Below are positions 1 through 33,209 of a stretch of 33,209 bases of DNA, in pieces (position 1 is the first letter of the stretch; each line of letters opens with the position of its first letter). The translations under genes were made by a program, and so were the position numbers. The notes under the pieces are model-generated. The model ran no database searches and had not been told where the DNA came from. It worked only from the letters and a program-made list of their open reading frames with translations. The DNA comes from a virus. The DNA lies in IMG/VR virus record IMGVR_UViG_3300025086_000116, positions 1 through 33,209 of that record; one strand, written 5' to 3'.

Positions 1-1
1 A

Positions 2-745
2 GGCAAAATTTTTAGGAGACAGCAAGGCGCTCCAGGCCAGAGCATACATTCCCACTCGTTTAAGAACGTCAGCCAAGAGCTATTAATGATGTTTGATAAG
101 AGTAGACAGTTAGCTGATGAGGCTACTGGTATACCTAGTTACTCGCATGGATCTGGAGCCGTTGGCGGTGTAGGACGAACTGCCAGTGGTATGTCTATGT
201 TGATGGGGGCTGCAGCGCAAAACATCAAAGCAGTGGTCCGGAACATCGATGACTATCTACTCAGCCCATTGGGCAAGAGCCTGTTTGCTTTCAATATGCA
301 GTTTAACTTTGATAAAGAACTAATAGGAGACTTGGACGTTAAGGCTAGAGGTACAGAGAGCCTTATGCGTAATGAAGTTCGTAGCCAACGCCTACTACAG
401 TTCATGCAAATGACAGGCAATGAACAGATGGCTCCTTTCGTGAAATATGACTACATACTCAGAGAACTAGCAGCATCGATGGACTTGGATGAAGACAAGA
501 TCCTCAACGATCCTAGAGAAGCCGCTATCCAACAACAAATGATGGCTGAGATAAAAGCTATGATGCCAGATCCACCAGCGCCACCTGCTTCAGTCCAAGC
601 ACAAGGATCACCAGCGCAGGGAGTACCTGAAGGCGCACCAGTACCCCAAGCACCTGAACCAGATGCCCAAGGATTTACAGGGGGCGGTGGTGGAGACAAT
701 GGCGGTAACCAACCACAACAGCAAGCTGCACCACCTATTCAATAA
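2..745 (+). CDS. Portal protein, C-terminal part (partial at left window edge)
   Basis: The frame is open from base 2, so the ATG at base 86 is internal and not the start; 247 residues are visible. The portal forms the dodecameric ring at the capsid vertex through which DNA is packaged and ejected. The visible part has the helix-rich C-terminal portal pattern: a Gly/Ser loop (SHGSGAVGGVGRTASG), then a long helical stretch, then DYLLSPLGKSLF and a membrane-free helical end. It finishes in a low-complexity Pro/Gln/Gly tail from about residue 185 onwards. The position directly upstream of scaffold-like and capsid genes fits the usual terminase-portal-scaffold-MCP order of tailed phages. The terminase would lie outside the window. 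The family assignment rests on my recognition of the pattern and the synteny. Confidence 0.85.
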   Translation, partial: GKIFRRQQGAPGQSIHSHSFKNVSQELLMMFDKSRQLADEATGIPSYSHGSGAVGGVGRTASGMSMLMGAAAQNIKAVVRNIDDYLLSPLGKSLFAFNMQFNFDKELIGDLDVKARGTESLMRNEVRSQRLLQFMQMTGNEQMAPFVKYDYILRELAASMDLDEDKILNDPREAAIQQQMMAEIKAMMPDPPAPPASVQAQGSPAQGVPEGAPVPQAPEPDAQGFTGGGGGDNGGNQPQQQAAPPIQ

Positions 746-756
746 AAGATCTATTA

Positions 757-972
757 ATGGATAAAGAATTTTACAGAAATCTTTTGATTTTGGTGAACGA
801 TAAAGATCAGTTCAAATGTCTACAAGATTACGCAGAAATCAGAATTAACCTTTTACTTCAACAGCTATCTACAGAGCGAGACATGGACACCATTGTTCGC
901 TTTCAAGGCGCAATAGCAGAGCTAAGACGCTTTAGCACACTGCGTGAAGAAACTCTCAAAGGGGCTGAATGA
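757..972 (+). CDS. Small helical protein of the head module, unknown function
   Basis: This encodes 71 residues and starts 11 bases after the portal stop. I do not recognise a family. The sequence is rich in Leu, Glu, Arg and Gln with heptad-like spacing (YAEIRINLLLQQL, VRFQGAIAELRRF) and should be nearly all alpha-helical, with no signal peptide or membrane segment. It has a single Cys (CLQDY). The start has only a weak purine-rich Shine-Dalgarno (AAAAGA), so translational coupling to the portal gene is plausible. Small helical proteins at this position in podoviruses are often connector-associated or uncharacterised. I take it as a real gene because it fills the gap exactly in the transcribed direction. 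Confidence 0.7.
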   Translation: MDKEFYRNLLILVNDKDQFKCLQDYAEIRINLLLQQLSTERDMDTIVRFQGAIAELRRFSTLREETLKGAE

Positions 973-975
973 TGA

Positions 976-2346
976 ATGAATTATTTACTATTTATTTTAT
1001 TAACTGATTTAGGAACTCCTTTTATGGATGAAGGCTTTTTAAAACCCCAACCTAGACCAAACCTTCAAGTCGTAAAACCCCAACCTAGACCTGAAGAACC
1101 TACCTTTCAGATCAGCTTAGAAGACCTAGAGAAAATCGAAAGAGTTGTCTGGGCAGAAGCTAACACTGAGGGCGTTGCAGGGCGTGATGCTGTTAGAGGA
1201 GTTATCTTCAACAGATTAGCCTCTGATAGATTTGGTAACGATATAGATTCTGTATTAGTGGCAGGTGAATTTGAACCTATAGACACCTACAAAACAATAG
1301 ATGCCATTCCAGTACCCGAAGACCAGTTACGAGAAGGAATACAAGAACTCGTTGATTATATCCAGCTAGGTAAAGACGGTTCTCAAGGTAGTACTTTTTT
1401 TCAAAACAGAGAAAGAACAGAAGCCAGAGGAACTTCCTTTGGCGGCTCCAATCCCTTGGTTATAGGCAAACACACTTTCTATGACGGTTACGAAGGACAA
1501 GAGCCAGTTACAGATATTAGAGGCTCTCACAACATTAAGGTAAATATAGAAATGGCAAAAAGTGATTTGAATTTAGCAGACAGCAAAAAGGGTCTTTCAG
1601 AAGAAGACATAAAAATGGCTGAAAACAAAGAACAAGCAGATGTCTCTGAAGGAGATACTAATGAAGATGGCTTTCTCAGCAATGCAGAGCGTGAAGTCCA
1701 ACTAGCATTACAAAATAATGAAATAGTGGATGATGAAGATTTACCTGTAAAAATGTATCATGGGGGAATGGCTTGCGGTTGCGAAGGTGATTGTACCGGA
1801 GACTGTGGCTTTATGGGGTATGATGATGTGTCAGGAAACCCTATTCCTCTAGGTTCTTCTGCAGAGAATGTCAGAGATGATATTGAAGCAAATCTTAGTA
1901 CTGGAGAGTATGTACTTCCAGCGCATGTAGTAAAATATCATGGCTTAAAGCATATCATGGGAATGCAAGCTGAAGCAGAAATGGGGCTAATGTCTATGAA
2001 GATGGATGGCCTTATTCAGAGTGTAGACGTTGAGGGTACTGTTGAATGCCCCATGTGTCAGGGGAGAGGTTGTGAGCATTGCGAAAACACAGGGTATCAT
2101 TCGGATAAATCCGGTAGCGAAGGCACTGAGGAAACCGAAGTACAAGCCTCAGACGATACCGAACAAGAAGAAGCCGACGAGGAGGGAGAAACACCCGAAG
2201 AGATTCCATCAGAAGAGATGGATGTAGAGGTCGCTACAGTACAAGTAGACGATCAATTAGACGATGAAGAGGATAAAGAATTATCTCCTACATCAAAACC
2301 GCTACCAGCAATTATGAAAAAACAGAAATTTGTATTTGCTATTTGA
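976..2346 (+). CDS. Multidomain SleB-type cell-wall hydrolase with EF-hand loop and zinc-knuckle
   Basis: The protein has 456 residues from the ATG at 976. A second ATG at 1024 has a better-spaced AGGA (1011-1014) and would remove an odd hydrophobic N-terminus, so 1024 may be the true start. Residues about 50-175 match the SleB/Hydrolase_2 pattern, with candidate catalytic Glu61 in VVWAEAN, INR-like IFNR and KHTFYDGY. SleB enzymes cleave peptidoglycan. Residues 227-238 (DTNEDGFLSNAE) form a canonical EF-hand calcium loop. A Cys cluster follows at 267-277. Residues about 289-348 contain a segment (LSTGEYVLPAHVVKYHGLKH) that I associate with marine phage structural proteins. Residues 358-373 are a DnaJ-like CxxCxGxGCxxC zinc motif, and the C-terminal tail is strongly acidic. 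Location in the head cluster suggests a virion-associated lysin rather than the lysis enzyme. Confidence 0.7.
   Translation: MNYLLFILLTDLGTPFMDEGFLKPQPRPNLQVVKPQPRPEEPTFQISLEDLEKIERVVWAEANTEGVAGRDAVRGVIFNRLASDRFGNDIDSVLVAGEFEPIDTYKTIDAIPVPEDQLREGIQELVDYIQLGKDGSQGSTFFQNRERTEARGTSFGGSNPLVIGKHTFYDGYEGQEPVTDIRGSHNIKVNIEMAKSDLNLADSKKGLSEEDIKMAENKEQADVSEGDTNEDGFLSNAEREVQLALQNNEIVDDEDLPVKMYHGGMACGCEGDCTGDCGFMGYDDVSGNPIPLGSSAENVRDDIEANLSTGEYVLPAHVVKYHGLKHIMGMQAEAEMGLMSMKMDGLIQSVDVEGTVECPMCQGRGCEHCENTGYHSDKSGSEGTEETEVQASDDTEQEEADEEGETPEEIPSEEMDVEVATVQVDDQLDDEEDKELSPTSKPLPAIMKKQKFVFAI
1040..1091 (+). repeat. Short exact direct repeat encoding KPQPRP twice
   Basis: The 19-base word TAAAACCCCAACCTAGACC occurs at 1040-1058 and again at 1073-1091, offset by 33 bases (11 codons). 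It encodes two copies of KPQPRP in the N-terminal linker of the hydrolase-like protein. The in-frame spacing suggests a recent tandem duplication of a Pro-rich linker. Confidence 0.85.
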
Positions 2347-2355
2347 TATGGATAC

Positions 2356-2367
2356 CCGACTTGTCGG
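2356..2367 (+). other. Compact CTTG-loop hairpin between hydrolase and scaffold genes
   Basis: CCGACTTGTCGG can fold as CCGA-CTTG-TCGG (or five pairs with a 2-base loop), just before the start at 2384. CUUG is a known stable RNA tetraloop. There is no T tract, so this is not a terminator. It might modulate translation or processing of the downstream message, or it may be chance. Confidence 0.35.
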
Positions 2368-2383
2368 ACCCAGAAAGTTATAA

Positions 2384-3166
2384 ATGGAAAAGAAACAAAA
2401 ATACTCTCGCGCCCCTGAACCTGAAGATAACATGACTTACAGTGAAGAGTTAGCGGCACAACAGCAACCACAAGAACCAGTGGAGCAATTAAATGCTGAA
2501 GAAGAATCCTATAAAAAGCGTTATCAAGATATTCAAAGACATATCCAAACAGTGCGCGATCAGGCTGCACAACAAGTTGCCGACGTTCAAAAACAGCTTG
2601 ATGCAGCGACTAGGAAACAAATTAAGTTTCCAAAAACTGATGAAGAAATTGCAGCATGGTCTAAAAAGTATCCTGACGTTGCCCAAATTGTTGATAGCAT
2701 TGCCCAAAAAAGGGCTAATGAAGCTTTGGAGCTTGGTGAGCAAAGACTCGCAAAAGTAGAACAATTTGAGAAAAGTCTTCATAAGAAATCTGCAGAACAA
2801 CAGCTTCTAGAAAAGCACCCAGATTTTGCATCTATACGTCAAGATAAACGCTTCCACGATTGGGTTGCCTTACAGCATCCTACTATTCAAGATAGCGTCT
2901 ATAAGAACAACACAGATGCTTCATGGGCTGCTAGTACAATTGATTTGTACAAAGCTCAGACAGGCTATCGTAAAGGAAGCAAATCTGCAGCGCAAAGTGT
3001 TGGAAAGACAAACTCTTCTGCACCAACGGCTAATCCAAAAGCCATTTTCTCTGAGAGTATGGTACAGAAAATGTCTGACAGAGAGTACGAAGCTAACGAA
3101 GAAGCTATTCAAGCGGCTATCTCTTCCGGTAAATTCAACTATGATATTTCCGGTGCAGCCCGATAA
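2384..3166 (+). CDS. Putative scaffolding (capsid assembly) protein
   Basis: The protein has 260 residues, is highly charged and Gln-rich, and contains no Cys. Residues about 35-75 form a heptad-rich segment (YKKRYQDIQRHIQTVRDQAAQQ) and residues about 108-140 form a second helix. This is followed by a middle helical domain and a disordered Ser/Lys/Ala segment near residue 205. The C-terminal part is a short helix and ends with GKFNYDISGAAR. An extended helical, Gln/Glu-rich protein of about 260-300 residues lying directly between portal and major capsid genes is the usual profile of podovirus scaffolds, which template procapsid assembly and then leave. The call is by composition and position; I see no diagnostic motif. 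An unusual minor head protein is the alternative. Confidence 0.6.
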   Translation: MEKKQKYSRAPEPEDNMTYSEELAAQQQPQEPVEQLNAEEESYKKRYQDIQRHIQTVRDQAAQQVADVQKQLDAATRKQIKFPKTDEEIAAWSKKYPDVAQIVDSIAQKRANEALELGEQRLAKVEQFEKSLHKKSAEQQLLEKHPDFASIRQDKRFHDWVALQHPTIQDSVYKNNTDASWAASTIDLYKAQTGYRKGSKSAAQSVGKTNSSAPTANPKAIFSESMVQKMSDREYEANEEAIQAAISSGKFNYDISGAAR

Positions 3167-3192
3167 CTGAGGTTGTATATAACAATTAACTA

Positions 3193-3221
3193 TTGTAAAT
3201 AAAAACATTATATGTTATAAT
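3193..3221 (+). promoter_or_regulatory. Sigma70-type promoter P1 upstream of the major capsid gene
   Basis: TTGTAA at 3193-3198 and a consensus TATAAT at 3216-3221 are separated by exactly 17 bases, with TGT immediately before the -10. Transcription would begin near 3228 and leave a leader of about 240 nt before the MCP start. An inverted repeat AACAT-TAT-ATGTT (3204-3216) lies in the spacer and touches the -10. A second dyad, ACAAT-TAACT-ATTGT (3182-3196), overlaps the -35. Two other promoters in the window share the layout. The element recognition is direct from sequence; activity is inferred. Confidence 0.7.
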
Positions 3222-3471
3222 GAACGTATTATTAAATTAAGGCAGAGGACACTTCTTATTTAGAAGTATACCCGAAAGCCCACCCCCCAGATAAATTATT
3301 AACAAAGTCTACCAGTATCCATGAGAACCATGCTTGCGTGATACTCTCTGTTGGAACTGACACTGAGTCAAACTTATCTGATTTAGCTACCTCTTCTACT
3401 GGCACTCCCTTGAGTGGCACAGTTTCTGTAGTCGAGGTTTATTTAAGCCATTTCATTTAGGAGAATTCACA
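3222..3471 (+). promoter_or_regulatory. Long leader of the major capsid transcript; candidate structured RNA
   Basis: The gap between the scaffold and capsid genes is about 305 bases, unusually long for this genome. Downstream of P1 it holds three possible stem-loops: ACTTCT/AGAAGT (3251-3267), a bulged nine-pair stem AGTATC(C)ATG/CGTGATACT (3314-3345) and CACTC-CCTT-GAGTG (3403-3416). A strong Shine-Dalgarno, AGGAG, follows at about 3459-3463. The same stretch is an open frame from 3236 to 3460 without an ATG (listed separately). I cannot tell from one sequence whether the constraint is RNA structure, protein coding, or neither. Confidence 0.4.
3236..3460 (+). other. ATG-less 74-codon open frame in the capsid leader (possible small CDS)
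   Basis: From the stop at 3233-3235 the frame runs open for 74 codons to TAG at 3458-3460, which overlaps the capsid Shine-Dalgarno. The translation is protein-like, for example AEDTSYLEVYPKAH and later SSTGTPLSGTVSVVEVYL with a beta-strand pattern. There is no ATG in frame. Possible starts are the first codon ATT and an internal GTG at about 3338. Decoration or head-completion genes often sit beside the capsid gene, so a non-canonical start is conceivable. A chance open frame in an untranslated leader is equally possible. Confidence 0.25.
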
Positions 3472-4521
3472 ATGGCATTTCCAGCAGCATCAGGGTACAC
3501 CAACCTTGCAAATGGGACATGGTCCCCAGTACTTTATAGCAAAAAGGTCCAGTTGGCCTTGCGCAAGAGTTCAGTAATCGACGCAATTACTAACACTGAT
3601 TACACCAACGAGATCGCAAATTTTGGTGATAGTGTGAAAATTGTCAAAGAACCTGACATAACTATAACAGCTTACGAGAGGGGTACGACACTCGCAACCC
3701 AAGATCTCGTTGATAGCGATTTCACTATGGTTGTAGATCAAGCAAACTACTTCCAATTCGCAGTGGACGATATCGAAGAAGCGCACAGCCATGTGTCCTT
3801 CCAAGACCTTGCTTCAGACCGCGCAGGATATAAATTGCGTGACTCATACGATGCAGAAGTTCTTGGTTACATGTCTGGATGGAAGACACCTTCCAACTGG
3901 GTGCGTAATACTACAACTAACGGTACTAAAGCCAACTCAGGTGCAGGATCTGACGAATTACTTGCAGCAAACAAGTTGGATATCACTGATTTTGGTGGTT
4001 CTGATCTTGGTGGTACTGGCGAAGTAACATCTATTCCAATCGCCGCTGGCGGTGGAGCAGGTGGTATCACTTCACCTTTGGCTATAATGAACCGCATTGC
4101 CCGACAAATGGATCAGGCAAATGTAGACACTGATGGTAGATGGCTGGTTGTAGACCCTGTCTTCGCAGAAGTGTTAATGGACGAGTCAAGCAAGCTCATA
4201 AATTCTGACTTCGGTGGGGGTGATGAGATGCGTAATGGTCGTTTGCCAGGTACGATTAGAGGTTTCTCTATCTACAAGTCAAATAATCTTCCATACGAAG
4301 GTACAGGCGCTGGCGTGTCAGCGGCTGCAGGTTCAGAAACTAACTTTTCTGTTCTAGTAGCTGGTCACGCTTCTGCAGCAGCAACTGCAGAGCAGATTGC
4401 TAAAACAGAGACTTTCCGTTCACCAACTACATTTGCAGACATTGTTCGCGGAATGCAGTTGTATGGAAGGAAAATACTTCGTCCTGAAGCTCTTTTCACA
4501 GCAAACTATAACTTAGCATAA
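3472..4521 (+). CDS. Major capsid protein
   Basis: The protein has 349 residues, preceded by a strong AGGAG Shine-Dalgarno and its own promoter P1. The N-terminal region (ALRKSSVIDAITNTDYTNEI, GDSVKIVKEPDITI) and the alternating domain pattern fit the HK97-fold major capsid proteins of podoviruses, which assemble the icosahedral shell as hexamers and pentamers. A Gly/Ala-rich loop at about residues 188-205 is probably surface exposed. The C-terminal part (LVAGHASAAATAEQIAKTE, then GRKILRPEALFTANYNLA) is typical of coat proteins that carry a hydrophobic strand near the end. Placement after the portal and scaffold genes and before the tail-tube genes supports the call. It should be the most abundant virion protein, matching its strong promoter and Shine-Dalgarno. 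The precise subfamily is not determined. Confidence 0.88.
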   Translation: MAFPAASGYTNLANGTWSPVLYSKKVQLALRKSSVIDAITNTDYTNEIANFGDSVKIVKEPDITITAYERGTTLATQDLVDSDFTMVVDQANYFQFAVDDIEEAHSHVSFQDLASDRAGYKLRDSYDAEVLGYMSGWKTPSNWVRNTTTNGTKANSGAGSDELLAANKLDITDFGGSDLGGTGEVTSIPIAAGGGAGGITSPLAIMNRIARQMDQANVDTDGRWLVVDPVFAEVLMDESSKLINSDFGGGDEMRNGRLPGTIRGFSIYKSNNLPYEGTGAGVSAAAGSETNFSVLVAGHASAAATAEQIAKTETFRSPTTFADIVRGMQLYGRKILRPEALFTANYNLA

Positions 4522-4536
4522 TACCTAAGTCAATAA

Positions 4537-4563
4537 AAGGGGCTGGTTTTATACTGGCCCCTT
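4537..4563 (+). terminator. Stem-loop after the major capsid gene (partial terminator or attenuator)
   Basis: AAGGGGCTGG (4537-4546) pairs with CTGGCCCCTT (4554-4563) over ten positions, two of them G-T wobbles, with a 7-base loop TTTTATA. Only a weak T-rich stretch follows (the TTTT near 4571). It probably attenuates transcription or protects the 3' end of the capsid message, reducing expression of the downstream tail genes. Confidence 0.65.
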
Positions 4564-4588
4564 GTCACTATTTTAGGACATTTTATTA

Positions 4589-5278
4589 ATGGCTTCTACT
4601 TATATAGATCTTTGTAACAAAGTATTACGTCGTTTGAATGAGGTAGAGATAGCTTCGGCTGAATTTGCTAATACTAGAGGTATACAAAGTCTAGTAAAAG
4701 ACGCGGTACAAGCCGCCGTAAGTAAAATTAATCAGGCTGAATATGAATGGCCTTTTAATGCTGCAGAGTTTAGCCAAACACTTACTGCAGGGCAGACAGA
4801 ATATACTTGGCCTACCGCTTATAAAAAAGCTGATTGGAACAGTTTTCAAATCCAAAAAGATTCCAGTTTAGGGGCTTCTTTTAAATCTCTAGGCTATTTA
4901 GAACGAGATGATTGGTACGCTAATCATAGAGATGCAGATTACGAAGCTGGTAGCGCCGGACGAGCTATACCCGATAATGTATTCCCTTCTCATGGCAACG
5001 GCTTTGGAGTAACTCCCTCTCCCAATAAAGCTTACACAGTAAAATTTAGATATTACTTAAACTATACAAATCTAACTGCTTTTAGTGACGTAACTAGAAT
5101 ACCTGAAAGCTTTGATACTGTTATAGTAGATGGTGCTTTATATCATTTGTATATGTTTAAAGACAACTTGGACGCAGCCAACGCTGCATATCAAGCGTTT
5201 ATGCTAGGTATTAAAGATCTTCAAACACTGTTCATAAATAATTTTGAGTACATTAGGGATACAAGGGTAGCCTTTTAA
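4589..5278 (+). CDS. Tail tubular protein A-like head-tail adaptor
   Basis: The protein has 229 residues. The pattern is that of the T7 gp11/P22 gp4-like adaptor group: an N-terminal helical part (TYIDLCNKVLRRLNEVEIA), a Trp/Tyr-rich beta region (YEWPFNAAEFSQTL, TEYTWPTAYKKADW), FRYYLNYTNLT and a C-terminal helical bundle ending in RDTRVAF. These proteins form a ring between the portal and the tail nozzle. An AGGAC Shine-Dalgarno precedes the start. The gene is directly followed by the nozzle gene: its stop ends at 5278 and the next ATG is at 5279, so translation is likely coupled. Family-level assignment is by pattern and gene order, as in T7 genes 11 and 12. Confidence 0.75.
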   Translation: MASTYIDLCNKVLRRLNEVEIASAEFANTRGIQSLVKDAVQAAVSKINQAEYEWPFNAAEFSQTLTAGQTEYTWPTAYKKADWNSFQIQKDSSLGASFKSLGYLERDDWYANHRDADYEAGSAGRAIPDNVFPSHGNGFGVTPSPNKAYTVKFRYYLNYTNLTAFSDVTRIPESFDTVIVDGALYHLYMFKDNLDAANAAYQAFMLGIKDLQTLFINNFEYIRDTRVAF

Positions 5279-6928
5279 ATGGCAGATCAAATTGAGTCCT
5301 TTAAACTAATATGTAGTGGCGGTCTGAATAGTAATGAAAACCACTTAGACCTATCAGACAATAAGTCTGGTTCTGCTACAAGATTAGTTAACTTTGAGCC
5401 AAGCCTCTATGGTGGGTATAGGCGCATCGAAGGCTATCATCATCTAGGTGGTCTAGATACTACGGTTGGCGGCTCAAGTGCAGAGGGTGCGGTACTAGGA
5501 TTAGCTCTCTACAAGAATGAACATATAGGAAATCCTTATTTTATAGCCGCTAGAAAAGATGTAGGCGCAACTACATATAAGTTCTATAAATTTATTCCTT
5601 TTTCAGGTTGGCAGGTAATAGCAAACCAGCCTGTTAGAAACACAGTTTCTGGAAGCTTGAGCGTTATTAAAATAAGGCAAGTTCAATTTGATTGGGGTGC
5701 TGGATCTAGCATTTGCTTTGTAGATGGGGTCAATCCTGCAGTTATTTTTGATGGAACTAATTGGTACGAGCTACAACAAGCTAATTCTGGCGGTACTAGC
5801 AGTCCAGGTGGTAACCAACTTGTAGATGCCCCTTCGATAGTAGGAGAATATCAGAACCATCTCTGGGTTGGTGGTGATCTAACATCAAGAGCTACTATAA
5901 GGCACTCTGCACCCAATGATCCCTATACTTGGACTTCGGCTGCAGGTGGGGGATCTCTAAATCCTGCATTTAATGTAGTACAAATAAAACCTTTTAGAGA
6001 TGACCTGTTCGTATTCGGAACAAACTCTATAAAGAAAGTGGGAACAAGTAAGAACTCTTCAGGTGGTATTACTTTTGCCTTAGAGAGTGTGACTAACAAC
6101 GTAGGTTGTATAGCGCGAGACAGCGTAGTTGAAATTGCAGGTGACCTACTCTTCTTAGCACCAGACGGTTTTAGACCTGTATCCTCAACATCTAAAATTG
6201 GTGACGTAGAGCTAGAGACAGTAAGTAAAGCAATTCAAGTTACTTTAGTAAATCTAATTAAAAACAACGATGCAGATACAGTTAATTCCGTAGTACTAAG
6301 AAGTAAAAGTCAGGTCAGGTTCTTTGTCGGAGACTCTACTACCCCACAAATAGACAGTTATGGAATAATTGGTGGGTTATATGACAAGCAAGGTGCTATA
6401 AATTGGTCTTTTGGGGAACTATCTGGAATTAGAGCTTCATGCACTGAATCTGGCTATATTGGCTCAGAGGAGCATGTGGTTCATGGGGATTATGACGGTA
6501 AAGTCTATCAGCAAGAGAAGGGTCAAAGCTTTGCAGGAAACAACATACTTGCAGTATATAGCACCCCTTACTTAGACTTTGGCGATACAGAAGTTAGGAA
6601 GACACTCCGCAAGGTAAATACATTTGTAAGAGCCGAAGGTCCAACGACATTCTTTTTATCACTTGATTATGATTGGGGTGATTACAATACCAGTAAGCCC
6701 TCAGAATATACCCAAGCATCTACTGGTGGTCCGGTTACATATAATGCACTTAATTTAGACTACGGAGATGCCAACGCCCTCTACGGCGGCAACTCAAAAC
6801 CAATTCTTACGGCTGACGTTCAAGGATCAGGTTTTTCAACAAGAGCAACCTTTGTGACAGTGGGTCAATCAGAACCCTACTCTATCCAAGGGTTAGTATT
6901 TGAATTTTCGATTTCGGGGAGAAGGTAG
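5279..6928 (+). CDS. Tail tubular protein B / nozzle (tail needle platform) protein
   Basis: The protein has 549 residues and is rich in beta-strands and aromatic residues. Typical pieces are RLVNFEPSLYGGYRRIEGY at the N-terminus, WVGGDLTSRATIRHSAPNDP, FRDDLFVFGTNSIKKVG and GDLLFLAPDGFRPVS. Together they match the beta-propeller-type nozzle proteins related to T7 gp12 and P22 gp10. These close the tail tube and anchor the fibres. The gene abuts the adaptor gene with no gap, and the fibre gene starts 3 bases after it. Length is shorter than T7 gp12 (about 790 residues) and close to P22 gp10 (about 470), so it is nearer to the latter in size. No signal peptide is present. Confidence 0.75.
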   Translation: MADQIESFKLICSGGLNSNENHLDLSDNKSGSATRLVNFEPSLYGGYRRIEGYHHLGGLDTTVGGSSAEGAVLGLALYKNEHIGNPYFIAARKDVGATTYKFYKFIPFSGWQVIANQPVRNTVSGSLSVIKIRQVQFDWGAGSSICFVDGVNPAVIFDGTNWYELQQANSGGTSSPGGNQLVDAPSIVGEYQNHLWVGGDLTSRATIRHSAPNDPYTWTSAAGGGSLNPAFNVVQIKPFRDDLFVFGTNSIKKVGTSKNSSGGITFALESVTNNVGCIARDSVVEIAGDLLFLAPDGFRPVSSTSKIGDVELETVSKAIQVTLVNLIKNNDADTVNSVVLRSKSQVRFFVGDSTTPQIDSYGIIGGLYDKQGAINWSFGELSGIRASCTESGYIGSEEHVVHGDYDGKVYQQEKGQSFAGNNILAVYSTPYLDFGDTEVRKTLRKVNTFVRAEGPTTFFLSLDYDWGDYNTSKPSEYTQASTGGPVTYNALNLDYGDANALYGGNSKPILTADVQGSGFSTRATFVTVGQSEPYSIQGLVFEFSISGRR

Positions 6929-6931
6929 AAC

Positions 6932-9118
6932 ATGGCAGGATATACTCGCCAATCTGTAAGCCAAATCATAAATGGCGCGGATATCACGGCTCCACCACTC
7001 AATGCTGAATTTAACCAACTTTTAGCAGCGTTTGAAGCAACAACAGGACATGGTCATACTGGTGCTACAGGAGATGCTCCACAGATACCTCTAGCGACTT
7101 CCGTATCTGGGTTTCTACAAGCCGCTAATGGTGGTAGCGGTGGTAAGAATAACTTTTCTACAAGCAATCCTACTATTACAAATGATACCACTCAGAGTTA
7201 TGCCGTAGGATCTCTCTGGATAAATACTTCTACAAAAAAAATATTTATATGCGCTTCTGCTACAGCTTCTGCAGCCGAATGGCATGAGGTAGTAGCCAAT
7301 ACTGGTACAAGTATAACCCCGACAGTAACCAACACAGTAGATATTGGTTCCTCTAGTTTAAAATATAAAGATTTACACCTTGCAGGAAATGCTAATGTTG
7401 CAGGTATTAGTACTTTAGCTCAACTAAACTCTACCACTTCAACTTTAGGCTCAGTAACCGTAGGCGGCTCTGGAAGCAACGGATCAATCAACGGTGTCGT
7501 AATAGGGTCTACAAACCCAACGGCTATATCTGGCACAACGGTTTCTGCCTCTAGCGGTTTTACTGGTGATCTTACTGGTAATGTAGCAGGTAACTTAACC
7601 GCCTCTTCTGGTACATCTACTTTTAATAACGTAGCCATTAACGGAACGCTGACAGGTAATCTTACTGGCGGTATTACTGGTAACGTCACAGCTACGACAG
7701 GATCATCTACTTTTAATGATGTGACCATCAACGGCACTCTTAACATGGATGCAGGTACGACAGGCACAATTACTAACCTGACAACGCCTACTAATACAAA
7801 TGATGCTGCGACTAAGGGCTATGTAGATACACAAGTTACTAACTTACTGGACTCTGCACCTGCTACTCTAAACACTCTCAATGAACTAGCGGCTGCACTA
7901 GGAGATGATGCAAACTTCTCCACTACGATTACAAACAGTATAGCCACAAAACTACCTCTGGCAGGTGGCACTATGACAGGTGCTATCGACATGGGTAGTC
8001 AGAAGATTACGACTACTAGTACGCCTACTAATACTGCAGACGTTACAAATAAATCTTACGTAGATACACAAAGAGATACTAGGGTAGCTAAAACAGGTGA
8101 CACCATGTCTGGTGTCCTAAACATGAACAGTAACACTGTTTCAAACTTGCCTACCCCTAGTGCTACAGGAGATGCTGCAAACAAGGCTTATGTAGACTCC
8201 GTTGCAGGTAGTGCTTCAGCGGCTGCATCTTCTGCTACTGCAAGTGCAAACAGTGCGGCTGCAGCCCTTGCCTCAGAGCAAAATGCTGCTACTAGTGCTA
8301 CTACGGCACAGTCTGCAATCACTGCATCACAGAACTTTTTAGATACATACTTTGTGTCGGCTACCGCACCCTCTGGCTCAAATTTATCCATAGGAGATTT
8401 ATGGTTCGACACAGCCTCAAATATTATGAAGGTGTATGGCTCTGGCGGTTTTCAATCTGCAGGTTCTTCGGTCAACGGTACGGCTGAAAGAAAAGACTAT
8501 GTAGTAGGTACAAGCAGCGGTTCATATACTGGTTCTACAACTGTATTCCCTGCCACATATGACCCCACTTTCTGTGACGTGTTTATGAATGGTTTGCGCT
8601 TAGACCCTGCCTCAGACTTCACTGCTACAAATGGTACTAGTGTGACCTTGGCTTCAGCGGCTGCTACTGGAGATTCTGTTGGTATCGTCAGCTATGGCAC
8701 ATTTAGTTTAGCTACACACTATACACAGACTCAATCTGACGCCCGATATGCTCAACTCACTGGAGCTACGTTTACTGGTGACATAGACATGGGATCAAAC
8801 GACATTACCACTACTGGTAAAGTGTTATATTCTAATCTTTATTCGCAATTATCTGACCTTCCTTCTGCTAGTACATACCACGGCGCTTTTGTGCATGTGC
8901 ATAATACTGGCCGTTTTTATGGGAGCCATGCAGGTCAGTGGATTCCTCTTGTCCAAGAAGATGGTTCTGGTGGTGTTAAACTTGGTGACAACTGGACAGT
9001 AACCGAAAGCGGTGGAAGCCTTTATTTCTCAACAGGCGGCACAAACAAAATGAAACTTGATGCTAGTGGCAACTTAGATGTTGTCGGCTCAGTAAACTCA
9101 AACGCAACAATCACCTAG
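6932..9118 (+). CDS. Tail fibre protein with repeated shaft motifs
   Basis: The protein has 728 residues, is rich in Thr, Ser, Gly, Asn and Ala and almost lacks Cys. An N-terminal domain (residues 1 to about 110, including GHGHTGATGDAPQI) probably attaches to the tail. Two similar 30-residue units follow (TGNLTGGITGNVTATTGSS and a sister copy). There are then shaft repeats of the form AGGTMTGAIDMG...NKSYVDTQ at about residues 285-420, and an Ala/Ser-rich coiled segment (about 425-470). The C-terminal half includes a small beta domain (ERKDYVVGTSSGSY and FMNGLRLDP) and a final shaft copy near residue 607 (TGATFTGDIDMGSNDI). Such repeats are typical of trimeric fibres. The Shine-Dalgarno is GGGAGAAGG. 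It begins the host-recognition module. Confidence 0.8.
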   Translation: MAGYTRQSVSQIINGADITAPPLNAEFNQLLAAFEATTGHGHTGATGDAPQIPLATSVSGFLQAANGGSGGKNNFSTSNPTITNDTTQSYAVGSLWINTSTKKIFICASATASAAEWHEVVANTGTSITPTVTNTVDIGSSSLKYKDLHLAGNANVAGISTLAQLNSTTSTLGSVTVGGSGSNGSINGVVIGSTNPTAISGTTVSASSGFTGDLTGNVAGNLTASSGTSTFNNVAINGTLTGNLTGGITGNVTATTGSSTFNDVTINGTLNMDAGTTGTITNLTTPTNTNDAATKGYVDTQVTNLLDSAPATLNTLNELAAALGDDANFSTTITNSIATKLPLAGGTMTGAIDMGSQKITTTSTPTNTADVTNKSYVDTQRDTRVAKTGDTMSGVLNMNSNTVSNLPTPSATGDAANKAYVDSVAGSASAAASSATASANSAAAALASEQNAATSATTAQSAITASQNFLDTYFVSATAPSGSNLSIGDLWFDTASNIMKVYGSGGFQSAGSSVNGTAERKDYVVGTSSGSYTGSTTVFPATYDPTFCDVFMNGLRLDPASDFTATNGTSVTLASAAATGDSVGIVSYGTFSLATHYTQTQSDARYAQLTGATFTGDIDMGSNDITTTGKVLYSNLYSQLSDLPSASTYHGAFVHVHNTGRFYGSHAGQWIPLVQEDGSGGVKLGDNWTVTESGGSLYFSTGGTNKMKLDASGNLDVVGSVNSNATIT

Positions 9119-9131
9119 TAAGGATACGAAG

Positions 9132-12100
9132 ATGGCGATAAAAGTTGGCGGCACAGAAGTTGTAAGCAACAGTCGTGAATTAAAAAACATTGCAACCATA
9201 GACAGTGGAACAGTCACCGCATTTAACTCTGCGCTTAATACTGACCCAACTAAAGGTACTCTTACAAAGACGTTTGTCCAAAACGAAACGGCTGAGATAA
9301 CACTAAGCTCTAATGTAACTGTAGGGCCAGTAGTTAGTGTTACAAAAGAAGTACCGCAAACAGGCGTATCAACTAAGGGTAACTGGGATGTAAATTCTAC
9401 AGCAAGTAACTACGACCTTCACAATACGGCTGCAAATGTGACGCTTACGCCTACCTCCACTGCAAACTTTGCAGCTACAAGTAATGCTGCTAATTCGTTT
9501 ACTCAATCGTCTAGTGCTTACAATTCTGAGGTTGGTGGTGCATATCCACAAGGCTTTTCTTGGGCAGGTAATGGTATGTACTATTACATTGCAAACGGCA
9601 AAGATATTTATAGATATGAACTTACAACTGCCTACGATTTAACAACTGCTAGTTTAAGTAGTAATCAGTCGTTTGATACTGCAGGAACTTTTAACCAAGA
9701 CATTGCTGATTTGTACGTTACTAATGATGGTACTAAACTTTTTACTGTTCATGGTTCTAATAGCAAATATGTTTCTAGATACACAATGAGTACAGCGCAT
9801 GATCTGGCTAACATGAGTTATTCTAATAATGTAAATTTACAAAGTCACAGCGGAAATACATTAGCAGTTCCAAACAGTGTTACGTTTAAGCCAGATGGCA
9901 CAATAATGTATATTACAGATCATAATTCTGCAATATTTTCATATTCAATAAATCCGTCTTATCCCTTTAATATGGGGTATGTCACTGGACAGACAGGTGC
10001 AGAAGGATTTGGTTCAGAAATATCAAACTCAAGTGGTGTAAGAGGTTCTGCTTTTACTTCTGATGGAACTAAAATGTATATCTTAGATGATAGTGCATCT
10101 GAAAATATAGTTGAATATAGTTTAAGCACCGCATGGGATATTACTACTAAATCTTACACTAATAATAGTTTTCACTATAAACCCTTGTTGGCTACACACT
10201 TAGATAATGTTCCAAGTTTAACTTTAATTAACGACAATGCGTTTGTTTTTCTAGATAACAATCATGCTAAAGTACGCAAGGTAACAATGGGTGCTACAAA
10301 TTCCCTAGTTCTAGGCAGTGGCTCATTCGCATCCACAGACGTAGGTAAACGCATAGTCGGCAATGGCGGTGATGTAATCCTAACAGCTACGTCAGGCACA
10401 TTCGACACAACAGGCGGCTCTGCTTTCACCGATAGCAGTACAATAGCAGCAGGTAGTTGGTCTATGTTTGGGCTGAAATCAGCAGGGGATGCCGATGGTA
10501 TTACTTTAGCAGGGGTTACTCAAACAGGTGCACTGGATATTAATGCAGCAACTTATACTTCCAAAACAAAAAATATAGCACAAGACAATGACCCAAGAGG
10601 TTTGCGATTAAATAATGACGGCACAAAAATGTTTGTTATGGGAAACCAAAACGATGAAGTATTTGAATATAGTTTATCAACAGCATACGATGTAAGTACC
10701 GCAAATTATGGTAATATTAGTTATGTTTTAAATGGCCCTACAAATTCTTTAGACGTTCTTTTTAATAACGATGGAACTAAAATGTATGTGCCAAGTTCCT
10801 CGCCATCACCTTCAAGGGTATATGAATACAATCTTACTACACCTTTTAGTTTAAGTAGCGGTGTTTCAACTGGGAATACTTTGAATATAAGTGGGCAAGG
10901 CGGTTCTACATCATGTCATGGCATAACATTTAATAATGATGGAACTAAATTTTATGCAGCCATAAGCACTAGTACTGTATATCAATATAACTTAACGACT
11001 GCTTACGATATTTCTACCGCTTCATATTCCAATAAATCTTATAATGCTAGTAATTATGTGAATGACATATCTGGTGTAAATTTCAATAGTGATGGCACTA
11101 GTATGTATTTATTTGATAATGCTGCTGATGCTTTTTATCAGTATAGCTTAACTACTGCTTACGATATTTCTACTGCATCTTATGCTAATAAAAGTTTAGC
11201 TACAAGTGCTCGAGATTCAGAATCAGAAGGGTTTTGTTTTGCTGACAATTTTACAAAATTGTATATTGTTGGGTCTAGTAATAATAGGGTTTATCAATAT
11301 GATACCGCCTTTACTGAAACATTCATACAACCCACAGCCCAATACAACGTAGCAGTAACCAACACTTCTGGTCGCATAGACAGTTCAGCATTCACAGACA
11401 TTAACGGAATGACAGCCGCACAAAGCGCAGGGACAGGCACAGTTAACTACGCAGTCAGTACTGATGGCAGAACAACTTGGTCTGTTAATAAGGGTACTGA
11501 TGGTGTCAGGCCGATTGTCAGGAATAATAGCGGTACATGGCAGTATAATAATAACGCAGGTACTTCTAACAGCAATGACTTATCTGTAGCTGCGTATAAC
11601 AATGACTCTTTTACATTTTCTAATGTAGGAGGAACTTATACAGTAGGTGCTTTTTGGTCTACCGATGGCACTAAAGTTTTTATTATGAAAGGTAATTACG
11701 TTGCAGAAGCTCGTTTAACTACAGCTTATGATTTAAGTACTGCAACTTATCAAGATAACCATGATTTAAATTCTCAAGACGCTTATCCATTTGGTTTTTG
11801 GATGAACAGTACTGGCACTAGAATGTATGTTAATGGTGGTTCTAACGACACTATTTTTCAATATAGCCTCTCAACTGGTTTTGACATAAGTGGTCTTTCG
11901 TACATAGGCAACAGTGTTAATGTCCAAGCTCAAGATACCGAAAACAGGGGTATCTGGTTTGGGCCAGAAAATGCAAGTAATGAACCAACTAAAATGTTTA
12001 TGGTAGGCGGTGCAAATAACACTGTCTATGAATACAATTTTACTAGCCCAGGAAGTTTAAGTTCAACTTCCTATAATAATGTAAGTTTTTCTGTAGCATC

Positions 12101-12716
12101 ACAGCAAGGTGATTGTAGTGGTTTAAGTTTCTCAGCCGATGGAACGAAAATGTTTATTATAGGCAGAAGCCCAGAGGGTGTGCATCAATACAATCTTACT
12201 ACAGCATGGGATATTTCAAGTGCCAGTTATGCTAACATATATTATGATACGACAGGTTTTATAACAACACCTTACAGTGGCAGTGTTAGTAGCAATGGTG
12301 AGCATTTAGTTATAGCAGATGAAAGCTCTGGGTATATTTATAATATTTCAATAGGTGGTTCATCATACGCTACTACAGCAACATGGGCTAACGGTACAGT
12401 AAACGATGAACTCTACACCCTTCAACAAGCTCTAACTGCACAGTCTCATAATCGCATGGATAAAACACAACTAGACGCCATCCCAGATGCCAACCATTTC
12501 GCTACTGGCACAAGTCTAGACCTGATGATTGCGCTTAGGTTGGATACGGCTGCGTCTACGCTGCCAACCAGTGATGGCGTTACGTTAAATTATGATGCGG
12601 CTGTACTGAATGAGGGTGCAGTATTGGGTACGGATTATGACTTCTTTCACCCTGCTGCCAATAAGGTGCAGATTAAATCGTTGGCTGCACAGAACCTTAA
12701 AGTAAGAGTTGTATAG
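9132..12716 (+). CDS. Large tail fibre/adhesin with three arrays of five beta-propeller-type repeats
   Basis: The protein has 1194 residues. The N-terminus MAIKVGGTEVVSNSRELKN is a common start of marine phage fibres. The body holds fifteen recognisable copies of a 51-58-residue unit with a core like F..DGTKMYV followed by a QYNLTTAYDISTASY-like segment. They form three groups of five, near residues 145-385, 490-725 and 840-1075. Two unrelated linkers separate the groups (one with VGKRIVGNGGDVILTATSG). Each unit looks like one four-stranded propeller blade, which suggests three five-bladed propellers. The last 120 residues (SLDLMIALRLDT, LNYDAAVLNEG) form a distinct C-terminal domain. The role is probably carbohydrate or receptor binding at the cell surface. 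Five blades per array is my count, not a structural result. Confidence 0.72.
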   Translation: MAIKVGGTEVVSNSRELKNIATIDSGTVTAFNSALNTDPTKGTLTKTFVQNETAEITLSSNVTVGPVVSVTKEVPQTGVSTKGNWDVNSTASNYDLHNTAANVTLTPTSTANFAATSNAANSFTQSSSAYNSEVGGAYPQGFSWAGNGMYYYIANGKDIYRYELTTAYDLTTASLSSNQSFDTAGTFNQDIADLYVTNDGTKLFTVHGSNSKYVSRYTMSTAHDLANMSYSNNVNLQSHSGNTLAVPNSVTFKPDGTIMYITDHNSAIFSYSINPSYPFNMGYVTGQTGAEGFGSEISNSSGVRGSAFTSDGTKMYILDDSASENIVEYSLSTAWDITTKSYTNNSFHYKPLLATHLDNVPSLTLINDNAFVFLDNNHAKVRKVTMGATNSLVLGSGSFASTDVGKRIVGNGGDVILTATSGTFDTTGGSAFTDSSTIAAGSWSMFGLKSAGDADGITLAGVTQTGALDINAATYTSKTKNIAQDNDPRGLRLNNDGTKMFVMGNQNDEVFEYSLSTAYDVSTANYGNISYVLNGPTNSLDVLFNNDGTKMYVPSSSPSPSRVYEYNLTTPFSLSSGVSTGNTLNISGQGGSTSCHGITFNNDGTKFYAAISTSTVYQYNLTTAYDISTASYSNKSYNASNYVNDISGVNFNSDGTSMYLFDNAADAFYQYSLTTAYDISTASYANKSLATSARDSESEGFCFADNFTKLYIVGSSNNRVYQYDTAFTETFIQPTAQYNVAVTNTSGRIDSSAFTDINGMTAAQSAGTGTVNYAVSTDGRTTWSVNKGTDGVRPIVRNNSGTWQYNNNAGTSNSNDLSVAAYNNDSFTFSNVGGTYTVGAFWSTDGTKVFIMKGNYVAEARLTTAYDLSTATYQDNHDLNSQDAYPFGFWMNSTGTRMYVNGGSNDTIFQYSLSTGFDISGLSYIGNSVNVQAQDTENRGIWFGPENASNEPTKMFMVGGANNTVYEYNFTSPGSLSSTSYNNVSFSVASQQGDCSGLSFSADGTKMFIIGRSPEGVHQYNLTTAWDISSASYANIYYDTTGFITTPYSGSVSSNGEHLVIADESSGYIYNISIGGSSYATTATWANGTVNDELYTLQQALTAQSHNRMDKTQLDAIPDANHFATGTSLDLMIALRLDTAASTLPTSDGVTLNYDAAVLNEGAVLGTDYDFFHPAANKVQIKSLAAQNLKVRVV
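9570..12320 (+). repeat. Degenerate blade repeats within the adhesin gene
   Basis: Repeat cores lie near 9571, 9724, 9892, 10060 and 10231; near 10612, 10768, 10936, 11092 and 11251; and near 11662, 11809, 11983, 12139 and 12292. Unit length is roughly 150-175 bases. The best-conserved DNA pair reads CTGCTTACGATATTTCTAC at about 11000 and 11156, which suggests recent duplication inside the second array. The other units have diverged. Confidence 0.75.
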
Positions 12717-12725
12717 GAGATATAA

Positions 12726-13169
12726 ATGTCTAGAGCTAGGGATTTAGCTGACTTCATTAGTACTGGTAATACACCCAGTGGCATCCTCGCAGACGGTGCG
12801 ATAGCTGTTGGCGAGATAACTGGCGTAACTGTTTCGGCAACTGAGATAAACCGTCTAACAGGGGTTTCGTCAGATGTTCAAACTCAGATAAATACTAAGG
12901 CGGCTACCTCTAGTCTCGCGGCTGTAGCAACCTCTGGGGCAGCATCTGACGTAAGCGGATTAGCCACAGTAGCAACCTCTGGTGCTTACTCAGATGTAAC
13001 TGGAACCCCAAGTCTGGGAACAGCATCAGCCCTCAACGTAGGCACTGGGGCAAACAACATTCCTCAATTGGATGGATCAGGAAAGTTACCTGCAATTGAT
13101 GGATCAAATTTAAGCGGAGTTTCGGCAGGTGTAAGTGCCGCCAAAGCTCATTACTTGGCAACGGCATAA
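12726..13169 (+). CDS. Short tail fibre / fibre-tip adaptor protein
   Basis: The protein has 147 residues. The N-terminus SRARDLADFISTGNTPSGI is a widespread opening of fibre-type proteins in marine phages. The middle (SATEINRLTGVSSDVQTQIN) is a coiled-coil trimerisation-like stretch. Two copies of a TSGA.SDV motif follow (ATSGAASDVSG and ATSGAYSDVTG), then the fibre motif DGSGKLPAIDGSNLSGV. The end is short and Ala-rich, with no catalytic domain. A TAGGAGA Shine-Dalgarno sits upstream. Because it ends without a large binding domain and the next gene starts 11 bases later, it may be an adaptor that joins the large adhesin to the following tip proteins. An ancient split of one fibre gene is the alternative. 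Confidence 0.65.
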   Translation: MSRARDLADFISTGNTPSGILADGAIAVGEITGVTVSATEINRLTGVSSDVQTQINTKAATSSLAAVATSGAASDVSGLATVATSGAYSDVTGTPSLGTASALNVGTGANNIPQLDGSGKLPAIDGSNLSGVSAGVSAAKAHYLATA

Positions 13170-13180
13170 GGAGATAACAG

Positions 13181-14761
13181 ATGGCAAGTGGAAGATTAGG
13201 TTCTGCCTTAGTCGGGGCAAGTAGAACATTAACAGTTTATGATAATACTAGCGGTTTTTCAGCGGCAATATCGTTCTTAGCTAGAATGAAAAGTACTACC
13301 TCTAATGGTACTATCTCAGTAATCCTAGATAATAGCAGTACAGCGCCTGAAGCACTGTCTCAAATTAGCACAACCAGTTTTAATAAACAGGTTTTAAAAC
13401 TTTTCTATAACTCAGTTACACCTTCATCTGTATCAAGTGTGACAGGAAAATTTGAATATAACACTTACGGACAATCAGATAGAGGCGTTCAGCTTACAGA
13501 ATTGCCAAGTGGTACTGTTACTGGTAGCAGCGGAACCTCTTCTAATGTTAATCCTTTGTGGATGACTTCTAGTTGGAGTGATTGGGGAATAGGAACGTCA
13601 CCCAGTAATAATCTTATTGGATTAACTAGAGGAGATAGTAATGGATCAGTGCGTTATTATACACAGGCTCAAATCGATAGCGCAGGAGTAGCCTACACTA
13701 AGTATCAGATAAATGGACAATCCTACTCTGCCCCATCAGGCACTTATGACAATGCAACTAGTAGCACTTATGCAGCTAAGTATGGGTCTTTTGACCCCTA
13801 TTGTAACTTACAGCCTTATTTTACATGTAACTCAAGCGCATATATGGGTATGGTATATCTCAACCCAAACGGAAACCAAGCTAGTAGTCATGCAAGGTCT
13901 AGCAACAGCTTAATGTACAATTACATAAGTAGCCAAGACCCTGGAGATAACAGTGGCGTACAAAAACATAGTATTTGGGCTTCTGGGGGTATAGCTCTTT
14001 TTGGAAATCAATATAGCCAAACAATGTATATTGTTTGCTATGGAAGAAATGTACCTACTGTCCAAGTAATGGAACAAGTAATTGAGGATAACCCAACATC
14101 ATCAGGTAATTACCCTCTACATTACAAAGTCAGTCCAGGAAATAACAAAAACTCAACCGGAAATTACACAGTAAATTTCTTTGAGTATAACCCTAATACA
14201 CAAAAGTCATATGCCTTGATGCTTTGGGATGGCTCTAGAAGAATGTTGGAATTTGATGTTGCTGCTTGGGAAGCAAAATTAGCAGCGGATGATGGTACTA
14301 CTGGAAACTCAGTACAAAGTTTAGATACTACTATATCAGCAGGTCTTATAACTGATATATCTACACAGGTTCCTTCTTTTATGTTAGCCGCACCAGTGAG
14401 ATTGGGCGGGCCAATTGTGAGAACTGCTAAAAGTAGATGGATAGTGCCTCTTAGGTCTGGCAGTACTTATAATATTTACGAAACTGCAGATTTTAAGACT
14501 TATACACTTTATGATACTACTGCAAATTATACTGAAACGCTAGATAATGAAACGATAGTTTTATCTGACGGTACAGATACAGATAAAATTACAAGTAGTT
14601 TTGATTCATTAGACCAAGCAGGTCTTATAGAGCATCAAACATCTTTTAATGATTATGAAAGAACAGGGTTAGTCATATCAAATAATGACAGGGTAATTGT
14701 TCGTAATCATGGCAGTGAAAATGTAGCATTTAATGTGATGGGCTATGAGGAGACTTCCTAA
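13181..14761 (+). CDS. Putative tail tip/receptor-binding protein, family unknown
   Basis: The protein has 526 residues, is rich in Ser, Thr, Asn, Tyr and Gly, has few charged residues, and appears largely beta-structured. I recognise no family. The N-terminus GRLGSALVGASRTLTVYDNT suggests a shared attachment domain. A Ser/Asn-rich surface segment covers about residues 115-300. The C-terminal third (about 370-525) has an Ile/Val-rich strand pattern (LAAPVRLGGPIVRTAKSRWI, RVIVRNHGSENVAFNVMGYE). A good AAGGAGA Shine-Dalgarno is present. The stop overlaps the next ATG by one base (TAATG), so the two products are made in equal amounts and may form one complex. The position inside the fibre block supports a receptor-binding role. 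Confidence 0.55.
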   Translation: MASGRLGSALVGASRTLTVYDNTSGFSAAISFLARMKSTTSNGTISVILDNSSTAPEALSQISTTSFNKQVLKLFYNSVTPSSVSSVTGKFEYNTYGQSDRGVQLTELPSGTVTGSSGTSSNVNPLWMTSSWSDWGIGTSPSNNLIGLTRGDSNGSVRYYTQAQIDSAGVAYTKYQINGQSYSAPSGTYDNATSSTYAAKYGSFDPYCNLQPYFTCNSSAYMGMVYLNPNGNQASSHARSSNSLMYNYISSQDPGDNSGVQKHSIWASGGIALFGNQYSQTMYIVCYGRNVPTVQVMEQVIEDNPTSSGNYPLHYKVSPGNNKNSTGNYTVNFFEYNPNTQKSYALMLWDGSRRMLEFDVAAWEAKLAADDGTTGNSVQSLDTTISAGLITDISTQVPSFMLAAPVRLGGPIVRTAKSRWIVPLRSGSTYNIYETADFKTYTLYDTTANYTETLDNETIVLSDGTDTDKITSSFDSLDQAGLIEHQTSFNDYERTGLVISNNDRVIVRNHGSENVAFNVMGYEETS

Positions 14762-15375
14762 TGGGTCGAATAATTAAAACAGTTTCGGCTGATGGGTCTT
14801 CTGGTTCTGGCGCAGCATCAGGGTTATCTAGTACAGATGTTACAACGCTTATTCAAAATAATGGCGAGTTTACCCTTATTAAAACTTACCCAATAACATC
14901 AAACATAAATGCATTTACAATCCCTGCTGCTGATGTGGATCAGACCCAGTATGATGTTTTTAAGTTCTTATGTAAGGGAAATAAATGGCACTCAAATGGG
15001 CAGTGGTATTTTTATGCAGGGGGGAATGGATTTTCTACTATCTCTTGGTATGGAACTGGCAGAAATACTTATAATCAAAATGAAGGGTATGTAGGAGGAC
15101 AGATAAATTCTTCAAATGCTAACTTTAATATGGAATTTACTTTTCGTTGGATCAACGGATATATTCATGCAGATGGATGGCAGGGTCAGGCACAAAAAGG
15201 TGGGTACTGGGAGCACTTTCGTAGATTTAATATGATCGGCACTACTAGCGCAGGTACTCATGCTACAAACAACGGATTAGAAATGAGAAATTTTTATCTA
15301 GGCACAGGTACAGGTTTAGGTAATCAGTGGGATGATAAAGTCTACCTTTATGGTATGAAGAGAGTGAGTTCGTAA
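14761..15375 (+). CDS. Putative tail tip protein, jelly-roll-like, family unknown
   Basis: The protein has 204 residues. A Gly/Ser-rich linker (SADGSSGSGAASG) follows the first residues, then a helical stretch at about 22-40. A compact domain rich in Trp, Tyr, Phe, Asn and Gly fills the rest (WYFYAGGNGFSTISWYGTG, FRWINGYIHADGWQGQAQ). The many exposed aromatic residues resemble carbohydrate-binding beta-sandwich folds, but I cannot name a family. It starts on the last base of the preceding stop and its own stop overlaps the chaperone ATG by one base, so three genes are translationally coupled. I infer a distal receptor-binding component. Confidence 0.55.
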   Translation: MGRIIKTVSADGSSGSGAASGLSSTDVTTLIQNNGEFTLIKTYPITSNINAFTIPAADVDQTQYDVFKFLCKGNKWHSNGQWYFYAGGNGFSTISWYGTGRNTYNQNEGYVGGQINSSNANFNMEFTFRWINGYIHADGWQGQAQKGGYWEHFRRFNMIGTTSAGTHATNNGLEMRNFYLGTGTGLGNQWDDKVYLYGMKRVSS

Positions 15376-15653
15376 TGCCGCAATATAAACAAATTGGTGC
15401 AGAAGTAATTGAGCTTACAGAAGAAGAAATTGCTGAAATGGCAGTAGCTGCTACTAAGGGTCTTACAATTGAGAATAGACATACTCGAAATCAGCTACTT
15501 GCAGACAGCGATTGGACACAAGCCAACGACAGCCCACTGAATAACGAGGCTAAAGTGCTTTGGGCTACATATAGATCCTCTTTAAGGTCACTCCCAGAGC
15601 ATGAAAACTGGCCTAGCCTAGAAGATGCAGATTGGCCTACAAAACCATCATAA
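15375..15653 (+). CDS. Phage tail assembly chaperone-like protein
   Basis: The protein has 92 residues. The C-terminal 45 residues show the pattern known from the phage tail assembly chaperone group (Phage_tail_APC type): RNQLLADSDWTQANDSPL, then a WATYRSSLRSLP segment and a final NWP...DWPTKP. An acidic N-terminal part (ELTEEEIAEMAV) precedes it. Proteins of this group are usually the last gene of a fibre operon and help fibre or tip folding. The gene overlaps its upstream neighbour by one base and is followed by promoter P2, so it closes the adhesion operon. Confidence 0.75.
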   Translation: MPQYKQIGAEVIELTEEEIAEMAVAATKGLTIENRHTRNQLLADSDWTQANDSPLNNEAKVLWATYRSSLRSLPEHENWPSLEDADWPTKPS

Positions 15654-15657
15654 CCAC

Positions 15658-15686
15658 TTGCAAACTATTGTCATAACTGTTATACT
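15658..15686 (+). promoter_or_regulatory. Sigma70-type promoter P2 upstream of the internal-protein/lysis operon
   Basis: TTGCAA (15658-15663) and TATACT (15681-15686) are separated by exactly 17 bases, with TGT directly before the -10. The transcript would start near 15693, giving a short leader of about 29 nt. A small dyad ATAAC-T-GTTAT (15673-15683) spans the spacer/-10 junction. It lies in the 68-base gap between the tail chaperone gene and the next start. The spacing and TGT match promoters P1 and P3. Confidence 0.65.
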
Positions 15687-15721
15687 CAATTAAAGATTTA
15701 TTAAACAAAATCAAGGTACTT

Positions 15722-16174
15722 ATGACAGAAACATCAGAGTTTCGGTCAGTCCTTTTAAATCCACAAGAAGTTCTAAAACTTTGGCCCCAAATATCTTCAG
15801 ATATAGAGAAAGCCTTAGAACACTCAGTAAATGAACTCAGCGTATTTGAACTATGCCAAAAGGCTTTAAGTGGACATATACATATTTGGCTGACCTTAGA
15901 CAGTAACAACAAAATAGTCTGCACAACTACAACCAGAATTTTTACATACTCAAGCCACAAATCCCTTCAAATAATTACTTGCACTGGTAATAGCAGAAAG
16001 TGGGATGAGTTTTTTCAGCAACATAAAACTGTAGAAGATTTCGCAAAACAAAACGGTTGCTCAAGTATCCAAATTTGGGGTCGCAAAGGTTGGCAGCGGC
16101 AACTCAAGAAACTGACTAGTAGTACAGGAAATAAATACAAAACTCTCTACTACGTTTATAATATGGAGATTTAA
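15722..16174 (+). CDS. Small GNAT-like protein, T7 gp13-like position
   Basis: The protein has 150 residues. The N-terminal helix region (VLKLWPQISSDIEKALEHS) is followed by beta-strands (IHIWLTLDSNNKIVCTTTTRI), a helix (WDEFFQQHKTVEDFAKQNG) and a strand ending in the motif IQIWGRKGWQRQLKKL. This layout and the final GRKGW resemble the small acetyltransferase-fold proteins encoded at the T7 gene 13 position, just before internal virion proteins. Those are needed for proper virion assembly; catalytic acetylation is not established. I cannot see a clear acetyl-CoA P-loop, so enzymatic function is doubtful. It is the first gene after promoter P2, with a moderate AAGG Shine-Dalgarno. Confidence 0.5.
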   Translation: MTETSEFRSVLLNPQEVLKLWPQISSDIEKALEHSVNELSVFELCQKALSGHIHIWLTLDSNNKIVCTTTTRIFTYSSHKSLQIITCTGNSRKWDEFFQQHKTVEDFAKQNGCSSIQIWGRKGWQRQLKKLTSSTGNKYKTLYYVYNMEI

Positions 16175-16176
16175 AA

Positions 16177-17724
16177 ATGACATTATACAACCCACTTATG
16201 CCGTGGATGCAACCTCGAAACAGTGGGTTGATTGTATTCAAAGGTGAGACAGGAGCTTCGGTTGAAGAGGTTCAAAGCATAACAGATGATGCAACCTCTA
16301 CTGTTACTGGTGCTATCGATGATGCAAGTGCAGCCGCAGGTTCAATACTAGGATCAGCGTCTGAAACAGGCACTACTACTGGTAATACAGGAGACTTTAC
16401 TACGGCTGTTGTGACTAATACTGATGCAGATGGTAATGTTACTACCACTGGCGGTGATAAGGTAACCTACGGTGGTAACGAAGTTGGTGTTACTGATACT
16501 ATTAAAGGTGATACTGAAACAATTATTGGTCAGGGTAGTACAACCCAAGACTTAATCAATAAACGCTTCGATTCCTTTGGGGGTGGTGGCTCAACAACAA
16601 ATATTGTTAACGAAATTGATACAAGTGACTTAGCAAAAGTAGATCAGGTCAATCAAGGCTTTTCTACTTCGGTTGCTAATCAGTCCTCTATATTAGGTGG
16701 TCAAAGTAATTTAGCCCAAGGACAATCAGGTTTAGCAAAAACTCAAACTGATATTTTAGGTAATCAGGTAGGTATGCAAACAGGCATAGACACAGCCAAT
16801 ACTGCTCTTACAGGATTAGGATCTGCAGTAACTGACGTACAGACAGGGGTCGATACAGCTAATACAAATCTAGGTAATCTAGGTAAAGACGTAAGTGAGG
16901 GCTTTGCAGGTCAACAGAAACAAGTAGCCAACATGCAGCAAGCGGTTTTAAGTGGTCAGGTTTCAATGACAGACGTATTGAATGCAATGCGAGATGAGCA
17001 AACTACGCAGTATGGAGATCTTTCAGCTAATCAGGCTACCATAACGGATACTATAGGTGGTATTCAAACAGGGTTGGGTACATTAAGATCAGATCAACAA
17101 AAGGCAAATACTCTAGCGGATCAATCTAGGGCAGAACTAGCTAAGACAGTCACTGGTGGATTTGATGCTGTAACCGAAAACCAAGCGTCACAACAAAATC
17201 AGGCAGCTAAGAATGCAGACGCATCACTGGCTAACCAAGCTGCTATCCAACGACAGGCATTACCACAGTCATTAGCTACATTTGGGGCTACTGCAAAACA
17301 ATTAGCCAGTGGTCAGGCTGCTAGTGGTGACGCTACTCCTCAACAAACAGATTTCTTAAATAGGTTAGCTACTATTAAGCAGATACTATCTACACAAGGT
17401 ACTAACTTGGATGCTAGTATTCGCGCAGAGTACGCAACTATAGCTAATGCTTTCGATAACGATGGTACGCTAATTCCTGCATCAATTAACGAGAATGGTA
17501 ATCAAGTTAGGCGCGGCATGGATAATGCTGACATGCTTATCACTAATACTTACAACGCCCAAGGTGGTTTAGCTAATCAAAAGAAAAGTGATTTAAACCA
17601 ACTAATGGCTGCATTAGATACGATGGGCTATCGTCAACAAGGTAGTCAATCAGGCGGCTTATCAGCCAATGGGCAAGGCATAATGTCTGCTCAACAAAAT
17701 CAACCATTTATTCAACAAAATTAA
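16177..17724 (+). CDS. Coiled-coil virion protein, candidate internal (ejection) protein
   Basis: The protein has 515 residues, very rich in Gln, Asn, Ala, Thr and Gly, and largely helical after residue 130. The N-terminus contains a short hydrophobic start (TLYNPLMPWMQPRNSG) and a Gly/Thr-rich region to about residue 125. The centre has repeated heptads, including two copies of TG(I/V)DTANTxLxxLG at about residues 208-245. The C-terminus ends in SGGLSANGQGIMSAQQ and further Gln/Asn residues. There is no signal peptide, enzyme motif or Cys. The position immediately after the gp13-like gene and within the lysis/internal-protein block parallels T7 gp14-like internal proteins, but similarity is not evident, so the role is inferred from position and composition. 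Confidence 0.45.
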   Translation: MTLYNPLMPWMQPRNSGLIVFKGETGASVEEVQSITDDATSTVTGAIDDASAAAGSILGSASETGTTTGNTGDFTTAVVTNTDADGNVTTTGGDKVTYGGNEVGVTDTIKGDTETIIGQGSTTQDLINKRFDSFGGGGSTTNIVNEIDTSDLAKVDQVNQGFSTSVANQSSILGGQSNLAQGQSGLAKTQTDILGNQVGMQTGIDTANTALTGLGSAVTDVQTGVDTANTNLGNLGKDVSEGFAGQQKQVANMQQAVLSGQVSMTDVLNAMRDEQTTQYGDLSANQATITDTIGGIQTGLGTLRSDQQKANTLADQSRAELAKTVTGGFDAVTENQASQQNQAAKNADASLANQAAIQRQALPQSLATFGATAKQLASGQAASGDATPQQTDFLNRLATIKQILSTQGTNLDASIRAEYATIANAFDNDGTLIPASINENGNQVRRGMDNADMLITNTYNAQGGLANQKKSDLNQLMAALDTMGYRQQGSQSGGLSANGQGIMSAQQNQPFIQQN

Positions 17725-17743
17725 AAGAACTAAGGAGCATTTA

Positions 17744-18475
17744 ATGCACCCTGTAAAGATTTCAGAAGACGGTATTAATTTAGTGAAGAAGTTTGAAGGA
17801 CTTCATAGAGTACAACCAGACGGTATGGTGAGCGCATATCGTTGTCCAGCCGGAAAATATACATGTGGTTGGGGCGCGACTCGCGGAGTACGCAGCGGTA
17901 CTAAGTGGACAAAAGAATACTGCGAGATGCGTCTTATCGAAGACTTAGCAGAGCATAGTAAAGCTGTTAAGAAGTACGTCCAAGTACCTCTATCTCAAGG
18001 ACAATTCGATGCGCTTACCTCTTTTGTATTCAACTTAGGTGAAGGTAACTTCCGTAGTAGTTCACTTTTGCGCCTTCTGAATCAAGGAAAATACGATGAT
18101 GTGCCTGAGCAAATCATGCGTTGGAATAAAGCTAGGGTCGATGGAAAGCTTACTCCACTAAAAGGTCTTACAAGACGTAGGGCTGCAGAAGCCGCAATCT
18201 TTTCTAGAGATGCTGCTATGCCTTCGGATGATGGTGGTCCAGAAATGCCCCAGAAAGTTACTGCAGAAGCTCCTAAAAGTTTAATGAAAAGTAAGACAAT
18301 GGCTGGCGCAGGAATTGCTGGTGCAGCGACAGGACTTAATGAAGTAGCAGGTCAAATGCAAAGCTTGTTACCCTACGCTGATAGTCTAAAAACCATCTTC
18401 TTAGTATGTGCAATTGGCGGCATAGCCCTAGCAGCCTACGCCAGATGGAAAGACAATAAAGAGGGCATCCACTAG
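17744..18475 (+). CDS. Endolysin (GH24 lysozyme) with C-terminal membrane segment
   Basis: The protein has 243 residues. The GH24 muramidase core lies at about residues 5-155: Glu18 in KFEGL is the catalytic acid and TCGWGAT (40-46) is the conserved loop. The family triad E-x8-D/C-x5-T appears here as Glu18, Cys34 and Thr40, with E to C separated by 15 residues because of a roughly 7-residue insertion (QPDGM area). Such enzymes cleave the MurNAc-GlcNAc bond. After a Pro/Lys-rich linker, residues about 180-200 are small and hydrophobic, and residues about 212-232 (TIFLVCAIGGIALAAYARW) form a clear transmembrane helix followed by positive residues. A C-terminal anchor is unusual and may supply a holin-like function, as no separate holin is visible. 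Shine-Dalgarno AAGGAG. The spanins follow at once. Confidence 0.88.
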   Translation: MHPVKISEDGINLVKKFEGLHRVQPDGMVSAYRCPAGKYTCGWGATRGVRSGTKWTKEYCEMRLIEDLAEHSKAVKKYVQVPLSQGQFDALTSFVFNLGEGNFRSSSLLRLLNQGKYDDVPEQIMRWNKARVDGKLTPLKGLTRRRAAEAAIFSRDAAMPSDDGGPEMPQKVTAEAPKSLMKSKTMAGAGIAGAATGLNEVAGQMQSLLPYADSLKTIFLVCAIGGIALAAYARWKDNKEGIH

Positions 18476-18714
18476 TGTTTATTTTTAGTAAGATCAAAAC
18501 TTACATCATTGGTGCATTAGCGGTGGCTATTCCAATCATTTATGTGATGGGCAAAGTCGTTGGAGCTAATAAAGAAAAGAATAAAATACTTAAAGACGAT
18601 CTCCAAGCCTCTAAGAAAAAAACAGACTTTTATAAGAAAATGGCAGAGCATGAAAAAGATAGTATTACTGATCGCCCTAGTCTCATTAAGCGGCTGCGCG
18701 GAAACGGTCTATAG
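18475..18714 (+). CDS. i-spanin (Rz-like), GTG start
   Basis: The protein has 79 residues. It begins with GTG on the last base of the endolysin stop. An N-terminal membrane helix (residues about 8-28, TYIIGALAVAIPIIYVMGKV) is followed by a highly charged coiled-coil stretch (NKEKNKILKDDLQASKKKTD). This is the Rz topology: anchored in the inner membrane with a periplasmic coiled coil. It is shorter than lambda Rz (153 residues). With the o-spanin it would fuse inner and outer membranes at the end of lysis of a Gram-negative host. The o-spanin gene begins inside it in another frame, which is the classical Rz/Rz1 arrangement and strengthens the call. Confidence 0.8.
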   Translation: MFIFSKIKTYIIGALAVAIPIIYVMGKVVGANKEKNKILKDDLQASKKKTDFYKKMAEHEKDSITDRPSLIKRLRGNGL

Positions 18715-18895
18715 GACCGACTTAGAAATTTATTGCCCACCAGTGGAACAGTACTCAGAAGAGTTCACTGAAATTCTGGCTGCAGAGCTAGATGTTTTGC
18801 ATGAAGACTATGAGGCAATTCCTGAAGTGGTGACAGATTATATACTACTGCGTGATCGTATTCGCCAGTGCAATGCTGAGAAGGAAGAACTATAA
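18650..18895 (+). CDS. o-spanin lipoprotein (Rz1-like), start nested in i-spanin
   Basis: I choose the ATG at 18650, not an upstream one at 18560, because it gives an 81-residue protein with a perfect lipoprotein signal: MKK, a hydrophobic stretch, then lipobox LSGC with Cys16. The mature part (about 66 residues) begins CAETVYRT and is acidic with a helical C-terminus (LRDRIRQCNAEKEEL). Cleavage by signal peptidase II and lipidation would place it in the outer membrane. It overlaps the i-spanin by 65 bases in a different frame and extends well beyond its stop. The stop overlaps the following ATG by one base (TAATG). Confidence 0.8.
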   Translation: MKKIVLLIALVSLSGCAETVYRTDLEIYCPPVEQYSEEFTEILAAELDVLHEDYEAIPEVVTDYILLRDRIRQCNAEKEEL

Positions 18896-21258
18896 TGGGA
18901 TTATGGTCAGACACATTTGGTGGGGGAAATTCTCTACAACAATCTATAGCTAATGTTACCACACCTGGTGATAACACAACTTATGTTGGTGGCGTTCTTA
19001 CGAATAACGACACAAATCAGGCAGTAGACGATAGCAATGCAGTAGTAGGTAATGACGGTAGTATTTTTACAAATAATTCTTCAAGTGGAAATGACGGTAA
19101 CGGTGGATCTAATAATAACGTAGGCGGTGCACCATCTGGTGGCTTTCTATCATTCTTAAACCCAGTATCTATTATAGGTAAACTATCAGGTTGGGCTAAT
19201 GGCCTAGACCCAGAGAATGATGCTAATACATCTATAAATGGAAGAGAATACTACACCAGTTCAGATGGTATGGTATATACATACAACGCACTTGGTCTTC
19301 CCTATGAAGTTGTGCAGGGAGAAGATGGTAACTTTGTAGACAAACTATCAGTCGTGGACGAAGAAACAGGTCTAACTGGATATCAGCAACTAGCCCAAGA
19401 TTTAAAAGATAGTGGCGATGATGAAGGTGCAGCCCAAGTCCTACAGGAAGAACAGCAAAATGCTGATAATGTTGAAATAGAAAAGACTGTGGCAGAGCAA
19501 GTACTGGAGTGGGCTAAGTCTACAGGAATGAATCTTCAAAATACAGATATCAAAGCAATCATAGATGATCCCAATAAGTTTCTAGCAGATAGAAATATGG
19601 TTCTTGAGGATGTAGTACCTACGCTAAATGCCAACGCTGCAGGAACTAATATATTAGGGAGTGACCCTAAGTACTCTCTTGGTGAAGCAGATGCTTTAAA
19701 TATAAAAACTGCTACTGCAGGAGATGCATCTACAATTGGCTCTGTTACAGCGGCTACACCAGTATCCTACAAAGCTAGTACAAATCTAGATAAGATGGAT
19801 TCTTCGTTTGATGTTAATGCAGCAACAGGAACAATAGATGATGACAATCTAGTAGATGCTTCAACTATAGTCACTGATATGCAAGGTGCAGCTACTGGTC
19901 GTAATGCGGATGGTACAATCAATTATAGTGGTATAGCATCTAATGATTATGCTACTCAGAAGTTTAGCTCAATCATTGATACCTCTACGGTATCCGGCAA
20001 GAATTTAGCAAAGGCTCTTGGTGAGGGTAACTATCTAGACGAAAAAGCTACAATTGCTGGTCAGATGAAAATCATCTCTGAGCAATTTGTTAATGCTCAA
20101 GGTCAAGCTGTAATACCAAAATGGGCGCAGAAGATGGCTAGATCAGTAGCCCAAACAATGGCTTTCGATGGTATTAGTGGATCAGCCCAGACCTCTGCAA
20201 TGGCTACGGCTATTATGGAAGCAACGCTAGGTATAGCAGAAAGAGAAGCTACATTCTTTCAGACACTTACAACAAAGAATTTAGACAACCGTCAGCAAGC
20301 TATAATCAATAAAGCAAACATATTATCTCGCTTTGAAGTAGCTAATCTAGGCGCACGACAGGCGGCTGCAGTACAGAATGCTAAGTCTTTCTTAGAGATG
20401 GACTTAAAGAACCTAACTAATGAGCAACAAGCAGAAGTAATAAACAAACAGGCTAAGACTCAAGCTTTGTTTGAAGATAGTAAGATCATTAATGCCCAGC
20501 GCCTATTCACTGCAGAACAAACAAATGATTTCAATAAGTTCTACGATGAATTAAATGTAGCCGTTCAGAAGCATAACTCCTCTGAGATTAATGCTATGAA
20601 GAAGTTTAACGCTGGTGAGATCAATGACACCAGAGAGTTTAACGCAGAGCTAGAAGACTCCAGAGCAAGGTTCTATGCAAATATGCAATACAACATAGAT
20701 TCTGCTAATGCTAAATGGAGACAAGAAGTTACTGTAAAACAATTTCAAACTACTTGGGATGCTATTAGTACAGACGTAAAGAATTCTTTAGATCTATCTA
20801 CTGAAGGCATGAACCAACTATGGGATCGAACAGACAGTTTATTAGATTTTGTATTTAGAAAAAGTGAAGGTGACGCTAATCGTGAAGTTACCTTAATAGG
20901 ATCACAGCTACAGGCTCAAGCCCAACAATCCGGCGGCTCAAGTTGGTGGGAAACTATTTTGGGTATTGGTGGTACTCTATTAGGAACAGACGCAGGTAGT
21001 TCAGCGGCAATTAAATGGCTTAAAGGTCTGAGTGATATTAGACTTAAAAAGAATGTCCGTAAGATAAATACTGTAAATGGTATTAATATATACTCATGGG
21101 AATGGAATGATGAAGGTATTCGTCTAGGCGCAGACCAAGATCATACTACTGGTTTTATAGCACAAGACCTTATGAAAACTCACCCAGAAGCAATCTCTAC
21201 ACATGATAGCGGCTACCTGATGGTCAACTATAAGGCGGTACAAAATGGACTTCAATAA
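18895..21258 (+). CDS. Large virion protein with C-terminal S74 self-cleaving chaperone domain
   Basis: The protein has 787 residues. Residues about 1-100 are low-complexity (Asn/Gly/Ser/Asp). The middle (roughly 380-690) is strongly helical with heptads such as TKNLDNRQQAIINKANILSR and MQYNIDSANAKWRQEVTV. The C-terminal 75 residues, from Ser713, form a peptidase S74 / intramolecular chaperone domain: SDIRLKKNV, then WEWND and TGFIAQDLM. The Ser713-Lys718 pair has the same spacing as the Ser-Lys dyad that self-cleaves endosialidase tails. In known proteins the domain trimerises and folds a fibre, then cuts itself off just before the Ser. Finding it on a mainly helical protein placed between lysis genes and ejection-type genes is unusual. 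A helical fibre or an internal/needle protein are the options. Confidence 0.72.
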   Translation: MGLWSDTFGGGNSLQQSIANVTTPGDNTTYVGGVLTNNDTNQAVDDSNAVVGNDGSIFTNNSSSGNDGNGGSNNNVGGAPSGGFLSFLNPVSIIGKLSGWANGLDPENDANTSINGREYYTSSDGMVYTYNALGLPYEVVQGEDGNFVDKLSVVDEETGLTGYQQLAQDLKDSGDDEGAAQVLQEEQQNADNVEIEKTVAEQVLEWAKSTGMNLQNTDIKAIIDDPNKFLADRNMVLEDVVPTLNANAAGTNILGSDPKYSLGEADALNIKTATAGDASTIGSVTAATPVSYKASTNLDKMDSSFDVNAATGTIDDDNLVDASTIVTDMQGAATGRNADGTINYSGIASNDYATQKFSSIIDTSTVSGKNLAKALGEGNYLDEKATIAGQMKIISEQFVNAQGQAVIPKWAQKMARSVAQTMAFDGISGSAQTSAMATAIMEATLGIAEREATFFQTLTTKNLDNRQQAIINKANILSRFEVANLGARQAAAVQNAKSFLEMDLKNLTNEQQAEVINKQAKTQALFEDSKIINAQRLFTAEQTNDFNKFYDELNVAVQKHNSSEINAMKKFNAGEINDTREFNAELEDSRARFYANMQYNIDSANAKWRQEVTVKQFQTTWDAISTDVKNSLDLSTEGMNQLWDRTDSLLDFVFRKSEGDANREVTLIGSQLQAQAQQSGGSSWWETILGIGGTLLGTDAGSSAAIKWLKGLSDIRLKKNVRKINTVNGINIYSWEWNDEGIRLGADQDHTTGFIAQDLMKTHPEAISTHDSGYLMVNYKAVQNGLQ

Positions 21259-21427
21259 AGCAATTAAACAATCGATCTCTAATTTCTTAGAAGGTCGAGT
21301 TCCCAAAGCCTTAATGGAACTTAAAGAAGGCGAACTTATTTACACCCCTGAATATTTTGATGCTCTTGAAGAAGACTTAAAGAATGAGCCTGAAGTCAAG
21401 AAAGAGGATGATATAGATGAAGTTTGA
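21245..21427 (+). CDS. Small acidic protein, unknown function
   Basis: The protein has 60 residues. The gene starts 14 bases before the S74 gene ends and its stop overlaps the next ATG by 11 bases, so all three are coupled. I recognise no family. The sequence is helical, with basic residues at the start (KAIKQSISNFLEGRVPKALME) and an acidic end (EEDLKNEPEVKKEDDIDEV). The opening hydrophobic helix may bind a partner. Its position and tight coupling make it likely real; a small accessory or chaperone of the adjacent virion proteins is possible. Confidence 0.6.
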   Translation: MDFNKAIKQSISNFLEGRVPKALMELKEGELIYTPEYFDALEEDLKNEPEVKKEDDIDEV

Positions 21428-21998
21428 AGGACCAATTCCAGGCGAGAACTATTTAACAGATACTAAGAATTACCCTTGGCATCGTCCACCTGATTTAGTG
21501 GACTACGACGAAGCTGTTTCTTACATGTTAGATAAGATAGATGAGCCGGAGCAGATAGAATTAGTATTTGCTATGCTGCAGATAGAGGCTCATGTAGCAA
21601 CTGTAGTAAGCACCCTACTCCTTCAAGGCATATCGAAGGGTAAATTCTCTATAGATCTGGCTATGTTAATGGCTGGTCCTCTAGCACGATATATTGAGAT
21701 AAAAGCTAATAATTCTGGAGTTAAACATAAGATGGGGGTTGAGAAAGATGATCGCATGGTTCTCACCCCTACTCTACTAAAAGCCGCTCTTGGGATAGTA
21801 GAACAGCCTGAAGAAGAGTCAGAAGAAATTAAGTCTTTAAGAGAAGAAGCTGGTCCTAACGAAATCACTCAAGAACAGATGATGGGTCTAATGTCTATGC
21901 CTCAGAATACTGGGGCTGCACCTGCAGCGGAGCAAGCTGAGATGCTTGGGCAAGTAGAAGAAGATCCAGAAGAAGAGCTAGAAGAGGAGCCTGTATAA
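21417..21998 (+). CDS. Conserved-looking virion-module protein, unknown function
   Basis: The protein has 193 residues. The N-terminal part (GPIPGENYLTDTKNYPWHRP) is rich in Tyr, Trp and Pro and looks like an extended binding segment. Residues about 30-110 form a helical domain with a hydrophobic stretch (LVFAMLQIEAHVATVVSTLL). The C-terminal third is disordered and acidic, rich in Glu, Met and Ala, ending EEDPEEELEEEPV. I do not recognise a named family, though the N-terminal wording feels familiar from marine phage virion modules. It is translationally coupled on both sides (11-base overlap before; the next gene starts 2 bases after). A role in assembling the following ejection-type proteins is inference. 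Confidence 0.5.
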   Translation: MKFEGPIPGENYLTDTKNYPWHRPPDLVDYDEAVSYMLDKIDEPEQIELVFAMLQIEAHVATVVSTLLLQGISKGKFSIDLAMLMAGPLARYIEIKANNSGVKHKMGVEKDDRMVLTPTLLKAALGIVEQPEEESEEIKSLREEAGPNEITQEQMMGLMSMPQNTGAAPAAEQAEMLGQVEEDPEEELEEEPV

Positions 21999-21999
21999 G

Positions 22000-24174
22000 A
22001 TGGGTTGGCAAACAGAAGCAAAAAAAATACGCGCTGGTCTAGCTAGAGGTGATTACCAGAAGAAACGTAATTATGCAGATGCATTTATGAAACCTTTTGT
22101 TAGAGGTATTGAACGGCAAGAAGCTGCGCGGATTGTAGAAGAAAGAGAAGAGAGAGCTAGGGTAGCAAGGGAAGAAAAGGAAGATGCAGATAGGCAGAGG
22201 GCGCTAGATAAGGCAGATGCTGCAAGACAGGACATGGTAAGCTTAATAATAGCACAAAATAATATAACGCCTACTCCTGAAATTAATAAACAATTAATGA
22301 CTATAGCTAAATCAGGAAACTTCACAGACGCTGGTAAATTTCAAACATACTTTGATGAGTACATTAAATATGATCAGGGTAAATCGGATGCTCCTCTTAA
22401 TCAGATACAGGGGAGCTTGCCCCCAGAAATGAGGGCTAGAGAGGAAGCTATTGAGAAGAATAAACAACGGATTCTTAATAATCCTGAAAATAAAGCAGTG
22501 ATTGAGTCAGGTGAATATACTGAGCAAGAGATAAATGATCTTGCAGGTGACTTGGCGGCACAGAATACAGGACAACCCGACCCAGCTTCCCTACAGATGC
22601 AAGAGATTGGTATTGAAGGTACAGACCCTTCTATAACTTTAGGTAAACGTCCTAAGAAACCTAGTGCTATGGAAGAAAGAGAAATTGTATCCGAACTTAA
22701 TTCTGGAAACATTAGCGACGAAAGAAGGGCAGCATTAGAAAATGAACTGTCTTCTATAAATTATCAAACAGATGAAGAGATATTTGCTAAACTACCAGCA
22801 GTTAAGGATATGAAGTCTTTTAGGAGTGCATTAGCTGAAGCAAACGCCTTACCTGATAGTTCTGGTAAGACAAAGGCCATAGCCAGAATTAACCAGATAG
22901 GTACTGAATTAGCAAATAGCTTTGACCAAGACTTCTTACAAAATCTTGATAGCGTAGATAAGATTACTGCAGCCGAAGGTGAACTGGAAGCTATGCCAGA
23001 GATTTACGACGGTCAAAAGGCTAAATTAGAAAAAATACTCGAAACTCAGAAAGAAAAGTTTGCTACACTGGCTAAATCTAAAAGTGATGCTAAACTTGCA
23101 GCGGCTACAGGCTCTGAAATACAACTTAAACGCTACAATCTAGACCCTAAAACTGGTCTAATGAACTTCAAAGTTCTTGGGGGTACAGTCACTAGAAAAC
23201 CAGATGGTGCAGGTGGCTATATATTTACCACTACTGAGGGTAAGCCCTTAGACGAAGAAACTATAAAGAATAGCGTTTTTTATACTACTGATGAAGCTGA
23301 ACTTATTATAAAAGTTTATAACGATGAAGTGTCGGAAGCTAATACCACAATCACAGAGTCCACAGTTGCCGTCGCTACCATTATAGACCTACAGGATTAT
23401 GTAGCTACTGAAGGCAAAGAAGCTCTTAACCCCTTTACAAATGCTTTAGGTCAGTTAGCCGATAAAATTATAGCGGCTGGGGATGCAGCTAAAACTATTT
23501 TTACAGTAGATAGCGAGGGGAATGTTGGAAACTATAAACAAGTTGAAAGTGAGTTCTTAGAATCTCTAGGTAACCTGTCTGGTAAGGACAAAGTAGTAGC
23601 ACAAAAGACATTAGCTACCGCATATGCTATTGCTAAGATGAGAGGCTCTGTAGGCCAAGCCCTTTCAGATAGAGAGCTTAAATCAATTCTTGCTACTCTT
23701 GGACAGGGAGTAACAAATCCTGAGAAACTGGTTGGAATTTTAGATGAGCTATTAATATCAGAAGTCACTAATGCAGAAATAAGACGAAAAGGTTTTTCTG
23801 AAAGCATCCTGAAGGTGGGTGGCGAAACAGAAATTATTAATTCTACAGGTATAGGTAAACCTATTTACGGCACTATTTTAGAGGGTTTAGAATTTAGGGA
23901 AGATAAAGCTAAATTTAAATCTATGTTCTCACAACAACTCGCTGGAGAAGAACCTAGTCGTAGACCAGAAATTATTGAACAACAATCTGAAAATATAAAT
24001 AAATACATCACTAACTATAGCGGATTTTTTACTAAGGAAGAGTATAATTATATTCCCTTAGAGGACAAATTTAGTTCTGCTATGAATTCTATTAAAAAGA
24101 AAGTAACTGACCCTGTTATTTTAGAGGCTATAGAAAAAGGTCTTAGAGAAACTTACGGAAAACCCAATAATTAA
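22000..24174 (+). CDS. Helical virion protein, candidate ejection protein (T7 gp15-like position)
   Basis: The protein has 724 residues and is very rich in charged residues and Ala. The N-terminal 80 residues form a long charged helix (ARIVEEREERARVAREEKED). Further helical repeats fill residues 95-350. A Gly-containing beta-like section follows (about 385-430, KVLGGTVTRKPDGAGGYIFT), then a helical domain (about 440-600) and a C-terminal helical part. No signal peptide, Cys cluster or enzyme motif is visible. The length and helical make-up match T7 gp15-class internal core proteins (about 750 residues), which are ejected with the genome. The position before the 1225-residue gene mirrors gp15-gp16. 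Primary-sequence homology to T7 is not visible to me. Confidence 0.5.
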   Translation: MGWQTEAKKIRAGLARGDYQKKRNYADAFMKPFVRGIERQEAARIVEEREERARVAREEKEDADRQRALDKADAARQDMVSLIIAQNNITPTPEINKQLMTIAKSGNFTDAGKFQTYFDEYIKYDQGKSDAPLNQIQGSLPPEMRAREEAIEKNKQRILNNPENKAVIESGEYTEQEINDLAGDLAAQNTGQPDPASLQMQEIGIEGTDPSITLGKRPKKPSAMEEREIVSELNSGNISDERRAALENELSSINYQTDEEIFAKLPAVKDMKSFRSALAEANALPDSSGKTKAIARINQIGTELANSFDQDFLQNLDSVDKITAAEGELEAMPEIYDGQKAKLEKILETQKEKFATLAKSKSDAKLAAATGSEIQLKRYNLDPKTGLMNFKVLGGTVTRKPDGAGGYIFTTTEGKPLDEETIKNSVFYTTDEAELIIKVYNDEVSEANTTITESTVAVATIIDLQDYVATEGKEALNPFTNALGQLADKIIAAGDAAKTIFTVDSEGNVGNYKQVESEFLESLGNLSGKDKVVAQKTLATAYAIAKMRGSVGQALSDRELKSILATLGQGVTNPEKLVGILDELLISEVTNAEIRRKGFSESILKVGGETEIINSTGIGKPIYGTILEGLEFREDKAKFKSMFSQQLAGEEPSRRPEIIEQQSENINKYITNYSGFFTKEEYNYIPLEDKFSSAMNSIKKKVTDPVILEAIEKGLRETYGKPNN

Positions 24175-24189
24175 TTGGAGCCATTTTGA

Positions 24190-27100
24190 ATGGAAAATGA
24201 AGAACTAGATATACAAGCTATTGCTGACTCTTTTTTACCTGATTTAGAAGAAGAAAAAGACGAAGATAATGAGGATACAGATATCCAATCTGTAGCAGAC
24301 TCCTTCTTACCTGAGAAAAAAGAAGAGCCTGTAATCCCCTACCCTGATCCTGTAGTTAATGGTACTACCGAAGAACCTGCAACAGAGGAAGGTTTTACTA
24401 CTTCATCCTTCGATGATATGACTTTTCAGGATGCAATGGCTCAGTATAAACAAGCTAGGGATAGTATAGGTCAGGAAGATTCTCCATTCTCTACTAGCTT
24501 TGGTAGCTTAGTATATACAGACTCTAATGGAACAAATACTTTTGTACCAATGCCTCAACCACGCAATTGGGATATTGTAAAAAGTCTATGGCCTTTTAAT
24601 GATTTTAACGCAGAAGATGTTAAGGCAAGAGTTCCCCTAACTACAGTAGCTGGATTTGGAATTAGAGAATCTGTAAATGATGCAACGGAAATGGGTGCGG
24701 CTGGTATAGATTACTTTGGATCAGCTACAGGTATGTATGATACAGATCTACTTTCATCTGCACAAGAAGGCTCAATCAAACTAAATACCGGAGACAGTAT
24801 CCTTGATGCAATAATTGCTGATGGTGCGCCAGCGTTGTTAGCTGGTGGTGGTACTGGAGCTTTAGTATTTAAAAGTCTGAAATACGCACCAACAGTACTT
24901 AGAGGTTTGGCTGCAGCGGTGTCTGGTGAAGTAGCTGCTACTGCTACTACAGGTACTAATGAAGGAACTTTATGGTTAGATTTCGGACCCGAAGACATGG
25001 GTCTGTCTGAAGACGAAAAAGGTAAATTAATTGCTCACCGAATGAATACTTTTATGGAAGGTATGATAATCGGAGGAGCGTTTACTGGTACGGCATTAAC
25101 TCTTAAAGCAGGGGGCATGGCTGCATACGATTTCTTGGGTAAAGGAATTGCTGATATGTTCAGCGGTAGACCAGCCGTAGAGCGTGAAGTTTATGAAAAA
25201 GTTTCTTTAGCTTTAAGTGGTCTTACCAGTAAGGCTACTCCCCAAGAAATAGCTGATATACAAGCTGAACTAGCAGAGATTGTTTCTCAAAACAAAGAAG
25301 TTCTTGTTAAAAGCTTGGCTGATTTAGAAAAAGAAAGACCTCAGACATTTGATACAGTTACTGCCTTACTTAGGGGAAATTCAGAAAATCTAAACCCTTC
25401 TAATCTTCGCGGCAATAGGGCTGGAGTAGTTAACGAATCTGGTACTACACCCATTCAAATGACCGATGGTACTTCAACGACATTAAATGACCAAGTCAAT
25501 GCGCCAGTAAATGCAATACAAGAAGACCTAGCCGATCAAAGACAAGCTCTTGGAGGAGGTGAAGGTACAGTTGCTACCCAAGTCAATGCACAAGTTTTAC
25601 CAGCGGATCAGGCGGTTATGCAAGACGCGGCTGATGTTATGGTCAACCAAAGCAGACGAGTTGTGGATGATGCTCAAGGTGGCCTTGAAGCAGCGCAAGC
25701 AAAGTTTGATGCAGATGTAGATGCCGTACTAGCTAATCGTGCAGATGATATTGAAATGATGGCTGCACTAGAAGAACTCCAGAAAAAGTACCCTGACCAA
25801 TTAGCAGATATAAAACTTGAAGGCGTAGGAACTATAAAGTCAGATGTACGAAATGCGTATGAAGCGGTTAAGTACGAAAAGGATCGTCTTTATAGAGAAG
25901 TAGAAGGCGGCGCATTAGACGTTGACGGTTTAGTAGAAACTCTAGAGTCATTAGATCCCTCTTATTTTGATCCCGCCCGACTTGGATTACCACCAAAATC
26001 AATGTTTGGTAATTTTATGAACAAGTTTAAATCTACTCAAGCACAAGTGGATAATTTACTAAAAGAGGCAGACAGCATATCTGCAAAACTGGCTAACCCT
26101 AAGAGTAAAAATAAAGAAGCCTTACAGAATAGGTTAGATGAAATTGATTCAATTGTAGGTGGTGATCCAGACGCAGCCGTTAAAAAGCTTATGGGTGACT
26201 TTATTGAAGGAGAAGGTCTAACCTTTGGAGATTTATATACTGATATAAGACCTGCAATATCTCGCGCTGCAAGTGACTTGTTCTCTGCAAATACTCCAGA
26301 GTCAAAAGCCGCTGGTCGGGTAATGCGAGAGTTTATTAGCTATATAGATAATGATGCATTAGATTTTGCGGCTCAAAGTGATGCTGGATTAAAAGAAGCG
26401 GCTGATGCAGCTAAATCATTTTACCAAAATAACTATGCAGATTTCTTTGGTGGAGACAGTGTTCTAGCGAGATATGCTAATCTTTATGACTCAACAATAG
26501 GAAGAACTCCTGGTACAAACCTAACCGCAAAGGCTACTGGTAAAGAGTTTGGTGTAAGAGAGTACAATGAAAAATTAAATACCCTAGTTAATGGCGAAGT
26601 TCTTGGTTCTGGTAATGAAGATATATTCCAGAATGTAGCTGACTTATTGGGTAAAAACCTGAACGGAGAACAGCTAGGAAATCCAGATCTTTTGTTTGAT
26701 TACATGATGTTTGATGTTATTCAGAATTTTCATTCAAAAGTAAGAACTGGTGGTATGAAAGCGGTTGATGTTGAGGCAATGCTTAATCAACTTAATAAAC
26801 ATGCAACCGTTGTATCAAAAGTATTTCCGGAAAAGACTGCCTCTATTAGAAAGTTTATTGATGAGCTTGAAGCGGTAAAAGGATCTTCTACAGATTTGGA
26901 AACCAAACTAGCTACGGCTAGTGAGAATGCTACAGTAGCAAAGTCAAAATTATACGACTCTATATTAAGTAAATTTTGGGATAATAAAGGTACTCCTAAA
27001 GCTTCGGAGATTGCGGCTGGTAGTGAGATAAGGCCAACGTCCAATCCTTATTCCAACTTTGTTTCGATCTTTACAGATACCCAAGCATTGAACCGTCTAG

Positions 27101-27867
27101 ATGATCTCATGGCTGAGATAGATGCTTTACCTAAAGGTAACTACGCTAAGTCCGAAGGCGAGATAGTTATGGATGGTTTAAAGCTATCTTTTAATAAGTT
27201 CATTGATGATAAAATATTTACCGCTGCAAGAAACTTAACAGGTGGAAAAGAACTTAGTGTAGCACAAGCTGATAAAATTCTAGAAGATGTCCGAACACCT
27301 CAAGTTATGGCTCTCGCAAGAAAAATATATAAAGATTCTCCTGAATGGGTAGAAGCTTTAGAAAATACTTTAGACTTCGCTAGAGATGCGGCTATTAATA
27401 AACGAGCTACTCCTAATCCTTCCCAATCAGCAACCAACTTTAACGCTAATGCTCAGACAGCGACTAATAGATTAATATATACTTTTATTGGTCCGTTGAG
27501 CCGTACTGGTACAAAGTTAAAAGCTTTAGGATCAGGAATAATTAACAAGTATGACACTAACCAGCTTGCCGCTGAAGTTACGGCACAGTTATATGCTGAT
27601 CCAGATTACTTTCTGGAGTTAGCACGACGCTTTAATAGTAGCCCTAAAGATCCTTTGCTTGAACAATTAATGGTCAGATATCTATTTGGGGGTATTATAA
27701 AAACTGACTTAGATGAGGATTCCGAAAACAGGTCAGATGCCATTAAAGATGTGGGATCTGGTATAGCTAGTTCAGTTACACCAGATTTAATAGAAAGTGG
27801 TTTTACTAGTGTAAGTGATGCAGTTCCTGTTATTACAGAGGCACTTGGAATCCCTACCACAGAATAA
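24190..27867 (+). CDS. Very large virion protein, candidate ejection protein (T7 gp16-like position)
   Basis: The protein has 1225 residues and is the largest gene here. The acidic N-terminus carries two copies of the motif DIQxxADSFLP (residues about 7-17 and 32-42). Two hydrophobic Gly/Ala-rich segments follow at about 200-256 and 285-320 and could insert into a membrane. The rest is mostly helical with long charged stretches, and the end is short and acidic (ITEALGIPTTE). Size, last position in the rightward operon and possible membrane segments parallel T7 gp16, which builds the trans-envelope channel for DNA entry. No transglycosylase motif was seen, so peptidoglycan cleavage may instead be carried by the SleB protein. 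A GGAG Shine-Dalgarno is present. Assigned by position, not homology. Confidence 0.5.
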   Translation: MENEELDIQAIADSFLPDLEEEKDEDNEDTDIQSVADSFLPEKKEEPVIPYPDPVVNGTTEEPATEEGFTTSSFDDMTFQDAMAQYKQARDSIGQEDSPFSTSFGSLVYTDSNGTNTFVPMPQPRNWDIVKSLWPFNDFNAEDVKARVPLTTVAGFGIRESVNDATEMGAAGIDYFGSATGMYDTDLLSSAQEGSIKLNTGDSILDAIIADGAPALLAGGGTGALVFKSLKYAPTVLRGLAAAVSGEVAATATTGTNEGTLWLDFGPEDMGLSEDEKGKLIAHRMNTFMEGMIIGGAFTGTALTLKAGGMAAYDFLGKGIADMFSGRPAVEREVYEKVSLALSGLTSKATPQEIADIQAELAEIVSQNKEVLVKSLADLEKERPQTFDTVTALLRGNSENLNPSNLRGNRAGVVNESGTTPIQMTDGTSTTLNDQVNAPVNAIQEDLADQRQALGGGEGTVATQVNAQVLPADQAVMQDAADVMVNQSRRVVDDAQGGLEAAQAKFDADVDAVLANRADDIEMMAALEELQKKYPDQLADIKLEGVGTIKSDVRNAYEAVKYEKDRLYREVEGGALDVDGLVETLESLDPSYFDPARLGLPPKSMFGNFMNKFKSTQAQVDNLLKEADSISAKLANPKSKNKEALQNRLDEIDSIVGGDPDAAVKKLMGDFIEGEGLTFGDLYTDIRPAISRAASDLFSANTPESKAAGRVMREFISYIDNDALDFAAQSDAGLKEAADAAKSFYQNNYADFFGGDSVLARYANLYDSTIGRTPGTNLTAKATGKEFGVREYNEKLNTLVNGEVLGSGNEDIFQNVADLLGKNLNGEQLGNPDLLFDYMMFDVIQNFHSKVRTGGMKAVDVEAMLNQLNKHATVVSKVFPEKTASIRKFIDELEAVKGSSTDLETKLATASENATVAKSKLYDSILSKFWDNKGTPKASEIAAGSEIRPTSNPYSNFVSIFTDTQALNRLDDLMAEIDALPKGNYAKSEGEIVMDGLKLSFNKFIDDKIFTAARNLTGGKELSVAQADKILEDVRTPQVMALARKIYKDSPEWVEALENTLDFARDAAINKRATPNPSQSATNFNANAQTATNRLIYTFIGPLSRTGTKLKALGSGIINKYDTNQLAAEVTAQLYADPDYFLELARRFNSSPKDPLLEQLMVRYLFGGIIKTDLDEDSENRSDAIKDVGSGIASSVTPDLIESGFTSVSDAVPVITEALGIPTTE

Positions 27868-27870
27868 AGA

Positions 27871-27914
27871 AAACCTCTGACTGTAACTATAGGAAATAAC
27901 ACAATCAGAGGTTT
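27871..27914 (-). terminator. Leftward stem-loop terminator in the convergent gap
   Basis: AAACCTCTGA (27871-27880) pairs perfectly with TCAGAGGTTT (27905-27914), then a C-A mismatch and three more pairs (TGT/ACA) close a 16-base loop. Read on the minus strand, the stem is followed by TTTTCTTTATT, a fair U-rich tract. It should stop transcription coming from the ribonucleotide reductase side before it enters the structural genes. Confidence 0.6.
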
Positions 27915-27919
27915 CACCA

Positions 27920-27946
27920 ACTAGAACGGTGACTAATCGTTCAAGT
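27920..27946. repeat. Imperfect inverted repeat in the convergent gap
   Basis: ACTAGAACG pairs with CGTTCAAGT with a single A-A mismatch, giving a nine-position stem and a 9-base loop. It lies between two terminator-like stems. It has no T tract on either side, so it is not clearly a terminator. It is followed by a 22-base AT-rich stretch (about 27943-27965). Function unknown. Confidence 0.4.
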
Positions 27947-27966
27947 AATAATATAAAATAATATAG

Positions 27967-27997
27967 CCTCTAGGTCAAGCGACTTAGGGGTTTTTTT
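27967..27997 (+). terminator. Rho-independent terminator of the rightward structural operon
   Basis: CCTCTAGGTC (27967-27976) pairs with GACTTAGGGG (27981-27990) around a 4-base loop AAGC, ten positions including two G-T pairs, followed directly by seven T residues (27991-27997). This is a classic intrinsic terminator for the rightward transcript. It sits just beyond the ribonucleotide reductase stop, so the two convergent transcripts overlap by about 100 bases. Confidence 0.88.
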
Positions 27998-28012
27998 GTT
28001 AAAAATAAGGGT

Positions 28013-29698
28013 TTAAACTCCACATGAACCACCTGTTCCACTTATATCACAGATGTCGTGTGTCTCCACATGTTCATCAAATTCCTCACCTAGTTTTTCC
28101 ACTGCTTCTTGGTAAGGAACAGATGTAAGTGGCTGACCACCTCTTGCACCGTCCGGATAGCAAGTAAATCCTCTCAGTCGAGGTGCGTACTTAGCCAACG
28201 TATGAGCAAACTCTTCTACAGTATTCTCATTGTTCAGCTTAGACCCCCAAGAAGGAAGATTTATAGTAGAAGATATCGACATATCTACATAATCCTGTAC
28301 GTCTGCCTGAAAAGCCATCCTACGCTCATAATCGGCTGCTAGATCTAAGGCACTCTCTACCGTATCTGGCTTTGCTCCATAGCGATCTATTAGCTCTTGT
28401 GCCGCTGAGTCTACTACATACTGGTAAACCCATCTAGAATTACCCTTTAGGTAGCGCCTCTTGTAGGCTACAGCGAATATAGGTTCTACTCCAGTACTAG
28501 TACCAGCAAGAATACCAATACTCCCTGTAGGGGCTATAGCGCGGTTCGCTACAGGAGTACTGACATCTAGGTTATCCGCTGTTTCTTTGGAAACCTTGTC
28601 GGATACTCCTTTATAGACAGATAGCCAAGCATGTAGTTCTGGAGTCACCTCATACTTAGAGCCTCTCTGAATAAGCCACTCATGCATACCCATCAAACCT
28701 AGACCAAGCCTTCGGTTCTTTTCTCTAGTTTCATACACCTTATCATATGGCAACTTAGCTTTTAGCGTACCACAAATAAGAAACTTAGTACCTAGCTCTA
28801 CAACCTCTGACATTTCATGGATGTCTTCTATTCTACCCATGTTAATTGAGCCAAGGTTACAGACGTCACTGTCTGTCGAACTGGTCACCTCAGTGCAAGC
28901 GTTTCTTAAAGTTTCATCTTCTTTATCGAAGAAGTTAAATGAAAATCCAGGTTCTGCAGTACGCATTGCCTGTTCTACATTCTTGAGAAACACAGAACCA
29001 ATTTCGCCAGTTTTGTAATAATTAAGCAGCCACTCAGTATCATAATTCACAGAGATGTTAGTCATGTCTAGGGGCGCTGGAAAGTTAAAGTCTTCCTGTT
29101 TTATATCCCAAAGAGTTTTACCAGTAGAGCCAACAGGCATACTGGCCCAATCTTTGGCTGCTAAAAACTCGTTAATGTCTCCATGCTTCCAATTTAATGA
29201 AGCGTAGATAGCAGACCTTCGGCTACCACCTTGCATAACTCTACGACCTATTTCATTGATCATATTCATCTTTGGAATAGGTCCACTAGCCTGACCGCCT
29301 GTTTTATTAATAGGAGATCCAGAAGGACGGTAAATAGAGTAGTCCACTCCTATTCCCCCACCTGTCATCAAACAAGACTCAGACTTCCAAGATAGGTCTG
29401 CCCAATCCTCTCTACTGTCTTCTTCGGCTTTTAGAAGATAACAGTTATTAAAGAATTTGTTGGGTCTGCCAGCATAATAGAGGTATCGACCCCCAGGTAT
29501 AAATTTCATGTCTGTGATGTATGTAGTAAGCTGATCGATTTCTTCTTGAGTTAGAAGGTCGCCGCATACATCATCTACTAATGTCTTTGCTAAATCAGAC
29601 CAAGTCTCAGCGCCTTCATGTCTGTATTTATGGTTAAAGATGTCCTCAGAGAATTTACTTCGAAACATAGGATTTAAGTTGGATTTAAAATTAGTCAT
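28013..29698 (-). CDS. nrdJ: Adenosylcobalamin-dependent (class II) ribonucleotide reductase
   Basis: The 561-residue enzyme reduces ribonucleotides to deoxyribonucleotides using coenzyme B12 instead of a metal-cofactor subunit, and works with oxygen present or absent. All the key Cys residues are visible: Cys86 (NNCYLL) and Cys280 (VCNLGSIN) form the reducible pair. Cys268 in N266-A-C-T-E270 is the thiyl position in the finger-loop motif NxCxE. Cys550 and Cys559 at the end (CDISGTGGSCGV) are the swinging re-reducing pair. There is no paired radical-generating subunit gene, which agrees with class II. It is shorter than the monomeric Lactobacillus enzyme (739 residues), so regulatory parts are probably reduced. 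GGAG Shine-Dalgarno. It is the last gene of the leftward operon, beside MazG, and would supply dNTPs. Confidence 0.9.
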   Translation of the reverse strand: MTNFKSNLNPMFRSKFSEDIFNHKYRHEGAETWSDLAKTLVDDVCGDLLTQEEIDQLTTYITDMKFIPGGRYLYYAGRPNKFFNNCYLLKAEEDSREDWADLSWKSESCLMTGGGIGVDYSIYRPSGSPINKTGGQASGPIPKMNMINEIGRRVMQGGSRRSAIYASLNWKHGDINEFLAAKDWASMPVGSTGKTLWDIKQEDFNFPAPLDMTNISVNYDTEWLLNYYKTGEIGSVFLKNVEQAMRTAEPGFSFNFFDKEDETLRNACTEVTSSTDSDVCNLGSINMGRIEDIHEMSEVVELGTKFLICGTLKAKLPYDKVYETREKNRRLGLGLMGMHEWLIQRGSKYEVTPELHAWLSVYKGVSDKVSKETADNLDVSTPVANRAIAPTGSIGILAGTSTGVEPIFAVAYKRRYLKGNSRWVYQYVVDSAAQELIDRYGAKPDTVESALDLAADYERRMAFQADVQDYVDMSISSTINLPSWGSKLNNENTVEEFAHTLAKYAPRLRGFTCYPDGARGGQPLTSVPYQEAVEKLGEEFDEHVETHDICDISGTGGSCGV

Positions 29699-29700
29699 GG

Positions 29701-30171
29701 TTACTCCACTAAGTCTTTTAAGTTGGGTTTTTTATAATTTGGGCCTTTAATAACTTTGCCCTTGGCATTTTTTATTGGCTTGCCGTCTAAGCCTAATTTG
29801 CTCATATTAGATAGGTGAACTCGCCTTACAGCTTTATCTAAATCCCAGCCGTAGGTAGCGCAGTAGCCATTAATTACATAACTAAGATCAGCTAACTCTT
29901 TTAGCATGTTCTCAGGATCTGTTCCCTTGTTGCTTTCTTCGGCAAGCTCATCAAACTCTTCTTGCAAAAAGCTAAAACGTAGGTTCTCTAAATCGATATC
30001 TGCATACCATTCCTGATCTAGAGGTTGCTCCATGCGCTTTGCAAACTCACGCACCATCTGTAGAGGTGTTTGGTAGTGATTATCCCAATCCTTGGGCATA
30101 TCATGTAGTCCGGCTTGGGAAGGTGGTTCTTGCATGTCTGCGAATGCGTCAATGTCTTCTTTAGTTATCAT
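29701..30171 (-). CDS. mazG: MazG-like nucleoside triphosphate pyrophosphohydrolase
   Basis: The protein has 156 residues. The all-helical MazG signature is present: EExxE at residues 71-75 (LQEEFDELAEES) and ExxD at 92-95 (KELADLSYVINGY). These acidic residues bind Mg2+ for hydrolysis of NTP/dNTP to NMP plus PPi. The C-terminal part (HLSNMSKLGLDGKPIKNAKG) is a typical end of phage MazG-like proteins, rich in Lys and Gly. In phages it may lower aberrant nucleotides or (p)ppGpp-like signals, but the substrate here is unknown. The gene lies directly upstream of ribonucleotide reductase with only 2 bases between, and overlaps the preceding DUF3310 gene by 11 bases. Both link it to nucleotide supply. 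Confidence 0.8.
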   Translation of the reverse strand: MITKEDIDAFADMQEPPSQAGLHDMPKDWDNHYQTPLQMVREFAKRMEQPLDQEWYADIDLENLRFSFLQEEFDELAEESNKGTDPENMLKELADLSYVINGYCATYGWDLDKAVRRVHLSNMSKLGLDGKPIKNAKGKVIKGPNYKKPNLKDLVE

Positions 30172-30454
30172 CTTCTAACTCCGCTATTAAACGGTCTAAA
30201 TACCAGCGGCACTTCCTCAGATCCTCGACGCCATTTTTGTAAGGCCAGCGCCAGAGGTACTTAAAGATGTTCTGCCAACAGTACGCCTGATGAGAGTCTA
30301 TATCGCAGCCATCAGCCATAGCTTTCATTGCATCGATGCATTCTATTGATTGGTTATAATGCGCTGGGCTGTTGACCATATCTCGTTCAACTGCAGCTTG
30401 AGTTTCACCATAATCAAATGGTCTAATTAGTTCTTCAGTGTTAGGATTTTTCAT
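30161..30454 (-). CDS. DUF3310-type protein, possible nucleotide-kinase-associated
   Basis: The protein has 97 residues. The core pattern is that of the DUF3310 phage family: NSPAHYNQSIECIDAMKAM, then YCWQNIFKYLWRWPYKNG and the helical end EDLRKCRWYLDRLIAE. Family members are small helical proteins common in phages and sometimes fused to or found near nucleotide-metabolism enzymes. The biochemical role is not established. The conserved His (HYN) and Cys/Trp-rich centre suggest ligand or metal binding. It starts directly at the end of the upstream gene and overlaps MazG by 11 bases. The Shine-Dalgarno is AGAAG. Confidence 0.75.
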   Translation of the reverse strand: MKNPNTEELIRPFDYGETQAAVERDMVNSPAHYNQSIECIDAMKAMADGCDIDSHQAYCWQNIFKYLWRWPYKNGVEDLRKCRWYLDRLIAELEDDN

Positions 30455-30796
30455 TTAATGTAACTTCTTTTTAAATTGTAAAATGTTGGATTTAATTTTC
30501 TCAGCAGCTTCTTTTTTTATGGCTTCTACGAGTTCAGGATCTGGCTCTAGGATTACACTCTCTAGCTCATCATCTAGATCGCCAAGCTTCCGCATATTGC
30601 CGCCGATAAAATGGGTCATATCCAAGCCGACATGGAGGTGAGCTACTAGTCCTAGCATAACCTCTTGAAAGTATTTAATCTCTTCTTCAGGAAAATCTGG
30701 AGAGAGTTCTTCGTCTATTTCAACGTCAAAGGGATCTTCGCCAGCGCGAGGGTAAATTGTTAGATAAAATGCATTTTTAGATGCTTTTTTGGACAT
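30455..30796 (-). CDS. Acidic protein of the early operon, unknown function
   Basis: The protein has 113 residues. I recognise no family. The first 20 residues are basic and beta-like (KNAFYLTIYPRAGEDPFDVE). A helical middle follows (YFQEVMLGLVAHLHVGLDMTHF) with three His residues, then an acidic linker and a charged C-terminal helix (EAIKKEAAEKIKSNILQFKKK). The His residues could bind metal but no named motif is visible. It abuts the next gene without any gap and has a 4-base gap to the preceding nuclease gene, so it is part of the replication operon. The Shine-Dalgarno is weak (GGAAA). Confidence 0.55.
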   Translation of the reverse strand: MSKKASKNAFYLTIYPRAGEDPFDVEIDEELSPDFPEEEIKYFQEVMLGLVAHLHVGLDMTHFIGGNMRKLGDLDDELESVILEPDPELVEAIKKEAAEKIKSNILQFKKKLH

Positions 30797-30800
30797 GGAG

Positions 30801-31148
30801 TTATTTCCGTTTGGTTAGTTTAAAAAAATGCTCTGCATCAACAACGGCTAGAGGCCGCTGCCTATCAGCTTTAATAATTGCTAGTGGAGTTGACCCTTTT
30901 GGGCAGTTCTCTGTAGCCTGAGCCAACACCTTGTATATGGCGAAGGACTTGTTTGATTTGCACTCAACGGAATAGGGAAATAGCTTTCTAGCGGCTGGAC
31001 TGAATAAAATGTCCTCTCCGTTAGCCCCCATGCTGGTAGAGCGTATGTCTCCGTCAGTGAGTGATTTGAATGAGGAATAGAGTTTATCCCTCACCCACTG
31101 TTGTAATTTCCTACCTTTAGCCTTTGCAGACTGAGGTCTTATAGCCAT
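30801..31148 (-). CDS. PD-(D/E)XK nuclease, putative resolvase-like
   Basis: The protein has 115 residues and is basic. A PD-(D/E)XK-type active site is visible: Asp46 in GEDI and Glu62-x-Lys64 in VECKS, with the fold order helix, strand, strand, helix. The N-terminus (RPQSAKAKGRKLQQWVRDKL) is strongly basic and probably binds DNA. Small enzymes of this type in phage replication operons are usually Holliday-junction-resolvase-like or structure-specific nucleases that cut branched DNA, but the substrate cannot be read from the sequence. It overlaps the upstream exonuclease gene by 10 bases. A GGAG Shine-Dalgarno lies inside that gene. Confidence 0.65.
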   Translation of the reverse strand: MAIRPQSAKAKGRKLQQWVRDKLYSSFKSLTDGDIRSTSMGANGEDILFSPAARKLFPYSVECKSNKSFAIYKVLAQATENCPKGSTPLAIIKADRQRPLAVVDAEHFFKLTKRK

Positions 31149-31912
31149 TTAGGAAGCTCCAGAATGGAGTACTCCCCCCAGCCAGTTCCGTAATCCTCTT
31201 CCTTTTGTGCAGACGCTATTATAGACAAGGTTTTATGCATTCGCTGAGTTGCATTTTCTAAAAGCTCTGGCCCTACGATATGCATATGCGAAATATAGGG
31301 TGCAGACTTTTCACAACTAATGAAGGCGAATTCTACTGGCGCTGGATCTAAGTCTTCAACAAGAGAGCAAACGTACAAATAGAACGCTGCCTGGATATCA
31401 TATGCATATTTTTGGCACTCTCTAGCGAAGCCAGAAGGTGAACTATCAATTGTTGACTTCAGATCGTATACTGTACCTTTAGACATTGAATCGGGCTTGG
31501 TTTTCAACATTAGACCTGTTCGAGGACATTCTGCAAAGATAGCTACCTCATTTAAGCGGTCTGGATGTTCTAATGCAGCCCTAGAAGCTGGATCATTCAT
31601 CGTTCCTTCAGCCATACGTTTGGCTACATGATACTCCACTTCAGTAACGAGTATTTGATCTTCCTGAAGATTGTCTTCCATCTCCTTGAAAGCTTTAGAA
31701 CTTCTTGTCTTTGGGCCTTTAATAACCAAGTCTCTTTCAGGCTCTAAACAATTTGCATGATAAGCAGATCCTAAAGCAAATGCAGAGGTCTGACTTCTCT
31801 TTGCACCCTTCCAATGCGCTAAACTTTTCTTATAAACAGTTTTTACGGTGGTAGAGGATATACCATTCTGGGAATGATATACCTCATTACTCATGCCTTT
31901 TATGATACCCAT
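31139..31912 (-). CDS. RecE-like (DUF3799/PDDEXK) exonuclease
   Basis: The protein has 257 residues. It has the pattern of the RecE/exonuclease VIII C-terminal family: HSQNGISSTTVK near the start, FALGSAYHA (His52), Glu122, KTKPD with Asp141, VYDLKST with Asp150 and Lys152, and the QxxxY helix YDIQAAFYLY. These are the metal and catalytic positions of PD-(D/E)XK exonucleases that resect 5' strands for recombination. RecE enzymes normally work with a single-strand annealing protein, and the 280-residue neighbour immediately upstream is the natural candidate. The gene starts directly at the end of that gene (TAA then ATG), so the pair is translationally coupled. The Shine-Dalgarno is weak. Confidence 0.78.
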   Translation of the reverse strand: MGIIKGMSNEVYHSQNGISSTTVKTVYKKSLAHWKGAKRSQTSAFALGSAYHANCLEPERDLVIKGPKTRSSKAFKEMEDNLQEDQILVTEVEYHVAKRMAEGTMNDPASRAALEHPDRLNEVAIFAECPRTGLMLKTKPDSMSKGTVYDLKSTIDSSPSGFARECQKYAYDIQAAFYLYVCSLVEDLDPAPVEFAFISCEKSAPYISHMHIVGPELLENATQRMHKTLSIIASAQKEEDYGTGWGEYSILELPKWL

Positions 31913-32755
31913 TTAAGCAGCCTGAAAGTCGGCTTCCAAGGTATCGACTGCGTCCATGATTTCATCTTGCATGGCTTCGTCGGCGGCTTGCATAGAGGAT
32001 TGCTTATAGCTCTCTTCGATGCGTTTGTTTTCCCCAGTAATTAACCCAGTGACATGCGCTAATGAGTCATACGTCATTTGATCCATCGGGAGGGGAGAAC
32101 CAAATTGGGGGGAGAAATGCATGACATAGTAGGTAGCACCCTTCGGAGACTTCATCTTGTCAGCTTTTAAGATACTGTCAAAATCCCAAAGATTCATGCC
32201 ACTGGGCATCCTGTTTATGACATCGTGATAAAACGGTCCATAATTTTTACGCTTTAAGGATAAGATACAAGGCTGGTTTTCTATAGTAACCTCTTTGCCT
32301 TGCGCGGTCTTACCAGTATACGAAACTAGACCTCTAATGATCCTATAGCGATCACGGCCTTCGTATTCTTTGCGCTCTTGTTCAGACATTTGTACAGATT
32401 GCTCATAAGTAGGCATTCCGCACATTAATCCACCTAACTGATCCCTTGCCTCTTCACGATTGTTTTTAACAAGCAGAGACTTATTGATCAGTTTATTATC
32501 GCCCCAATGTTGATATTGGATATGGTTTGAGAAGGCTCTTAATTTTACACCATCTTTTGCATAAACTCTATCTTCTTGAGTGTTAAGAAAGAATGCTCCT
32601 AGAGGAATTTGATCTCCGTTGGCATCTTCTCCAAAACTATTGATTTTAAGAGTCGGTATCGTAGGACTCTTCTCTGTATTGCTCGACGCAGCTCCCAAGG
32701 CTGCAGAAATATCATCTAATGTTAAGCCATCTTCTTTTATTATTAAATCTGTCAT
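31913..32755 (-). CDS. Putative ssDNA-binding or strand-annealing protein
   Basis: The protein has 280 residues. I cannot match a family with certainty. The first 40 residues are disordered, and a beta-rich core (LKINSFGEDANGDQIPLGAF, YRIIRGLVSYTGKTAQGKEV, YYVMHFSPQFG) looks like an OB-type domain. The C-terminus (about 245-280) is a strongly acidic helix ending EIMDAVDTLEADFQAA. An acidic tail with a terminal hydrophobic residue is a hallmark of phage ssDNA-binding proteins such as T7 gp2.5. Together with coupling to a RecE-like exonuclease this points to an SSB or annealing partner. It is the first gene after promoter P3, with AGGAA as Shine-Dalgarno, so expression should be early and high. 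Confidence 0.45.
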   Translation of the reverse strand: MTDLIIKEDGLTLDDISAALGAASSNTEKSPTIPTLKINSFGEDANGDQIPLGAFFLNTQEDRVYAKDGVKLRAFSNHIQYQHWGDNKLINKSLLVKNNREEARDQLGGLMCGMPTYEQSVQMSEQERKEYEGRDRYRIIRGLVSYTGKTAQGKEVTIENQPCILSLKRKNYGPFYHDVINRMPSGMNLWDFDSILKADKMKSPKGATYYVMHFSPQFGSPLPMDQMTYDSLAHVTGLITGENKRIEESYKQSSMQAADEAMQDEIMDAVDTLEADFQAA

Positions 32756-32782
32756 AAACAGTTCCTTTTTGGTTAGATGTAC

Positions 32783-32811
32783 ATCATAACATTAACTAAT
32801 GTTTTCGTCAA
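32783..32811 (-). promoter_or_regulatory. Sigma70-type promoter P3 of the leftward early operon, with operator-like palindrome
   Basis: On the minus strand, TTGACG (32811-32806) and TATGAT (32788-32783) are 17 bases apart, with TGT before the -10. The spacer contains a perfect inverted repeat, AACATTA-GT-TAATGTT, at 32788-32803, which ends on the first base of the -10 and would suit a repressor or activator site. Transcription would start near 32776, about 20 nt before the start of the putative SSB gene. The polymerase gene lies upstream, so P3 is internal to the leftward arm. Confidence 0.7.
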
Positions 32812-33209
32812 CAATATTCGTCTTGTTCTAACCAATTATTTCCACCGCTGATTTCAATGTCTAAAGGTACAGCTAGTGAGTATCCAAAGCGTTCTTCTGC
32901 TTCTTCCCCCACCTTAGTCATAGCCTCTGTAAGAATATCTTTAACCTGCTGTAATTCCTCAGAAAAACAGTCTACTACGATTGAGTCATGTACAGTTAGA
33001 ATAAGCTTAGATTTAAGCTTTGCTGCCTTGAATAATCTGAAGGCTCTGATGCAAGCAAGCTGCACTAAATCGGCTGAAAATCCTTGGACAGGATAGTTCA
33101 AAATCTGGGTTGCATTTGATACCCTATTATTCCTAGTTCTAACCACATTAGGCCAGAAATATTGCCGCCCAGATGGCGTCTGTACAATCCCATTCTTGAG
33201 AGTTCCGGT
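32808..33209 (-). CDS. polA: DNA polymerase A (family A), C-terminal part, partial at right window edge
   Basis: The frame is open to the edge of the window; the GTG at 33146 is internal and not the start. 133 residues are visible. The C-terminal palm of family A polymerases is clear: RNNRVSNATQILNYPVQGF and SADLVQLACIRAF (thumb/palm helix), then motif C in LILTVHDSIVVDC, where His-Asp provides a catalytic metal-binding Asp. The end is short after EISGGNNWLEQDEYC. It should replicate the phage genome. Whether it has a proofreading domain or an inserted zinc domain, as reported in relatives such as HMO-2011, cannot be seen here. Its stop lies about 50 bases upstream of the next gene, and promoter P3 overlaps its last codons. 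Confidence 0.9.
   Translation of the reverse strand, partial: TGTLKNGIVQTPSGRQYFWPNVVRTRNNRVSNATQILNYPVQGFSADLVQLACIRAFRLFKAAKLKSKLILTVHDSIVVDCFSEELQQVKDILTEAMTKVGEEAEERFGYSLAVPLDIEISGGNNWLEQDEYC

Follow-up and report, generated by a model that had tools for sequence, protein, structure and literature searches.

The window, i.e., the entire 33,209-base stretch of viral DNA that was analyzed, is a genome fragment whose forward strand carries a gene for a 787-aa protein (P0001; 18895..21258) predicted, from its reading frame, Pfam match and relatives, to be an ejection-type structural protein capped by a shortened S74 domain. Five parts can be told apart in this protein: a low-complexity, Gly/Asn-rich head (residues 1-85; 19149 being the last base of 18895..19149) with pLDDT values mostly below 50; a β/α patch (residues 110-175; 19222..19419) modeled at a pLDDT of about 65-78; a predicted long-helix region of low confidence (residues 409-654; 20119..20856), which houses the most conserved core and in which the Trp643 codon (20821..20823) served as the anchor for the distance measurements below; a hydrophobic Gly-rich C-terminal segment (residues 683-712; 20941..21030) with the best 19-residue hydropathy window from residue 688; and the mini-S74 domain itself (residues 713-787; 21031..21255), which has neither the α1 collar nor the α4 coiled coil. 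The latter opens with Ser713 (21031..21033), the predicted nucleophile and cleavage point by analogy to the mechanism in the excerpted text of PMC8326128, followed by Lys718 (21046..21048), predicted to complete the dyad. The window holds no other S74 domain; by computation the mini-S74 accounts for 8.5 kDa and the remainder of the protein for 76.2 kDa.

Upstream of P0001 lie, on the same strand, a lysozyme/endolysin gene (17744..18475), an Rz-like frame resembling inner-membrane spanins (18475..18714) and a frame with an outer-membrane spanin-like lipoprotein (LVSLSGC; 18560..18895), the last of which begins within the preceding frame, with an overlap of about 155 bases. Downstream follow a 60-aa ORF (21245..21427), the second gene of a conserved block, and three further members of that block, encoding 193 aa (21417..21998), 724 aa (gp15-sized; 22000..24174) and 1225 aa (gp16-sized; 24190..27867), all likewise on the forward strand. 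A preliminary description had already placed the gene between spanins and ejection-type genes, away from the fiber genes, and had noted its low-complexity head and the C-terminal S74 motif SDIRLK with Ser713 and Lys718; gene order, composition, the Pfam match and the intact dyad bear out each of these points. Two other regions of the window deserve mention. The gene at 15722-16174 matches in size and position the acyltransferase-like gene of Roseobacter phage CRP-738 (“putative acyltransferase”), whose same-placed counterpart in CRP-235 is a “putative toxin-activating lysine-acyltransferase”, and is directly followed by a large gene with no assigned function (16177-17724). Separately from the lysozyme gene, positions 976-2346 encode a 456-aa protein whose N-terminal part resembles endolysins; its gene lies between a portal-like fragment and the 260-aa gene that precedes the major head protein.

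The assignment of the C-terminal domain is supported by several lines of evidence. Residues 713-766 score 40.4 bits with Pfam PF13884 (Peptidase_S74; cut-off 22, E 3.7e-10), and the domain reaches 45.1 bits in the whole-record scan. A profile of 26 related mini domains (A1) retrieves 6f45, 3gud, 8jov and 7dc3 from the PDB (E 1e-5 to 4e-5), and, modeled on its own, the P0001 domain reaches a pLDDT of 83, exceeding 90 in the core. In the full-length model, VIA-align superimposes residues 726-787 on residues 606-679 of 7dc3, the MyRF ICA (62 residues, rmsd 2.1, Z 5.0), and also recovers 3gw6 (Z 4.0) and 3gud (Z 3.8), these Z values being modest. The S74 structures were recovered solely by VIA-align and the sequence profile: a Foldseek search with the domain-alone model yielded nothing at E <= 0.001 (best 0.95) with S74 entries unlisted, and phmmer with full-length P0001 found no S74 match in the PDB.

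This domain belongs to a distinct size class. Sorted by the number of residues after the Ser, 142 representative S74 domains separate into one group with <=87 and another with >=90, with an empty bin between them; there are 88 short forms, 53 long forms and one outlier with a long extension, the classes being set by this tail length and their statistics biased by the queries used to fetch the loci (P0001, L036 and A1 versus L136). When the 88 short and 53 long forms are aligned jointly, the short class lacks the α4 region and shows a 4-5-residue gap opposite the α1 helix (NAL.KV) of the long class. In MyRF, according to the excerpted text of PMC8326128, trimerization is driven mainly by the triple coiled coil of the α4 helix (residues 670-705), with the α1 and α3 helices reinforcing it; coiled-coil mutations block cleavage, and α4 is needed for both trimerization and cleavage. 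Given that the last aligned MyRF residue is 679, P0001 would stop about nine residues into α4. Thus, its 75-residue domain shares the Ser-Lys spacing of canonical versions (endosialidase NF, GA-1 neck appendage and MyRF; 3gw6, 3gud, 7dc3), but differs from them in having no α1 collar, just a stub of α4, and, ahead of it, a hydrophobic segment apparently in place of a triple β-helix, the upstream region being modeled as helical at low confidence. The mini-S74 is hence a recurrent variant that keeps the Ser-Lys dyad and the β core without both trimer-making helices. While the S74 family is known, we found neither this trimer-helix-free class on ejection-type proteins nor its slot in print, and a search of open-licence papers returned none linking S74 with ejection proteins. 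The preliminary description was right in seeing a real S74 domain on a non-fiber protein; it did not notice that this variant is shortened and recurs elsewhere, nor that it is absent from many close relatives.

The body of P0001 is harder to characterize. AlphaFold2, run with 23 sequences, places long helices at residues 409-654 and 699-712 with a mean pLDDT of 46, and, as most values are below 55, the helical body proposed earlier can be called likely only, and that proposal had left the β/α patch unmentioned. At this pLDDT, and with VIA-align returning mainly chance helix matches, a fold for the whole protein was considered and set aside, and no body fold is claimed. A P22 gp26-like tail needle would have a long trimeric coiled coil; residues ~429-660, which are poorly modeled, show no heptad (3.5) periodicity (power 0.001) in what is a weak test. 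These data bear on the idea, also raised earlier, of a trimeric helical tail needle. S74 domains usually sit on trimeric fibers and the body is probably helical; nevertheless, the absence of α4 and α1, the lack of a heptad signal and the position of the gene at the head of the ejection-type block, away from the fiber genes, argue against a conventional trimeric S74 needle or fiber matured by autocleavage. Moreover, Roseobacter phage CRP-235 and phage CRP-212 carry both classes on different proteins, the long one on the tail fiber and the mini form on the P0001 relative. A tail needle is therefore unlikely, and we regard the conventional needle-or-fiber reading as a whole as very improbable.

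The closest named phage relative of P0001 comes from Roseobacter phage CRP-738 (50% identity over 89%), with others in the Roseobacter phages CRP-235 and CRP-3 and more distant ones in phiM6 and HMO-2011; the source is a marine HMO-2011-like podovirus. Genome regions were examined for 22 of the 30 phage matches (all except H6, H7, H13, H15, H19 and H25-H27). CRP-738, CRP-235, CRP-3, CRP-212 and phiM6 share the order lysis genes, P0001 relative, small gene, ~180-200-aa gene and two large genes, after which comes a leftward nucleotide block, and HMO-2011 and its kin preserve the stretch from the P0001 relative onward apart from small insertions. We infer that the genes of this block function in ejection. 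The excerpted text of PMC8954989 gives T7 gp14, gp15 and gp16 as 196, 747 and 1318 residues and describes gp14 as insoluble in water without its partner. The likeness of gp15 and gp16 to the 724-aa and 1225-aa genes is one of size alone; T7 gp14 and P22 gp7 likewise are encoded by the first gene of an ejection block and have hydrophobic segments, but they are about 200 aa long as against 787, no sequence similarity to them was found, and any membrane role of P0001 is putative. Profile searches with the P0001 core and the 193-aa, 724-aa and 1225-aa proteins matched no ejection protein in Pfam, PHROG or the PDB, and for the core this includes T7 gp14-16 and P22 gp7, gp20 and gp16. Since P0001 adjoins the spanins, and the literature yields no virion proteomics for the HMO-2011-type group, one might suppose that it is not internal at all and instead serves host lysis or another late function; yet HMO-2011, CRP-1 and CRP-2 also place it ahead of the large genes, and their records show no annotated lysis gene immediately upstream of it, which makes such a role most unlikely.

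Comparable associations occur in other phages. In Pseudomonas phage AH02 a mini-S74 gene directly precedes a “P22-like injection translocase”, in Rhizobium phage RHph_Y1_10 it directly precedes two “putative injection proteins”, and in Vibrio phage PVA1 a mini-S74 frame lies directly before genes for a protein “released from the phage upon host infection” and a “DNA transfer protein”; all three mini-S74 proteins are smaller than P0001. The S74-ended frame of PVA1, of 277 codons (L472:4383-5213), is unannotated in its record. Among 41 genes downstream of mini-S74 genes (the one for L038 being chosen by annotated position), 10 have matches to phrog_2534 and four to phrog_917, two families named “released from the phage upon host infection”, with endolysin matches in individual cases; downstream of long-S74 genes (41 of 50), both families are absent among the best 25 of 55 families. 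A PHROG scan that covered 62 of the 85 short proteins gave matches to phrog_598 (“DNA ejection”) in seven, to PHROG 4287 (“DNA ejection protein”; residues 674-783 of P0001) in 51 and to PHROG 6121 (“virion structural protein”; residues 459-785) in 57. The last two are matched by 15 of 23 P0001 family members, seemingly tied to the S74 region, and by 3/41 and 7/41 neighbors of long-S74 genes, respectively. As these matches come with the S74 domain, we rejected the PHROG names as proof of an ejection role.

The sequence immediately before the domain further distinguishes the two classes. The most hydrophobic 19-residue window of P0001 starts at residue 688, just before Ser713, with a near-equal second at residue 76. 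The 32 residues before the Ser fall in the top tenth of their own protein’s windows in 69/86 short versus 7/48 long forms, and the hydropathy maxima there are 1.13 versus 0.68 (Mann-Whitney p 7e-10, in a query-biased sample in which row L072 was counted as long through a false motif). Long S74 domains are preceded by strand-like sequence, e.g., RIDASNDIVAYST.

This junction coincides with the natural end of relatives that lack the domain. From the equivalent of Trp643, the median distance to the Ser is 65 residues (56-92) in 31 S74-bearing relatives and that to the stop is 64 (57-76) in 19 rows without a fused S74, of which 18 are S74-free and one, L087, is a split form; the two distributions do not differ (Mann-Whitney p 0.71; the frame-shifted fragment L024 is omitted from these counts). 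The domain thus looks like a removable cap, and a cut before the Ser would yield approximately the C-terminus with which S74-less relatives are made. In a tree of 56 cores (omitting L087, whose contig is shared with L318), the presence of S74 requires at least four changes, by gain or loss. Even the seven-member clade of P0001 (support 100/99), with members up to 77% identical to it, comprises four with and three without the domain. PF13884 was found in none of six whole records of S74-less relatives, including HMO-2011 and phiM6, of which L007 and L008 are clear fragments. The gp25 proteins of phiM6 and HMO-2011 both share the homologous helical core and gene order of P0001; the former has no C-terminal domain, whereas the latter has a different, Cys-first domain in place of S74.

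The dyad itself is strongly retained. We scored 154 distinct short domains by a profile without demanding the motif, albeit one derived from A1, whose members all carry the dyad: a Ser was found in 149 and a Cys in one, with four unaligned, the Lys is present in 150/150 aligned domains, and next to the Ser 146 domains carry Asp and four carry Glu. Ser, Asp and Lys are present in all 94 long domains. The 142-domain length/hydropathy set and the joint alignment demanded an SD...K motif, and dyad conservation there is circular. The Cys-bearing version, in L351 (ORF from 1928), keeps the Lys.

In three contigs from three metagenomes (L318, which is the contig of L087, with S74 at 3986-4234; L319; L320), the core ends and the S74 domain forms its own frame, the core stop overlapping the S74 start as ATGA, against 59 other S74 frames in the same search that are fused. 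Sequencing error is an unlikely source of the split, given that both frames and their ATGA overlap recur in contigs from three metagenomes, in L320 with silent differences. Between L318 and L320, the free S74 has a dN/dS of 0.06 and the final 400 codons of the core one of 0.16, an estimate from one pair with 21 silent and seven replacement changes; in this pair the free S74 is under purifying selection. The maintenance of the split gene under selection suggests that the domain is useful unattached, as expected of a chaperone or cap, and makes self-removal less plausible as its sole job; and, as the split form retains Ser and Lys with nothing to cut off, the dyad may serve another purpose. The free-standing gene, together with the loss of both trimer-making helices, favors an uncut chaperone or cap, namely a mini-S74 that aids the folding or solubility of the hydrophobic C-terminus without cleavage and stays attached or acts in trans. 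Against it stand the retention of the Ser and Lys in practically all aligned short domains, the fact that the single Ser-to-Cys exchange keeps a nucleophile while the adjacent Asp tolerates Glu in four, and the coincidence of the Ser position with the point where uncapped relatives naturally end. We consider the uncut form rather doubtful.

Weighing this evidence, we lean toward P0001 being a virion protein of the ejection type in which the mini-S74 caps the hydrophobic C-terminus while the particle is assembled and then cuts itself off at Ser713; its presence in the virion, the capping or chaperone action, the membrane role and the cleavage are all things that we infer. Under this proposal, P0001 would be the product of the first gene in a block for ejection-type, internal virion proteins in an HMO-2011-like podovirus, with a hydrophobic Gly-rich segment, hard to keep soluble, as its true C-terminus. 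The mini-S74 would shield this segment during folding and assembly and most likely cut before Ser713 through the Ser-Lys dyad, leaving a 76-kDa product with the C-terminus that S74-less relatives are made with; the exposed segment could then act on membranes in DNA delivery. Taken by itself, cleavage at Ser713 appears more probable than not, but it is not assured, because MyRF requires the α4 coiled coil for it (excerpted text of PMC8326128) and the mini-S74 has none; this and the dyad-bearing split form are the main objections. Weighing against the proposal as a whole, support for the ejection role comes from gene order and from comparison with other phages, and many relatives are capless. 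The earlier suggestion of an internal protein matured by self-cleavage thus fits the comparative data, with the cleavage being a prediction.

S74 has been described as a chaperone of trimeric β fibers, and “tail fiber domain-containing protein” is a common name for proteins bearing it; for the mini-S74 class this name would be misleading. If S74 domains do cap ejection proteins, even without the trimer helices, this would offer a new insight into how phages, podoviruses with their ejectosomes included, silence hydrophobic, membrane-active delivery proteins until the virion is built. From the slot comparison, the mature C-terminus of the cultured roseophage proteins can also be predicted precisely.

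HMO-2011 and four relatives feature at the same slot, 65-67 residues from the anchor, an unrelated domain of 64-75 residues starting with CWVAREVYG (HMO-2011 gp25, L035:20760-20978; also L239, L240, L268 and L279, with further copies in L393-L471). The Cys comes first in all 76 viral copies found, and the residues preceding the domain are in the top hydropathy tenth of their protein in 57/59. Two unrelated domains at one slot, along with the C-terminal position, could also be read as covalent targeting tags that steer P0001 into the procapsid and are later removed or kept; however, the 18 rows without a C-terminal domain and the split-S74 forms would then be tagless, and we deem such tagging improbable. 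Returning to the cap hypothesis, it might, as a speculation from position only, be that the Cys of this domain is a nucleophile. Extending this, we tentatively raise the idea, to which we would give only modest credence, that podovirus ejection-type proteins share a “cap slot” after a Gly/Ala-rich hydrophobic helix, for which the Ser-first mini-S74 and the invariant-Cys domain compete, each placing a nucleophile at the junction. Both would be self-processing or trans-acting caps that silence a membrane-active C-terminus until assembly, with the mini-S74 working without a coiled-coil trimer. The Cys-first domain has no match in Pfam, PHROG or the PDB, and the open-licence papers searched held nothing on the CFI-box. 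The NCBIfam model NF041770 (CFI_box_CTERM) reaches 12-15.4 bits on it (E 0.012-0.14), below its cut-off of 40 bits. Outside viruses, the CWVAREVYG domain is frequent in MAG proteins from Planctomycetes genome assemblies, where it often follows Gly-rich linkers.
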